DNA from: Mycobacterium sp. 050128
Lineage (GTDB): Bacteria; Actinomycetota; Actinomycetes; Mycobacteriales; Mycobacteriaceae
Direction: 5' to 3'
Assembly (NCBI RefSeq): GCF_036409155.1
Contig: NZ_JAZGLW010000005.1
Span: 198,618-262,617, forward strand
DNA: 64,000 nucleotides
Shown here: positions 1 to 64,000 of the stretch, in pieces
Position numbering within the stretch: the stretch's first letter is position 1
Layout: each line of letters starts with the position of its first letter
The notes under the pieces: model-generated
The model's input: only the letters and a program-made list of their open reading frames with translations
Database searches by the model: none
Told to the model about the DNA's origin: nothing
Made by a program: the position numbers and the translations under genes

Positions 1-2
1 TA

Positions 3-2111
3 TTCTTCGTGGGCCGCTACCAGGAAGCGCGCGGTACCGGTGAAGACCGCGAAAACGCGTTTTACACCATGTATCACGGCACCACTCACGTGGTGTTGGG
101 ATCCGGGCTCACCGTTGCCGGTGCGGTGGCCTGTCTGAGCTTCACCCGGCTGCCGTACTTCCAAAGTCTTGGGATCCCAGCCGCATTGGGCATCCTGGTG
201 GCGCTGCTCGCGGCGCTGACACTGGGTCCCGCGATTCTCACCCTGGGGGCCAAGGCCGGCATCTTCGACCCCAAGCGGGCGATACGAACGCGCGGCTGGC
301 GGCGGATCGGCACCGCCATCGTCCGCTGGCCCGGCGCCGTGCTCGCGGCCGCGAGCGCGCTGGCCCTGGTAGGTCTGATCGCCCTGCCCGGATACAAGAC
401 CAGCTACGACACTCGGCCCTACATGCCCGCCGATGCTCCGGCCAATGTCGGTTACACCGCCGCCGAGAAACACTTCTCGCGGGCCCGGCTGGAGCCGGAA
501 TTGCTGATGGTCGAATCGGATCACGACATGCGTAATCCGGCCAGCATGCTGATCCTGGACAAGGTGGCCAAGGCCGTGTTTCACGTCCCCGGGGTCGCCC
601 AGGTGCAGACCATCACCCGGCCGTTGGGCACCCCGCTAGTGCACAGCTCACTCGCGTTCGTGGTCAGCAATTCCAGCGCTGCCCAGCAGCAAAACCTGAC
701 CTACCAACGGGATCGGGCCGACGACGCCCTCAAGCAGGCCAACGAACTGTCGAAGACGATCGACATTTTGCGACAGCAGTTCGTCCTGCAGCAGCAATTG
801 GCCGGCACCACCCACGACGAGACCGAAAGCTTTCGCGACACGCTCGCTACGATCAAGGACCTGCGCGACAAGATCGCGAATTTCGACGACTTCTTCCGGC
901 CCATTCGCAGCTATTTCTATTGGGAGAAGCACTGTTACGACATTCCTGCCTGCTTCGCGTTCAGATCTCTGTTCGACGCGCTCGACGGCATCGACCAGCT
1001 GACCGAAAAATTCGAGAACCTGACGGCTTCGCTGGATAAGCTCGACGCGCTGCAACCGAAGCTGGTGGCGTTGATACCGCCCCAGATTCAAAGCCAGGAG
1101 ACCAATCGCGATCTGACACTGGCGAATTACGCCACGCTGTCCGGCATCTACGCCCAGAACGCGCGTGCGCTGGAGAACTCGACGGCGTTGGGGCAGGCGT
1201 TTGACGCGGCCAAGAACGACGACACCTTCTATCTGCCGCCAGAGGTGTTCGACAACCCCGACTTCAAACGCGGCCTCAAACTGTTTCTCTCACCCGACGG
1301 TAAGGCAGCTCGCATGATCGTCACGCATGACGGCGATCCCGCTACCACCGAAGGTATTTCGCACATCGACCCGATCGCGAAGGCCGCGCACGAAGCCTTG
1401 AAGGGCACGCCGATGGCGAACGCGGGGATCTATCTCGGCGGCACCGCCGCGACGTACAAGGACATCCAAGAGGGTGCCAAGTACGACCTGATGATCGTGG
1501 CATTCGCCGCGTTGAGCCTCATCCTGCTGATCATGATGATCATCACGCGCAGCCTGATCGCCGCGCTCGTCATCGTCGGTACCGTCGCGCTATCCCTGGG
1601 CGCCTCGTTCGGTCTGTCAGTTCTGGTGTGGCAGTACATGTTTGGTATTGAGTTGTATTGGGTCGTGCTCGCACTGGCGGTGATCCTGCTGCTGGCCGTC
1701 GGCTCGGACTACAACCTGCTGTTGATCTCCCGGTTCAAGGAAGAAATCGACGCCGGCCTCAATACCGGCATCATCCGTGCGATGGCCGGCTCCGGCTCGG
1801 TGGTCACCTCGGCCGGCATTGTTTTCGCCGTCACCATGTGTGCGTTTGTTTTCAGTGGTTTTCAAGTGCTCGGTCAGATCGGGACGACGATCGGGCTGGG
1901 CTTGCTGTTCGACACGCTGATCGTGCGGTCATTCATGACGCCTTCTATCGCAAGGCTTCTCGGGCGCTGGTTCTGGTGGCCGCAACGGGTGCGTCCGCGT
2001 CCGGCCAGCACGATGCTGCGGCCCTACGGTACGCGCTCGGCGGTCCGTCAGCTGCTGCTGTGGGAGGACGGCGATGCGGCGGCGCCGAAGCCCACGGTGG
2101 CCGCACGCTGA
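3..2111 (+). CDS. MmpL-family RND lipid transporter, C-terminal part (5' truncated by window edge)
   Basis: This is the C-terminal roughly 700 residues of an MmpL (mycobacterial membrane protein large) transporter of the RND superfamily, which exports lipids or siderophores using proton motive force. The frame is already open at the first base, with Phe-Phe codons before the first GTG at position 9, so the gene begins outside the window; MmpL proteins are usually about 950-1000 residues. Hydrophobic helices near the start are followed by a large periplasmic loop (about residues 130-480), then a second helix cluster. That cluster contains GSDYN, with the Asp codon at 1707, which matches the Asp-Tyr proton-relay pair of the second MMPL repeat. 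The tail is basic and cytoplasmic. The substrate cannot be inferred, and the right neighbour is unrelated. Confidence 0.93.
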
Positions 2112-2112
2112 T

Positions 2113-2769
2113 TCAGCGCAGCATGGTGGCCACGATCCCGGACAGGTAGCCCAGGCGGGCCACCTCCGACGGCCGGAATTCGGGACCCGGACGGCCCAGC
2201 ACCACCGCGGTCTGCGGGTCGCCCAGCGGCGCCGCGACCATCGTGATGTCCATGTCGCGCCAGGCCTGCGGCACCCACTCGGCGGTGCCGTCCAGCGTCG
2301 CGGCCTCCTGGATCGGCAGCCAGGGAGCCGACACGGCGCGGGTTTCCGGCGAGCCGGGGCTGGCGGCGAGGCGCCGCAGCTCGCCCTCGGCGCGCTGCAA
2401 CACCGTGCACCAGCTCACCCGCAGCACCCGGGGCGCCTCGTCGGCCAGCACCTGCAGCCGCGCCGGCTTGTCCTTGGCCGCCGCGACGTGGTCGAGCAGT
2501 TCCAGCTCGCGGTGCGCTTCCAGCAGGCCGGTGTGCGGCCGCACGCTGTCCACCCGCACACCGTTCAGCGACTCGGCCGCGGTGATCAAAGTGTCGGGCA
2601 TCGCCCCGGCGGGCAGTTCGATGACCAGGTCGTCGGTCGCGTACCCCGCGCTGCGTTCGACGACGTCGAGCGACAGGATGTCGGCGCCCACCGAACCGAG
2701 CGCAACCGCCAGCGCACCCAAGCTTCCGGGGCGGTCGACGAGCTCGATGCGCAACAGATACGACGGCAC
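2113..2769 (-). CDS. ACT-domain amino-acid-binding protein (Rv3013-like)
   Basis: A 218-residue protein whose first 70 residues form an ACT domain ([18 protein letters not shown]), the fold that binds amino acids as a regulatory ligand. The remainder is a GAF-like region of unknown role. I chose the GTG at 2769 because the protein then begins directly at the ACT domain and has the 218-residue length I recall for M. tuberculosis Rv3013. An ATG at 2847 would add 26 unconserved residues and overlap the gatC start region. The gene is divergent from gatC, so the short gap probably carries both promoters. Function is unknown; a sensor of amino-acid supply would fit beside the amidotransferase genes, but this is only inference. 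Confidence 0.8.
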
Positions 2770-2864
2770 GCGCCCACTGTCGCACAGAGCCGCGCGTCCG
2801 GCATTTCCGCAGGATGGGTGCCAGCTGCACGCGCGTGGCCGCAGCACCGATAGGCTTTTCGCTC

Positions 2865-3164
2865 GTGTCCCAGATCTCCCGCGACGAGGTCGCGCACCTG
2901 GCCAGGCTGTCCCGACTGGCGTTGACCGATACCGAGTTGGACGGCTACGCCGGCCAACTCGACGCCATCCTGACCCACGTCAGCCAGATCCAGGCGGTCG
3001 ACGTCACCGGCGTCGAGCCGACCGACAACCCGCTCAAGGACGTCAACGTCACCCGCCCGGACGAGATCAGGCCGTGCCTGACGCAGGAGGAGGCGCTGGC
3101 CGCGGCGCCCGCAGCCGTGGACGGCCGCTTCGCCGTCCCGCAGATCCTCGGAGACAGCGAGTGA
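2865..3164 (+). CDS. gatC: Asp-tRNA(Asn)/Glu-tRNA(Gln) amidotransferase subunit C
   Basis: A 99-residue small subunit of the GatCAB complex, which converts misacylated Glu-tRNA(Gln) and Asp-tRNA(Asn) to the correct Gln and Asn forms in bacteria lacking the direct synthetases. It begins [19 protein letters not shown] and ends with FAVPQILGD, both typical of GatC. The GTG at 2865 gives the family length; an upstream frame extension to 2814 is not conserved. Its TGA overlaps the GTG start of gatA by four bases, so the two are translationally coupled, as expected for subunits needed in equal amounts. gatB lies separately 4 kb downstream. Confidence 0.95.
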
Positions 3165-4648
3165 ACGAGATCATCCGGTCCGACGCCGCGACGCTGGCCG
3201 CCAAGGTCGCCGCCGGGGAGCTGTCGTCGGTCGAGATCACCCAGGCCTTCCTGGACCGGATCGCGGCGACCGACGACCGGTACAGCGCGTTTCTGCACGT
3301 CGCCGCCGACGAGGCGCTGTCGGCGGCGGCCGCGGTCGACGAGGCGGTGGCGGCCGGGGAGCGGCTGCCCTCGGCGCTGGCCGGCGTTCCGCTGGCGCTC
3401 AAAGACGTGTTCACGACCGTCGATATGCCCACCACCTGCGGATCCAAGATCCTCGAGGGCTGGCGGTCGCCATACGACGCCACCGTCACGGCCCGGCTGC
3501 GCGCGGCGGGCATCCCGATCCTGGGCAAGACCAACATGGACGAGTTCGCGATGGGCTCGTCGACGGAGAACTCGGCCTACGGCCCCACCCGCAACCCGTG
3601 GGACCTCGAGCGGGTGCCCGGCGGCTCCGGCGGTGGCAGCGCCGCGGCGCTGGCCTCCTTCCAGGCGCCGCTGGCCATCGGCACCGACACCGGGGGCTCG
3701 ATCCGCCAGCCGGCCGCGCTGACCGCGACCGTCGGGGTCAAGCCCACCTACGGCACGGTGTCGCGCTACGGCCTGGTGGCCTGCGCGTCGTCGCTGGATC
3801 AGGGCGGCCCCTGCGCGCGCACCGTGCTCGACACCGCGTTGCTGCATGCGGTGATCGCCGGCCACGACCAGATGGACTCGACCTCCATCGATGCCGCGGT
3901 GCCCGACGTGGTCGGCGCCGCCAAGGCCGGTGCCGCAGGCGATCTGAGCGGCGTGCGGATCGGCGTGGTGTCCCAGTTGCGCGGCGAGGGCTATCAGCCC
4001 GGAGTGCTGTCGTCGTTCGAGGAGGCGGTCAAGCAGCTGACCGCGCTGGGTGCCGAGGTGAGCGAAGTCGATTGCCCGCACTTCGATTACGCCCTGGCGG
4101 CCTACTACCTGATCCTGCCGTCGGAGGTGTCGAGCAACCTGGCGCGCTTCGACGCGATGCGTTACGGACTGCGGGTCGGTGACGACGGCAACCACAGCGC
4201 CGAGGAAGTGATGGCGCTGACCCGGGCCGCCGGATTCGGTCCAGAAGTAAAGCGCCGCATCATGATTGGTGCCTATGCGCTCTCGGCGGGCTACTACGAC
4301 GCCTACTACAACCAGGCGCAGAAAGTTCGCACCCTGATCGCCCGTGATCTCGACGACGCATACAAATCCGTCGACGTGCTGGTGTCGCCGGCCACCCCGA
4401 CCACCGCGTTCCGGCTGGGGGAGAAGGTCGACGATCCGCTGGCCATGTACCTGTTCGACTTGTGCACGTTGCCGCTGAACCTGGCCGGGCACTGCGGAAT
4501 GTCGGTGCCGTCCGGGCTCTCGCCGGACGACCGGTTGCCGGTGGGGCTGCAGATCATGGCGCCCGCGCTGGCCGACGATCGCCTTTATCGCGTCGGTGCC
4601 GCCTACGAAGCGGCGCGTGGACCGTTGCCGGCCGCGCCGACCGTCTAG
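3161..4648 (+). CDS. gatA: Asp-tRNA(Asn)/Glu-tRNA(Gln) amidotransferase subunit A
   Basis: The 495-residue glutaminase subunit of GatCAB, of the amidase-signature family. It releases ammonia from glutamine for transfer to the misacylated tRNA. The Ser-cisSer-Lys triad is visible: Lys81 in ALKDVF, Ser156 in VPGGSGGGS and Ser180 in [11 protein letters not shown]; the 75 and 99 residue spacings match known GatA. I chose the GTG at 3161 because it overlaps the gatC stop in a GTGA arrangement and gives the expected length; the frame stays open far upstream but only antisense to the ACT-domain gene. It is followed after 54 bases by pfkA on the same strand. Confidence 0.97.
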
Positions 4649-4702
4649 CCGCACGCCGCCCCGATTTGCCCCGATGGCGGCCCAGACAGGCAAGATAAGA
4701 GG

Positions 4703-5734
4703 ATGCGGATCGGAATTCTCACCGGGGGCGGTGACTGTCCGGGGCTCAACGCCGTCATCCGGGCGGTGGTACGCACCTGCGACGCCCGGTACGGCTCGTC
4801 GGTGGTCGGCTTCCAGGACGGGTGGCGCGGGCTGCTGGAGAACCGGCGCATCCAGCTGCAGAACGACGATCGCAATGACCGGCTGCTGGCCAAGGGTGGG
4901 ACCGTGCTGGGCACCGCTCGCGTGCATCCCGACAAGTTGCGGGCCGGGCTGGACCAGATCAAGCAGACCCTGGACGACAACGGCATCGACGTGCTCATCC
5001 CGATCGGTGGCGAGGGTACGCTGACGGCCGCACACTGGCTGTCGGATGAGAACGTTCCGGTGGTCGGAGTGCCCAAGACGATCGACAACGACATCGACTG
5101 CACGGACGTGACTTTCGGTCACGACACCGCGCTGACCGTGGCCACCGACGCCATCGACCGTTTGCACAGCACCGCCGAGTCACACCAGCGGGTGATGCTG
5201 GTAGAGGTGATGGGCCGCCACGCCGGCTGGATCGCGCTGAACGCCGGGCTGGCGTCCGGGGCGCACATGACGCTGATTCCCGAGCAGCCCTTCGATATCG
5301 AGGATGTGTGCCGGCTCGTCAAACGCCGCTTCCAGCGCGGGGATTCGCACTTCATCTGCGTGGTGGCCGAAGGGGCCAAGCCGATCCCCGGCTCGATTCC
5401 GTTGCGGGAGGGCGGGATCGACGAATTCGGCCACGAGAAATTCACCGGCATCGCTCAGCAGTTGGGCATCGCCGTGGAGAAGCGAATCAACAAGGACGTG
5501 CGAGTGACCGTGCTGGGCCACGTCCAGCGGGGCGGCACCCCGACGGCGTATGACCGCGTGCTGGCCACCCGGTTCGGCGTCAACGCCGCCGACGCCGCGC
5601 ACGCCGGCGAATACGGCCAGATGGTGTCGCTGCGCGGGCAGGACATCGGCCGTGTCTCGCTGGCCGACGCCACGCGCCACCTCAAACTGGTGCCCGACGC
5701 ACGCCACGATGAGGCCGCCGCTTTCTTCGGCTGA
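4703..5734 (+). CDS. pfkA: ATP-dependent 6-phosphofructokinase
   Basis: A 343-residue phosphofructokinase catalysing fructose-6-phosphate to fructose-1,6-bisphosphate, the committed step of glycolysis. The nucleotide loop [14 protein letters not shown] is at residues 4-17, the catalytic PKTIDNDID segment near residue 117, and MGRHAGWIA follows. In the discriminating GGEGT motif the second position after Glu is Gly, as in ATP-dependent enzymes, rather than the Asp of pyrophosphate-dependent ones. The length is the same as I recall for M. tuberculosis PfkA. The ATG at 4703 is the natural start, 54 bases after gatA, so it may share the gatCA transcript. Confidence 0.96.
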
Positions 5735-5870
5735 GGACCCCGCGGCGGGCAAACGGCCGATGGCAGCAGCCTGACGAGCGTCTGAATTCGCCGGCTCAGC
5801 CGGCCAGCACTCACGCAGGGGCGGAATTTCCTGGTTTAACCACCAGCTCGAAACGGTTACACCAGCCGTT

Positions 5871-7058
5871 ATGAGCAACCGCGAGGGGGTTCGCGGAGTC
5901 AATGCCTTATCTGCTGCTCCGGCATATCCGTCGGGCTCCGCCAAGCCCGCGTCTTCGGTGCCGAGCTGGCGAGCCAATGCCGACCCGACGGCGGCCACGG
6001 TGCCCGAGCCGCGCCTGCCCGCGAAACCGGCCAGGTCAAGCGGGCCCGCGACGCCCAACCGGCTGGCGCGGACACGGCGAGCCGCGGCCCCATATCGTCG
6101 TGAGCTGACACTGGGCGGGACCGCCCTCGACGGCCTGGACTTCGGGGACGCCTCGGGGCCGAGCAGGTTCAACTGGCGAGAGGTGATCCACCGGGTGACC
6201 GGAATCGACCTCGGCCCCGGCAAACACGCCGCATACGAGCGGGAGCTGCGCGAGCGCATCGGTGCGCCGATCGGCGGTGCGTTTCCGATCGCGGTGCTGA
6301 ACTTCAAGGGCGGCGTCGGCAAGACCGCGGTGGTCGAGGCGCTCGGCTCGACGCTGGCCGAGGCGCGCGGCGACCGGGTCATCGCCGTCGACATCGACGC
6401 CGGCGATCTGGCGGAGCGCCACGGTCGCCGCAACCCGCTGGGCCTGGCCGACCTGCTCGCGCGCGATTCGGTGACCCAGTATGCGCAGGTGCGCGCGCAT
6501 ACCCACATGAACAGTTTCGGCCTCGAAGTGCTCGGGCTGCCCGACTACGGCCACACCGACTGGCGGCTGGAGCGCCAGGACATCTCCAAGGCATTTTCGA
6601 TTCTGCGCAAGCATTATTCGGTGCTGCTGGTGGATTGCGTCAAGGCGATCAACTCCACCGTGATGGATGCGGTTCTGCCGGAGGCGCGCGCTCTCGTCGT
6701 GGTCTCCGGCACCTCGATCGACGCGGTGCGTAAGACCAGGACAACGCTGGAGTGGTTGTCCAACAACGGACATCGCCGCTTGCTGAAGTCGACGGTCCTC
6801 GCGATGAACTACACGGAGCCGGCCAAGCTGGACGGCGTGGTCACCAAGGAATTCGAGGCGCTGTCGGCCCGCGTCGCGGCCACGGTGATGTTGCCATTCG
6901 ATCGGCACGTGCGCGAGGGCAAAGAGCTCGGGCTGGACCGGTTGAGCAAGCAAAGCCGGCGCGCCTACCTGGAGATGGCCGCCGCGCTGGGCGACATCGC
7001 CGCCGGCCGGCCGGTGGGGCGCCAGGAGGACGAAGCCGCGCAGCGGTCCTGGCGCTAA
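5871..7058 (+). CDS. MinD/ParA-like P-loop ATPase, ESX-associated type
   Basis: A 395-residue protein with a low-complexity Ala/Pro/Ser-rich N-terminus (about residues 1-75) and a SIMIBI-class ATPase domain. The deviant Walker A motif KGGVGKT is at residues 146-152, with its signature lysine at 146, followed by VIAVDIDAGDLAER (switch I region) and the hydrophobic Walker B strand SVLLVDC. This layout, a disordered proline-rich head before a MinD-like ATPase, is that of EspI/Rv3876-type proteins coded at type VII secretion loci. Here it sits alone between pfkA and gatB, a place where I recall no gene in M. tuberculosis. A role in secretion, positioning or regulation is inferred only from the family. 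An alternative is a plasmid-derived partition ATPase, but no parB or parS is visible. Confidence 0.8.
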   Translation: MSNREGVRGVNALSAAPAYPSGSAKPASSVPSWRANADPTAATVPEPRLPAKPARSSGPATPNRLARTRRAAAPYRRELTLGGTALDGLDFGDASGPSRFNWREVIHRVTGIDLGPGKHAAYERELRERIGAPIGGAFPIAVLNFKGGVGKTAVVEALGSTLAEARGDRVIAVDIDAGDLAERHGRRNPLGLADLLARDSVTQYAQVRAHTHMNSFGLEVLGLPDYGHTDWRLERQDISKAFSILRKHYSVLLVDCVKAINSTVMDAVLPEARALVVVSGTSIDAVRKTRTTLEWLSNNGHRRLLKSTVLAMNYTEPAKLDGVVTKEFEALSARVAATVMLPFDRHVREGKELGLDRLSKQSRRAYLEMAAALGDIAAGRPVGRQEDEAAQRSWR

Positions 7059-7131
7059 CGCCGCTTGATCCCGAGCCCGGGCCGTTATGCCCGACCCTGC
7101 GGTTGGCTCGGCCACCATTAGGATCGTTGCC

Positions 7132-8649
7132 ATGACTGTTACTTCCGGTGCGGCCGAGCTGCTGGATTACGACGACGTCATCGCGCGTTTCGATCCGGTG
7201 CTCGGGCTGGAAGTTCACGTCGAGCTGTCCACCGCGACCAAGATGTTCTGCGGCTGCTCCACCACATTCGGCGCCGAACCCAACACCCAGGTGTGCCCGG
7301 TGTGCCTGGGGCTGCCCGGTTCGCTGCCCGTGCTCAACCAGAAGGCGGTGGAGTCGGCGATCCGCATCGGACTGGCGCTGAATTGCGAGATCGTGCCGTG
7401 GTGCCGCTTCGCCCGGAAAAATTACTTCTATCCGGACATGCCGAAGAACTACCAGATCTCGCAGTACGACGAGCCGATCGCCATCAACGGCTACCTCGAG
7501 GCGCCGCTGGAAGACGGCACCACCTGGCGGGTCGAGATCGAACGTGCCCACATGGAAGAGGACACCGGCAAGCTCACCCACCTGGGCGGCGAGACGGGCC
7601 GCATCCATGGGGCCACGACGTCGCTGATCGACTACAACCGTGCCGGCGTGCCGCTGATCGAGATCGTCACCAAGCCCATCGAGGGAGCCGGGGCCCGGGC
7701 CCCGCAGATTGCCCGGGCTTACGTGACGGCATTGCGAGACTTGTTGCGCGCCTTGGAAGTATCCGATGTTCGGATGGATCAGGGCTCGATGCGGTGTGAC
7801 TCCAACGTCTCGTTGAAGCCCACCGGTGCGACCCAGTTCGGCACCCGGACCGAGACCAAGAACGTCAACTCGCTGAAAAGCGTCGAGGTCGCGGTGCGGT
7901 ACGAAATGCAGCGCCAGGCCGCCGTTTTGGTCTCCGGTGGCTCAATCATGCAGGAAACCAGGCACTTTCAGGAGGGTTCCGGCACCACCAGTGCGGGCCG
8001 CGCCAAAGAAACGGCGCAGGATTATCGCTATTTCCCCGAGCCCGACCTGGAACCCGTCGCGCCCAGCCGTGAGCTGGTCGAGCAATTGCGCGAGACCATC
8101 CCCGAGCTTCCCTGGTTGAGCCGCAAGCGGATTCAGGAAGAGTGGGGCGTTTCCGACGAGGTGATGCGCGATCTCGTCAACGCGGGCGCGGTCGAATTGG
8201 TCACCGCGACCATCCAGCACGGCGCGTCCAGCACCCAGGCGCGCTCCTGGTGGGGAAACTTCCTGGTGCAGAAGGCCAATGAGGCGAACATCGAATTGGA
8301 CGAGCTGGCCATCACGCCCGCTCAGGTCGCCGCGGTGATCGCACTGGTCGACGAGGGCAAGTTGTCCAACAAGCTGGCCCGCCAGGTTGTCGAAGGTGTG
8401 CTGGCCGGAGAAGGCGAACCCGAGCAGGTGATGACCGCGCGTGGCCTGGCGCTGGTGCGCGACGACTCGGTCACCCAGGCCGCCGTCGACGAGGCCCTGG
8501 CCGCCAATCCCGACGTGGCGGAAAAGATCCGCGGCGGCAAGGTTCAAGCCGCCGGCGCGATCGTGGGCGCGGTCATGAAGGCCACCCGTGGTCAGGCGGA
8601 CGCCGCCCGGGTGCGCGAGCTGGTGCTGGCCGCCTGCGGGCAGTCCTAG
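7132..8649 (+). CDS. gatB: Asp-tRNA(Asn)/Glu-tRNA(Gln) amidotransferase subunit B
   Basis: The 505-residue subunit of GatCAB that binds the misacylated tRNA, phosphorylates its side chain and accepts ammonia from GatA. Conserved parts include LGLEVHVEL near the N-terminus, the zinc-ligand cysteines of the CGCST and CPVCLG segments, and the C-terminal YqeY-like tRNA-binding tail ending in [11 protein letters not shown] chose the ATG at 7132 ([16 protein letters not shown]) rather than the upstream ATG at 7087, because mycobacterial GatB proteins start with this stretch. It is separated from gatCA by pfkA and the MinD-like gene, and converges on lppZ. Confidence 0.96.
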
Positions 8650-8676
8650 CCCGAATCAGCGGGCCCGGCGCGCCGC

Positions 8677-9798
8677 CTAGGCCTTGTCGTCGTTGTTGCG
8701 CGGGAAGCCGCCGCCCTGCGGGAACAGCGGGAACACCACGTCGTCCAGCTTTTCGGCATCGCCGGCGGTCTTGTTGATGGTGGCGCCCCAGACGTTTCCG
8801 TCCGGCGACATCCGCAGCGCCCACGCGTGGGCGTGCGTGTCCTTGCGGACAACGTCGGGCTCACCGGTGACCGCACCCGATTTCGGATCAAGCCGCACCG
8901 CCACCGTCATTTTGGTGTTGACCAGGTTGACCATCACGGTCCCGTCCATCGCCGCGCATCCGGCCACGCCCGGCTTGTCCGGCCACGTCCACACCGTGGA
9001 GACCTCCGAGGCTTTGGTGATGCGTTGCAACCGATCCGCGGTCGGAGTGCGGTCGGCGACGTACAGCGAGCCGTCCACTGGATCGACGCACAACCCGCCG
9101 CCCGAGCCGACGCCGGACAGTGCGGTGGTTGGTGGCGCCTGACCGACCGTGGTCGGCTGCTCGATACGCAGCACCTTGCCCGCCAACGACTTCGGATCGG
9201 CGGCCATGGCAGGGTTGCCCGCGTCGCCGGTCAGCACCAGCAGCGTGGTCGGGCTGGTGAACAGCAGCGCTCCGCTGTTCCCGTTGGCGCCCTTGGGAAT
9301 CCCGGTCAGGATGTCCTTGGGGATATCGCCGTCGGCGATGCGGATGACCCGGTTATCCGTCGGGGTGCTGATGTAGGCGTACATCAAGCGGTCCTGGGAG
9401 TAGGTCGGCGACAGCACGATATCCATCAAGCCGCCATCCCCGGATCCGTCGACCGGGATGACCAGCTTCACCTTCGGCTCGGCGCTGACGGAGATCTCCT
9501 TGACCGCGCCGGTGGTGCGCTCGGCGACCAATGCGGTTTTGCTGTCGGGCCCCATGATCAGCCCGCTGGTGCTCTCCAGACAGCCCTGCATCACCCCGGG
9601 GGCCGGGCAGGCCTTGGGGAACGGCGTGGGCGGCAGCGGCGGTGGCGGGGGAGGCGTCGAACTCGGCTGCGGCTTGAGTTCGGGCGCGGTGGTGAACGGC
9701 GCGGAGGCGGCGTCGTTGAACCGCGCGCAGCCCGTCGCGACCAGCATGGCCGCGCACAGCGCAGCGAGCCCGCACCGAACCGGCCACCCCAAACGCAT
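8677..9798 (-). CDS. lppZ: LppZ-like lipoprotein, sorbosone/glucose dehydrogenase-type beta-propeller
   Basis: A 373-residue exported lipoprotein. The N-terminus is basic then hydrophobic and ends in a lipobox (VATGC, with the cysteine about residue 24), so the mature protein is lipid-anchored outside the membrane. A Pro-rich spacer (STPPPPPPLPP) precedes a beta-propeller resembling soluble PQQ-type sugar dehydrogenases, with phrases such as GGGLCVDPVDGSLYVAD. I took the ATG at 9798 because it sits right before the signal peptide and gives the length I recall for LppZ; an in-frame extension to 9999 has no signal character. Substrate and cofactor are unknown. Confidence 0.9.
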   Translation of the reverse strand: MRLGWPVRCGLAALCAAMLVATGCARFNDAASAPFTTAPELKPQPSSTPPPPPPLPPTPFPKACPAPGVMQGCLESTSGLIMGPDSKTALVAERTTGAVKEISVSAEPKVKLVIPVDGSGDGGLMDIVLSPTYSQDRLMYAYISTPTDNRVIRIADGDIPKDILTGIPKGANGNSGALLFTSPTTLLVLTGDAGNPAMAADPKSLAGKVLRIEQPTTVGQAPPTTALSGVGSGGGLCVDPVDGSLYVADRTPTADRLQRITKASEVSTVWTWPDKPGVAGCAAMDGTVMVNLVNTKMTVAVRLDPKSGAVTGEPDVVRKDTHAHAWALRMSPDGNVWGATINKTAGDAEKLDDVVFPLFPQGGGFPRNNDDKA

Positions 9799-10039
9799 GA
9801 TCGACAGGCTACGGATAGGGCGGGCACCGGCGCCACAGGCGTGCCCGCGAGGGCGCCGGGACGTCAATCGCATCGCCGGCGGCGAGGTCGGTTTTTCAGC
9901 GCGCGTTGACCATTTCGCAACCCCGCCGAGCCCATTTGGAGTCAATCTCGGCCTGTTTAATGGTCTAGCCGCCGATTGCACCGCGAAAGCGCCGCTCAAA
10001 TCCCCAATTCGAGGCCTAAATGCCCTTACCCTGTCACCC

Positions 10040-10882
10040 GTGACCGGTCATTCGAATGACGCATCTTGGCAGCGGCCCGGCGAAGCTCCGGAGCAGGTAG
10101 CGGGACGCCCCGCCGCAGCGCGGTTGGTCGACCCCGAAGATGACCTGACCCCCGTCGGGTATCCGGGCGACTTCGGAACCACTTCCGTTATCCCCTACCA
10201 AGACCCGAATCACATCGCCAGCCCCGCCGGCCCGTCCTACAACGTCCTCGACCAGCAGGAGCCGCTGCCCTACGTGCAGCCCCAGCCGGCACCGCGTCAC
10301 TTGGCGGCCGAACCCGCCGAGATCGATCCGAGCGAGGATTACGAACGGCAGCGCGCGATCGGCCGGCGCGGCACCCAGAATCTCGGTTTGCTGGTGCTGC
10401 GGGTCGGCCTCGGGGTGGTGCTCGGCGCGCACGGGCTGCAGAAGCTGTTCGGCTGGTGGGGCGGTCAGGGCCTGACCAGTTTCAAGAACTCACTGTCCGA
10501 CGTCGGCTACCAGCATGCCGACATCCTGTCTTACGTCAGCGCCGGCGGCGAGATCGTTTCGGGCGTGCTGCTGGTCCTGGGGTTGTTCACCCCGATTGCC
10601 GCCGCAGGAGCGCTGGCGTTCCTGATCAACGGCATGCTGGCCACCGTGTCGGCGCAACCGCACACGTTCACGTTCTTCCTGCCGCAGGGCCACGAATACC
10701 AGATCACGCTGATCGTGATGGCCGTCGCGGTCGTGCTGAGCGGACCCGGCCGTTACGGCCTGGACGCCAACAGGGGATGGGCGCACCGGCCCTTCATCGG
10801 GTCTTTTGTGGCCCTGCTCGCCGGCATCGCCGCCGGTATCGCGGTGTGGGTGCTGCTCAACGGCGTCAACCCGATCGCCTGA
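10040..10882 (+). CDS. DoxX-family integral membrane protein (Rv3005c-like)
   Basis: A 280-residue protein with a hydrophilic N-terminal half (to about residue 115, rich in Pro, Asp and Glu) and a four-helix DoxX domain. That domain begins LLVLRVGLGVVLGAHGLQK and contains the GWWGGQG segment. In M. tuberculosis the homologue Rv3005c (DoxX) is reported to form a membrane-associated complex with superoxide dismutase SodA and the thiosulfate sulfurtransferase SseA, detoxifying radicals. The GTG at 10040 gives a length one residue longer than the one I recall; the frame is open further upstream but only antisense to lppZ. The 241-base gap to lppZ must hold the divergent promoters. Confidence 0.88.
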   Translation: MTGHSNDASWQRPGEAPEQVAGRPAAARLVDPEDDLTPVGYPGDFGTTSVIPYQDPNHIASPAGPSYNVLDQQEPLPYVQPQPAPRHLAAEPAEIDPSEDYERQRAIGRRGTQNLGLLVLRVGLGVVLGAHGLQKLFGWWGGQGLTSFKNSLSDVGYQHADILSYVSAGGEIVSGVLLVLGLFTPIAAAGALAFLINGMLATVSAQPHTFTFFLPQGHEYQITLIVMAVAVVLSGPGRYGLDANRGWAHRPFIGSFVALLAGIAAGIAVWVLLNGVNPIA

Positions 10883-10897
10883 ACCGGCCGCCAGCGG

Positions 10898-11293
10898 TCA
10901 CCGGTAGGGATTGGGCACCCGCCCCGCACTGGCCGCCGTCAGCAGCGGCAGTGTCGCGAAAGTGACCGCCGGCAAGCGCAGGTCCGCGCCGCTCTTGAGC
11001 TTCGCGCGTGCCCACGAACCGCGGTGGAAGCGCAGCCCGTCGATGTCGTCCCAGGCGACCGCTTGGCTGTTCACCAGGTTTCGCACCGTCACACCCCGGT
11101 TGTCGGCCACGGTGCGCAGCCGGATGATCAATGCGGACAACAGCACCGGGATCAGCAGCAGTGGGGTCGACAGCGGCCAGGCCAGCACCGGGATCAGCAG
11201 TCCGAGCGTCAGGAATCCCACGGCGAGGTGCGCCATCGGTGAGATCTTGATCACTACGGGCGCGGGTGTTGGGGCTGCAGAACCAGAGGCCAC
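10898..11293 (-). CDS. cfp6: Cfp6-like PH-domain membrane protein
   Basis: A 131-residue protein homologous to the low-molecular-weight antigen Cfp6 (Rv3004). Two adjacent hydrophobic helices (VGFLTLGLLIPVLAWPL and LLLIPVLLSALIIRL) are followed by a small bacterial PH-like domain with GVTVRNLVNSQAVAWDDIDG and the conserved end GRVPNPYR. The ATG at 11293 gives a 19-residue N-terminal extension over the M. tuberculosis annotation, whose start corresponds to the ATG at 11236; either is possible. It converges on the DoxX gene with a 15-base gap. Function is unknown; the protein was first described from culture filtrate despite its membrane helices. Confidence 0.85.
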   Translation of the reverse strand: MASGSAAPTPAPVVIKISPMAHLAVGFLTLGLLIPVLAWPLSTPLLLIPVLLSALIIRLRTVADNRGVTVRNLVNSQAVAWDDIDGLRFHRGSWARAKLKSGADLRLPAVTFATLPLLTAASAGRVPNPYR

Positions 11294-11386
11294 CCGAGCA
11301 TCATTTCACCCCGGGTTGCGCCGATGACCGCGTGCCGCCGCGGGTGGCTATCCGCAAGGCCGTGATCGGTGCCCGCCGCACCGGAT

Positions 11387-11416
11387 TTGACGGTTGAGCA
11401 GTGCGAAGGCTACCGT
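11387..11416 (+). promoter_or_regulatory. Candidate sigma-A promoter of the ilvB leader
   Basis: TTGACG at 11387-11392 and TACCGT at 11411-11416 are separated by 18 bases. A start site about seven bases beyond would fall at or next to the ATG of the leader peptide (11425), so that peptide may be translated from a leaderless transcript, which is common in mycobacteria. The match is by eye only; the -10 element is weak. Confidence 0.45.
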
Positions 11417-11424
11417 CGGGGGCT

Positions 11425-11487
11425 ATGGAGACCACCGGAAAGCCCGGGCTGCTCGTAGTAATTAGCCGCGCGTTGGTGCGCGACTAG
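11425..11487 (+). CDS. ilvBNC leader peptide (attenuator uORF)
   Basis: A 20-codon reading frame starting ATG GAG ACC and ending TAG. It encodes METTGKPGLLVVISRALVRD. The consecutive Leu-Leu-Val-Val-Ile codons (11449-11463) are the three end products of the pathway that follows, which is the hallmark of translational-attenuation leaders. The stop codon lies inside the loop of a 12-bp hairpin and 37 bases before a terminator. Attenuation of ilvBNC by a leader peptide is established in Corynebacterium glutamicum. In this window the arrangement is seen directly; the regulatory effect is inferred. Confidence 0.85.
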   Translation: METTGKPGLLVVISRALVRD

Positions 11488-11524
11488 TTCCTTCAGTATG
11501 TGAAGCGATCCGGCACCAACGCGC
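11468..11524 (+). promoter_or_regulatory. Leader hairpin of the ilv attenuator
   Basis: GCGCGTTGGTGC (11468-11479) is perfectly complementary to GCACCAACGCGC (11513-11524). The loop contains a smaller CTTCA/TGAAG hairpin. The left arm lies inside the leader-peptide codons just after the Leu-Val-Ile run, so a ribosome stalled on those codons or running on to the stop would decide whether this helix can form. The right arm abuts the terminator stem. Confidence 0.75.
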
Positions 11525-11559
11525 AACCCTCGATCAGCGAGAGCTGACGGGGGTTTTTT
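11525..11559 (+). terminator. Intrinsic terminator of the ilv attenuator
   Basis: A stem AACCCTC..TCAGC / GCTGA.GGGGGTT around a GAGA loop is followed by a run of six T (11554-11559). It is placed 57 bases before the ilvB start, after the leader peptide. It is one of the few stems in the window with a true U-tract, consistent with regulated premature termination. Confidence 0.8.
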
Positions 11560-11616
11560 CGTGCGTATCAACGAAACTTCCACAGCCAAATCACGACTAA
11601 GAGGACAATCACCAGA

Positions 11617-13485
11617 GTGAGCGCACCCACCAGGTCACAGACACCCAAGTCGCACAATGGCGACGACTGGGCGCCGGGCGCCGCGGAAGACGCCGCAAAA
11701 GTTCCGGCCAAGCAAACGAAACATGTTGCACCACAACAAGTTACCGGCGCTCAGTCGGTAATCCGGTCGTTGGAAGAACTCGACGTCGAGATCATCTTCG
11801 GGATCCCCGGCGGTGCCGTGCTGCCGGTCTACGACCCGCTGTTCGACTCGAAAAAGCTGCGGCACGTGCTGGTTCGGCACGAGCAGGGTGCCGGTCACGC
11901 GGCAAGTGGCTATGCGCACGCCACCGGCAAGGTCGGCGTCATGATGGCCACGTCGGGGCCCGGCGCCACCAATCTGGTGACCCCCCTGGCGGATGCGCAG
12001 ATGGACTCGATCCCCGTCGTCGCGGTCACCGGGCAGGTCGGGCGGTCGCTGATCGGGACCGACGCCTTCCAAGAGGCCGACATCTCGGGTATCACCATGC
12101 CGATCACCAAGCACAACTTCCTGGTTCGCTCCGGTGATGAGATTCCGCGGGTGATGGCCGAGGCCTTCCACATCGCCGCTTCGGGGCGGCCGGGAGCGGT
12201 GCTCGTCGACATCCCGAAGGACGTGCTGCAGGGTCAGTGCACGTTCAGCTGGCCGCCGAAAATGGATCTGCCCGGTTACAAGCCGAACACCAAGCCGCAC
12301 AGCCGGCAGATCCGTGAGGCCGCCAAGCTGGTCGCGCGGGCCCGCAAACCGGTGCTGTACGTCGGCGGCGGCGTCATCCGCGGCGAGGCGACCGAGCAAC
12401 TGCGGGATTTGGCTGAGCTGACCGGGATTCCGGTGGTCACCACGCTGATGGCACGGGGTGCCTTCCCGGACAGCCACCGGCAGAACCTGGGCATGCCGGG
12501 CATGCACGGCACGGTGGCAGCGGTGGCGGCGCTGCAACGCAGCGATCTGCTGATCGCGCTGGGCACCCGCTTCGACGACCGGGTGACCGGAAAGCTCGAT
12601 TCCTTCGCACCCGAGGCGAAGGTCATCCACGCCGACATCGACCCGGCCGAGATCGGCAAGAACCGAGTCGCCGACGTGCCGATCGTGGGCGACGTCAAGA
12701 ACGTCATCACCGACCTCATCGCGATGCTGCGCCAGTACGAAACCCCGGGCAAGATCGACATGACCGCCTGGTGGGCATATCTGGACGAGGTGCAGTCGAC
12801 CTATCCGCTGAGCTACGGCCCGCAGAGCGACGGCAGCCTGAGCCCGGAATACGTGATCGAGCAGCTCGGCAAGATCGCCGGGCCCGACGCGATCTACGTC
12901 GCCGGCGTGGGGCAGCACCAGATGTGGGCGGCCCAGTTCATCTCCTACGAGAAGCCGCGCACCTGGCTCAACTCCGGCGGGCTGGGCACCATGGGCTTCG
13001 CCATCCCAGCGGCCATGGGCGCCAAGGTCGCTCGCCCCGAGGCCGAGGTCTGGGCGATCGACGGTGATGGGTGCTTCCAGATGACCAATCAGGAGTTGGC
13101 CACCTGCGCGATCGAGCGCGTGCCGATCAAGGTGGCGCTGATCAACAACGGCAACCTGGGCATGGTGCGGCAGTGGCAGAGCCTGTTCTACGAGGAGCGC
13201 TACTCGCAGACCGACCTGGCCACGCACTCGCACCGCATCCCGGACTTTGTGAAGCTGGCCGAGGCCCTGGGTTGTGTCGGAATCCGTTGTGAGCGTGAGG
13301 AAGACGTCATCGACGCGATCAACCAGGCGCGCGCGATCAACGACCGCCCAGTGGTGATCGACTTCATCGTCGGCGCGGATGCACAGGTGTGGCCAATGGT
13401 GGCCGCCGGAACGAGCAACGACGAGATTCAGCACGCCCGCGGAATTCGGCCGCTGTTCGACGACGAAACCGAAGGGCACGCCTAG
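11617..13485 (+). CDS. ilvB: Acetolactate (acetohydroxyacid) synthase large subunit
   Basis: The 622-residue ThDP- and FAD-dependent catalytic subunit that condenses pyruvate with pyruvate or 2-oxobutyrate, the first common step of valine, leucine and isoleucine synthesis. A hydrophilic N-terminal stretch of about 40 residues precedes the ThDP-binding PYR domain, with the catalytic Glu89 in [13 protein letters not shown]. The C-terminal ThDP motif contains [10 protein letters not shown] with NNGNLGM. The GTG at 11617 follows AAGAGGACAA at 11599-11608, a plausible ribosome site. It heads ilvB-ilvN-ilvC and lies behind the leader-peptide attenuator. Confidence 0.97.
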
Positions 13486-13569
13486 ATGTACGCCGACGAC
13501 GATGCAGTGGGGGCGCCCCCAGCCGCCGAGCGGCGAGGGGGACGTAGCGATGAGAAGGAGCGGCGCTAG
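13486..13569 (+). repeat. MIRU-like intercistronic element with a 27-codon ORF
   Basis: An 84-base unit between ilvB and ilvN. Its ATG (13486) directly abuts the ilvB TAG, and its own TAG (13567-13569) directly abuts the ilvN ATG, so it is a small in-frame ORF (MYADDDAVGAPPAAERRGG..) linking two genes. The ends carry the same TAGATGTACGCC word. GACGACGATGCAG near the start and GCGATGAGAAGGAGCGGCGC at the end resemble the mycobacterial interspersed repetitive units described in the M. tuberculosis complex, which also overlap flanking stop and start codons. The centre holds a hairpin: CCCCC-A-GCCGC / GCGGC-GA-GGGGG at 13516-13541. AAGGAG at 13555-13560 can serve as the ilvN ribosome site. Confidence 0.65.
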
Positions 13570-15133
<1,564 letters not shown>

Positions 15134-15149
15134 TTCTTTCGCTCCGAAC

Positions 15150-15195
15150 GCCCGCCTGGCCGGGCGCGCGGCCTCCCGCGCCCGCCTGGCCGGGC
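15150..15195. terminator. Two tandem GC hairpins between ilvC and wrbA
   Basis: GCCCGCCTGGCCGGGC (GCCCG/CGGGC stem) occurs twice, at 15150-15165 and 15180-15195, in a 30-base direct repeat. It lies between convergent genes and has no T-tract. Position suggests a bidirectional terminator of the mycobacterial U-less type. Confidence 0.5.
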
Positions 15196-15202
15196 ATCGG
15201 GC

Positions 15203-15802
15203 CTACTTCGTCAGTCGATCCGCCACCGACACCACCCGGCGGGCCAGGTGGTCCAACGCGTTGCCGGTGACGTCGCCGATGTCCTCGATGTTGTCGTGCG
15301 TGGTGACCAGGCTGGCCCCGTAGGGGTTGCCGTCGACGAACTTGCACGGATCGGTGTAGCCCGGCGGCACCAGGATCCCGCCGAAGTGCATCAGCGTGAG
15401 GTACAGCGCGACGAGCGTGGTCTCCTGACCGCCGTGCACGGTGTTCGAGGATGTGAAGCCCGCGTACACCTTGTCGGCCAGCTTGCCGTCGGCCCACAGC
15501 CCGCCGAGCGAGTCCAGGAAGTTCCGCAGCTGCGACGCCGGTGAACCGAACCGGGTGGGCGAGCCGAAGATCACGGCGTCGGCCCACACGATGTCGTCGC
15601 CGGTGGCCGCGGGCAGCTCCTTGGTGGCGTCGTAGTTCGCCGTCCAGGCGGGGTTCTGCGCGAAGGATTCCGGATCGCGCGTCTCGGCGACGGGACGCAC
15701 CCGGACCTCGGCGCCGGCGGCCCGCCCCGCCGCGGCGACACGGTTGGCCATCGTGGTGCCGTGGCCGGTGGCCGAGTAGTAGATGATCGCGAGTTTGGTC
15801 AC
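15203..15802 (-). CDS. wrbA: NAD(P)H:quinone oxidoreductase, WrbA type (FMN flavodoxin fold)
   Basis: A 199-residue WrbA/type IV quinone reductase, which reduces quinones by two electrons with FMN and NAD(P)H. The FMN phosphate loop is IIYYSATGHGTTMANRVA at residues 5-22. The family motifs AVIFGSPTRFGSPASQLRNFLDS and FTSSNTVHGGQETTL follow, and the protein ends with the pocket segment NPYGASLVT and its tail. It starts at GTG 15802, four bases after the stop of the upstream dehydrogenase gene, so the two form one transcript. In M. tuberculosis I recall lppY, Rv3000 and Rv2998 in this interval; none is present here. Confidence 0.93.
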   Translation of the reverse strand: MTKLAIIYYSATGHGTTMANRVAAAGRAAGAEVRVRPVAETRDPESFAQNPAWTANYDATKELPAATGDDIVWADAVIFGSPTRFGSPASQLRNFLDSLGGLWADGKLADKVYAGFTSSNTVHGGQETTLVALYLTLMHFGGILVPPGYTDPCKFVDGNPYGASLVTTHDNIEDIGDVTGNALDHLARRVVSVADRLTK

Positions 15803-15806
15803 GCGA

Positions 15807-17261
15807 TCAGCGTAGGCCCGGCAGCGGCCCCAAAAAGGGCATCTCGGCGATGCCGAACTCGCGGCGCAGCAGGCTACGCGCGGCGAAGTAACCGGCCATG
15901 CCGTGCACGCCGCCGCCCGGCGGGGTGGCCGCCGAACACAGGTACGCCTTGGGAATCGGTGTGCGCCAAGGGTCTAACCGCGGGGTGGGGCCGACGATCG
16001 CGCGCCATGCCGAATTTGCGCCCATCCCGATGTCGCCGCCGACGTAGTTGGCGTTGTGGTCGCTCAGCTGGGCGGCGGGTATCGCGCGGGCGGCGACCAC
16101 GACGTCGCGAAAGCCGGGGGCGAACCGCTCGATGGTCGCGGTGACGGCCTCGGTCGCATCGAGGGTCGAACCCGACGGGACGTGTGCATACGTCCAGAAC
16201 GGGCGGCGACCCTGGTGGTCGATGCGGCCGGGATCGGCGATGTGCGGTGCGGCGGCCAGCACCATCGGCCACTGCGCGTGCCGGCCGGCCGCGATCTCCT
16301 TTTCGGCCAGCGCCATCTGCTCCCGGCTGCCGCCGAGATGCAGGGTAGGAGCCTGGTTCAGCCGCGGATCCGACCACGGGATCTCGTCGCCGAGCACGAA
16401 GTCGACCTTGGCGACCCCGGGCCCATAACGGTAGCGGCGCAATGCTTTTGCGTAGCGTTCCGGTAGCGCTGCACCGTATATCCGCAGCAGCGCGGTCGGT
16501 GCCGTATCGAACACGACGACCGAGGCCGGCGGCCCAGGCGGGGAAGTGATTTCGACGCCGGTGGTCACCTCGCCGCCGTGGGCGCGCAGGTCGGCGAGCA
16601 GCGCGTCGGTGATCGCCTGGCTGCCGCCCACCGGGATCGGCCAGCCGACCGCATGGCCGAGCGTCGCCAGCATCATCCCGGCCCCGGCCGCCGTCAAGGA
16701 CGGCATCCGCGAAAGCACATGAGCGGCAACGCCGGTGAACAATGCGCGGCCGTCGTCACCGCCCAACGAGCCCCACGCCGGCGTGCCCTGAGTCAGCATC
16801 CGCAGCCCCAGGCGCAGCGCAGCGGGCAACGACGGGGGCGCCGAACGTTTGTCGCCGAGCAGCAGTGCCACGACGTCTTGCCAGTCGGTCACCAGCGGGC
16901 CCAGTAGCCGCCGCCAGGACGCACCGTCGGACAACTCGGCACAGGTGCGCTCAAGGTCGCGGTAGGCGATCGCCGCGGGCCGGCCCGGTAGTGGGTTGCC
17001 GTAGGCGATGTCGCAGACCTCCAGCTGCACGCCGCGCGCGGGCAGGTCGAACTCCGCGAAGAAGGGCGACGCCAGCGCCAGCGGATGCACCGCCGAGCAG
17101 ATGTCGTGTTCGACTCCGGGAAATTCTGGGTCGGCCAGGGTGCGGGCACCGCCGCCCAAAGTGGGCTGCGCCTCGACGACCTGCACTTTGAGTCCGGCGC
17201 GGGCGCAGATCACGGCCGCCGAAAGCCCGTTGGGTCCGCTGCCGACGACGATGACGTCCAT
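15807..17261 (-). CDS. FAD-dependent phytoene dehydrogenase-like oxidoreductase (Rv2997-like)
   Basis: A 484-residue flavoprotein of the phytoene desaturase/amine oxidase superfamily. The dinucleotide fold VIVVGSGPNGLSAAVICARAG lies at residues 3-24, ending with VVEAQPTLGGGART. The C-terminal FAD-binding segment contains CSAATPPGGGVHGMAGYFAA. I used the ATG at 17261 since it places the fold at the extreme N-terminus; the open frame to 17348 would overlap the serA start. M. tuberculosis Rv2997 is annotated as an alanine- and proline-rich dehydrogenase, and its substrate is not known. It is followed by wrbA with four bases between, suggesting joint redox work. Confidence 0.88.
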   Translation of the reverse strand: MDVIVVGSGPNGLSAAVICARAGLKVQVVEAQPTLGGGARTLADPEFPGVEHDICSAVHPLALASPFFAEFDLPARGVQLEVCDIAYGNPLPGRPAAIAYRDLERTCAELSDGASWRRLLGPLVTDWQDVVALLLGDKRSAPPSLPAALRLGLRMLTQGTPAWGSLGGDDGRALFTGVAAHVLSRMPSLTAAGAGMMLATLGHAVGWPIPVGGSQAITDALLADLRAHGGEVTTGVEITSPPGPPASVVVFDTAPTALLRIYGAALPERYAKALRRYRYGPGVAKVDFVLGDEIPWSDPRLNQAPTLHLGGSREQMALAEKEIAAGRHAQWPMVLAAAPHIADPGRIDHQGRRPFWTYAHVPSGSTLDATEAVTATIERFAPGFRDVVVAARAIPAAQLSDHNANYVGGDIGMGANSAWRAIVGPTPRLDPWRTPIPKAYLCSAATPPGGGVHGMAGYFAARSLLRREFGIAEMPFLGPLPGLR

Positions 17262-17302
17262 CGGACAATTACAGCCCAGACGCCGGCCTATAACCTGATC
17301 GG

Positions 17303-18885
17303 GTGAACTTGCCTGTTGTGTTAATCGCCGACAAACTCGCTCAATCAACTGTCGCCGCCCTGGGCGACCAGGTCGAGGTGCGCTGGGTAGACGGTCCGGA
17401 TCGGGAGAAGCTGCTGGCAGCGGTGCCCGAGGCCGACGCGCTGCTGGTGCGTTCCGCGACCACCGTCGACGCCGATGTACTCGCGGCCGCCCCCAAACTC
17501 AAGATCGTCGCCCGCGCCGGGGTGGGTCTGGACAACGTCGACGTCGACGCGGCCACCGCGCGCGGCGTCCTGGTGGTCAACGCCCCGACGTCGAACATCC
17601 ACAGCGCCGCCGAGCATGCGCTGGCGCTGTTGCTGTCGGCGGCCCGGCAGATCCCGGCGGCCGACGCGTCGCTGCGCGAACACGCCTGGAAGCGGTCGTC
17701 CTTCAACGGCACCGAGATTTTCGGCAAGACCGTCGGAGTGGTGGGGCTGGGGCGGATCGGCCAGCTGGTGGCCCAGCGGATCGCCGCGTTCGGCACCCAC
17801 ATCGTGGCCTACGACCCGTACGTCTCGCCGGCCCGTGCGGCGCAGCTCGGCATCGAATTGCTTTCCCTCGATGACCTGTTGGCCCGTGCCGACTTCATCT
17901 CGGTGCACCTGCCCAAGACCGCCGAGACGGCGGGTCTGATCGACAAGGAGGCGCTGGCCAAGACCAAGCCCGGCGTCATCATCGTCAATGCCGCGCGCGG
18001 CGGCCTGGTGGACGAGGCCGCGCTGGCCGAGGCGATCACCAGCGGACATGTGCGTGCGGCCGGGCTCGACGTGTACTCCAAGGAGCCGTGCACCGACAGC
18101 CCGCTGTTCGAGCTGCCGCAGGTGGTGGTGACGCCGCACCTGGGCGCGTCCACCACCGAGGCGCAGGACCGGGCCGGCACGGATGTCGCCGAAAGCGTGC
18201 GGCTGGCGCTGGCGGGGGAGTTCGTGCCCGACGCGGTCAACGTCGGCGGCGGCGTGGTCAACGAGGAGGTGGCGCCCTGGCTGGACCTGGCGCGCAAGCT
18301 CGGGGTGCTGGCCGCCGCGCTGGCCGATGGCCTGCCGGCGTCGCTGTCGGTTCAGGTCCGCGGCGAGCTGGCGGCCGAAGACGTTGAGGTGCTGAAGCTT
18401 TCGGTCCTGCGCGGTCTGTTCTCGGCGATCATCGAGGACCCGGTCACGTTCGTCAACGCGCCGGCGTTGGCTGCCGAGCGCGGCGTGACCGCCGAAATCA
18501 GCACGGCCACCGAGAGTCCCAACCATCGCAGCGTGCTGGACGTGCGCGCCGTCGCCCACGACGGCTCGAGCGTCAACGTCGCCGGCACGCTGTCGGGTCC
18601 GCAGTTGGTCGAGAAGGTCGTTCAGATCAACGGCCGCAACTTCGACCTGCGCGCTCAGGGCAAGAACCTGGTGATCAACTACATCGATCAGCCCGGAGCG
18701 CTGGGCAAGATAGGTACCCTGCTGGGTGCGGCCGGGGTGAACATCCAAGCCGCCCAGCTCTCCGAGGACGCCGAGGGTCCGAGCGCGACGATCCTGCTGC
18801 GGCTCGACCAGGACGTGCCCGCCGACGTGCGCTCGGCGATCTCGCAGGCGGTCGGCGCCAACAAGCTGGAAGTGGTTGATCTGTC

Positions 18886-18889
<4 letters not shown>
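17303..18889 (+). CDS. serA: D-3-phosphoglycerate dehydrogenase
   Basis: A 528-residue type I PGDH that oxidises 3-phosphoglycerate, the first step of serine synthesis. Visible are the NAD loop [15 protein letters not shown], the catalytic Arg/Glu/His region ending [18 protein letters not shown], an intervening ASB domain (about residues 320-450) and a C-terminal ACT domain [20 protein letters not shown] that binds the feedback inhibitor serine. The length is the same as I recall for M. tuberculosis SerA1. The GTG start at 17303 is 41 bases from the divergent dehydrogenase start. Its stop overlaps the leuB start by four bases. Confidence 0.96.
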
Positions 18890-19896
<1,007 letters not shown>

Positions 19897-21133
19897 CTGC
19901 TGCCCTGGATTCCAGGCCCGGCGGCAACAGCTTGGCCGGCACCAACGGTATTGCCGCCAAAGGAAACAACCCGCACAATGCCCAGGCGGTTGGATATTTG
20001 GCCGCCTCGATCAGCACACCGAACAGCGGGGCGCCCGCGGCCGCGATCAGGCGCTGGGTGGTGTTCTGGATTCCCAGCGCCCGTCCGCTCCAGAAGGGCC
20101 CGGCGAATTCGGTGATCGCCGTTGCCTCCAATCCGTTGTCGAGCACCGCGATCACCGAGACGACGATCATCACCGGCACTTCGAAACCCCAGTCGCCGTC
20201 GTCGGCGAGCGTGAGCAGCAACAAGCTCAACGTCGCGGCGACGGCGATGATGCGCACCGGGCGCATCCTGGAGCCCACCCGGTCCGACCACCGGCCGACC
20301 GCGACGCGGCCCAGCGCCCCAAGGACCTGCGAGAGGGTAATCACACCGCCGGCTTCGGCGACGGTCCAGCCATGGTGCCTCATCAACCACACCAGCATGA
20401 ACGTCACGGTCACGGTCTGCGGCATCATCAGCAGGCCGGCCACCGCGTGGATTCGCCACAGCGTCAGTGACTCCCGGTACGGGCTGGCCAATTCTTGCGG
20501 GGTAGCGACTTTGCGGTGTTTGCGCGGCGGGTCGACGATCCCGATCGCGCTGGTTACGGCGGCTGCCGAGCAGGCGATCGCCGGAAACATCAGCCCGCCC
20601 TGCAGGCCGTGTTGGGCTAGCTCGGGCATCACCAGTGCGCCCGCGGCAATACCCAATGGCGCGGCGGTCTGGCGGATGCCCATCGCCAGGCCGCGCTGGT
20701 GCGCCGGGAACCACGCCGACACCAGCCGGCCCCCGGCGGCGTTACAACTGGCTGCCGCCATGCCGCCCAGAAACAGGTAGGCGCCGACCACGACGAGCGC
20801 GTGGGCCGACGCGGCGGCATAAGCCGCTGCCGCGGTGAGCGCCGAGCCCAACGTCAGCACCACCCGCTCGCCGACGCGGTCGAGCACATAGCCCCACCCG
20901 ATCAACGTCGTGACCATGCCCCAGCTGGGCATCGATGACAACAGACTGGCCTGGGTCAGCGGAATTCCGCGGTCGGCCTCGAGTTCGGGGATCAAGAACG
21001 CAACGCCGTTGACGAACAGGAACGAACTCGCCGTTGCCCACAGCGCGATGATGAGGATTCGCCAGCGTTTGACGTCGCTGCGTTGGCCCGTGACTTCCGG
21101 GTCCGTGGGCATTCCTCATCGTGGCATATGCAT

Positions 21134-21340
21134 CGTCACGCCCGGCTTCGCCGCGCTCGCGACCGTCACTGGGCACTATGGTGACGGCCCGTCACGCCCG
21201 GCTTCGCCGCGCTCGCGACCGTCACTAGGCACTATGGTGACGGCCCGCAGCGCCCGGCTTCGCCGCGCTCGCGACCGTCACTGGGCACTATGGTGACGGC
21301 CCGCAGCGCCCGGCTTCGCCGCGCTCGCGACCGTCACTAG
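21134..21340. repeat. 56-bp tandem repeat (VNTR), about 3.7 copies
   Basis: Copies begin at 21134, 21190, 21246 and 21302; the last is incomplete. Each carries GCCCGGCTTCGCCGCGCTCG and the pair CCGTCAC / GTGACGG that can form a 7-bp hairpin. Copies 1-2 and 3-4 differ at CGTCACGCCC versus CGCAGCGCCC, and at CACTGGGC versus CACTAGGC. The array fills nearly all of the 238-base gap between divergent starts (MFS at 21112, hydrolase at 21351), so any promoter for either gene must lie inside it or in the flanking coding region. Confidence 0.9.
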
Positions 21341-21350
21341 GCTTTGGTGA

Positions 21351-22151
21351 ATGCGCCTAGGTCGAATCGCCAGTCCGGATGGTGTCTCCTTCGTCAGCAT
21401 CGAGGGTCCGCTGGAGGATCCCAGCGCGATGACTGCCCGTGAGATCGCCGAGCACCCGTTCGGCACCCCGACGTTCACCGGCCGCTCATGGCCGGTCGCC
21501 GACGTCCGGCTGCTGGCACCGATGCTGGCCGGCAAGGTGGTGTGCGTCGGCAAGAACTACACCGACCACATCGCCGAAATGGCAAGCTTCGCAACGGGCC
21601 CGGCCGCGGCCGATCCGATCATCTTCCTCAAGCCCAACACCTCCATCATCGGACCGAACGTGCCGATTCGCTTGCCCGCCAACGCATCACCCGTGCACTT
21701 CGAAGGGGAGCTGGCTGTGGTCATCGGCCGGCCGTGCAAGGACGTGCCCGCCGCCCAGGCCGCCGACAACATCTTGGGCTACACAATCGCCAATGACGTG
21801 TCGGCGCGCGATCAGCAGCAGGCCGACGGTCAGTGGACTCGCGCCAAGGGTCACGACACCTTCTGCCCGGTGGGTCCCTGGGTCGTCACCGATGTCGACC
21901 CGGCCGACCTCGCGTTGCGCACCGAGGTCAACGGCCAAGTCAAGCAGGACAGTCGCACCTCGCTGATGATTCACGACGTCGGCGCCATCGTGGAATGGAT
22001 CTCTGCGGTGATGACCCTGCTGCCCGGTGACCTCATCCTCACCGGGACGCCGGCCGGCGTCGGCCCCATCGACGACGGCGACACCGTGGCCGTTTCCATC
22101 GAGGGCATCGGCACCTTGTCCAATCCCGTGGTCCGCAAAGGAAAGTCGTGA
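21351..22151 (+). CDS. Fumarylacetoacetate hydrolase-family protein (Rv2993c-like)
   Basis: A 266-residue FAH-fold enzyme, a family that includes 2-hydroxyhepta-2,4-diene-1,7-dioate isomerases and acylpyruvate hydrolases. Key parts: [15 protein letters not shown], the metal-binding [10 protein letters not shown] with Glu-x-Glu, [29 protein letters not shown] and [11 protein letters not shown] at the C-terminus. The ATG at 21351 immediately follows the tandem repeat. The stop overlaps the gltX start (GTGA), so gltX is probably co-transcribed. The precise substrate cannot be told from sequence. Confidence 0.9.
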
Positions 22152-23614
22152 CCGCGCCGGGGACTGTCCGGGTTCGCTTCTGCCCGTCGCCCACCGGCAT
22201 CCCGCACGTCGGGATGGTCCGCACCGCGTTGTTCAACTGGGCCTACGCCCGGCACACCGGCGGCACCTTCGTCTTTCGCATCGAGGACACCGACGCCGAG
22301 CGCGACAGCGAGGAAAGCTATCTGGCGCTGCTCGACGCGTTGCGTTGGCTCGGGCTGGATTGGGACGAGGGGCCCGAGGTCGGTGGACCCCACGCCCCGT
22401 ACCGGCAGTCGCAGCGCAGTGACATCTACCGCGAGGTGGTGGACAAGCTGCTCGCCGCGGGTGAGGCCTACCATGCGTTTTCGACGCCCGAGGAGGTCGA
22501 AGCCAGACATGTCGCCGCCGGTCGCAATCCCAAACTGGGCTACGACAACTACGACCGCGAGCTGACCGCGGAGCAGCGCGCGGCGTATCTGGCCGAGGGC
22601 CGTAAGCCGGTGGTGCGGCTGCGCATGCCCGACAAAGACCTCGCGTGGGATGACCTGGTGCGCGGGCCCACCACCTTCGCGGCGGGCTCGGTGCCCGATT
22701 TCGCACTGACCCGCGCCAGCGGAGATCCCTTATATACCTTGGTCAACCCGTGCGACGACGCGCTGATGAAGATCACCCATGTGCTGCGCGGCGAGGACCT
22801 GCTGCCGTCGACGCCGCGTCAGCTGGCGTTGCACCAGGCGTTGATCCGGATCGGGGTTGCCGAACGCGTCCCGGAATTCGCGCACCTGCCAACGGTATTG
22901 GGGGAGGGCACGAAAAAGCTGTCCAAGCGTGACCCGCAGTCCAATCTCTTCGCCCACCGCGACCGCGGCTTCATCCCCGAGGGACTGCTGAATTACCTTG
23001 CGCTGCTGGGCTGGGCGATCGCCGACGATCACGACCTGTTCAGCCTCGACGAAATGGTGGCCGCGTTCGACGTCGTCGACGTCAACTCCAACCCGGCCCG
23101 CTTCGATCAGAAGAAGGCCGACGCGCTCAACGCCGAACATATCCGGATGCTCGACGTGGCCGACTTCACCGGCAGGCTGCGTGACTACTTCGCCGTGCAC
23201 GGTCACCGCCTGGGGCTCGACGAGGCGGAATTCGCCTTCGCGGCCGAGCTGGTGCAAACCCGCATCGTGGTGCTCGGCGACGCGTGGGACTTGCTGAAGT
23301 TTCTCAACGACGACGAATACGCGATCGACCCCAAGGCCGCCGCCAAGGAGCTGGGTCCGGATGCGGGCGCGGTGCTGGACGCCGCGCTGACGGCGCTGCA
23401 GGGAGTGACGGACTGGACCGTGGCCGCGATCGAGGAGGCGCTCAAGACCGCGCTGATCGACGGGCTGGCGCTCAAACCGCGCAAGGCGTTCGGCCCGATC
23501 CGGGTCGCCGCGACCGGGACGACGATCAGCCCGCCGCTGTTCGAGTCGCTGCAGCTGCTCGGTCGTGACCGGAGCCTGGGGCGGCTGGGGGCGGCGCGGC
23601 AAGAGGCGGTCTAA
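22148..23614 (+). CDS. gltX: Glutamyl-tRNA synthetase (non-discriminating type expected)
   Basis: A 488-residue class I synthetase. The HIGH-type motif is [18 protein letters not shown] near the N-terminus and the KMSKS-type motif is [10 protein letters not shown] about residue 257; the C-terminal anticodon-binding domain follows. Because this genome codes GatCAB, GltX is expected to charge both tRNA-Glu and tRNA-Gln, with the Gln species then amidated. The GTG at 22148 overlaps the upstream stop by four bases. Notably tRNA-Gln and tRNA-Glu genes lie directly downstream, so enzyme and both substrates are neighbours. Confidence 0.96.
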
Positions 23615-23707
23615 ATCTTTGGTAGTCTGCACTGCGGTTTGCAAAGGCCGACAACGGCTGGCGGCGGCGGACTCCCAGGCTGGTGACAGCCGTTGAAGAA
23701 GTACGGG

Positions 23708-23730
23708 AAACCGCTCTGAACAGCGGTTTT
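23708..23730 (+). terminator. Terminator-like hairpin after gltX
   Basis: AAACCGCT (23708-23715) and AGCGGTTT (23722-23729) form a perfect 8-bp stem with a 6-base loop, followed by one more T. It separates gltX from tRNA-Gln ten bases further on. Confidence 0.6.
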
Positions 23731-23740
23731 AGGCAGCCAA

Positions 23741-23812
23741 TGGGGTATGGTGTAATTGGCAACACAGCTGATTCTGGTTCAGCCATTCTAGGTTCGAGTC
23801 CTGGTACCCCAG
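23741..23812 (+). tRNA. tRNA-Gln (CTG anticodon)
   Basis: A 72-base cloverleaf. The acceptor arms are TGGGGTA / TACCCCA and the anticodon stem-loop CTGATTCTGGTTCAG has CTG at its centre. The T-arm is CTAGGTTCGAGTCCTGG, and T8 is in place. CCA is not encoded. With no glutaminyl-tRNA synthetase expected, its product would be made by GltX plus GatCAB. Confidence 0.95.
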
Positions 23813-23896
23813 CGAAATCCGTCGGGCTGTAAGCAGATGCCGAGTGATTAGGTGGCCCCCGTCGGGTGAGCTATGCTGGCAGCTCGGATCGGTTCT

Positions 23897-23969
23897 GGCC
23901 CCGTCGTCTAGCGGCCTAGGACGCCGCCCTCTCACGGCGGTAGCGTGGGTTCGAATCCCATCGGGGCTA
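23897..23969 (+). tRNA. tRNA-Glu (CTC anticodon)
   Basis: A 73-base cloverleaf. The acceptor GGCCCCG pairs with CGGGGCT (first pair G-U), and the D-arm follows T8. The anticodon arm is CCGCCCTCTCACGGCGG with CTC at the centre, and the T-arm is GTGGGTTCGAATCCCAT. The discriminator is A. I fixed the 5' end at 23897 because this puts the conserved T at position 8. Confidence 0.94.
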
Positions 23970-23974
23970 CATAT

Positions 23975-24487
23975 TTACTGGCCGGTCCCCAGCGCGGCCG
24001 GTGCGGTGGAACCACCCACCGGCATCGGCGGCAATCCCAGTTTGCGGTGATCCCACGAGCGCGCGCGCCGCGCGACGATGCGCACGCAGACGCGCTTGTT
24101 CATCATCTGCTCGACGAACGGCTTCATCTCGTCGGTGTAGGGGCCGGTGTAGCGCTCCCACACGCTGACGCCGACCCGGTGCGCGACGTCCGGATCGTCG
24201 ACGATCTCCGCCACGCCTTCGAAGGACACCCCGCGCAGCGTGTCGTAGGTGTCGCCGTCCTCGATCAAAAACGTCACCCGCGGGTCCCGCGTCAGGTTGA
24301 CCGCCTTCTGCGACTTGGCCTTGGTCTCGATCCAGATCTCGCCGTCGACGACGGCGTACCACATGGCGGTCAGGTGCGGCTGGCCGTCGCGTCCGATGGT
24401 GGCCATCGTTCCGGTGCGGCTCTTGACGACGAAGTCAGCGATCTCGTCCTCCGACATGACGATGCTCGCGCGCTGATTGGTTCCCAT
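23975..24487 (-). CDS. PPOX-class split-barrel flavin/F420-dependent protein (Rv2991-like)
   Basis: A 170-residue protein of the flavin/deazaflavin oxidoreductase (FDOR) group with the pyridoxamine-phosphate-oxidase-like split barrel. The first strands read GTMATIGRDGQPHLTAMWYAVVDGEIWI, the position where F420 or FMN is bound in this family, followed by KAVNLTRDPRVTFLIEDG. M. tuberculosis Rv2991 is its likely counterpart. Exact substrate and cofactor are unknown. The same window carries fbiD for F420 synthesis, so an F420 role is reasonable. The gene ends six bases from tRNA-Glu on the other strand. Confidence 0.85.
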   Translation of the reverse strand: MGTNQRASIVMSEDEIADFVVKSRTGTMATIGRDGQPHLTAMWYAVVDGEIWIETKAKSQKAVNLTRDPRVTFLIEDGDTYDTLRGVSFEGVAEIVDDPDVAHRVGVSVWERYTGPYTDEMKPFVEQMMNKRVCVRIVARRARSWDHRKLGLPPMPVGGSTAPAALGTGQ

Positions 24488-24529
24488 CGCGTCAGTGTTG
24501 CAGGTCGGATTTCGATCTGCACCGGCGCC

Positions 24530-25231
24530 TTACAGACGGCGAGCGATGGCGTCGGCGGCCGAGAGAAGGTCGGCGGCCCAGCGCGCCCCTGGGCGCCGGC
24601 CGATGCGGTCGATGGGCCCCGACACCGAGATGGCGGCGACGACCACGCCGCGACCGTCGCGCACCGGCGCCGAGACGCTCGCGACTCCCGGCTCGCGCTC
24701 CGCAACGCTTTGCGCCCAACCGCGCCGGCGTACTTCCGCCAGCGTCCGGTCGGTGAACTTCGCCGCCGGCAGCACCGCTTGTTGAGTGGCGACATCGCTG
24801 TGTGCCAGCAAGACTTTGGCCCCCGAGCCCGCCGTCATCGGCAGCCGCGCGCCGACCGGAACCGTATCGCGAAGGCCCGCAGACGGTTCCAGGGCGGCCA
24901 CACAAACCCGCGACGTGCCCTCGCGTCGGTACAGCTGCACGCTTTCGCCGGTGGTCTCGCGCAATTGGGCCAGTACCGCGGCACCGGCCGCCAGCAACGG
25001 GTCGTTGACGTGCGCGGCGAGTTCGCTCAGCGCGGGACCCAGCTGCCAGCGCCCTTCGTCGTCACGCGCCAGCAGGCGATGTACCTCCAGCGCGGCGGCC
25101 AGCCGGTAGGTGGTGGCCCGCGGAAATCCGGTTCGCTCGCACAGTTCGGCTAACCCGCAGGGAGATTCCGCGACCGTTTGCAGCACATCCACGGCTTTAT
25201 CCAGAACGCCGATACCGCTATGCTGTCTCAT
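24530..25231 (-). CDS. IclR-family regulator, LtbR/NdgR type
   Basis: A 233-residue IclR regulator: an N-terminal winged helix (GLAELCERTGFPRATTYRLAAAL, about residues 25-47) and a C-terminal effector domain (LRDTVPVGARLPMTAGSGAKVLL). It is divergent from leuCD. The same arrangement exists in Corynebacterium glutamicum (LtbR, controlling leuB, leuCD and trp genes) and Streptomyces (NdgR), where the regulator binds the shared intergenic region. Its own start codon at 25229-25231 lies within a palindromic operator, so autoregulation is likely. Homologue in M. tuberculosis: Rv2989. Confidence 0.9.
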   Translation of the reverse strand: MRQHSGIGVLDKAVDVLQTVAESPCGLAELCERTGFPRATTYRLAAALEVHRLLARDDEGRWQLGPALSELAAHVNDPLLAAGAAVLAQLRETTGESVQLYRREGTSRVCVAALEPSAGLRDTVPVGARLPMTAGSGAKVLLAHSDVATQQAVLPAAKFTDRTLAEVRRRGWAQSVAEREPGVASVSAPVRDGRGVVVAAISVSGPIDRIGRRPGARWAADLLSAADAIARRL

Positions 25232-25261
25232 AAAGAGATACTAGCGTCTCGCATTATGAGA
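25226..25261. promoter_or_regulatory. Palindromic operator between iclR-type gene and leuC
   Basis: TCTCATAA (25226-25233) is the exact inverse of TTATGAGA (25254-25261), and an inner GAGA/TCTC pair lies within. The 36-base element is centred between the divergent genes, covers the regulator's start codon and lies 56 bases before the leuC ATG. Its size and two-fold symmetry fit an IclR tetramer site. Binding is inferred. Confidence 0.75.
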
Positions 25262-25317
25262 GCACAGCCCAAGTTGACGGCGAGCCGCGAATGAGGCGAA
25301 TAGAGGCGAATTTCACA

Positions 25318-26766
25318 ATGGGAACCACCGCACCCGGCGGTAAGCCGCGCACCCTGGCCGAAAAGGTTTGGGACGACCACGTTGTGGTATCCGGCTCGAC
25401 GGGCTCGACAGGTGAGGGGGCCGGCGCACCCGACTTGATTTACATCGACCTGCATTTGGTGCACGAGGTCACCAGCCCGCAGGCGTTTGACGGCCTGCGT
25501 CTGGCCGGCCGCCCAGTGCATCGGCCAGATCTGACGCTGGCCACCGAGGACCACAACGTGCCGACCGTCGACATCGACAAGCCGATCGCCGACCCGGTAT
25601 CGCGCACTCAGGTCGAGACATTGCGGCGCAACTGCGCCGAATTCGGTGTGCGGTTGCATCCGATGGGCGACATCGACCAGGGCATCGTGCATGTCGTCGG
25701 ACCCCAATTGGGGCTGACCCAACCGGGAATGACGATTGTCTGTGGGGACAGTCACACGTCCACCCATGGAGCATTTGGCGCGTTGGCGATGGGCATCGGC
25801 ACCTCGGAGGTCGAGCATGTGCTGGCCACCCAGACATTGCCGTTGCGCCCCTTCAAAACAATGGCGGTCAACGTCGACGGTGAATTACAGCCCGGTGTTA
25901 CGGCCAAGGACATCATCCTCGCGCTGATCGCCAAGATCGGCACCGGCGGTGGGCAAGGCCATGTCATCGAATACCGGGGCAGCGCGATCGAATCGCTGTC
26001 CATGGAAGGCCGGATGACGGTCTGCAACATGAGTATCGAAGCCGGAGCGCGGGCCGGAATGGTGGCACCGGACGAGACCACCTACGAATTCCTGCGGGGG
26101 CGCCCGCACGCGCCGACCGGTGCGCAGTGGGACGCCGCGCTGCACTATTGGCGACAGCTTCGCACGGACGACGGTGCCGTCTTCGACACCGAGGTCTATC
26201 TGGACGCGGAGTCGTTGACCCCGTTCGTCACCTGGGGCACCAATCCGGGCCAGGGCGTGCCGTTGAGTGCGGCGGTGCCGGACCCCGAATTGATGACCAA
26301 CGACGACGAGCGGCAGGCCGCCGAGAAAGCGTTGGCGTATATGGACCTTCGGCCGGGCATGCCGATGCGCGAGATCGCCGTCGATGCGGTGTTCGTCGGG
26401 TCCTGTACCAACGGTCGTATCGAAGATCTGCGGGTGGTGGCCGACGTGCTGCGCGGTCGCACGGTGGCCCAGGGCGTGCGAATGCTGGTGGTGCCGGGCT
26501 CGATGCGGGTGCGCGCGCAAGCCGAAGCCGAAGGCCTCGGTGAGGTATTCACCGCCGCCGGCGCGGAATGGCGGCAGGCCGGCTGTTCGATGTGCCTGGG
26601 CATGAACCCCGATCAGCTTGCGCCCGGCGAGCGTTGCGCCGCGACGTCCAACCGCAACTTCGAAGGGCGGCAGGGCAAAGGCGGCCGTACGCATTTGGTA
26701 TCGCCGGCCGTCGCGGCGGCAACCGCGGTCCGCGGCACATTGTCTACCCCGGCCGACTTGAACTGA
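25318..26766 (+). CDS. leuC: 3-isopropylmalate dehydratase large subunit
   Basis: A 482-residue aconitase-family subunit that, with LeuD, isomerises 2- to 3-isopropylmalate in leucine synthesis. The three 4Fe-4S cysteines are visible in [12 protein letters not shown] and [10 protein letters not shown]. The active-site TEDHNVPT and [12 protein letters not shown] motifs are present. I took the ATG at 25318; an in-frame start at 25291 is possible but adds nine unconserved residues. Compared with the M. tuberculosis protein, an insertion [11 protein letters not shown] near residue 25 accounts for the extra length. It is 20 bases from leuD. Confidence 0.95.
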
Positions 26767-26786
26767 AAACGAAATCGAGGACGAAG

Positions 26787-27383
26787 ATGGAAGCCTTTCA
26801 CACCCACACCGGGATTGGCGTGCCGCTGCGGCGCTCCAATGTCGACACCGACCAGATCATTCCCGCGGTCTATTTGAAGCGCGTCACCCGAACCGGTTTC
26901 GACGACGGCTTGTTCGCGACGTGGCGCTCGGATCCGTCATTCGTGCTCAACCTCAGTCCATTTGACCGAGGTTCGGTCTTGGTTGCCGGACCCGACTTCG
27001 GGACCGGATCATCGCGCGAGCACGCGGTGTGGGCGTTGATGGACTACGGGTTCCGGGTAGTCATCTCATCTCGATTCGGTGACATTTTTCGGGGCAACGC
27101 GGGCAAGGCGGGGCTGCTGGCGGCCGAAGTCAGCCAAGACGGTGTCGAACTGCTTTGGAAGCTGATCGAGCAGAGTCCAGGACTGGAAATCACTGCCAAT
27201 CTTCAAGATCGAAATATCACCGCGGGAACGACGGTGTTGCCGTTCAAGATTGACGACCACACCGCGTGGCGACTGCTCGAAGGACTCGACGATATAGGCC
27301 TTACGCTGCAGAAACTCGACCAGATCGAATCTTTTGAATCGGCCCGTCCGGACTGGAAACCGCGCACGCTACCCGCCCCGTGA
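26787..27383 (+). CDS. leuD: 3-isopropylmalate dehydratase small subunit
   Basis: The 198-residue swivel-domain partner of LeuC. It begins [20 protein letters not shown] and carries the substrate-recognition motif [15 protein letters not shown]. The length is the same as I recall for M. tuberculosis LeuD. The ATG at 26787 is preceded by GAGGACGAAG. It forms an operon with leuC, and a strong hairpin follows its stop. The open frame reaches back to 26568 but only inside leuC. Confidence 0.96.
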
Positions 27384-27389
27384 ACGGTT

Positions 27390-27415
27390 GATCGGGGTGT
27401 GAATTCACCCCGATC
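27390..27415 (+). terminator. Hairpin after leuD
   Basis: GATCGGGGTG (27390-27399) and CACCCCGATC (27406-27415) make a perfect 10-bp stem with a 6-base loop, seven bases past the leuD stop. There is no T-tract. It probably ends the leuCD transcript. Confidence 0.65.
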
Positions 27416-27517
27416 GCCTTAGGAAGCAAGGCTTATTATTCGCCTGCGTCACCGACCAAGGGCGGCAAGCAGATTCCGGAATTTCCTGTCGTATAGCCGT
27501 GAAATTGCGCGTGGCGC

Positions 27518-27547
27518 TTGGCAATTTGCTGGGTGAGGGTTTACCGT
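27518..27547 (+). promoter_or_regulatory. Candidate hupB promoter
   Basis: TTGGCA (27518-27523) and TACCGT (27542-27547) with an 18-base spacer. A start near 27554 would leave a 5' UTR of about 44 bases, and GGAGGG stands at 27587-27592 before the ATG. Match by eye only. Confidence 0.4.
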
Positions 27548-27597
27548 GTTCGCTAGTCGGTTCCCAAAATGGGACCACTGGCTTCGGAGGGTTTTGG

Positions 27598-28221
27598 ATG
27601 AACAAAGCAGAGCTCATAGATGTGCTCACACAGAAATTGGGCTCGGACCGTCGGCAGGCGACCGCCGCCGTCGAGAATGTTGTCGACACCATTGTGCGTG
27701 CGGTGCACAAGGGCGACAGCGTGACCATCACCGGGTTCGGTGTGTTCGAACAACGGCGCCGCGCAGCGCGTGTCGCCCGCAACCCGCGTACCGGTGAGAC
27801 GGTGAAGGTAAAGCCGACGTCCGTCCCCGCGTTCCGCCCGGGTGCTCAATTCAAAGCGGTTGTTGCTGGCGCACAGCGCCTCCCGTCGGAAGGACCGGCC
27901 GTGAAACGTGGTGTTGTCGCAGGAGCAGCCAAGAAGGTTGCCAAGAAGGCTCCCGCCAAGAAGGCTGCGGTGAAGAAGGCCGCGACCAAGGCTCCCGCCA
28001 AGAAGGCCGCTACCAAGGCGCCGGCTAAGAAGGCCGTGACCAAGGCTCCGGTCAAGAAGGCCGCTACCAAGGCCCCGGTCAAGAAGGCCGCGACCAAGGC
28101 TCCGGTCAAGAAGGCCGCGACCAAGGCTCCGGTGCGCAAGGCCGCAACCAAGGCCCCGGCCAAGAAGGTCGCGAAGAAGGCTCCGGCCAAGAAGGCCGCC
28201 GCCAAGCGCGGTCGCAAGTAA
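27598..28221 (+). CDS. hupB: Histone-like DNA-binding protein HupB (HU with Lys/Ala-rich tail)
   Basis: A 207-residue nucleoid protein. Residues 1-90 form the HU dimer domain ([20 protein letters not shown], with the arm motif [11 protein letters not shown]); the remainder is a histone H1-like tail rich in Lys and Ala. The tail contains seven near-identical 8-residue units of the type KKAATKAP, ending AAAKRGRK. Mycobacterial HupB compacts DNA and is a target of acetylation and methylation. GGAGGG at 27587-27592 fixes the ATG at 27598. It stands alone between two terminators, converging on mutT1. Confidence 0.97.
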
Positions 28222-28241
28222 GTCAACCGAGTTCAAACGCG

Positions 28242-28282
28242 AATACCCTTCGGGGCGGCATTGCTGCCCCCGAAGGGTATTT
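28242..28282. terminator. Bidirectional terminator between hupB and mutT1
   Basis: AATACCCTTCGGGG (28242-28255) pairs perfectly over 14 bp with CCCCGAAGGGTATT (28268-28281), flanked by AA/TT runs on both sides. It sits between convergent genes. This is the strongest hairpin in the region. Confidence 0.85.
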
Positions 28283-28288
28283 CGTGTG

Positions 28289-29236
28289 TCAGGCCCGAAC
28301 GTTGGCGGCCAGCGCGCCGCCGATGTGGTCGGCCGCCACCAGACGGCCGTTGGACAGCGACAGCACCCAGGTGCTGCCTTTGTGATTGCGTGACTTGTCC
28401 GGATCCACTCCGTCGCGTTCGCACCACCACGTGATCAGGTCCGGAATTACCTTGCCCTGCGTACAGATCACCGGTGTGCCCTCGTGTTCGGCGATGCGCA
28501 GCATCCGGTGCCGGCCCCGTTTGGGACTCTTGGCGTAAGCCTCTTCGGTGAGCGTGGACTCGCTCTCGATGCTCACACCCAGTTCCTCGGCGAGTGGTTC
28601 AACCGTCTGGTGGCAGCGCACCCGATCGGCGGCATACACGTCGGTGGCGCCGAACGCCATCAGCTGGGCGACCAACGCCTCGGCTTGCGCACGTCCTCTT
28701 TTGTCCAACGGTCGCTCGGTGTCGTCTCCGGAAAAGCGTGACTTCCGGCCTGCGGTGCCGTGCCGCACCACCAACAGGGTACGTGTGTCTGCAGGTTGTT
28801 TTGTAAAGCGCCGCAACACGTTTCGGTCCTGGGCGTAGTCGAGCTTCTTCATCGCGGCGTCGACGGGCAACCAGATCAATTCGTCGACCTCTTTGCCCGG
28901 TACGAATTTGCCACCAGTGCTGCGCGCCGCCCAGTAGTACACCTTTTTGACACCCGCGTCGATCGGATAGCTCACCTTGGCCAGCCGCCGGCCCAGGACG
29001 GCGTGGTGCCCGGTCTCCTCCAGTACTTCGCGTACCGCGGCCACGGGTGCCGTTTCGCCGGGGTCCACTTTGCCCTTGGGCAACGACCAGTCGTCGTAGC
29101 GGGGACGGTGGATGAGAGCGATCTCGAGCTCGGGGTTGTCCGAATCAGCACTGCTGTGTCGCCACAGCACCGCGCCCGCGGCGTAGACGATCCGCTTTCC
29201 TGAACGCCGACCGCCTGACGAGTTCTGGTCCGACAC
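28289..29236 (-). CDS. mutT1: MutT1: Nudix hydrolase fused to a histidine phosphatase domain
   Basis: A 315-residue two-domain protein. The N-terminal Nudix domain has the box [20 protein letters not shown], whose known role is hydrolysis of 8-oxo-dGTP/8-oxo-GTP and diadenosine polyphosphates. The C-terminal phosphoglycerate-mutase-like domain begins [13 protein letters not shown] with the catalytic RHG and dephosphorylates 8-oxo-dGDP in mycobacteria. I chose GTG 29236 (VSDQNSS), which follows AGGAG; GTG 29239 and ATG 29278 are alternatives. It lies downstream of ppk1 on the same strand. Confidence 0.93.
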
Positions 29237-29308
29237 CACACTCCTGCAGGTCAATTCGGCCAGCGCCACGCCGGCCATTGGGTGGCCTGGAAAATTACCA
29301 CATGGGCG

Positions 29309-31480
29309 TTAGGCGCCCCGGTGCCGCTCCATCAGCGACTCCTGGTGGTCGCGCACGGAGTGACCTTCCCGTGGCGACGCGATCCACTGCCCGTCGGACT
29401 CGAGTTCCCAGCACCGCGTGGACGGGTCCAGTGCCGAGTCGAACAAGTCGTTCAGATAGGAGGTGAGCTTCGGGTCCTTGACCTGAACCAGCGCCTCGAC
29501 GCGACGGTCGAGATTGCGGTGCATCATGTCGGCGCTGCCGATCCAGAACTCGTTGATGCGATTGAAATGCATGATCCGCGAGTGCTCCAGGTACCGGCCG
29601 AGGATCGAGCGCACGGAGATGTTCTCCGAGAAGCCTTGCGTGCGCGGGCGCAGCGCGCAGATTCCGCGCACCACCACCTCGACTTGCACACCGGCCCGCG
29701 ACGCGCGATACAACGCGTCGATCACCTGCTCGTCGACCAGAGCGTTCATCTTCATCCGGATCCGGCCGCCGCCGTGTTCGCGGTGCGCCGCGATCTCGAG
29801 ATCGACGCGTTCGATGATGCCCTTCCGAATGCTGTGCGGGGCAACCAAGAGATTGCGGTAGGAAACCTTGCGCGAGTAGCCGGTCAGCGAATTGAACAAG
29901 TCGGTCAGGTCGGCTCCGATCTCGGGAGACGCCGTGAGCAGACCGACGTCCTCGTAGAGCCGCGCGGTCTTTCCGTTGTAGTTGCCGGTCCCAATGTGGC
30001 AGTAGCGCCGAATGGTTGAACCTTCGCGGCGCACCACCAGGCAGGTCTTGCAGTGCGTCTTGAGCCCGACGTAGCCGTAGACGACGTGCACGCCCGATTG
30101 CTCAAGGGTGCGTGCCCAGCGGATGTTGGCCTGCTCGTCGAAGCGTGCCTTGATCTCCACCATTGCCACGACTTGCTTTCCGGCCTCGGCGGCTTGGATC
30201 AGCGCCCGAACGATCGGCGAGTCACCGGAGGTGCGGTACAGCGTTTGCTTGATCGCCAGCACGTTGGGGTCGGCGGCGGCCTGCTCGATGAATCGCTGCA
30301 CGCTCGTGGAGAACGACTCATACGGATGGTGAAGCAGCACATCGCCTTCGCGCAGCGTTGCGAAGATGCTCTTGGGTGTTTCCTTGTCGGCGAACGCTGG
30401 ACTGGTGGCCGGAACGAAGGTCCAGTCCTTGAGCGCCGGCCGGTCGATGCCGTAGATCTGCCACAGCGACGAGAGGTCCAGCAGCCCGGGAACTTCGATG
30501 ACATCGCTGGGATTTACGTCGAGTTCGCGCAGCAGCAGCTCCAACATGCTCTCGGTCATGTCGTCGGCGATCTCGAGTCGCACCGGCGAGCCGAACCGCC
30601 GGCGCGCCAATTCTCGTTCCAGCGCCTGCAATAGGTCTTCGTCGCGGTCCTCTTCAACCTCATAGTCGGCGTTGCGGGTAATGCGGAACGCGTGGTGCTC
30701 GACGATTTCCATGCCGGGGAACAGCTCCGGGAGGAACGCCGCGATCAGCTCTTCCGTCGGCAGGTAGCGAACGACGGCGTTGCCCTCCTCGCCGCTGAGT
30801 TCGACGAAGCGATCGACGTTGTCGGGCACCTTGACTCGGGCGAAGTGCTGGCCACCGTCGTCCTTGACCGTGACGGCCAGGTTCAGGCTCAGGCCGCTCA
30901 CGAACGGGAACGGGTGCGCCGGGTCGACGGCGAGCGGGGTCAGGACCGGGAAGACCTGCTCGGTGAAATAGGTCGACAGTTCGTCGCGCTCAGCCTGATC
31001 CAAATCGGCCCACGTGACGATATAAATGCCTTCTTGCGCGAGCGCCGGGCGCACCGAGTCGAGGAACTCGCGCGCATGCCGGGTCGCGATCCGCTGCGTC
31101 TGCTCGCCGATGCGCGCCAATTGCTCACGCGGTGTCAGGCCGTCGGCCGAGCGGACCGACAACCCCATCTCGTCGCGACGCTTGAGGCCCGCGACCCGGA
31201 CCATGTAGAACTCGTCGAGGTTGGACGCGAAGATCGCCAGGAATTTGGCCCGCTCCAACAGCGGCAGCGAGGTGTCGGCTGCCAATGCCAGCACCCGCGC
31301 GTTGAAGTCCAGCCAGCTCAGTTCACGGTTGAGGTACCGGTCCTCCGGCAGCGCATCATCGATCGCCGCGTGGGTAGTAGCAGGGGGTGCTCCCAGGGCG
31401 CTGTCGCCGGGTTGCCACACAGTTTCGTCAAGCCGTGCTTCAGCTTCGATTTCGGTCACGATGGAATCATTGCTCATCAC
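29309..31480 (-). CDS. ppk1: Polyphosphate kinase 1
   Basis: A 723-residue enzyme that polymerises ATP gamma-phosphate into polyphosphate, supporting stringent-type stress responses. It begins, after a variable acidic head, with the N-domain [20 protein letters not shown]. The catalytic core contains [20 protein letters not shown], whose His is the phosphorylated residue. The C-domain contains [16 protein letters not shown], with the second conserved histidine. It is slightly shorter than the M. tuberculosis protein because the N-terminal head differs. It lies between fbiD and mutT1 on the same strand with 72-80 base gaps. Confidence 0.96.
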
Positions 31481-31560
31481 CGGGTGGTGCTGCTAGCGCT
31501 CGGTAGAGATCCATCCGCCGTTGGCGCGCCGTTCATCCCCCGGACAGGTTTGCTACGCCC

Positions 31561-33368
<1,808 letters not shown>

Positions 33369-33401
33369 GCGCGCCGCCGGCCGGCGCTCCGGCAAAATCC
33401 C

Positions 33402-33445
33402 GCTACCGGTCGGCGTTCCGACCTGTCGGCCTCCCAACCGGTAGC
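33402..33445 (+). promoter_or_regulatory. Overlapping inverted repeats in the gpsA-ddlA gap
   Basis: GCTACCGGT (33402-33410) is exactly inverse to ACCGGTAGC (33437-33445). A second stem, GGTCGG/CCGACC (33408-33423), shares its left bases with the first, so the two hairpins exclude each other. They end 12 bases before the ddlA GTG. A regulatory switch or a simple terminator for gpsA are both possible. Confidence 0.45.
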
Positions 33446-33456
33446 CTCTCCAGGTT

Positions 33457-34599
33457 GTGAACGCCAGTGATGCGACCAACCGGCCCTCGGTGTCAGGGGG
33501 CAGCCGGGTGCGCGTTGCTGTCGTCTTCGGTGGGCGCAGCAACGAGCACGCCATCTCGTGCGTGTCCGCGGGCAGCATTCTGCGCAACCTCGACCCGCAG
33601 CGATTCGATGTGGTCGCGATCGGCATCACCCCCGAAGGCTCGTGGGTGCTCACCGACGGCGATCCGGACGCGCTGGCGATCAGTAACCGGCAACTGCCCG
33701 CGGTGACCACCGAATCGGGAACCGAGCTGGCGCTGCCGGCCGATCCGCGGCGCAGCGGCCAGTTGGTGTCACTACCGCCGGGCGCCGGTGAAGTCCTGGG
33801 TTCGGTCGACGTGGTCTTCCCGGTTCTGCACGGCCCCTACGGCGAGGACGGCACGATCCAGGGGCTGCTCGAACTCGCCGATGTGCCCTACGTCGGTGCC
33901 GGAGTGCTGTCCAGCGCCGTCGGGATGGACAAGGAATTCACCAAGAAGCTGCTTGTCGCCGAGGGGATTCCGGTCGGACCGTATGTGGTACTGCGCCCGT
34001 CGCAGCAGCTGCTGGCACCCGAGGAGCGCGAGCGGCTGGGTTTGCCGGTGTTCGTCAAACCCGCGCGGGGTGGTTCGTCGATCGGGGTCAGCCGGGTAGC
34101 GAGTTGGGACGAACTGGCCGCCGCGGTGGCCGATGCTCGCCGGCACGATCCGAAGGTGATCGTCGAAGCGGCGATCAATGGTCGCGAGCTGGAGTGCGGT
34201 GTGCTCGAAATGCCGGACGGCACAATAGAAGCCAGCACGGTGGGGGAGATCCGGGTGGCCGGTGTGCGCGGTCGCGAGGACGGCTTCTACGACTTCGAAA
34301 CGAAATACCTCGACGATGCAGCCGAATTGGACGTGCCCGCCAAGGTCGACGACGAGATCGCAGACGACGTGCGTCAATTGGCAATCCGGGCGTTCAAGGC
34401 CATCGACTGCCAGGGCCTGGCCCGGGTGGACTTCTTCCTCACCGAGGACGGTCCGGTGATCAACGAGGTCAACACGATGCCGGGGTTCACCACGATCTCG
34501 ATGTACCCGAGGATGTGGGCGGCCAGCGGCATCGACTACCGGAGTCTCTTGGCCACCATGGTCGAAACCGCTCTGGCCCGGGGCACGGGTCTGCGCTAA
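33457..34599 (+). CDS. ddlA: D-alanine--D-alanine ligase
   Basis: A 380-residue ATP-grasp ligase that makes the D-Ala-D-Ala dipeptide of peptidoglycan in the cytoplasm; it is the target of cycloserine. The N-terminus has [20 protein letters not shown], then [19 protein letters not shown] and the glycine-rich loop [14 protein letters not shown]. The metal-binding C-terminus is [22 protein letters not shown]. The GTG at 33457 gives seven residues more than the M. tuberculosis protein. Its TAA overlaps the stop of the convergent DUF3515 gene by four bases. Confidence 0.96.
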
Positions 34600-35201
34600 C
34601 GCTCACCGGGCCGGGCGGGGTCGATCGGCACCGCGGTGATGGTGTGGTCGATCACCTCGGAAAGCTGCTGGATCGGTGTGGGTCCGGATCCCGACGGCAG
34701 GGTCAGCGCCAGATATACCGGCCGGTCCACCGTGTACCAGGTGGATCTGCCTGCGTCACCAGCGGATTGCTGCTCGGCCGCCACCTCGAACCATTGCACC
34801 CGGTCGACGATCTGGATCGGGGACCCCACCACAAAGGCGGTCGGACGGTCGAGCCCGCAGCGCAACACCACCGGCTCGTTGCCGGTCGCGGTGCGCCAGG
34901 CGGTCGCGCCCTCGGGTGCCGGCTGTGCCAGCGGTGCGCGCTGATAGTCGCCGAGCCGCTGCGGCAGCGCCGCCGACAGCGCGTGGCATGCCGGGCTGCC
35001 GGCCTGCGGCGCCGGCACGGTGGGAAGGGCGACCGGCTGCGGCGGCGCTTCGCGAGTTGCCGCGATGACAAGCACGATGCCGATGGCGAGGACCGCCACC
35101 ACAACCGCGGCGATGAGCAGGGCCCGCGGCGGTCCGCCTGGGTCGTCGGAGTCCGAACCGGTCATCATCGCCCGGCCGTCGACGGCCGTAGCGTCGACCA
35201 C
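34596..35201 (-). CDS. DUF3515 membrane-anchored protein (Rv2980-like)
   Basis: A 201-residue protein with a single N-terminal membrane helix ([21 protein letters not shown], about residues 28-48) and an extracellular DUF3515 domain. The domain contains two cysteines (SPACHAL and VLRCGLDRP) likely to form a disulfide. The GTG at 35201 has GGGAGG at a six-base spacing, which decides the start; ATGs eleven and twelve codons further in are weaker candidates. Function is unknown. It converges with ddlA with overlapping stops. Confidence 0.85.
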
Positions 35202-35315
35202 CGGGCACCTCCCATCTCATACACTGGCGCCGTCCGCCCGCGCGGGGCGGGACCAAACTTACCGCAGGTCGGACCGCTGTACGAGAGCCTTTAGTACCAC
35301 GCCGGAGGAGGTGAC

Positions 35316-36284
35316 GTGCGCGAGGAAGTAGCGGGCGATTCGCCCACCCTGGGGCAGCTCGGTGAATTCGCCGTCATCGACCGGCTGGTGCGCGGCCGGG
35401 TGCAGCCCGATGCGGTGCTGCTGGGCCCGGGTGACGACGCGGCGGTGGTATCGGCCGGCGACGGCCGCAGCGTGGTGTCGACCGACATGCTGGTGGCGGG
35501 CCGGCATTTCCGGCTGGACTGGTCCACGCCGCATGACGTCGGACGCAAGGCGATAGCCCAGAACGCCGCGGACATCGAGGCGATGGGCGGGCGGGCCACG
35601 GCGTTCGTCGTCGGCTTCGGCGCCCCCGCCGATACGCCGACGGCGGACGCGGACGCGTTGGTCGACGGAATGTGGGATGAGGCAGCGCGAGTCGGCGCCG
35701 GCATCGTCGGCGGCGACCTGGTCAGCTCCCCGCTATGGGTGTTGTCGGTGGCGGTGTTGGGCGACTTGGGCGGCCGGGCCCCGGTGTTGCGCTCTGGGGC
35801 AAAGCCCGGCGCGGTGCTTGCCGTCGCCGGTGAACTGGGCCGCTCGGCAGCGGGATACTCGTTGTGGCACAACGAGATTAGTGGGTTCGACGAACTGCGT
35901 GCCCGCCATCTGGTGCCCGAGCCGCCCTACGGCCAGGGGGCGGCGGCCGCGGCCGCGGGTGCGCAGGCGATGATCGATGTCTCCGATGGCCTGGTCGCGG
36001 ATCTGCGACATGTGGCCGACGCGTCGGGAGTGGGCATCGATTTGTCCACCGCGGCGCTGGCTCCCGATCGCGACGCGCTGAGCGCAGCCGCGGCGGCGGC
36101 CGGGATCGATCCATGGTCGTGGGTACTGGGCGGCGGTGAAGACCACGCTCTGGTGGCCTGTTTCGCCGGTGAGGTGCCGTCCGGGTGGCGCGTGATCGGG
36201 CGGGTGCTCGACGGGCCCGCCCGGGTACTCGTCGACGGCGCCCAGTGGCAGGGATACGCGGGCTGGCAGTCTTTCGCTCGGTGA
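35316..36284 (+). CDS. thiL: Thiamine-monophosphate kinase
   Basis: A 322-residue kinase making thiamine diphosphate from thiamine monophosphate and ATP. It begins LGQLGEFAVIDRLVRGR, with the metal/ATP motif LLGPGDDAAVVSAGDGRSVV. Further family segments are VSTDMLVAGRHFRLDWS, AQNAADIEAMGG and MIDVSDGLVADLRHVA. The GTG at 35316 is preceded by GGAGGAG at 35304-35310. It starts a group thiL-ung on the plus strand after the convergent pair at ddlA; ThDP is the cofactor of IlvB coded nearby. Confidence 0.95.
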   Translation: MREEVAGDSPTLGQLGEFAVIDRLVRGRVQPDAVLLGPGDDAAVVSAGDGRSVVSTDMLVAGRHFRLDWSTPHDVGRKAIAQNAADIEAMGGRATAFVVGFGAPADTPTADADALVDGMWDEAARVGAGIVGGDLVSSPLWVLSVAVLGDLGGRAPVLRSGAKPGAVLAVAGELGRSAAGYSLWHNEISGFDELRARHLVPEPPYGQGAAAAAAGAQAMIDVSDGLVADLRHVADASGVGIDLSTAALAPDRDALSAAAAAAGIDPWSWVLGGGEDHALVACFAGEVPSGWRVIGRVLDGPARVLVDGAQWQGYAGWQSFAR

Positions 36285-36350
36285 CGATGCGGGCCGCGCG
36301 CGGCCCGGGGAGGAGCCGGGCAATCGTATCGGGAGGGCTAAGGTGGCGCA

Positions 36351-37034
36351 GTGACCGCGCGCCCGTTGAGTGAACTCGTCGAGCAGGGGTGGGCGGGTGC
36401 GCTCGAGCCGGTGGCCGAACAGGTGACCAAGATGGGGCAGTTTCTGCGCGACGAGATCGCAGCCGGCCGAAAATACCTGCCTGCCGGTCCGAATGTGTTG
36501 CGCGCCTTCACCTTTCCCTTCGACCAAGTGCGGGTGTTGATCGTCGGACAAGATCCCTACCCGACGCCGGGGCATGCGGTGGGCCTGAGCTTCTCGGTGG
36601 CTCCCGACGTGCGTCCGCTGCCGCGCAGTCTGTCCAACATCTTCGACGAGTACTCGGCCGACCTGGGTTACCCGCAACCGTCGTGCGGCGATCTGACGCC
36701 CTGGGCCCAGCGTGGCGTGCTGCTGTTGAACAGGGTCCTCACGGTTCGTCCGAGCAACCCGGCGTCGCATCGCGGCAAGGGCTGGGAAGCGGTCACCGAG
36801 TGTGCGATCCGCGCCCTGGTCGCGCGGTCGCAGCCGATGGTGGCGATCCTGTGGGGCCGCGACGCGTCCACCCTCAAACCGGTGCTGGCAGAGGGTAATT
36901 GCGTGGCGATCGAGTCGCCGCACCCCTCGCCGCTGTCCGCCTCGCGCGGATTCTTCGGCTCGCGTCCGTTCAGCCGCGCCAACGACTTACTCACCGGGAT
37001 GGGCGCCGACCCGATCGACTGGCGGCTGCCCTAA
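36351..37034 (+). CDS. ung: Uracil-DNA glycosylase
   Basis: A 227-residue family 1 UDG that excises uracil from DNA in base-excision repair. The water-activating motif is [18 protein letters not shown] (catalytic Asp in GQDPY), and the leucine-intercalation motif is [30 protein letters not shown] is also as in the family. The length is the same as I recall for M. tuberculosis Ung. Its stop overlaps by four bases the stop of the convergent SDR gene that opens the lineage-specific island. Confidence 0.96.
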
Positions 37035-37867
37035 GCTCCCGATTCGGGGAAGTTCACGTCCTTCGTGACGGCTTTCCACTCTTCGATCGACGCCGACATC
37101 GCGGTGATCTTGTCGCGCATCGCCTTCAGCACGTCGCGGCCGAGCAGCAGCCGCAGCGGTGGATCGTCAAGCGTGGTGACCATCAGCACCGCCTCGGCCA
37201 CCTTGCGTGGGTCGCCCGGCAGATGGTCGGCGAACTGCTTGATCAGGTCCTTGCGCGCGGCCACGTCGGCGTAGGCGGCGATCGGGCTGCCCGATTCCTT
37301 CATCGACCGCGTGGCCCAGTCGGTACGGAAGGCGCCCGGCTCGATCGCGGTCACCTTGATACCCAGCGGCCGTACCTCGGTGGCCAGCGCCTCGGTTATG
37401 GCCTCGAGCGCGAACTTGGTCGAGGAGTAGTAGGCGTTGGGCGGGTTGGCCACTAGACCGGTCATCGACGAGATGTTGATGATGTGGCCTGCGCCGCGGT
37501 CGCGCATGGCCGGCAGTACCGCCTTGATCATGTCGACGGCCCCGAAGTAGTTGACGTCGAACAACTTTCGCACCTCGGCGTCCTCACCCTCTTCCACCGA
37601 GGACAGGTAGCCGTGACCGGCGTTGTTGACCAGGACGTCGATCCCGCCGAACGCCTCGTCGGCCGCCGACACCGCCGCCGCGATCTGGGCGCCATCGGTC
37701 ACATCGAGCGCGACCGCGACGGCCCGGTCCCCGAATTCGTCGGCCAGATCCTGGACCGCCTCGGCCCGCCGCGCGGTCACCACCACGCTGTGGCCGTCTT
37801 CCAATGCGGCGCGGGCGATCTCACGCCCGAATCCGGTGGAGCAACCCGTGATCAGCCAGCGCGCCAT
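37031..37867 (-). CDS. Short-chain dehydrogenase/reductase
   Basis: A 278-residue classical SDR. The cofactor loop is [17 protein letters not shown] (TGxxxGxG), followed by DVTDG, NNAGHGY and the catalytic NISSMTG...[10 protein letters not shown] with Tyr-x-x-x-Lys. An Arg at the end of the second strand (VTARR) suggests NADP(H). It is the last gene of a minus-strand run of four (NTF2-like, sulfotransferase, DUF1214-like, SDR), one base after the DUF1214-like stop. Substrate unknown. Confidence 0.88.
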
Positions 37868-37868
37868 C

Positions 37869-39113
37869 TCAGGCCGTCCCTTCCGGCAGCCGGCGCAGGT
37901 ACGCCGTGCGCCGCTGCGCCAGCGCGGTGGCGCGCTCCTGGGGGCTCACCCGCGGCAAGTGCGGCACCTCGGCGTCGAGTCGATCCAGCTTGATCACTCG
38001 TCCGCGAGCGCCGAGGTCCTCTCTGGGGCCGGTCTCGCCGAACTCCGCCATGCGCAGGGTCAGGATGGCCTCGCGCAGACCGTCGGAGTCGATCCAGTTC
38101 GCGACGCCGGGGTCGACCGGCGAGATCACGTAGGTGTAGGTGCCGTCCTCGCTTGCGATTGATTGCGCCTTGTTGAGGCTGCCGGTGCGGTCGACGATAT
38201 CGAGTGTGGTGCCCCAGATATTGCTCAGTGGGACGGTGAAGTATTCGGCACCCCCGTCATTGAGGTCGACGACGAACGCTTCGTCGGGCTCGAGTTCGAA
38301 GCGGCCCATCACGTACACCTGGTTGCGCATCGCGCCGACCTTGTCCGCCGACCAGGCCAGGTTGAAATGGTTGGCCGGCATCTTGTACACGCCATGGCTG
38401 AGCTTGCCGGTGAAGTTGGCGAAATATTCCATCATCGCCGCGGTCGCCTCGGCCTGCTCGTCGAGCGTGCGCGCAGGAGTTGCCGGTGCGCCGCCAAGTC
38501 GTTGCACCTCAATGTAATTGGGGTCGTCGCGGCCCCAGTCCAGCAGCACATCGCGGATGTAGAACTCGTGAGCTTGCGGCGAGGTCTGCACATGGTTTTC
38601 CCGCCCATTGGCCGGGTCGGCATCCACGGTGATGGTGTAGCCGCCGTCGGAATCGACCTTCATGGTGCGGCCGTTGAGCACGTTGACGGTGCCCATGTTG
38701 GCGTCCCACAGCGTGAAGTAGTTCTCGGTCATCCGGTGCTCGCCGACTCGGCCGCGGATCTCGTAACGCTCGTCGCCCGAGATCGGGATCACCCGATACA
38801 CGCTGTCGGGATTGTCGATGCCCCAACGTGATCCGGGAATACGACGGCCCTGCACCGGGTGTGCCAGCCGGGTGATGCAGCTGACCTTGGGCCGCAACTT
38901 GTCCTGATTGGACGACCACACCGCCGCCGAGAACATCACCTCGGCGAACGAATCGTCGAACCGCTCGCGCATCGCGTCCGACGCCTTGGCCCGCCCCAGC
39001 CAGGTCTCGGCCACCGTTCGATAGGCGGCCTTTACGGTCGGGTGCTCGATCAGGTCGAGGGCGGCCAGCTCCTGTTCGCGCTGGGATGCGGTCGAGACTG
39101 GATCGTCAGGCAT
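37869..39113 (-). CDS. DUF1214-like protein
   Basis: A 414-residue soluble protein without signal peptide. The C-terminal half, with FTVPLSNIWGTTLDIVDRTG, a DGTYTYVISP turn and GVANWIDSDGLREAILTLR, has the pattern of the DUF1214 domain. The N-terminal part contains a helical region ending DKLRPKVSCITRLAHPV. The ATG at 39113 overlaps the sulfotransferase stop by eight bases, so the two are coupled; the open frame to 39275 is inside the sulfotransferase gene. Function is not known for the family. A partner role in the sulfotransferase pathway is inferred from coupling. Confidence 0.75.
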   Translation of the reverse strand: MPDDPVSTASQREQELAALDLIEHPTVKAAYRTVAETWLGRAKASDAMRERFDDSFAEVMFSAAVWSSNQDKLRPKVSCITRLAHPVQGRRIPGSRWGIDNPDSVYRVIPISGDERYEIRGRVGEHRMTENYFTLWDANMGTVNVLNGRTMKVDSDGGYTITVDADPANGRENHVQTSPQAHEFYIRDVLLDWGRDDPNYIEVQRLGGAPATPARTLDEQAEATAAMMEYFANFTGKLSHGVYKMPANHFNLAWSADKVGAMRNQVYVMGRFELEPDEAFVVDLNDGGAEYFTVPLSNIWGTTLDIVDRTGSLNKAQSIASEDGTYTYVISPVDPGVANWIDSDGLREAILTLRMAEFGETGPREDLGARGRVIKLDRLDAEVPHLPRVSPQERATALAQRRTAYLRRLPEGTA

Positions 39114-40311
39114 GCGCAGTTCCTCCGATGTGCTGTTCAAAACGCTTGTTGTACAGAGTGAATCGCTCGTCGACCTGCTCGGCGCGCAGGCCGTACTTCT
39201 GCAGCCCGTAGGGCGGGCGGGCGGCCTCGCGCGGACGCTCGACCAGCCAGCGCCGCATCGCATCCTCGGCGTCACCGGTGAGCGGCAGGCCGACGGCGTC
39301 GTAAACGCGGGCCACCTGTCCGATCGGATCGGCCACCGCGTCGTCGAATCCGATGTCGGTCACCACGGCGGCGTCGTCAGTCCAGCCGTCGCGGGTCGAC
39401 ATGGCCCGATCGTTGGTCCAGCCCATCCGCTGCAGCCACTGCGCGCCCACCCGATGTACATCGACGGTGTCGGCGTGCATCGCGTGCAGGGTGGCGTTCA
39501 GGCTGGCGCCCGAGGCGATCGTGGTGCGCGGGTCGCGGTGCATGTGCACGATGTGCAGGTCGGGGAAGCGCGCGCGCAGCAGGTCCAGATAGCCAAGGTG
39601 TGCGGGCGATTTCAGCACCCAGCGCTGCAGGGGGCGGTGCCGCCCCAACTGACTTTGCCGCTTCTGCCATTGGACGAATTGGAGCATGCGGTGCAGGTAG
39701 TCGTAGGCGGGGGAGAAGTCCTGCTCGTCGAGCCAGGACCGGTAATGCGGAAGGTGTGCACCGGATTCGGGGACATGGGACAGAAACGCGTCGGCCAAAA
39801 AGACGATCTCTTCTTCGGCTTCGCGTGCGTACATCGGGTGGATGGCGAACAGATCCGGCGCCAGTTCGCGCGATTTCGCTTCGCGCGCTTCGCTGATCGC
39901 GATGCGGGGATCCTCGGCAGCGCCGAAACGATAGTCGAGCCGCGGCGCGACCTCGACAACCTCCCAGCCGTAGGCGCAGACGAAACGCGGATCGGCGGCC
40001 AGCAGTCGCTGCAATAGGGTGGTGCCGCTGCGCATCATTCCGACGACGACGATCGGCGCGGCGACCTGCTCGTCGAGGATCTCCGGGTGTCGGCGGATCC
40101 ACTCCTGGGTGCGAAGCCGCATGCGCAGGCTGTGCACGATGCCGGAGCGCAGGATGTGCACGCCGATGGTGTTGAGGTCGGCGTGCGCGTAGGCGTCCAG
40201 CAGCACCCGCAGCGGGCCCTCGAATTCGCCGGGGCCCCAATCGGTTAGCGTCTCTTTGCGCTGCGCGTCGGCCAGCACGCCGACGGGGTCAAAGGTGCTG
40301 GAGGCTGCCAC
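39106..40311 (-). CDS. PAPS-dependent sulfotransferase-family protein
   Basis: A 401-residue protein of the Sulfotransfer_3-like group found in multiple copies in mycobacteria. The 5'-phosphosulfate loop is VVGMMRSGTTLLQRLLA (about residues 88-104), and the 3'-phosphate-binding region is IVHMHRDPRTTIASGASL preceded by WVLKSPAHLGYLDLL. The GTG at 40311 lies five bases after the upstream stop; there is no start further upstream that is not within the NTF2-like gene. The sulfate acceptor is unknown, probably a lipid or glycolipid as for other mycobacterial sulfotransferases. Confidence 0.88.
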   Translation of the reverse strand: MAASSTFDPVGVLADAQRKETLTDWGPGEFEGPLRVLLDAYAHADLNTIGVHILRSGIVHSLRMRLRTQEWIRRHPEILDEQVAAPIVVVGMMRSGTTLLQRLLAADPRFVCAYGWEVVEVAPRLDYRFGAAEDPRIAISEAREAKSRELAPDLFAIHPMYAREAEEEIVFLADAFLSHVPESGAHLPHYRSWLDEQDFSPAYDYLHRMLQFVQWQKRQSQLGRHRPLQRWVLKSPAHLGYLDLLRARFPDLHIVHMHRDPRTTIASGASLNATLHAMHADTVDVHRVGAQWLQRMGWTNDRAMSTRDGWTDDAAVVTDIGFDDAVADPIGQVARVYDAVGLPLTGDAEDAMRRWLVERPREAARPPYGLQKYGLRAEQVDERFTLYNKRFEQHIGGTAHA

Positions 40312-40316
40312 GCGTT

Positions 40317-40760
40317 TCAGAACTTCAGGTGCTGGCTGACGTCGCCGACCTGGTCGACGAACATGATGCGGCTGTCGAACCACCAGGCTCCGTCCACCCG
40401 GTGGAAGGTGTCCTTGTAGTGCCCGGTGACGATCACCTGCAGCGGAAGCTCGGGGGTGGCCTGCGTGACGCAGTAGTAGGACGTGCTGCGTGCGGTGCCC
40501 GCGGCCTCGTCGACGTGCAGCTGCACGTTGCTGGTGTTGTGTTTGGTCTTCGGGGTGCCGTCCTCGTAGATACGGGTGGCCATGTCGTACATCTGGCGCA
40601 CCCGGGCGGACCCTTCGAACACCGTCTCCGGCGGGCCGTCTTCCATGCCGCAGATGCGGCCGTGCGCGAAAAGCCCGGCCACCCCGTCCAGGTCGCCACC
40701 GTCGAGGAGCTCGGCGTACGTGTAGATCAGGTTGGTGATTTCGCGTCCGCTGTCACTCAT
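40317..40760 (-). CDS. NTF2-like / SnoaL-type small protein
   Basis: A 147-residue cone-barrel protein of the nuclear-transport-factor-2-like superfamily, with ITNLIYTYAELLDGGDLDGVAGLF at the N-terminus and VIVTGHYKDTFHRVDGAWWFDS near the end. Such proteins act as isomerases, dehydratases or hydroxylation partners on hydrophobic substrates. The ATG at 40760 is next to the divergent SDR gene. It heads the minus-strand operon. The exact reaction cannot be told. Confidence 0.85.
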   Translation of the reverse strand: MSDSGREITNLIYTYAELLDGGDLDGVAGLFAHGRICGMEDGPPETVFEGSARVRQMYDMATRIYEDGTPKTKHNTSNVQLHVDEAAGTARSTSYYCVTQATPELPLQVIVTGHYKDTFHRVDGAWWFDSRIMFVDQVGDVSQHLKF

Positions 40761-40821
40761 GCAGACCATGTTGGCAGAGCTGACCCAACTTACATAGAAC
40801 CGCCCATTACTCTTAATCGCC

Positions 40822-41712
40822 GTGACGTTACCTTGGACGCCGAGCCGCCTCGGCAACTTGACCGGCAAGCGAGTCATCGTGACGGGGGCAACCAACGGCG
40901 TCGGCCTGGGCACCGCGCAGGCGCTGACCAAAGCCGGTGCCCACGTGATCCTGGCCGTACGCAACACCGACCTGGGCAAGCAGCGCGCCGCGGAGATGGG
41001 CGGCTCGACATCGGTGATCAAGCTCGATCTCGCGGACTTGTCCTCGGTGCGGGCCTTCCCCGATCAGGTCGACGGGGACATCGACATCCTGATCAACAAC
41101 GCCGGCACCCTCTGCGACCATCGCACGGAAACCGTCGACGGCTTCGAGATGACGCTGGGCACCAACCTGCTCGGGCCGTTCGCGTTGACCAATCTGCTGC
41201 TGCCGCGGGTGCGTTCGCAGATCATCAACGTCGGCTCCGATGCGCACAAGTCGGCCACGCTGCGCCTCGACGACATGCACCTGCGTCGCAACAAGTGGAC
41301 GCGGCTGGGCGCCTATGCCATGTCCAAGCTCGGGGTCATGCTGTGGGGGCTTGACCTGGATCGCCGGCTGCGCGCCGCCGGATCGCCGATCGTCACTCAA
41401 CTGACTCATCCCGGATGGGTGGCCTCGAACCTGTCGAACATCTCGGACGCGCCGCTGATGTCGTTGGTGCAAAAGGGCGTCACAGTCGTGGCCGACCGGT
41501 TCGCCAACGACATCGCCGAAGGCGCGGCCACCACGTTGTACTGCATCAGCGAGCCGGTGCCGCCGGGCAGCTTCGTCGGTGTCAGCGGCAGGCTCGGCCT
41601 GCGCGGTGAGCCGGCGCTGATCGGCCGCACACCGCTGGCGTCAAACTATGACGTGGCCGCCCGCCTGGTTGCTTTCGCCGAAGAGCAAACGGGCACAACG
41701 CTGCCCCTGTAG
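40822..41712 (+). CDS. Short-chain dehydrogenase/reductase
   Basis: A 296-residue SDR resembling retinol-dehydrogenase-like members. The cofactor loop is VIVTGATNGVGLGTAQALTKAG with AVRNTDLGKQ after the second strand, then ILINNAGTLC and the catalytic YAMSKLGVM (Tyr-x-x-x-Lys). The GTG at 40822 is 61 bases from the divergent NTF2-like start. Substrate unknown. Confidence 0.87.
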   Translation: MTLPWTPSRLGNLTGKRVIVTGATNGVGLGTAQALTKAGAHVILAVRNTDLGKQRAAEMGGSTSVIKLDLADLSSVRAFPDQVDGDIDILINNAGTLCDHRTETVDGFEMTLGTNLLGPFALTNLLLPRVRSQIINVGSDAHKSATLRLDDMHLRRNKWTRLGAYAMSKLGVMLWGLDLDRRLRAAGSPIVTQLTHPGWVASNLSNISDAPLMSLVQKGVTVVADRFANDIAEGAATTLYCISEPVPPGSFVGVSGRLGLRGEPALIGRTPLASNYDVAARLVAFAEEQTGTTLPL

Positions 41713-41779
41713 CGGCCTGTTCGTACGCCATCCTCCCCTGCTGGAGATGTGATGGCCGCAGGCAGGTACGTTGCCCGTC

Positions 41780-42601
41780 ATGGGTGAACTCGATAACTCG
41801 GTCGCCGTCATCACGGGCGCGGCACGCGGCCAGGGACGCAGCCACGCCGTGGCGCTCGCCGAACAGGGCGCCGACATCATCGCCGTGGACATCTGCGCCG
41901 ATATCGACGCGATTCCCTATCCGTTGGGGACCAAAGCGGATCTCGAAGAGACCGCGCGGCTGGTCGAAGCCGCGGGCCGCAAGGCGGCGCCCGTCGTCGC
42001 CGACGTCCGCGACCTGCCGCAGTTGGCGGCCGGGGTGCAGACCGCGATCGACGAACTCGGCGAGGTGGACATCGTCATCGCCAACGCCGGGGTGGTGGCG
42101 ATCGGTGACACCGAGATCCGTAACGAGCCGGTGTTCAACTCGATCGTCGACACCAACCTCAAGGGGGTCTGGCACACGCTGTTGGCGACGGTGCCGTCGA
42201 TCATTCGCGGGGGCAAGGGCGGATCGATCGTGATGGTCAGCTCGTCGCAGGGCCTGACCGGCCGGGGCGGCGACGGCACCGCGGCGATGTTCGCCTACGC
42301 CGCGTCCAAGCACGGCGTGGTGGGGCTGATGCGTTCGGCCGCCAATGCCTATGCGCCGCACAAGATTCGGGTCAATTCGATCCATCCGGCCGGGGTCATG
42401 ACGCCGATGATCCTCAACGACTTCGTGGTGAACCGGATGCTGGAGAATCCGAACCCGGCCGTCGCGCAGATGCTGCTGCCCGACGTGCCGCTGGTCGAGC
42501 CGCAAGACGTGACCGAGGCCGTGCTGTGGCTGGTCGGTCCCCGCGCGCGTTACATAACCGGCGTATCGATACCCGTCGACGCCGGACACATCGTGATGTA
42601 G
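41780..42601 (+). CDS. Mycofactocin-coupled short-chain dehydrogenase
   Basis: A 273-residue SDR of the type linked to mycofactocin. After ITGAARGQGRSHAVALAEQGADIIAVD it carries the family's characteristic insertion ICADIDAIPYPLGTKADLEE, which buries NAD(H). The catalytic YAASKHG follows. Such enzymes do not release their cofactor and pass electrons to the peptide-derived redox carrier mycofactocin. I took the ATG at 41780; a TTG at 41771 is an alternative. It lies 67 bases after the previous SDR gene on the same strand. Confidence 0.88.
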   Translation: MGELDNSVAVITGAARGQGRSHAVALAEQGADIIAVDICADIDAIPYPLGTKADLEETARLVEAAGRKAAPVVADVRDLPQLAAGVQTAIDELGEVDIVIANAGVVAIGDTEIRNEPVFNSIVDTNLKGVWHTLLATVPSIIRGGKGGSIVMVSSSQGLTGRGGDGTAAMFAYAASKHGVVGLMRSAANAYAPHKIRVNSIHPAGVMTPMILNDFVVNRMLENPNPAVAQMLLPDVPLVEPQDVTEAVLWLVGPRARYITGVSIPVDAGHIVM

Positions 42602-42607
42602 CTGCGG

Positions 42608-42802
42608 CTAGCCGCGTACGACCTTGCCGGCCTTGATGCAGGACGCGCACACGCTGAGGCGTTGCTTGTTGCCGCCGGGACGGGCCACGACGTGCACCGT
42701 CTGGACGTTCGGGTCCCAGCGCCGGCTGGTGCGCCGGTGGGAGTGCGACACCGACTTACCGAAGCCGGGGCCTTTCCCGCAGATATCGCACACAGCGGCC
42801 AT
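42608..42802 (-). CDS. rpmB: Ribosomal protein bL28 (zinc-binding form)
   Basis: A 64-residue 50S protein. Four cysteines (C5, C8, C52, C55 in CDIC and CASC) form the zinc ribbon of the zinc-containing L28 paralogue; mycobacteria also have a Zur-controlled zinc-free copy elsewhere. The middle, SHSHRRTSRRWDPNVQ, is typical of L28. GAGGAG seven bases or so upstream supports the ATG at 42802. It is divergent from the DAK-type gene and converges on the mycofactocin SDR. Confidence 0.96.
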   Translation of the reverse strand: MAAVCDICGKGPGFGKSVSHSHRRTSRRWDPNVQTVHVVARPGGNKQRLSVCASCIKAGKVVRG

Positions 42803-43013
42803 CGTTCAAGCTCCTCAAATGTTCGGGGATCCGGCACCCATAGCGCGCCGCGACAGCCCAGGATACCGACTCTGGTGGGCAACCACCAAAACGATCCACA
42901 ACGACGGTCGGCTTACCTCTGAGCGCGTCGCCGCGGCTGGCTAGGCTCAATAGGCCGGTCAGCCCATACCGGCAAGACGTGGCTCCCGGGCGGTCGCGAG
43001 GAGGTGGGTCACA

Positions 43014-44687
43014 GTGGGCAGTTCGGATCGGCTGCTCGACGCGCCGGCGCTGCGGGACTGGGCGCACACCGCCGTCAGCGACCTGATCACTCACATCGAC
43101 GAGATCAATCGTCTCAACGTCTTCCCGGTCGCCGACTCCGACACCGGCGCAAACATGCTGTTCACGATGCGTTCCGCGTTGGCCGAGGCCAGCGCCGGGA
43201 TCAGCGCCGACGGCAGCCCCGGATGCGTCGCCCGGGTCGCATCCGCCCTGTCCGCGGGTGCGCTCAATGGCGCGCGCGGCAACTCCGGGGTGATCCTGTC
43301 GCAGATCCTGCGCGGTATCGCCGACGTCACCGCCACCGCGGCCGCGGACTCCGGCGGTGAACTGCCGCACATGGACGCGGCGCTGCTCGGGGCGGCGCTG
43401 CAGCGCGGGGTCGAGCTGGTGATCACCTCGATGGGTGGCCAGGAAGTCCCGGAAACCATCGTCTCGGTGCTGCGGGCGGCCGCCGACGCCGTCGAGAAGT
43501 GCGCGGATGACGGGCTGGCCTCGGCGATCACCGCGGCCGGCGACGCCGCCGTCGTCGCGCTGGAAAAGACCCCTGAGCAGCTGGATGTGCTGGCCGACGC
43601 CGGTGCCGTGGACGCCGGTGGGCGGGGACTGCTGGTGTTGCTGGATGCGCTGCGCTCGACGGTCGGCGGCCAGCCGCCCGCCCGCACGGTCTACGAGCTG
43701 GCACCGCGCGAGCGGCAGGTGGCCAGCGCCCCCGAACGGCCGGCACCGCAGTTCGAGGTGATGTATCGGCTGGACGGCAGCAGTCCGCCGGCGGCCAACG
43801 CGCTGCGGGACCGGCTGATGAAATTGGGGGATTCCGTGGCCATCGCCGCCGCGCCGTTCACCAACCAGGCCAGCTACTCGGTGCACGTGCACACCGACGA
43901 CGCCGGCGCCGCCGTGGAAGCCGGAATGGTGGCCGGACGGCTGAGCCGGATCATGATTTCGTCGCTGAGCTCCGGGGCCGTCGGGCTGCCCGTCGGCAGC
44001 TGGACCAAGGAACGAGCCGTGTTGGCGGTCGTCGACGGTGACGGCGCCGCCGAGCTATTCGCCGGCGACGGTGCCCACGTGCTGCGGCCCGCTGCGGACG
44101 CGGGCGACCCGGCCACCGGTATCAGCGCTCACCAGCTGATGCGGGCCGTGGTCGACACCGGCGCCGCGCAGGTGATGGTGCTGCCCAACGGCTACGTTGC
44201 CGCCGAGGAGCTGGTCGCCGGCTGCACCGCGGCCATCGGCTGGGGCATCGACGTGGTGCCGATACCGACGGGGTCGATGGTGCAGGGGCTGGCCGCGCTG
44301 GCCGTGCACGAAACGGATCGGCAGGCGGTCGACGACGGCTACACGATGGCGCGGGCCGCCGGCGGCGCCCGGTACGGGTCGGTGCGTATCGCCACCGAGA
44401 GCGCGCTGACCTGGGCGGGCCGCTGTCAGCCCGGCGACGGCCTGGGCATCGCGGGCGACGAGGTGTTGATCGTTGCCGCCGATGCGCCGGGGGCGGCGAT
44501 CGGCCTGCTCGATCTGCTGTTGGCATCCGGTGGCGACCTGGTGACCGTGTTGGTCGGTGCCGGCATCGACGACGATTCGGTGACGTTCGTCCTGCAAGAG
44601 CACGTCCACGACCACCATCCGGGCACCGAGCTGGTGACCTACCGCACCGGCCATCGCGGCGACGCCCTGCTGATCGGCGTCGAGTAG
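43014..44687 (+). CDS. DAK/DhaL-domain protein, FakA (fatty acid kinase)-like
   Basis: A 557-residue protein. The N-terminal DhaL domain has LNVFPVADSDTGANMLFTM, where the conserved aspartates bind ATP-Mg, followed by ALNGARGNSGVILSQILRG. The middle and C-terminal DegV-like regions are as in FakA, which phosphorylates fatty acids presented by FakB in Firmicutes. No fakB is nearby. I recall M. tuberculosis Rv2974c (470 aa) and Rv2975c (84 aa) as two ORFs here; together they approach this single intact gene. GGAGG stands ten bases before the GTG at 43014. recG follows after two bases. Confidence 0.88.
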   Translation: MGSSDRLLDAPALRDWAHTAVSDLITHIDEINRLNVFPVADSDTGANMLFTMRSALAEASAGISADGSPGCVARVASALSAGALNGARGNSGVILSQILRGIADVTATAAADSGGELPHMDAALLGAALQRGVELVITSMGGQEVPETIVSVLRAAADAVEKCADDGLASAITAAGDAAVVALEKTPEQLDVLADAGAVDAGGRGLLVLLDALRSTVGGQPPARTVYELAPRERQVASAPERPAPQFEVMYRLDGSSPPAANALRDRLMKLGDSVAIAAAPFTNQASYSVHVHTDDAGAAVEAGMVAGRLSRIMISSLSSGAVGLPVGSWTKERAVLAVVDGDGAAELFAGDGAHVLRPAADAGDPATGISAHQLMRAVVDTGAAQVMVLPNGYVAAEELVAGCTAAIGWGIDVVPIPTGSMVQGLAALAVHETDRQAVDDGYTMARAAGGARYGSVRIATESALTWAGRCQPGDGLGIAGDEVLIVAADAPGAAIGLLDLLLASGGDLVTVLVGAGIDDDSVTFVLQEHVHDHHPGTELVTYRTGHRGDALLIGVE

Positions 44688-44689
44688 TC

Positions 44690-46921
44690 GTGGCGTCGCG
44701 CAGCGATCGGCTGGACTACGTGCTGGGCGCCAAGGCGGCGAATTCCCTGGACGAGGTGTTCGGCATCCGGACGGTCGACGACCTGCTGCGCCACTACCCG
44801 CGCAGCTATACCGAGACGGCCGCGAGATGGGATGCCTCCGAGGAGCGGCCGGAAGTCGGCCAGCACATCACGCTCGTCGACACGATCACCGATACCCACT
44901 CGTTCCCGATGAAGAAGAACCCGCGGCGCAAATGCCTGCGCATCACCGTGGGCTCGGGTCGCAGCAAGGTGACGGCGACGTTCTTCAATGCCGACTACCT
45001 CAGCAAGGACCTCACCGAGGGCACCCGGGTGATGCTCTCCGGGGAAGTCGGCTACTTCAGAAACGTCATGCAGCTGACGCACCCGGACTTTCTCATCGTG
45101 GATTCGCCGAGCGGACGCAACCGCGGCAGTAAATCGCTGAAGACCATCGCCGACACCTCCGCGGCGTTGAGCGGCGAGGAACTGACGTCGGCATTCGACC
45201 GCCGCTTCTTCCCGATCTACCCGGCCAGCACCAAGCTGCAGAGCTGGGACATCTACGCCTGCGTGCGCCAGGTGCTCGAGGTTCTCGATCCGGTGACCGA
45301 TCCGCTGCCCGCGGAGCTGCTCGCCGAACACGACCTGATGTCTGAAGACGCCGCGCTGCGGGCGATTCACCTCGCCGAGGACGAGGCGGAGCGCCGCCGT
45401 GCGCGCGAACGATTGACGTTCGACGAAGCCGTCGGCCTGCAATGGGCGCTGGTTGCACGCCGGCACGGCGAACTGTCGCAATCGGGACCGCCGGCGCCGC
45501 GACGGTCAGACGGTTTGGCCGCGGAACTGTTGGGCCGCTTGCCCTTCGAGCTGACGGCCGGACAGCGCGAAACGCTCGACGTGCTGTCCGATGGACTCGC
45601 GGCAAATCGCCCGATGAACCGGCTGCTGCAGGGGGAGGTCGGCTCCGGCAAGACGATCATCGCGGTGCTGGCGATGCTGCAGATGGTCGATGCCGGCTAC
45701 CAGTGCGCACTGCTGGCTCCCACGGAAGTTCTTGCCGCACAACATCTGCGGTCGATCAACGACGTGCTAGGGCCGCTGGCGATGGCCGGCCAGCTGGGCG
45801 GGGCCGATAGTGAAGGCGGCGTTGCGACCCGGGCCGCGCTGCTGACCGGATCGATGTCGACCGCGCAGAAGAACCAAGTGCGCCGCGAGATCGCCGGCGG
45901 TGAGGTCGGCATCGTCATCGGCACACATGCCCTGCTGCAGGACGTGGTGGCATTCGCCAACCTGGGCATGGTCGTCGTCGACGAGCAACACCGATTCGGC
46001 GTCGAACAACGAGATCAGTTGCGCGCCAAGGCGCCTGCGGGCATCACGCCGCACTTACTGGTGATGACGGCGACGCCGATACCGCGTACCGTCGCGCTGA
46101 CCGTCTACGGCGACCTGGAAACCTCGACGTTGCGCGAGCTGCCGCGCGGCCGCCAGCCCATCACCAGCAACGTCATTTTCGTCCAGGACAAGCCCGCCTG
46201 GCTGGACCGCGCCTGGGAACGTATCCGCGAGGAGGTGGCGGCCGGCCGGCAGGCCTACGTGGTGGCGCCGCGCATCGACGAGACCGACGAGTCGGGGAAG
46301 GAGCCGCAAGACGCGCGCGCGACGGAGACGGCCGAGGGGCTTTATGCCCGCCTGCGTTCCGGCGAGTTGGCGAATCTGCGGCTGGGGCTGATGCACGGAC
46401 GCTTGGCCGCCGACGACAAGGACGCGGCCATGGCCGCGTTCCGCAATGGTGAGACCGATGTGCTGGTGTGCACCACCGTCATCGAGGTCGGCGTCGACGT
46501 CCCCAATGCCACGGTGATGCTGGTGATGGACGCCGACCGATTCGGGATCAGTCAGCTGCATCAGCTGCGTGGCCGCATCGGCCGCGGCCGGCATCCGAGC
46601 CTGTGTCTGCTCGCCACCTGGAGCTCGCCGAGCTCTCCGGCCGGCCGCCGGCTGACTGCGGTCGCCGGGACGCTCGACGGTTTCGCCCTGTCCGAGCTGG
46701 ATCTCAAGGAGCGCCGGGAAGGAGATGTGCTCGGCCGCAACCAGTCCGGCCGGGCGATCAATTTGCGGTTGCTGTCGCTGGCCGATCACCTGGCCTACAT
46801 TGAAGCGGCGCGCGAATTCTGCACCCGAGCGTATGAGGCCGACGGTGAGAACACCGAGCTGGCTTCGCTGGCAACACAATTCACCGACACGGACCGCATC
46901 GAATACCTGGACAAGTCGTGA
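44690..46921 (+). CDS. recG: ATP-dependent DNA helicase RecG
   Basis: A 743-residue superfamily 2 helicase that remodels stalled replication forks and Holliday junctions. The wedge/OB domain is at about residues 60-150; Walker A is LLQGEVGSGKTII, motif II is VVDEQHRFGVEQR, motif III MTATPIPRTVA, and the C-terminal helicase motifs include STVIEVGVDVPNAT-like VCTTVIEVGVDVPNATVM and QLRGRIGRG. The GTG at 44690 is two bases after the DAK-type stop, so the genes are co-transcribed. Slightly longer than the M. tuberculosis protein. Confidence 0.96.
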   Translation: MASRSDRLDYVLGAKAANSLDEVFGIRTVDDLLRHYPRSYTETAARWDASEERPEVGQHITLVDTITDTHSFPMKKNPRRKCLRITVGSGRSKVTATFFNADYLSKDLTEGTRVMLSGEVGYFRNVMQLTHPDFLIVDSPSGRNRGSKSLKTIADTSAALSGEELTSAFDRRFFPIYPASTKLQSWDIYACVRQVLEVLDPVTDPLPAELLAEHDLMSEDAALRAIHLAEDEAERRRARERLTFDEAVGLQWALVARRHGELSQSGPPAPRRSDGLAAELLGRLPFELTAGQRETLDVLSDGLAANRPMNRLLQGEVGSGKTIIAVLAMLQMVDAGYQCALLAPTEVLAAQHLRSINDVLGPLAMAGQLGGADSEGGVATRAALLTGSMSTAQKNQVRREIAGGEVGIVIGTHALLQDVVAFANLGMVVVDEQHRFGVEQRDQLRAKAPAGITPHLLVMTATPIPRTVALTVYGDLETSTLRELPRGRQPITSNVIFVQDKPAWLDRAWERIREEVAAGRQAYVVAPRIDETDESGKEPQDARATETAEGLYARLRSGELANLRLGLMHGRLAADDKDAAMAAFRNGETDVLVCTTVIEVGVDVPNATVMLVMDADRFGISQLHQLRGRIGRGRHPSLCLLATWSSPSSPAGRRLTAVAGTLDGFALSELDLKERREGDVLGRNQSGRAINLRLLSLADHLAYIEAAREFCTRAYEADGENTELASLATQFTDTDRIEYLDKS

Positions 46922-46965
46922 CGCGCCAGCGACGATGCTCAAGCGGAGCGATGAGGAGAAGTGGC
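46920..46965 (+). repeat. MIRU-like element at the recG/HNH junction
   Basis: Between the recG stop and the next start stands GACGATGCTCAAGCGGAGCG followed by ATGAGGAGAAGTGGCGCAG. It shares CGACGATGC and AGCGATGAG with the unit between ilvB and ilvN, in the same orientation and the same intercistronic position, and resembles the ends of mycobacterial interspersed repetitive units. Its GAGGAG and GTG provide the ribosome site and start of the HNH gene. No hairpin insert is present, so this is the short form. Confidence 0.55.
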
Positions 46966-47683
46966 GCAGATTAATCGCAAAGTGCTGCTGTGGTTATCGG
47001 TAGCCGCGCTGCTCGCGGTGCTGGTCGCCTACCAGACGCTGGGCTCGACGTCGGCCAGGCACGCGGAGATCGCCGCGCGCGCCGATGTGCCCACCGTGGC
47101 GCCGGGCACCGATGTGCTGGCCGGCATTGCCGTGGCACCCCTTCGGGTTCACCACTACGACTACCGCAGGTCGGCCTTCGGCGATTCGTGGGACGACGAC
47201 AACGACGCCCCGGGCGGGCACAACGGATGTGACACCCGCGACGACATCCTCGACCGCGATCTCGTCGACAAGACCTATGTGGCGATCAAGCGGTGCCCCA
47301 ACGCCGTCGCCACCGGCACCTTGCACGACCCGTATACCAACACCACCATCGGATTCCAGCGCGGCGCGAAGGTCGGCGAATCGGTGCAGATCGACCACAT
47401 CGTCCCGCTCGCCTACGCCTGGGACATGGGAGCTTTCGGCTGGCCGGATCCCGAGCGGTTGCGCTTCGCCAACGATCCGGCCAACCTGCTGGCCGTGCAG
47501 GGCCAGGCCAATCAGGACAAGGGTGATCTGCCGCCGGCCTCATGGATGCCGCCCAATCGCGCGTTCGCCTGCCAGTACGCGATGCAGTTCGTCGCGGTGC
47601 TGCGGGGCTACCAGTTGCCGGTGGATCAGGCGTCGGCGAACGTGCTGCGGCAGGCCGCGGCCACCTGCCCGACGGGACCGTGA
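46961..47683 (+). CDS. Secreted HNH nuclease-like protein (Rv2972c-like)
   Basis: A 240-residue protein with an N-terminal membrane/signal helix (VLLWLSVAALLAVLVAYQTLG, residues 7-27) and an extracellular domain with the HNH/DUF1524-type site QIDHIVPLAYAWDMGAFGW and the later NLLAVQGQANQDKGD. Four cysteines outside the membrane (CDTRDD, KRCPNA, FACQYA, ATCPTG) can form two disulfides, fitting export. The GTG at 46961 lies within the MIRU-like unit. A surface or periplasmic DNase is the likely activity, inferred from the motif. Confidence 0.85.
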   Translation: MAQINRKVLLWLSVAALLAVLVAYQTLGSTSARHAEIAARADVPTVAPGTDVLAGIAVAPLRVHHYDYRRSAFGDSWDDDNDAPGGHNGCDTRDDILDRDLVDKTYVAIKRCPNAVATGTLHDPYTNTTIGFQRGAKVGESVQIDHIVPLAYAWDMGAFGWPDPERLRFANDPANLLAVQGQANQDKGDLPPASWMPPNRAFACQYAMQFVAVLRGYQLPVDQASANVLRQAAATCPTGP

Positions 47684-47692
47684 GAGCGCGAG

Positions 47693-47740
47693 TGTGCATC
47701 GCGCGACGCGACACGCCGCCGCCGCGTCGTCAGATGCACA
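47693..47740. terminator. Long imperfect hairpin between convergent genes
   Basis: TGTGCATC (47693-47700) pairs with GATGCACA (47733-47740), and inside them GACGCG (47705-47710) pairs with CGCGTC (47723-47728), giving an 8+6 bp stem with a symmetric four-base internal loop and a GC-rich 12-base loop. It begins ten bases after the HNH stop and ends 46 bases before the aldo-keto reductase stop. Probably a bidirectional terminator or a dispersed repeat. Confidence 0.55.
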
Positions 47741-47785
47741 GTCAGGATGCCCGGCGCCTGCGCCCGGTCCGGTCGTAGCGGCGCG

Positions 47786-48637
47786 TTACGCGCCTTCGTA
47801 GGTCTCTGGGTCCGGGCGCAACCGGGTCCCGTCATTGAGCGTGTTGATTGCGTCCATGTGCTCGGCGGCCAATTCGAAGTCGAACACGTCGAGGTCGGTT
47901 GCGATGTGCTCGGGGTTTGCCGAGCGGAAGACCACCGCGTTGCCCAATTGCACGTTCCACCGCAGCATCACCTGCGAGGGCGTCTTGCCGTATTCGCTCG
48001 CTACGGAGTTCACGGTCGGGTTGTCGTTCAGCTTGCCCAGGGCCAACGGTGTGTAGGACTGCGTCACGACATTGTGCTGCGCATTGGTCTTGCGCATGTC
48101 GTCCTGGTTGAGCAGCGGGTGCAGCTCGATCTGGTTCACCGCCGGCGTCGTGAAGACGAGGTCGATGACCATCTCCAGGTATTCCTCGGTGAAGTTGGCG
48201 ACACCGATGGAGCGAGTGTGGCCGGTGGAGCGGAGCTGCAGCAGGCCGCCGAACGAGTCCACGTACTTGCCGAGCGCGGCAGCCGGCCAATGGATCAGAT
48301 ACAGGTCGAGGTAATCGAGGCCCAGTCGTTCCAGGCTGACTTCGCAGGCATCCTGCGCGCCCTTGAGACCCTGGTCGGCGGTGGCCAGTTTGGTGGTGAC
48401 GAACAACTCCGCGCGCGGAATCCCGGAGGCGGCAATGGCGCGACCGACGGCGGCTTCGTTGCCGTAAGCCGCGGCGGTGTCGATCAGCCGGCAGCCGAGC
48501 TCCAGCGCCGCCGAGACCGCACGTTCGGTCTCGTCCTCCGACAAGTCCGCGACGCCGAGGCCAAGCACCGGCATCGTGTTTTCGTCATTGAGAGTGATCG
48601 AGGGTACGGCGAGGCCCGCAGCGCCAGTCAACGTCAT
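47786..48637 (-). CDS. Aldo-keto reductase (AKR5-like), copy 1
   Basis: A 283-residue NADPH-dependent aldo-keto reductase TIM barrel. The tetrad is visible as Asp in [11 protein letters not shown], Tyr in the same stretch, Lys in VTTKLAT and His in LYLIHWP. The NADPH-binding part includes [20 protein letters not shown]. Its ATG at 48637 abuts the stop of the second reductase gene (no gap), so the two are coupled. M. tuberculosis Rv2971 is the usual single counterpart. Likely substrates are reactive dicarbonyls such as methylglyoxal, as for related enzymes. Confidence 0.92.
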
Positions 48638-49483
48638 TCACCTACCTGTGAAACTGAAGGTTCGTGGATCAGGACCAAGCCGAGTTCCATCGTCGAGCGA
48701 GGAGATCGTCGCCATTTCATCGGCGCTGAGATTGAAATCGAACACGTCGAAGTTACTCGCAATCCGTGCAGGGTTTACTGACTTGGGGATCACGATATTA
48801 CCGAGCTGGATATGCCATCGGATCAACACCTGGGCGGGTGTCCGCCCACATCCTTCGGCAACGGCGGTGACGGTCGGATCTGTCAGCAGCGCTCCTTGTC
48901 CCAGCGGTGCCCATGCCTCGGTCGCGATTCCGCGCTGGGCGTGCACCTTTCGTAATTCCGTCTGGGGATAACGAGGATGCAGTTCGATCTGATTGACGGC
49001 AGGAACGATGCCGGTGGCATCGATCAGAACCATCAGATGCTCGGGTTCGAAATTGCTGACTCCGATGGAGCGGATCCGGCCCTGGTCGCGCAGGTGCGCG
49101 AAGGCCTTGAAGGTTTCGACATACTTTCCCAGCGCCGGCATCGGCCAGTGGATGAGGTAGAGGTCGAGATAGTCGAGGCCGAGCCGGTCCATGCTGGCGT
49201 CGAAGGCCGTCAACGTGCTGTCGTAACCTTGCTCGGAGTTCCACAACTTGGTCACCACGTAGAGTTGATCGCGCGGCACGTCGGAATCGGCGATCGCGCG
49301 CCCGGTTTCCCGTTCATTGCGGTACGCGGCAGCGGTGTCGATATGCCGGTAACCGGCTTGCAGCGCTGCACGTACCGCCTGCTCGGTCTCTGCCGGAGGG
49401 ACCTGGAAGACTCCGAACCCGACGGCGGGGATCGCACGACCGTCATTGAGCGTGACTAGGTTTTTCTCAAGGGGGCCGGACAT
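48638..49483 (-). CDS. Aldo-keto reductase (AKR5-like), copy 2
   Basis: A 281-residue paralogue of the downstream gene. It has the same tetrad (HIDTAAAYRNERE, VTKLWNSEQG, LYLIHWPMPALGKYVE) and the typical IPKSVNPARIASNFDVFDF cofactor segment. In copy 1 the equivalent position reads VFRSANPEH, so copy 2 keeps the more canonical Lys-Ser NADPH-binding pair. I chose the ATG at 49483; the open frame to 49732 overlaps lipN. This ATG overlaps the lipN ATG on the other strand within one CATG. Confidence 0.92.
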   Translation of the reverse strand: MSGPLEKNLVTLNDGRAIPAVGFGVFQVPPAETEQAVRAALQAGYRHIDTAAAYRNERETGRAIADSDVPRDQLYVVTKLWNSEQGYDSTLTAFDASMDRLGLDYLDLYLIHWPMPALGKYVETFKAFAHLRDQGRIRSIGVSNFEPEHLMVLIDATGIVPAVNQIELHPRYPQTELRKVHAQRGIATEAWAPLGQGALLTDPTVTAVAEGCGRTPAQVLIRWHIQLGNIVIPKSVNPARIASNFDVFDFNLSADEMATISSLDDGTRLGPDPRTFSFTGR

Positions 49484-50600
49484 GACACAGAGTCTGCCAG
49501 GCGCGCCGGACCTGCATCCCGGAGCCAGACGCGGATCGACGCGCTGGGCCGATCGCGTGCAGGACATCGTCACCAATGTCGGCGTCAAGGCCATCCCCTG
49601 GATCCCGACACCGGCCAAGCGGCTGATATTCGGCGGCCGATCGATCATCATCGACGGCAACACGCTCGATCCCACGCTGCAGCTGGCGCTGTCCGCGTCG
49701 CGCCTCTCCGGCATCGAGGGGTTGGACGTCAATGACGACCCAGTGGCGTCGCGGGCGCAGATGCGCCAGACGCTGCTGTCGCTACCCGGTCCCCAAATTC
49801 ACGTCATGGTCGACGACCTCACGATTCCTGGGCCGGCCGGCGAGATCGGGGCCCGCCACTATCGTCCGGCCGGCGCGGGGCCCGCGGACTTGCTGGTCTT
49901 CTACCACGGCGGTGGCTGGACGATCGGAGACCTGGACACCGCCGATGCGCTGTGCCGCCTGACTTGCCGCGACGCCGGGATTCAGGTGCTGTCGATCGAC
50001 TACCGACTGGCCCCGGAGCATCCGGCGCCGGCCGCGATCGACGACGCTTACGCGGCGTTCAAGTGGGCCCACGACCATGCCGGAGAACTGGGCGCGAACC
50101 CGGGACGCGTCGCGGTCGGGGGAGACAGTGCGGGCGGCAACCTGGCCGCCGTCGTATGTCAGTTGGCGCGCGACGAGGATGCCCCGGCGCCGCTGCTGCA
50201 GTGGCTGATCTACCCGCGGACCGATTTCACCGCGCAGAATCGCTCGCTGAGCCTGTTCGCGCGCGGCTTCCTGCTGACCAAACGCGATATCGACTGGTTC
50301 ACCGCGGAGTATCTCAACGGCACCGGCATCGACCTGACGGATCCGCGCGTCTCGCCGGCGCATGCCCAATCATTGTCCGGGTTGGCGCCCGCGCTGATCG
50401 CCGTCGCGGGGTTCGACCCGTTGCGCGACGAAGGTCAGGCGTACGCCGCCGCGCTGCAGGGCGCCGGCACCCCCGTGGACCTGCGGTACATGGGCTCGCT
50501 GACACACGGATTCGCCAGCCTGTTTCAGCTGGGGGGCGCGAGCGCGGCCGCGACCAGCGATCTGATTTCTGCACTGCGCGCTCACCTGAGCCGGGCCTGA
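49482..50600 (+). CDS. lipN: HSL-family carboxylesterase/lipase LipN
   Basis: A 372-residue alpha/beta hydrolase of the hormone-sensitive lipase family. The oxyanion motif is FYHGGGWTIGDLDT, the nucleophile elbow VGGDSAGGNLAA, the acid Asp in VAGFDPLRDEG, and the His in LTHGFASLF. The N-terminal cap of about 120 residues is as in LipN, which hydrolyses short acyl esters. I chose ATG 49482 (MTQSLPGAPDLHPG); a TTG further upstream at 49446 would overlap the reductase gene. Divergent from the aldo-keto reductase pair. Confidence 0.92.
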   Translation: MTQSLPGAPDLHPGARRGSTRWADRVQDIVTNVGVKAIPWIPTPAKRLIFGGRSIIIDGNTLDPTLQLALSASRLSGIEGLDVNDDPVASRAQMRQTLLSLPGPQIHVMVDDLTIPGPAGEIGARHYRPAGAGPADLLVFYHGGGWTIGDLDTADALCRLTCRDAGIQVLSIDYRLAPEHPAPAAIDDAYAAFKWAHDHAGELGANPGRVAVGGDSAGGNLAAVVCQLARDEDAPAPLLQWLIYPRTDFTAQNRSLSLFARGFLLTKRDIDWFTAEYLNGTGIDLTDPRVSPAHAQSLSGLAPALIAVAGFDPLRDEGQAYAAALQGAGTPVDLRYMGSLTHGFASLFQLGGASAAATSDLISALRAHLSRA

Positions 50601-50689
50601 TTTGCCGCGATGCGCTCGCCGGTAATCTAGTAGCGCGGCTCCGACGTAACGCCCGCACGCCGACCCAACACAGAAGGATCACCGAACCT

Positions 50690-51457
50690 GTGGCCGACAA
50701 CTCGAAACGTCCCCCCCGATTCGACCTGAAGGCGTCAGACGGGAAGTCCGGCCGGCTCATCCAGATCGGCGGTACCGCGTTCATCATCGTCTTCGCGGTC
50801 GCGCTGGTGTTCTACATCGTGACGTCGCATAAGGACAAGAAGGGTGGCATCGCCGGTCAGGGTGACACCGTTCGCGTGACGTCGAGCAAGGTGGTCAACC
50901 AGCCCGGGACGAACAACCCCAAGGCTGTCGTGACCTTCTACGAGGACTTCTTGTGCCCCGCGTGCGGCAATTTCGAGCGCACCTTCGGACCGACGGTCTC
51001 CAAGCTGATCGATTCCGGTGCCATCGCGGCCGATTACTCGATGGTGGCCATTCTCGACAGCTCCAAGAACCAGAACTATTCGTCGCGGGCGGGGGCGGCG
51101 GCGCTGTGCGTCGCCGACGAGAACATGGACGCGTTCCGTCGTTTTCACACCGCGCTGTACACCACCGGGATCCAGCCCGACGAGCGGGGGAGCAGCTTCC
51201 CCGACAACGCGAAATTGATCGAACTCGCCCGCGAGGCCGGCGTTGTCGGCAAGGTGCCGGATTGCATCAACAGCGGGAAGTACGTCTCCAAGGTCAGTGG
51301 CGAAGCCTCGGCCGCGGGCATCACCGCAACCCCGACGATCAAGATCAACGGTGAGAACTACGAGCCGTCGACACCCGATGCGCTGGTCGGAAAGATCAAG
51401 ACCATCGTGGGCGACGTTCCGGGTATCGACGCACCAGTCGCCCCTGCGGCTTCGTGA
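50690..51457 (+). CDS. Membrane-anchored DsbA-like thiol:disulfide oxidoreductase (Rv2969c-like)
   Basis: A 255-residue protein with one membrane helix (IGGTAFIIVFAVALVFYIV, residues 26-44) and an extracytoplasmic thioredoxin fold. The redox site is C89-P-A-C92 in DFLCPACGNFE; the cis-proline loop TATPTIKING follows. The length is the same as I recall for Rv2969c, which introduces disulfides in exported proteins. The GTG at 50690 is preceded by AGAAGGATCA at 50672-50681. Its stop overlaps the VKOR start by four bases: donor and reoxidase are coupled. Confidence 0.93.
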   Translation: MADNSKRPPRFDLKASDGKSGRLIQIGGTAFIIVFAVALVFYIVTSHKDKKGGIAGQGDTVRVTSSKVVNQPGTNNPKAVVTFYEDFLCPACGNFERTFGPTVSKLIDSGAIAADYSMVAILDSSKNQNYSSRAGAAALCVADENMDAFRRFHTALYTTGIQPDERGSSFPDNAKLIELAREAGVVGKVPDCINSGKYVSKVSGEASAAGITATPTIKINGENYEPSTPDALVGKIKTIVGDVPGIDAPVAPAAS

Positions 51458-52092
51458 CGGTCGCGGTGTCGGTCGAACCCGCCGGGCAACCCGGCGATCC
51501 GCCATCGGCTTCGACGCGTGACTCGTCCGTACCGACGCTGAGCGCGTGGTGGGTGCTGATCGCAGGGGTGATCGGGCTGGCCTCGTCGGCGACCCTGACG
51601 GTCGAGAAGATCGACCTCCTGCTCAACCCGTCGTATGTGCCGTCGTGCAACCTCAATCCGATCCTGTCGTGCGGTTCGGTGATGGTCACGCCGCAGGCCT
51701 CGTTGCTGGGCTTCCCGAACCCGCTGCTGGGCATCGTGGCGTTCACCGTGGTATTGGTTGCCGGCGTGTTGGCGGTGGCGAAAGTGTCGATACCCCACTG
51801 GTTTTGGGTTTCACTCGAGGTCGGACTGCTGGTCGGTGCGGGGTTCGTGCACTGGCTGATCTTCGAGAGTCTGTACCGGATCGGGGCGTTGTGCCCCTAC
51901 TGCATGGTGGTATGGGCGATGACGATCACGTTGCTGGTGGTGGTCGGGTCCATCGTGTTTCGTCCGGTGCTCGACGGCACCGCGGCGCGGTTGCTCTATC
52001 AATGGCGATGGTCGATCACCGCGCTATGGTTCACCGCGGTGTTCCTGCTGATCATGGTGCGGTTCTGGGACTATTGGTCGACACTTCTGTAA
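51454..52092 (+). CDS. Vitamin K epoxide reductase homologue (VKOR), disulfide-generating membrane enzyme
   Basis: A 212-residue polytopic membrane protein with about five helices. It has both cysteine pairs of bacterial VKOR: the loop pair C65 and C73 in PSCNLNPILSCGS and the quinone-side C147-P-Y-C150 in ALCPYCMVVW. VKOR reoxidises the DsbA-like protein and passes electrons to the membrane quinone; the M. tuberculosis enzyme (Rv2968c) can replace DsbB in E. coli. GTG start in a GTGA overlap with the DsbA-like gene; pca follows after ten bases. Confidence 0.94.
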   Translation: MTVAVSVEPAGQPGDPPSASTRDSSVPTLSAWWVLIAGVIGLASSATLTVEKIDLLLNPSYVPSCNLNPILSCGSVMVTPQASLLGFPNPLLGIVAFTVVLVAGVLAVAKVSIPHWFWVSLEVGLLVGAGFVHWLIFESLYRIGALCPYCMVVWAMTITLLVVVGSIVFRPVLDGTAARLLYQWRWSITALWFTAVFLLIMVRFWDYWSTLL

Positions 52093-52102
52093 GGAGTCGC
52101 GG

Positions 52103-55100
52103 GTGATCTCCAAGGTGCTGGTGGCCAATCGCGGTGAGATCGCGATACGCGCGTTCCGCGCGGCGTACGAACTTGGCGTCGGCACGGTGGCCGTGTACGC
52201 GTATGAGGACCGCAATTCGGTACATCGGCTCAAGGCCGATGAGTCGTATCAGATCGGCGACGTCGGTCATCCCGTGCGCGCTTACCTGTCCGTCGACGAG
52301 ATCGTCGAAACTGCCTCCCGGGCCGGCGCCGACGCCGTCTATCCCGGGTACGGCTTCCTGTCGGAGAATCCGGCGTTGGCCGCGGCCTGCGCGGCCGCCG
52401 GTATCACGTTCGTCGGTCCCAGTGCCGAAATCCTTGAGCTGACCGGGAATAAGGCGCGGGCAATCGAGGCGGCCCGCGAAGCCGGGCTGCCCGTGCTCGC
52501 ATCTTCGGCGCCGTCGGCGTCGGTCGAGGAACTGCTGTCCGCTGCTGCCGAGATGCGGTTCCCGTTGTTCGTCAAGGCTGTTGCCGGTGGCGGGGGACGA
52601 GGTATGCGGCGCGTCGCCGACATCGATGCGCTGACCGAGGCGATCGAGGCCGCCAGCCGTGAGGCCGAGTCGGCGTTCGGTGACCCGACGGTCTATCTCG
52701 AGCAGGCGGTGATCAAGCCGCGCCACATCGAGGTGCAGATCCTGGGCGACAACACCGGCAACATGATCCACCTGCATGAGCGCGACTGCAGCGTGCAGCG
52801 TCGCCACCAGAAGGTCGTCGAATTGGCGCCCGCGCCAAACCTTTCCGCCGAGTTGCGCGACAAGATCTGCGCCGACGCCGTCGCCTTCGCCCGGCATATC
52901 GGGTACAGCTGTGCGGGCACTGTGGAGTTCCTGCTGGACGAGAGCGGTCATTACGTTTTCATCGAGATGAATCCGCGGATTCAGGTGGAGCACACCGTGA
53001 CCGAGGAGATCACCGACGTCGACCTGGTGTCCAGCCAGTTGCGCATCGCCTCCGGCGAGACGCTGGAGGATCTGGGCCTGAGCCAGGAGAACATTCGGCC
53101 GCACGGCGCCGCACTGCAATGCCGGATCACCACCGAAGATCCGGCCAACGGGTTCCGCCCCGACACCGGCCGGATCAGCACCTACCGCAGTCCCGGCGGT
53201 GCCGGCATCCGTCTGGACGGCAGCACCAACCTCGGCGCGGAGATCAGCGCCCACTTCGATTCGATGCTGGTCAAGTTGACCTGCCGGGGCCGCGACTTCC
53301 ACACGGCGGTGTCCCGGGCCCGGCGCGCGATCGCGGAGTTCCGGATTCGCGGGGTGTCGACGAATATTCCGTTCCTGCAAGCGGTTCTGGATGATCCGGA
53401 CTTCCAGGCCGGCCGGATCACCACGTCGTTCATCGATGAGCGCCCACATCTGCTGACCGCACGCGGCTCGGCCGACCGTGGCACCAAGATCCTCAACTAC
53501 CTGGCTGACGTCACGGTCAACCACCCGCATGGCACGCACCCGTCGACGGTGTACCCACACGACAAGCTGCCCTTCATAGATCCGACGGATCTCGAGGCGG
53601 AGCCGCCGGCCGGATCAAAGCAGCGGCTAGTTGAGTTGGGGCCCGAGGGTTTTGCGCGCTGGCTACGCGAGTCGCCCGCGGTGGGCGTGACCGACACGAC
53701 CTTCCGCGATGCCCACCAGTCGCTGTTGGCGACCCGGGTGCGCACCAGTGGGCTGATGATGGTGGCGCCCTATCTGGCCCGGACGATGCCGCAGCTGCTG
53801 TCGGTGGAGTGCTGGGGCGGTGCCACTTACGATGTGGCGCTTCGCTTCCTGAAGGAAGATCCTTGGGAGCGGCTGGCCACGCTGCGCGAAGCGATGCCCA
53901 ACATCTGTCTGCAGATGCTGCTGCGGGGCCGAAACACCGTGGGGTACACGCCATATCCGGAACTGGTCACCTCGGCGTTCATCGAAGAGGCGACCGCGAC
54001 CGGTATCGACATCTTTCGCATCTTCGACGCGCTCAACAATCTTGACTCGATGCGCCCGGCTATCGACGCCGTCCGCGAAACCGGTTCGGCGATAGCCGAA
54101 GTCGCGATGTGCTACACCGGTGACCTGTCCGATCCGGGTGAGCGGCTCTACACGCTGGACTACTACCTCAATCTGGCCGAGCGGATCGTGGACGCGGGTG
54201 CGCACGTGCTGGCCATCAAGGACATGGCCGGGCTACTACGGCCACCGGCCGCACACCAACTGGTCAGCGCGCTGCGCAGTCGGTTCGACCTGCCGATCCA
54301 CGTACACACCCACGACACCCCGGGCGGCCAGCTGGCCAGCTATATGGCCGCCTGGCACGCGGGTGCCGACGCCGTCGACGGTGCCGCCGCGCCGCTGGCG
54401 GGCACTACCAGCCAGCCGGCACTGAGCTCGATCGTCGCCGCCGCCGCGCACACCGAGCACGACACCGGCCTGTCGCTTTCGGAGGTATGCGCGCTGGAGC
54501 CCTACTGGGAGGCGCTGCGAAAGGTCTACGCCCCCTTCGAATCCGGGCTTCCCGGTCCGACGGGGCGGGTCTATCACCACGAAATCCCGGGTGGCCAGTT
54601 GTCGAACCTTCGCCAGCAGGCGATCGCGCTGGGATTGGGCGATCGATTCGAAGAGATCGAAGAGGCGTACGCGGGTGCCGACCGCGTGCTGGGCAGACTG
54701 ATCAAGGTCACCCCGTCGTCGAAGGTGGTCGGCGACCTGGCGCTAGCGCTGGTCGGTTCGGGGCTGACCGCAGACGAATTCTCTTCGGACCCTTCACGAT
54801 TGGACATCCCGGAATCGGTGGTGGGATTCCTGCGTGGCGAGCTCGGGGACCCGGTCGGTGGCTGGCCGGAGCCGCTGCGCACCGCCGCGCTTCAGGGCCG
54901 CGGGCCCGCCAAGCCGGTCCAGCAGCTCAGCGCAGAAGACGAGGCCGGACTCGCGTTGAGCGGCGCCAAACGTCAAGCCACCCTCAATCGACTGCTATTC
55001 CCTGGTCCGACAAAGGAATTCGAGGAGCACCGGGACACCTACGGTGACACGTCGCATCTGTCGGCCAATCAGTTCTTCTACGGTCTGCGGCAGGGTGAAG

Positions 55101-55495
55101 AGCATCAGGTGACACTGGAACGTGGGGTCGATCTGTTGATCGGTCTGGAGGCAATCTCCGAGCCTGATGAGCGCGGGATGCGCACGGTGATGTGCATCAT
55201 GAACGGCCAGCTGCGTCCGGTGCTGGTGCGCGACCGCAGCATTGCCAGCACGATCCCGACCGCTGAGAAGGCCGAGCGAGGCAATCCCGACCACATCGCG
55301 GCACCCTTCGCCGGGGTCGTCACCGTGTCGGTGACCGAGGGCGATCGGGTGAGCGCCGGCCAGACGATCGCCACGATCGAGGCGATGAAGATGGAAGCCC
55401 CGATCACCGCTCCGAAGGACGCCACCGTGGGGCGGGTGGCGGTGTCGAGCACCGCGCAGGTCGAGGGTGGAGATCTGCTGGTGGTGCTGAGCTGA
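52103..55495 (+). CDS. pca: Pyruvate carboxylase
   Basis: An 1130-residue single-chain biotin enzyme that carboxylates pyruvate to oxaloacetate (anaplerosis). The biotin carboxylase domain (residues 1-455) has [16 protein letters not shown] and [15 protein letters not shown]. The carboxyltransferase domain begins about residue 530 with [16 protein letters not shown], and the C-terminal biotin carrier has the biotinylated Lys1096 in [10 protein letters not shown]. The length is within a few residues of the M. tuberculosis enzyme. The GTG at 52103 follows AAGGAG closely. rsmD follows with a four-base overlap. Confidence 0.97.
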
Positions 55496-56046
55496 CGCGG
55501 ATCATCGGCGGCGCTGCCGGAGGGCGACGCCTCGCAGTGCCGCCGCGCGGGACCCGGCCGACCACCGATCGGGTGCGCGAGTCGTTGTTCAACATCGTCA
55601 CCGCGCGGCTGGATCTGACCGGCTTGGCGGTGCTGGACCTCTACGCGGGCTCGGGTGCACTGGGTCTGGAAGCGCTCTCGCGGGGAGCGGCCTCGGCGCT
55701 GTTCGTCGAGTCCGATCAGCGCACTGCGGCCGTCATCGCGCGCAACATCGACACCCTGGGTCTGCCCGGCGCGTCGCTGCGCCGGGGCCCGGTGTCCGCG
55801 GTGCTGGCCGGCGGGGCCGCATCCCCGGTCGATCTGGTGCTGGCCGACCCGCCCTACGACGTCGAGACCGCCGAGGTTCAGGCAGTCCTGGCCGCGCTGA
55901 GCGCCCATGGCTGGGTACGCGCGGCGACGGTCGCAGTCGTCGAACGGGCCGCCGCCAGCGCTCCGCTGACCTGGCCGGACGGCTGGACCCCATGGCCGGA
56001 GCGGATTTACGGCGACACCCGCTTGGAGCTGGCCGAATATGACTAG
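55492..56046 (+). CDS. rsmD: 16S rRNA (guanine(966)-N2)-methyltransferase
   Basis: A 184-residue RsmD-family methyltransferase modifying G966 of 16S rRNA. After [19 protein letters not shown], the conserved RsmD head, come the SAM-binding [19 protein letters not shown] and the catalytic [10 protein letters not shown]. The head is in frame only from CTG 55492, which overlaps the pca stop as CTGA; the first GTG is at 55537, inside the conserved head. No ATG, GTG or TTG lies just upstream in frame, so a CTG start is the likely reading. coaD follows. Confidence 0.88.
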
Positions 56047-56070
56047 GACGCCCTGCTACCTTGGTCGCTT

Positions 56071-56544
56071 ATGAGCGGCGCCGTATGCCCGGGCTCGTTC
56101 GACCCGGTGACGTTGGGCCACATCGACGTCTTCGAACGCGCCGCGGGTCAGTTCGACGAGGTAGTCGTGGCGATCCTGACCAACCCCGCTAAGAAGGGCA
56201 TGTTCGACATCGACGAGCGCGTCGCGATGATCGAGGAAGCGACGGCTCACCTGCCGAATCTGCGCGTCGAGGTCGGGCAGGGCCTGGTGGTGGACTTCGT
56301 CACCTCCCGCGGGATGACCGCGATCGTCAAGGGCCTGCGCACCGACACCGATTTCGAGTACGAGTTGCAGATGGCGCAGATGAACAAGCACATCGCCAAT
56401 GTGGACACCTTCTTCGTGGCGACCGCGCCGCAGTATTCGTTCGTGTCGTCGTCGTTGGCCAAAGAGGTCGCGATGATGGGCGGCGACGTCTCGAAGCTGC
56501 TGCCGGAGTCGGTGAATCGCCGCCTGCGCGAGAGGCTGCCGTGA
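56071..56544 (+). CDS. coaD: Phosphopantetheine adenylyltransferase
   Basis: A 157-residue enzyme for the penultimate step of coenzyme A synthesis. It begins [23 protein letters not shown], where TLGH is the T/HxGH nucleotidyltransferase motif, and ends with [22 protein letters not shown]. The ATG at 56071 gives a length close to that of M. tuberculosis CoaD (161). It lies 24 bases after rsmD, the pairing usual in actinobacteria. It converges on the 13E12-family gene. Confidence 0.96.
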
Positions 56545-56561
56545 AGTTGCGAGTGGGGATA

Positions 56562-58112
56562 TTAATAGGGCGGGTCGTCCGGCAACCGCGTCACGGCTTC
56601 GGGTACCCAATCGGCGGGTAGTTCCTCGGGCTCGCGGGGTTCGTTGATCCAGGTGCAGAACGGGCTGGTGCTTGACGCGCCCTTGAATGCGAACAGACTG
56701 TCGCGCATATGGTTTCGGAACTTGCGCGCGGCAACTTCCTCTTTGCGGGCTTTTTGCTGCCGGTTATGCATCCGCGCTTGACTGATCCGGGCGCGTCGCC
56801 GCTGGGACCTATCACGTCGCACCGGGGTCGGCGTGGCGCACGCCGGTCCGCGCGGCTGAGGGAAAAGATCCGCCCCGGCCGGGAACGTCCGGTACACGCG
56901 CCCGCTCGGAGAGGTCCAGATGACGGTGCCGTCGCCAAGTTGTGTGTCGCGCCATCCACCGTGGAAGGTCTTGAGCCGATGGTGTTGGCGGCAAAGGCAT
57001 TTGAGATTAAGCGCCACCGTCATGCCACCGGCCGCTGGATCCTGGTGGTTGAACGGAACGGTGTGGTCGATATCGCATACCACTGCGGGACGGCTACATC
57101 CCGGGAAGCGACAGGTCAGATCCCGGCAACGAACGAAGCGTTCGAGTGCCGCGGATGGCTGGTAGTGCAGCGCCTGCGCCGGGCTGGTGACAGGGTCGGC
57201 AACGAGTTGTGCTGCGGCGGCGGCCAATTCACGGACCTGGTCGGCGTCGATGATCCCGTAACCCTCGAGGTAGCCCGGTGCATCGCTGTTGGCATTGACG
57301 GTTTTGTCGCTGGCGACCACGTTGATGACCACCCGCACACCGGCTGAATCCGGGTCGCTGCCGTCGGCTCCAGTCGTGGCGGGACAGTCGGGCTGTTCGC
57401 AGCGGCATACCAGGCCGCGCCCCTGAGTCAGCGCGGCCAAGGCATCCGCGCGGCGCTGATCCATCGTCCGCGGATCGGCTGCGCACACTTGGCCCGCAAG
57501 CTGCGAGAGCCGGCGATCGAAGGCCGTCGCGGCCGTGGCCCCGACGGTGCCGTAGATGTCTGCCATCCCGTTGTCCAGCGTGCTGATCGCGATGTACCGG
57601 TCATTCTCGGCGGTCTCGCGTCGTTCACGGGCGGCATCGGGATCGACGGCCCGCACCGTGGCGTCGACCGCATTGACGATGCGTTGTCGTGACCAGCCGT
57701 GCCATTTCCCGATGCGGTTGGCCAGTGACCGGTCGACCTCGGCGATCAACCGGTCGTCGGTGATCAGGTCGGTACGGCTGATGATCAACCGGACGGTGCG
57801 CCAATCGGTGCGGCCCTCGGACAGCAGGGCCGCCAGATTGGGCAGCCTGGTGTCGAGCGACTCGGCGTATGACACCAGATAGCTTGCCGCCATCGGGGAC
57901 AGGTTCATCGCGGCGGCCACCTCGGCCGCGGTCCGCTCGAACCCGTCGATCACGGCATAGCCACGGTGGTGCTCGGCCTGCTCGGTGGCGGCCACTCGGT
58001 GCCGAAGTAATGCCGCCACGGCCGCCATCCGCCGCGCCACCAACATCGACTCCTGCCGGTGGGCGGACTCGATCTCCGTCACCAGATCGGGGGGATCGAG
58101 GTTATCGAACAT
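56562..58112 (-). CDS. 13E12 repeat-family protein (DUF222 plus HNH endonuclease domain)
   Basis: A 516-residue member of the REP13E12 family, multi-copy in mycobacteria. The helical DUF222 domain covers about residues 1-300; the HNH domain has CRFPGCSRPAVVCDIDHTVPF and NLKCLCRQHHRLKTFHGGW, with the DH and HH catalytic positions intact. A basic tail of about 100 residues follows. I chose the ATG at 58112; it lies inside a LexA-type box, so a leaderless transcript or a TTG start at 58142 should be considered. In M. tuberculosis these genes are SOS-inducible, and prophage phiRv1 uses one as its attachment site. Function unknown. Confidence 0.88.
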   Translation of the reverse strand: MFDNLDPPDLVTEIESAHRQESMLVARRMAAVAALLRHRVAATEQAEHHRGYAVIDGFERTAAEVAAAMNLSPMAASYLVSYAESLDTRLPNLAALLSEGRTDWRTVRLIISRTDLITDDRLIAEVDRSLANRIGKWHGWSRQRIVNAVDATVRAVDPDAARERRETAENDRYIAISTLDNGMADIYGTVGATAATAFDRRLSQLAGQVCAADPRTMDQRRADALAALTQGRGLVCRCEQPDCPATTGADGSDPDSAGVRVVINVVASDKTVNANSDAPGYLEGYGIIDADQVRELAAAAAQLVADPVTSPAQALHYQPSAALERFVRCRDLTCRFPGCSRPAVVCDIDHTVPFNHQDPAAGGMTVALNLKCLCRQHHRLKTFHGGWRDTQLGDGTVIWTSPSGRVYRTFPAGADLFPQPRGPACATPTPVRRDRSQRRRARISQARMHNRQQKARKEEVAARKFRNHMRDSLFAFKGASSTSPFCTWINEPREPEELPADWVPEAVTRLPDDPPY

Positions 58113-58120
58113 ACATTCGA
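58105..58120. promoter_or_regulatory. LexA (SOS) box of the 13E12-family gene
   Basis: TCGAACATACATTCGA matches the mycobacterial SOS consensus TCGAAC-N4-GTTCGA at 11 of 12 specified bases. It overlaps the start codon of the 13E12-family gene and lies 153 bases before the PfaD-type start on the other strand. Davis and others defined this box and found it upstream of several 13E12 genes in M. tuberculosis (from memory). Confidence 0.8.
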
Positions 58121-58272
58121 TTATAGAAGGGTGGCCCGACAACTTCTGGACGGAGTTGAGATTCCTCAGCCGCGCGGTAGCGGTTCATGAGAAGCTCATT
58201 CTTGATTTTTCGATACATGGCTTCGGCCACCGCGGGGGATACGCGTCAACGCTGTGATGGAAGGACTCGGCA

Positions 58273-59925
58273 GTGGATGAGCGACCTACCGCTCTATTAA
58301 GCGATCGCACCGAGGCGGCCGTGAGCCCATGTTTGGGCGGATGGCGGGCGACGACCGCGCCGGCCGCATTCGCGCCGCAAGACATCGCTCACATCCTGCA
58401 GTACGTGCGCCACCCCGTTCATGTGGTCCGCGAGGACGCCACCGGTCAGCTGGGCCTGGCGATGGGCGGCGAACTGGTCGGCGCCGGTACGTCCGACATC
58501 TCCCTGATGGGGACACTGCCCCCGATCTATCCGGAATGGCTCGGCGACCGTGAGTTCTGCGAGTCACACGGGATCCGCTTCCCCTATGTCACGGGCGCCA
58601 TGGCCAACGGCATCGCCACCCCGGCACTGGTGGTGGCCGTGGCGGAGGCCGGGATGCTGGGCTTCTTCGGCGCGGGCGGCCTGTCGTTTGACGCCGTCGA
58701 ACGAGGACTGTCCGAGATTCAGACCAGGCTGGCGGGCAGACCACTTGCCTGGGGCGCCAACCTGATCCACTCACCCAACGAGGTTGCGCTCGAGGGACGG
58801 GTCGCCGAGCTGTTCATCGAACGGGGCGTCCGGGTCGTCGAGGCATCGGCGTTCATGAAGCTGACTCCCGCGGTCGTGCACTACGCCCTGTCGGGCTTGT
58901 CGACCGACCCGGCCGGCGCGATCGTCCGCAAGAACCACGTGATGGCCAAGATCTCGCGTCCCGAGGTCGCCCGCCTGTTCATGGAGCCCGCCCCCGCGGC
59001 CTTGGTTTCGGCGCTCGTCGCGTCCGGCAAGCTGACCCAGCGGGAAGCCGAGCTCGCCCAGCATGTACCGGTGGCCGAAGACATCACGGTCGAGGCCGAC
59101 AGCGGCGGGCACACCGACAACCGCCCGCTGCCGGCGTTGTTCTCGGAAATCGTGCTGCTGCGCGACAAGCTGGCGCGGCAGCACGCCCCGGCCTGCCGGA
59201 TCCGCGTGGGTGCCGCCGGGGGTCTTGGTACGCCGCAGTCGGTCGCCGGTGCCTTCGCGATGGGTGCCGCCTATGTGTTGACCGGCTCGGTCAACCAGTC
59301 GTGCATCGAGTCGGGTCTTTCCCCGCACGCCCGCGGCATGCTGGCCAAGGCCGGAGTGGCCGACGTGATGATGGCCCCGGCGTCCGACATGTTCGAGATG
59401 GGCGTGAACCTGCAGGTCCTCAAGCGTGGTGCCATGTTCGGCCCCCGGGCGAGGAAGCTCTACGAGTGGTATGCGGCCAACCCCAGCCTGAGTGCCGTCG
59501 TGGACAAGCACGGTGCCGAGCTGGAAAAGATCCTCGGCAAGAGTGTCGGGGAGGTCTGGGCCGAAACACATCAGTACTGGGAGCAGCGCGACCCCGCGGT
59601 GCTTGAACTCGCGACCCGGGACTCGAAATATCAGATGGGGCTGGTCTTCCGCTGGTACCTCGGCAAATCAAGCCGGTGGGCGATCGACGGGCAACCGGAT
59701 CGTGTCCTGGACTACCAGATCTGGTGTGGCCCCTCGATGGGAGCCTTCAACAGCTGGGTGGCGGGTAGCTATCTGGAGGACCCTGAGCAGCGGAAAGTCG
59801 ATCAAGTGGCGCTGAATTTGCTGGAGGGCGCCACCCACATCAGCCGGGCCCACCAGGCTCGCAAATGCGGCGTGCCCGTTCCGGCGGATGCGTTCAACTA
59901 CGCCCCGCGCCCGCTTTCTTTGTAA
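58273..59925 (+). CDS. PfaD-family enoyl reductase (trans-acting ER of PUFA/polyketide synthases)
   Basis: A 550-residue flavin-dependent protein of the nitronate monooxygenase-like TIM barrel, PfaD subgroup. Features include PYVTGAMANGIATPALVVAVAEAG, LGFFGAGGLSFDAVERGL, WGANLIHSPNEVALE, the FMN-binding ADSGGHTDNRPLPALF and the RVGAAGGLGTPQSVAGAFAMGAAYVLTGS phosphate-binding strand; the C-terminal cap ends DAFNYAPRPLSL. PfaD reduces enoyl intermediates in trans for bacterial PUFA synthases and some trans-AT polyketide systems. GGAAGGA at 58259-58265 supports the GTG at 58273. The next gene is a PfaA-type synthase, which confirms the assignment. I know of no equivalent at this place in M. tuberculosis. 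Confidence 0.9.
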   Translation: MDERPTALLSDRTEAAVSPCLGGWRATTAPAAFAPQDIAHILQYVRHPVHVVREDATGQLGLAMGGELVGAGTSDISLMGTLPPIYPEWLGDREFCESHGIRFPYVTGAMANGIATPALVVAVAEAGMLGFFGAGGLSFDAVERGLSEIQTRLAGRPLAWGANLIHSPNEVALEGRVAELFIERGVRVVEASAFMKLTPAVVHYALSGLSTDPAGAIVRKNHVMAKISRPEVARLFMEPAPAALVSALVASGKLTQREAELAQHVPVAEDITVEADSGGHTDNRPLPALFSEIVLLRDKLARQHAPACRIRVGAAGGLGTPQSVAGAFAMGAAYVLTGSVNQSCIESGLSPHARGMLAKAGVADVMMAPASDMFEMGVNLQVLKRGAMFGPRARKLYEWYAANPSLSAVVDKHGAELEKILGKSVGEVWAETHQYWEQRDPAVLELATRDSKYQMGLVFRWYLGKSSRWAIDGQPDRVLDYQIWCGPSMGAFNSWVAGSYLEDPEQRKVDQVALNLLEGATHISRAHQARKCGVPVPADAFNYAPRPLSL

Positions 59926-60514
59926 GTGTTTTCGGCCTCCGGCAGAAAAATGCCGGACGCTTTCCGCATGCCGACAAACTGCGGCCCCATTGCGCAATTG
60001 TGAGCTGCTGACGTGCGGTTAGCGCAGTGCGTTTATTCAGTTCACGCGATAGACCGCGAACGGGGGCAATATCCAATTAATTCCTGTTACTCGTCAGTAA
60101 CTGCGAACTGACACATTTGGAAACGAAGGAATTGGACGCTCCCGATCACCGTAATGACCTATCCGGCCGTCTTAGCAAAGCTCACCGGGTGCGATTACGG
60201 GTGCGCGCGGACCGTTGCCGCGGCGGCGATACGCGCGGTCTCGTAGAGCTGAAATGGCTCGTCCGACCCACCAGCATCGCTCTGTCACGGTCCGCAGGCA
60301 AGCCAGGAAACCGTCGGATCAATGACCGTCTTAAAGACGGTCAAGCGGTATTGACTGTTCGTCAGTACAAGACCCTGCGTTCTGATATGGTCCCGGCGAG
60401 CGATAGGCCTGCCCCGGGGGTGTAGGTCAATGCAGCAAAACCTCGACGATCAGTCTTCGGTGTGCCGCAAGTAAACACTCGATGTTGCTCGTCTAGCCAA
60501 TGCAAAGGTGATCG
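59926..60514. promoter_or_regulatory. 589-base AT-richer intergenic region with several palindromes before the PKS gene
   Basis: No convincing gene. It holds CCGGCA/TGCCGG (hairpin just past the PfaD stop, about 59937-59954), the palindrome ATTGCGCAAT (59989-59998), GTTACT/AGTAAC spaced by four bases (60086-60101) and the perfect 19-base palindrome GACCGTCTTAAAGACGGTC (60324-60342). CGTCAGTA occurs twice (in 60086-60101 and about 60360-60367). These are probable operators or leader structures for the synthase. AAAGGTGA lies just before the ATG at 60515. A 102-codon open frame at 60117-60425 has no coding character. Confidence 0.6.
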
Positions 60515-63500
60515 ATGGCATCAAAGCACCCCCCTGTTGCGGTTGTCGGCGTCAGCGCGCTGTTTCCCGGGTCTCCCGAAGCCGAGCGCTTCTGGCGCAA
60601 CATCATCGGAGGCGTCGACCTGTTCTCCGAGGTCCCCGAGTCGCACTGGCGCATTGACGACTACTACCACCCCGATCCGCATATGCCGGACAAGGTGTAC
60701 GCGCGTCGCGGCGGATTCTTGCCTGATGTCGACTTTTCACCAATGGATTTCGGCATTCCGCCGAACGTTATGCCCGCAACCGATACCGCCCAGCTGCTTG
60801 CACTGAGGGTCGCGCAACAAGTTTTAGAGGACGCCGCGGGGGGTGATTTTTCTCACATCGATCGCGAGCGGATCAGCGTCATCCTCGGCGCCTCCGGTGG
60901 CACGGAGCTGATCACCTACATCAGCGGCCGTCTGCACCGGCCGGTCTGGGAGCGAGGACTGCGGGCTGCCGGTCTGTCGGAACCAGAGGTTGCCGCATTC
61001 AGCGAACGCGTGACGTCGAACTACGCGACTTGGCAGGAGAACACCTTCCCCGGGCTGCTCGGCAACGTGATCGCCGGCCGGATCGCCAACCGCTTCGACC
61101 TTGGCGGTACCAACTGCGTCATCGACGCCGCGTGTGCCAGCTCGCTGGCGGCGCTCGAAGCCGGGCTGCACGAGCTCTACCTCGGCGAAGCGGACATGGT
61201 GCTCGCCGGCGGAGTCGATGCCTTCAACGACATCTTCATGTACATGTGCTTCGCCAAGGTGACGGCGCTGTCGACCAGTGGCGACTGCCGGCCGTTCTCC
61301 GACAAATCCGACGGCACGATGCTGGGCGAAGGGCTGTCCATGTTCGCGCTCAAGCGTCTCGACGACGCCGAGCGCGACGGCGACCGGATCTACGCGGTGA
61401 TCCGCGGCATCGGCACCTCCTCGGACGGCCGGGCCAAGAGTATTTATGCGCCGAGCCCGACGGGTCAGGCGAAAGCTCTTCGGCGCGCCTACGAGGCCGC
61501 GGGCTACGGCCCGGAAACCGTCGGGCTCGTCGAAGCGCATGGCACCGGGACCAAGGCCGGGGACGCGGCCGAGTTCGAAGCGTTGCGGGAGGTCTTCAAC
61601 GCATCGGGGCGCGAGGATCGGCAGTGGTGCGCACTCGGCTCGGTCAAGTCCCAGATCGGGCACACCAAGGGTGCGGCCGGAGCGGGTGGCCTGTTCAAGG
61701 TGGTGATGGCGCTTCACCACAAGGCGTTGCCGCCGACGATCAAGATCGACCGGCCGAACCCCGCCCTCGAGATCGAGCAGTCGCCGTTCTACCTTTCCAC
61801 CCAGTCCAAGCCGTGGATGGCCGACAACGGCGTCCCGCGGCGGGCGTCGGTCAGCTCGTTCGGCTTCGGCGGCACCAACTTCCACGTCGCCGTCGAGGAG
61901 TACACGGGCACCGGAAAGCGTGCATATCGATTCCGCTCCTGGGATTCCGAACTGGTCGTGCTGGGCGCGCCTTCTTCGGCGGCGCTCTCCGCGCAAGCAG
62001 CTGCGCTGTCCGCATCACTGGTCGACAGTCCGGACATGCTCAGCTGGATCGCGCACAGCACGCAAGCCGCGTACAACGCTGCGCAGCCCCACCGCCTGGC
62101 CGTCGTCGCCGACAGTGTTTCGACCTTGCAGACGATGCTCGACGAAGTCGCGGCGAAGCTCAGCGCGGCCGATGTCCCGTCGTCGTTCGCCTCGCCCAGG
62201 GGCTACTTCTACTCGGCGCAGCGACCCGGGCCGGTCGCCTTGCTGTTCCCGGGCCAGGGCAGCCAGTACGTCGGCATGGGCGCCGACCTGCCGCAGCTCC
62301 ATGAGCCTGCGTTGGCGGCATGGGAATGTGCGCGAGCTGACCGGTTGAACGCCGATCGCGATCTGCACGACGTCGTCTGGCCGAAGACGGCATTCACCGA
62401 TGACGAGCGCGCGCTGCAGTCGGCCGAGCTGACGAAAACCCAGTGGGCGCAGCCGGGCATTGGTGCGCACAGCCTGAGTCTGCTCTCGGTGATTCGCTCG
62501 CTTGGCATTGCACCCGTTGCCGTCGGTGGCCACAGCTTCGGCGAAGTCACCGCGCTGTGTGCCGCGGGAGTTTTCGGAGGCGAGGTCGCCCTGCAAATCG
62601 CGCGTAAGCGCGGTGAGCTGATGGCCGATGCGGCCACTAACAGCGACGGCGCCATGTGTGCGGTGACCGCGCCGGTCGAGCAGGTCCGCCAACTGATCGG
62701 GGAGTGGGGGCTGCCGGTTGTCATTGCTAACCACAATGCTCCCAATCAGGCTGTGCTGTCCGGGAATAGCACCGCCATCGAACACGCGGCACAGCGGTTT
62801 GCCGCGGCGGGCATCAACGCGCGACGCCTGGATGTCGCCACCGCATTCCATTCCGACATCGTCAGCCCGGCAGCGATTCCCTTCGCTTCCTTCCTGGCTG
62901 GTATCGCGTTCGGCACGCCCGCGGTGCCCGTCTACGCCAATGCGACAGCGCAGCCGTACGCCGGTGACGCGCAACAAATGCGGACGACGCTCGCCAACCA
63001 GATCGCTCAGCCGGTGCGGTTCGTCGAGCAGATTCAGGCAATGTGGCGCGCCGGCGCGCGCACCTTCGTCGAGGTCGGCCCCGGCGGCGTGCTGACAAAT
63101 CTCGTCGGCAAGTGTCTCGCCGGCGAGGAGCACTCCGCGGTGTCGCTGGATGCCAAGGGCAAGAACGGAATTCGATCGCTGTGGATCGGATTGGCCCAAC
63201 TCGTGGCGGCCGGCGTCCCGATGAATTTCGAGGGCCTGTGGGCCGACTATCGCATCGGTGACGATCCGCGTAACCGTGAGAAGCCGAAGCTGACCTTGAA
63301 GATCAATGGATCCAATTATGGAAGGCCGCCAATAAGCGACGAGCCTGTGCGGCGGCCGTCCGATATCGAAACAACTCTCGACCGCAGTGGCCGCAGCAAC
63401 GGCCACAGGACCGAATCGGAGTCCAAATTTATGCCATCTGAATCCATTACCCCCGTGGTCCACGTCAACGGCACGCCATCCGCGGTCCCGCCGCCGGCGC

Positions 63501-64000
63501 CGGTTCCGGTCGCCCCGACGGTGATGCCGGCCGCGCCCGCGGCGGCCGCGCTCAATGGTCATGCCGCGAGCAACGGCAACGGTCATGGCCCACTCGGTGC
63601 GTCGGCGACCGCCGTGATCGCTCCGCCCGCGCCGGTGACCTTGGCGGCTCCTACGCCCGTGCCAGCGCCGGCGGCCGCACCCGTGTTGAGTGCCGAAGTG
63701 GTGACGGAGATGATCGCAGCGGTAGGAACGCTGCGCGACGCCTTCGACAGTCTGCAACGTGTCTTGCAAGGTCTCGTGGCCCCGTCGGCAGCGGCCGCCC
63801 CGCCTGCTCCAACTCCGGCTATTGCCAACGGAACTCCGCTCGTGCTCGCTGCCCCGGCTGTCCACAACGGGACGGTTGCTGCGCCTGCTCCTGCGCCGCC
63901 TGTCTCGGTGGCGGTGCCTGCTTCGGTGGTGTCGGGTGTGGATTTGGTGGGTGAGATGTTGGCGGTGGTGGCGGATAAGACGGGTTATCCCGTTGAGATG
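60515..64000 (+). CDS. PfaA-type iterative polyketide/polyunsaturated fatty acid synthase, N-terminal part (3' end outside window)
   Basis: 1162 residues are visible and the frame stays open at the edge. Order: ketosynthase (about 7-460) with catalytic C207 in DAACASSL, H342 in EAHGTGTKAGD and H383 in GSVKSQIGHTKGAAG; linker; acyltransferase (about 570-880) with FPGQGSQYVGMG, S674 in GHSFGE and H779 in AFHSD; then a long Ala/Pro-rich linker. At the edge comes the start of an acyl-carrier unit, DLVGEMLAVVADKTGYPVEM, which matches the first helix of the tandem ACP repeats of PfaA. The KS head (IDDYYHPDPHMPDKVYARRG, PPNVMPATDTAQLL) also follows PfaA rather than mycobacterial Pks or Pps enzymes. 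The ATG at 60515 follows an in-frame TGA and AAAGGTGA. Confidence 0.92.
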   Translation, partial: MASKHPPVAVVGVSALFPGSPEAERFWRNIIGGVDLFSEVPESHWRIDDYYHPDPHMPDKVYARRGGFLPDVDFSPMDFGIPPNVMPATDTAQLLALRVAQQVLEDAAGGDFSHIDRERISVILGASGGTELITYISGRLHRPVWERGLRAAGLSEPEVAAFSERVTSNYATWQENTFPGLLGNVIAGRIANRFDLGGTNCVIDAACASSLAALEAGLHELYLGEADMVLAGGVDAFNDIFMYMCFAKVTALSTSGDCRPFSDKSDGTMLGEGLSMFALKRLDDAERDGDRIYAVIRGIGTSSDGRAKSIYAPSPTGQAKALRRAYEAAGYGPETVGLVEAHGTGTKAGDAAEFEALREVFNASGREDRQWCALGSVKSQIGHTKGAAGAGGLFKVVMALHHKALPPTIKIDRPNPALEIEQSPFYLSTQSKPWMADNGVPRRASVSSFGFGGTNFHVAVEEYTGTGKRAYRFRSWDSELVVLGAPSSAALSAQAAALSASLVDSPDMLSWIAHSTQAAYNAAQPHRLAVVADSVSTLQTMLDEVAAKLSAADVPSSFASPRGYFYSAQRPGPVALLFPGQGSQYVGMGADLPQLHEPALAAWECARADRLNADRDLHDVVWPKTAFTDDERALQSAELTKTQWAQPGIGAHSLSLLSVIRSLGIAPVAVGGHSFGEVTALCAAGVFGGEVALQIARKRGELMADAATNSDGAMCAVTAPVEQVRQLIGEWGLPVVIANHNAPNQAVLSGNSTAIEHAAQRFAAAGINARRLDVATAFHSDIVSPAAIPFASFLAGIAFGTPAVPVYANATAQPYAGDAQQMRTTLANQIAQPVRFVEQIQAMWRAGARTFVEVGPGGVLTNLVGKCLAGEEHSAVSLDAKGKNGIRSLWIGLAQLVAAGVPMNFEGLWADYRIGDDPRNREKPKLTLKINGSNYGRPPISDEPVRRPSDIETTLDRSGRSNGHRTESESKFMPSESITPVVHVNGTPSAVPPPAPVPVAPTVMPAAPAAAALNGHAASNGNGHGPLGASATAVIAPPAPVTLAAPTPVPAPAAAPVLSAEVVTEMIAAVGTLRDAFDSLQRVLQGLVAPSAAAAPPAPTPAIANGTPLVLAAPAVHNGTVAAPAPAPPVSVAVPASVVSGVDLVGEMLAVVADKTGYPVEM

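What the first reader, a model, noticed from the sequence alone, without database searches (positions are those of the whole stretch)
58273..64000. PfaD plus PfaA-type synthase: a PUFA-synthase-like locus in a mycobacterium
A trans-acting enoyl reductase of the PfaD family stands next to a KS-AT-linker-ACP synthase whose KS and ACP match PfaA. In Shewanella, Photobacterium and others this pair, with PfaB and PfaC, makes long-chain polyunsaturated fatty acids iteratively. Mycobacteria are not known chiefly for this, though phleic acids (multi-unsaturated C36-C40 acids, as in trehalose polyphleates) are known in some species. The locus may make such an acid or a new polyene lipid. It lies just beyond coaD, close to where M. 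tuberculosis has its PDIM/phenolic glycolipid region. Family assignment is from visible motifs; product is inference.
Basis: partly seen in the sequence, partly recalled or inferred. Interest (0 to 1): 0.85.

Follow-up and report, generated by a model that had tools for sequence, protein, structure and literature searches.

The report
Polyunsaturated fatty acid synthase in mycobacterium
A mycobacterium carries what looks like a complete set of genes for the kind of enzyme complex that makes omega-3-like polyunsaturated fatty acids in some marine and soil bacteria, so it may make such fats, although no product has been looked for here.

Summary
Window 58273-59925 is a PfaD enoyl reductase; 60515-64000 is the first half of a PfaA (KS, AT, Pro/Ala linker, start of an ACP). 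The window stops at a contig end inside the ACP array. Contig C4 of the same genome starts inside an ACP and carries one more ACP, KR and DH, then a 2464-aa PfaC: KS, chain-length factor, two FabA dehydratases with pseudo-domains, a PS-DH-like piece and a fused PlsC/AGPAT-type acyltransferase. Eight relatives have coaD, pfaD, pfaA, pfaC, arsP and a DIM-like locus on one contig. The KS falls with PfaA KSs of many phyla, apart from all 30 ordinary mycobacterial Pks KSs compared. So this is a three-gene, myxobacterial-type ('Type L') PUFA synthase without the PfaB-type AT. A close copy is in 29 of 396 genus genomes (two only in fragments); it is under purifying selection and has decayed or been lost in three sister genomes. 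The DIM-like locus lies at the same place without it, so that neighbourhood is probably positional. I predict a C18-C22 polyunsaturated chain put on a glycerolipid; phleic acid is less likely. A new member of a known kind; my open-access searches found no report of it in slow growers.

The parts
58273..59925 (+). pfaD: trans-acting enoyl reductase, 550 aa, GTG start
   Evidence: TIGR02814 594.6 bits over cut-off 449.25; PDB PfaD 6lkc, 4yx6; dN/dS 0.09-0.18 against seven relatives
59926..60514 (+). pfaD-pfaA gap; its last ~165 bases are a conserved block with an imperfect palindrome at 60349-60367, a candidate operator or promoter region
   Evidence: block 88-99% identical to five relatives, rest of the gap 56-87%; one exact match in the window, none in shuffles
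60515..64000 (+). pfaA, 5' part: KS (aa 7-411, about 60533-61747), AT (aa 577-869, about 62243-63121), Pro/Ala-rich linker, first part of an ACP (about 63930-64000)
   Evidence: the gene is cut by the contig end
56071..56544 (+). coaD, left neighbour in 14 of 25 group-A cassettes examined
56562..58142 (-). DUF222 protein between coaD and pfaD; present in some relatives only, not part of the synthase
   Evidence: Pfam PF02720; presence by genome

Best explanation
This is a three-gene PUFA (secondary-lipid) synthase, pfaD-pfaA-pfaC, whose PfaC carries a fused PlsC/AGPAT-like acyltransferase. Working model: the AT of PfaA loads malonyl units on tandem ACPs; the KSs of PfaA and PfaC (the latter paired with an inactive chain-length factor) extend the chain iteratively; KR reduces; the DHs, the FabA type above all, dehydrate and in some rounds isomerise so that cis double bonds stay; PfaD reduces the enoyl group in other rounds. 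The finished polyunsaturated chain, predicted C18-C22, is passed by the C-terminal acyltransferase to a lysophosphatidic-type acceptor, giving a PUFA glycerolipid. Shown: gene content and order, domains, motifs, family placement, selection. Inferred from the families: reaction programme, chain length, acceptor, final lipid.
For: PfaD over cut-off. PfaA: window part and C4 part both match TIGR02813 (951.5 and 497.2 bits); the whole orthologue in G277 scores 1714.2 against 1010.1 with KS-AT-4 PP-binding-KR-PS-DH. PfaC: KS with Cys 183, CLF with Gln 617 at that place, FabA DH1 with His 1237, pseudo-domain, FabA DH2 with His 1630, PS-DH-like stretch, acyltransferase-like domain with His 2228. NHQ..(V/I/M/L)ES motif in 109 of 120 listed homologues. 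Contiguity in eight relatives. KS tree. dN/dS 0.06-0.19 for all four pfa pieces in seven relatives. PPTases present. Literature: AGPAT-fused Pfa3 as chain-terminating acyltransferase, and AT-less Pfa3 of Sorangium making no EPA/DHA (passages of PMC8436480).
Against: No product data. pfaA is cut by an assembly gap in this genome, so its intactness here is not shown. The acyltransferase domain of this protein is just below its Pfam cut-off (22.3 against 23) and has HX4E where the usual motif, as I recall it, is HX4D. Relatives have only 1-4 ACP motifs, fewer than the 5-9 stated as typical of PUFA synthases (passage of PMC12895367). No PfaB-type AT, which that paper says decides the product. The cassette has decayed or been lost in sister genomes, so it is dispensable.
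Confidence: 0.75

Rival explanations
1. A PUFA synthase whose chain is handed to the neighbouring DIM-like machinery (fatty-acid-AMP ligase, Pks2/Mas-like PKS, PapA5-like transferase), giving a polyunsaturated DIM-like or other hybrid surface lipid.
For: The ligase starts about 1.7 kb beyond pfaC with one gene (arsP) between; the order is kept in eight relatives. In G381 a ligase (55% to this one) and PKS matches also follow pfaC. Hybrid PKS-NRPS-PUFA clusters exist in other mycobacteria (PMC13291983).
Against: The DIM-like locus stands beside arsP in G132 and G031, which have no working cassette. Of 30 cassette genomes, 9 have no PapA5 homologue at E<=1e-60 and 13 have only 46-56% ones. arsP runs the other way between the two. 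PfaC has its own terminal acyltransferase.
Confidence: 0.07
2. A PUFA-synthase-like system with another acyl product: a phleic-type polyene, a hydroxylated or conjugated chain, or a long-chain precursor, as many pfa-like clusters make specialised lipids.
For: Fourteen pfa-like types with uncharacterised products are listed in PMC3098273 (section 7), Type L among them. Few ACPs, no PfaB-type AT, one extra PS-DH-like piece in PfaC.
Against: Two FabA-type DHs with isomerase-like relatives, CLF and AGPAT are the set described for PUFA-making myxobacteria (passages of PMC8436480). Trehalose polyphleates are tied in the literature to another locus with MmpL10, PE and FadD23 (passages of PMC11633156).
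Confidence: 0.15
3. The locus is a relic in this strain: the break at the contig end reflects a damaged pfaA rather than a repeat that did not assemble.
For: Decay in kin: pfaD and pfaA pieces in several frames in G076, only 3' remnants of pfaC in G031 and G132; the pfaC frame of G242 is broken.
Against: Both contig pieces are open frames with the motifs looked for in place; the last 77 bases of the window recur in C4, as expected of a collapsed repeat; dN/dS is low.
Confidence: 0.03

Closest known systems
Type L secondary-lipid synthase (Shulse & Allen 2011, PMC3098273): Sorangium cellulosum So ce56, Streptomyces coelicolor and others
   Same: pfaD at the 5' end, then pfaA and a fused pfaC with KS-CLF-DH2 and a C-terminal acyltransferase (section 7). 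That their C-terminal AT is the PlsC/AGPAT-like domain is my inference.
   Different: No mycobacterium is in their Table 2 or, by the find, named as a carrier in the main text; locus between coaD and arsP. No direct sequence comparison with a named Type L protein was made.
Myxobacterial Pfa1-Pfa2-Pfa3 (Aetherobacter, Minicystis rosea, Sorangium)
   Same: Same three genes and domain list including the AGPAT (passages of PMC8436480)
   Different: Aetherobacter and M. rosea Pfa3 have an AT that the mycobacterial PfaC lacks, as does Sorangium by that paper; few ACPs
Marine pfaABCDE (Shewanella, Photobacterium, Moritella)
   Same: PfaD, PfaA and PfaC cores; PfaD close to solved Shewanella-type PfaD by sequence
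   Different: No pfaB and no pfaE in the locus; AGPAT fused to PfaC
Hybrid PKS-NRPS-PUFA clusters of M. fortunisiensis and Mycolicibacterium sp. CBMA 234 (PMC13291983)
   Same: pfa-like genes in mycobacteria
   Different: Those carry a monomodular PKS, a CoA ligase and NRPS (passages). The 51-54% genus group (group C), which may or may not include them, is a separate branch in the KS tree (two rows), and the one PfaC examined there has a weak AT match and no PlsC-like match.

Membership tests
PUFA synthase, three-gene AGPAT-fused (Type L / myxobacterial) type | PfaD-family enoyl reductase at the 5' end | tested here: met
   TIGR02814 594.6 > 449.25 bits; PDB PfaD E 8.7e-142; order
PUFA synthase, three-gene AGPAT-fused (Type L / myxobacterial) type | PfaA with KS-AT-tandem ACP-KR-DH | tested here: met
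   in two contig pieces here, at least two ACPs, number unknown; whole and over the cut-off in G277 with four ACPs; 1-4 motifs in other relatives, none visible in G164 (run of N) and G113 (cut)
PUFA synthase, three-gene AGPAT-fused (Type L / myxobacterial) type | PfaC with KS, inactive CLF and FabA-type DH pairs | tested here: met
PUFA synthase, three-gene AGPAT-fused (Type L / myxobacterial) type | C-terminal PlsC/AGPAT-like acyltransferase fused to PfaC | tested here: met
   22.3 bits against cut-off 23 for this protein, so by itself just short; aligned along its length with P0076 (30.6) and P0120 (34.1) which pass; motif in 109 of 120
PUFA synthase, three-gene AGPAT-fused (Type L / myxobacterial) type | PfaA KS in the PfaA clade, not with ordinary Pks | tested here: met
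   152 KS rows; 30 ordinary Pks KSs split off cleanly (1.0); own PfaA KS in a clade of 76 (1.0; a nested clade of 74 has 0.92)
PUFA synthase, three-gene AGPAT-fused (Type L / myxobacterial) type | makes a polyunsaturated fatty acid | not testable with these tools
   no lipid data found
EPA/DHA-type synthase with PfaB or PfaB-like AT | AT (PfaB or AT inside Pfa3) | tested here: not met
   no Acyl_transf_1 in PfaC, none among P0001-P0065 in the listing; no pfaB gene between or beside the three genes
Marine pfaABCDE cluster | dedicated PPTase pfaE near the cluster | tested here: not met
   two PF01648 proteins in the genome, at C1:3394136 and C4:165964, neither in the locus; pfaE is often elsewhere in known producers
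Trehalose polyphleate (phleic acid) Pks | ordinary Pks KS; locus with MmpL10, PE and FadD23 | tested here: not met
   KS not with ordinary Pks. The TPP genes themselves were not searched in this genome.
Hybrid PKS-NRPS-PUFA cluster | dedicated PKS and NRPS within 20 kb | tested here: inconclusive
   ligase and PKS nearby belong to a DIM-like set that exists without pfa; no NRPS among the ORFs scanned, but only part of the ORFs was scanned

The most novel reading that the evidence does not exclude
Slow-growing mycobacteria of this group put a PUFA made de novo into an envelope lipid: either a glycerolipid class built by the fused acyltransferase that lipid surveys have missed or, more boldly, a polyunsaturated variant of the neighbouring DIM-like lipid.
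Probability: 0.1. Interest if true: 0.8.

Novelty: new member of a known kind. Interest (0 to 1): 0.6.

Why it matters
Mycobacteria are studied above all for their lipids, yet my searches found no report of this synthase in slow growers. Intact-looking copies sit in species that can be named (M. ahvazicum, M. florentinum, M. vicinigordonae, Mycolicibacter virginiensis), and sister genomes with only remnants give natural controls. So the question whether mycobacteria make PUFAs de novo, and into which lipid, can be settled by a fatty acid profile. It also carries the AGPAT-fused synthase, called a unique feature of terrestrial myxobacteria in one paper (passage of PMC8436480), into another phylum.

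Tried and rejected
Link to the DIM-like locus as one pathway: attractive at first, since a ligase and a Mas-like PKS follow pfaC after one gene. Weakened by G132 and G031, which have coaD, a short gap, arsP and the DIM-like genes without a working cassette, and by cassette genomes without any PapA5 homologue.

Recent insertion between coaD and arsP: rejected for this clade. The short gaps of G132 and G031 hold 3' remnants of pfaC (residues 2381-2421 at 61%, 48.5 bits, weak; residues 2135-2462 at 83%, 544 bits), so there the empty site is a loss. Elsewhere I cannot tell: 11 of 25 group-A stretches show neither coaD nor arsP (some were fetched short).

Foreign base composition: G+C of pfaD 0.671, pfaA part 0.662, pfaC 0.662, window 0.667; no sign.

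Known RNA in the gap: one Rfam hit in 58000-61000, inside pfaA, 28.6 bits against a cut-off of 70, taken as chance. The perfect 21-base palindrome of the own gap is not found as such in the 14 relatives looked at.

Published lipid profiles: one irrelevant review for M. ahvazicum, three irrelevant papers for simiae with PUFA. No structure prediction was run.

KS tree, rows dropped: FAS-I KS (L163), a duplicate of the Mas-like KS (C4_p_13670), and KSs under 330 aa or the E-value limit, among them the Kas-type loci L159, L160, L162. The 30 'ordinary Pks' rows (16 from this genome, 14 from relatives) were picked by me. A note of mine that G051 is M. intermedium is not borne out: the contig lengths differ.
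Full report
What is there. The window carries pfaD at 58273-59925 (+) and the first 3486 bases of pfaA from 60515 (+). PfaD passes TIGR02814 (594.6 bits, cut-off 449.25), and its best solved relatives are PfaD proteins (6lkc E 8.7e-142, 4yx6 E 8.7e-141). The pfaA part has KS, KS extension and AT. TIGR02813 (PfaA) is its best NCBIfam model, 951.5 bits on aa 4-903; Pks13 and Pks2 models score 391.9 and 389.3, far under their cut-offs. Motifs: KS DAACASS from aa 204, AT GHSFGE from 672, TAFHSD from 776; reading the last as malonyl-type rests on recalled AT rules.

The window ends at a contig end. The window is G000:C5:198618-262617 and C5 has 262617 bases. The window's last part hit the very start of contig C4 at 92%. 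C4 opens inside an ACP, holds one further ACP, then KR and DH (938 aa; TIGR02813 497.2 bits), then a 2464-aa PfaC (L010:2845-10239). The last 77 bases of the window recur in C4, so a collapsed repeat explains the break. Relatives show the order: in G277, G363, G110, G164, G242, G235, G143 and G244 coaD, pfaD, pfaA, pfaC, arsP, ligase, Mas-like PKS and a PapA5 homologue follow on one contig. G164 has a run of N at the ACPs and the pfaC frame of G242 is broken (1807 aa). G277 pfaA codes 2368 aa, scores 1714.2 against the PfaA cut-off of 1010.1, and shows KS-AT-4 PP-binding-KR-PS-DH. Other relatives show 1-4 ACP motifs. This genome has at least two; the number is unknown.

PfaC anatomy. KS with Cys 183; CLF with Gln 617 where the KS has Cys (aligned by eye); no Acyl_transf_1; a FabA-like pseudo-domain plus FabA DH1 (1198-1326, His 1237); a second FabA-like stretch (1408-1535, 35 bits, His absent by eye) plus FabA DH2 (His 1630); a PKS_DH_N-like stretch (1768-1851); an acyltransferase-like stretch (2218-2348, His 2228). 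The last is just under its Pfam cut-off (22.3 against 23) but aligns along its length with homologues that pass (P0076 30.6, P0120 34.1). The NHQ..(V/I/M/L)ES motif is in 109 of the 120 listed homologues; of the 11 without, five are under 1900 aa and six are 2870-3136 aa. The list is the best 120 of 3221 proteins, themselves from 7999 scored candidates. None of P0001-P0065 lists Acyl_transf_1; part of P0066-P0120 does, in P0076 and P0120 between CLF and the DHs. The DH stretch matches FabA structures (best E 2.2e-37).

Family placement. In a FastTree of 152 KS domains the 30 ordinary Pks KSs are one side of a branch (1.0). The own PfaA KS lies in a clade of 76 (1.0; a nested clade of 74 has 0.92) and the own PfaC KS in a clade of 46 (1.0; inner branches 0.49-0.74), neither holding ordinary Pks. 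The 15 mycobacterial PfaA KSs of groups A and B put in form a clade (0.999); next outside are a proteobacterial MAG (L056, 0.921) and a myxococcote MAG (L055, 1.0). The two group-C rows (G295, L121) lie elsewhere. So the genus probably acquired such genes at least twice (inference).

Distribution. Of 396 genus genomes 72 have a PfaD at E<=1e-30: 29 with a copy at 74% or more (group A, this genome included; G076 and G226 only in fragments), four with a 68-70% copy (group B: G023, G015, G113, G216; the last two also in A), about 40 at 51-54% (group C), and G031 at 41% with a stop. Of 301 family genomes 34 have one at E<=1e-100, in 9 of 31 genera. Contig names or equal contig lengths identify M. 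ahvazicum (G235), M. florentinum (G363), M. rhizamassiliense (G242), M. numidiamassiliense (G244), M. vicinigordonae (G381), Mycolicibacter virginiensis (G069), M. simulans (G023), M. simiae (G015), M. angelicum (G216). Other names in the listings are M. intermedium, M. szulgai, Mycolicibacter nonchromogenicus, M. heidelbergense, M. shigaense, M. riyadhense.

Selection and loss. dN/dS of the four pfa pieces against seven relatives is 0.06-0.19, against 0.04-0.10 for coaD and pyc and 0.17-0.26 for the DUF222 gene. Of 25 group-A stretches 14 have coaD before and arsP after the cassette; 11 show neither in the fetched stretch. Genomes without a listed pfaD can have coaD and arsP 60-80 bases apart (G080, G248, G036). 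In G132 and G031 the gap of 1.8 and 1.4 kb holds 3' remnants of pfaC, and in G076 pfaD and pfaA lie in several frames. So in this clade the locus was there and decayed or was lost more than once.

Relation to the DIM-like locus. Beyond arsP stand a fatty-acid-AMP ligase (NF004509, 910 against 775; the FadD28 and FadD21 models are under their cut-offs), a Pks2/Mas-like synthase (NF041183, 2559 against 2400), a PapA5-like transferase (models under cut-off: 568 against 716, 522 against 539), DrrC, DrrB, DrrA, and PKSs that I label PpsE and PpsD by position. In G132 and G031, without a working cassette, ligase, Mas-like PKS and PapA5 homologue follow arsP as here, PapA5 at about 10.2 and 11.8 kb against 10.1 kb here. 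Of 30 cassette genomes 8 have a PapA5 homologue of 75% or more within about 31 kb of pfaD, 13 have 46-56% ones, 9 none. The neighbourhood is most simply positional.

Mechanism. See the best explanation. Chain length is inferred: published work ties the AT to EPA/DHA and says that Sorangium, whose Pfa3 lacks it, makes neither (passages of PMC8436480; PfaB as terminal AT, start of abstract and passages of PMC12895367). The first paper also calls the AGPAT the chain-terminating acyltransferase that makes phosphatidic acid. PPTases are elsewhere in the genome (two PF01648 proteins).

What is known. Type L of Shulse & Allen (pfaD at the 5' end; fused KS-CLF-DH2-AT) matches the order (PMC3098273, passages and section 7). 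Hybrid PKS-NRPS-PUFA clusters are reported for M. fortunisiensis and Mycolicibacterium sp. CBMA 234 (PMC13291983, abstract, passages, part 1 of section 7). My searches of the open-access library listed no paper whose title or abstract start reports a PUFA synthase in slow-growing mycobacteria; most listed papers were not opened, and subscription papers are not held.

Verdict. Observation confirmed; main interpretation supported; the phleic-acid link has no support. A new member of a known kind, in a genus where the product would be news. 

Noticed in passing
window 60349-60514 and 60086-60101: The last ~165 bases before pfaA are 88-99% identical to five relatives while the rest of the gap is 56-87%. 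TATTGAC occurs in 14 of 18 aligned loci, as a perfect TATTGAC-N5-GTCAATA palindrome in four of them and with one change here; a second palindrome GTTAC-N6-GTAAC lies at 60086. They look like operators of a regulator not yet known.
   Followed up: partly
L138 and L139 (G295): In the one group-C locus examined, the PfaC piece has three FabA stretches, a weak AT match under its cut-off and no PlsC-like match; two MMPL-family transporter genes lie a few kb downstream, as if its lipid were exported.
   Followed up: partly
P0001-P0120, acyltransferase motif: The PlsC-like domain has HX4E in 109 of 120 homologues, where the usual motif (recalled) is HX4D; whether it still acts on lysophosphatidic acid is open.
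   Followed up: partly
window 56562-58142: A DUF222 gene sits between coaD and pfaD in this genome and some relatives but not in G110 or G143; related copies lie in the coaD-arsP gap of G132 and G031 and beside the broken pfaD of G076.
   Followed up: no
G381 (M. vicinigordonae), L135: A fatty-acid-AMP ligase relative (55%) and a long PKS-like open frame follow pfaC on the other strand, at a place that is not the coaD-arsP junction as far as fetched.
   Followed up: no
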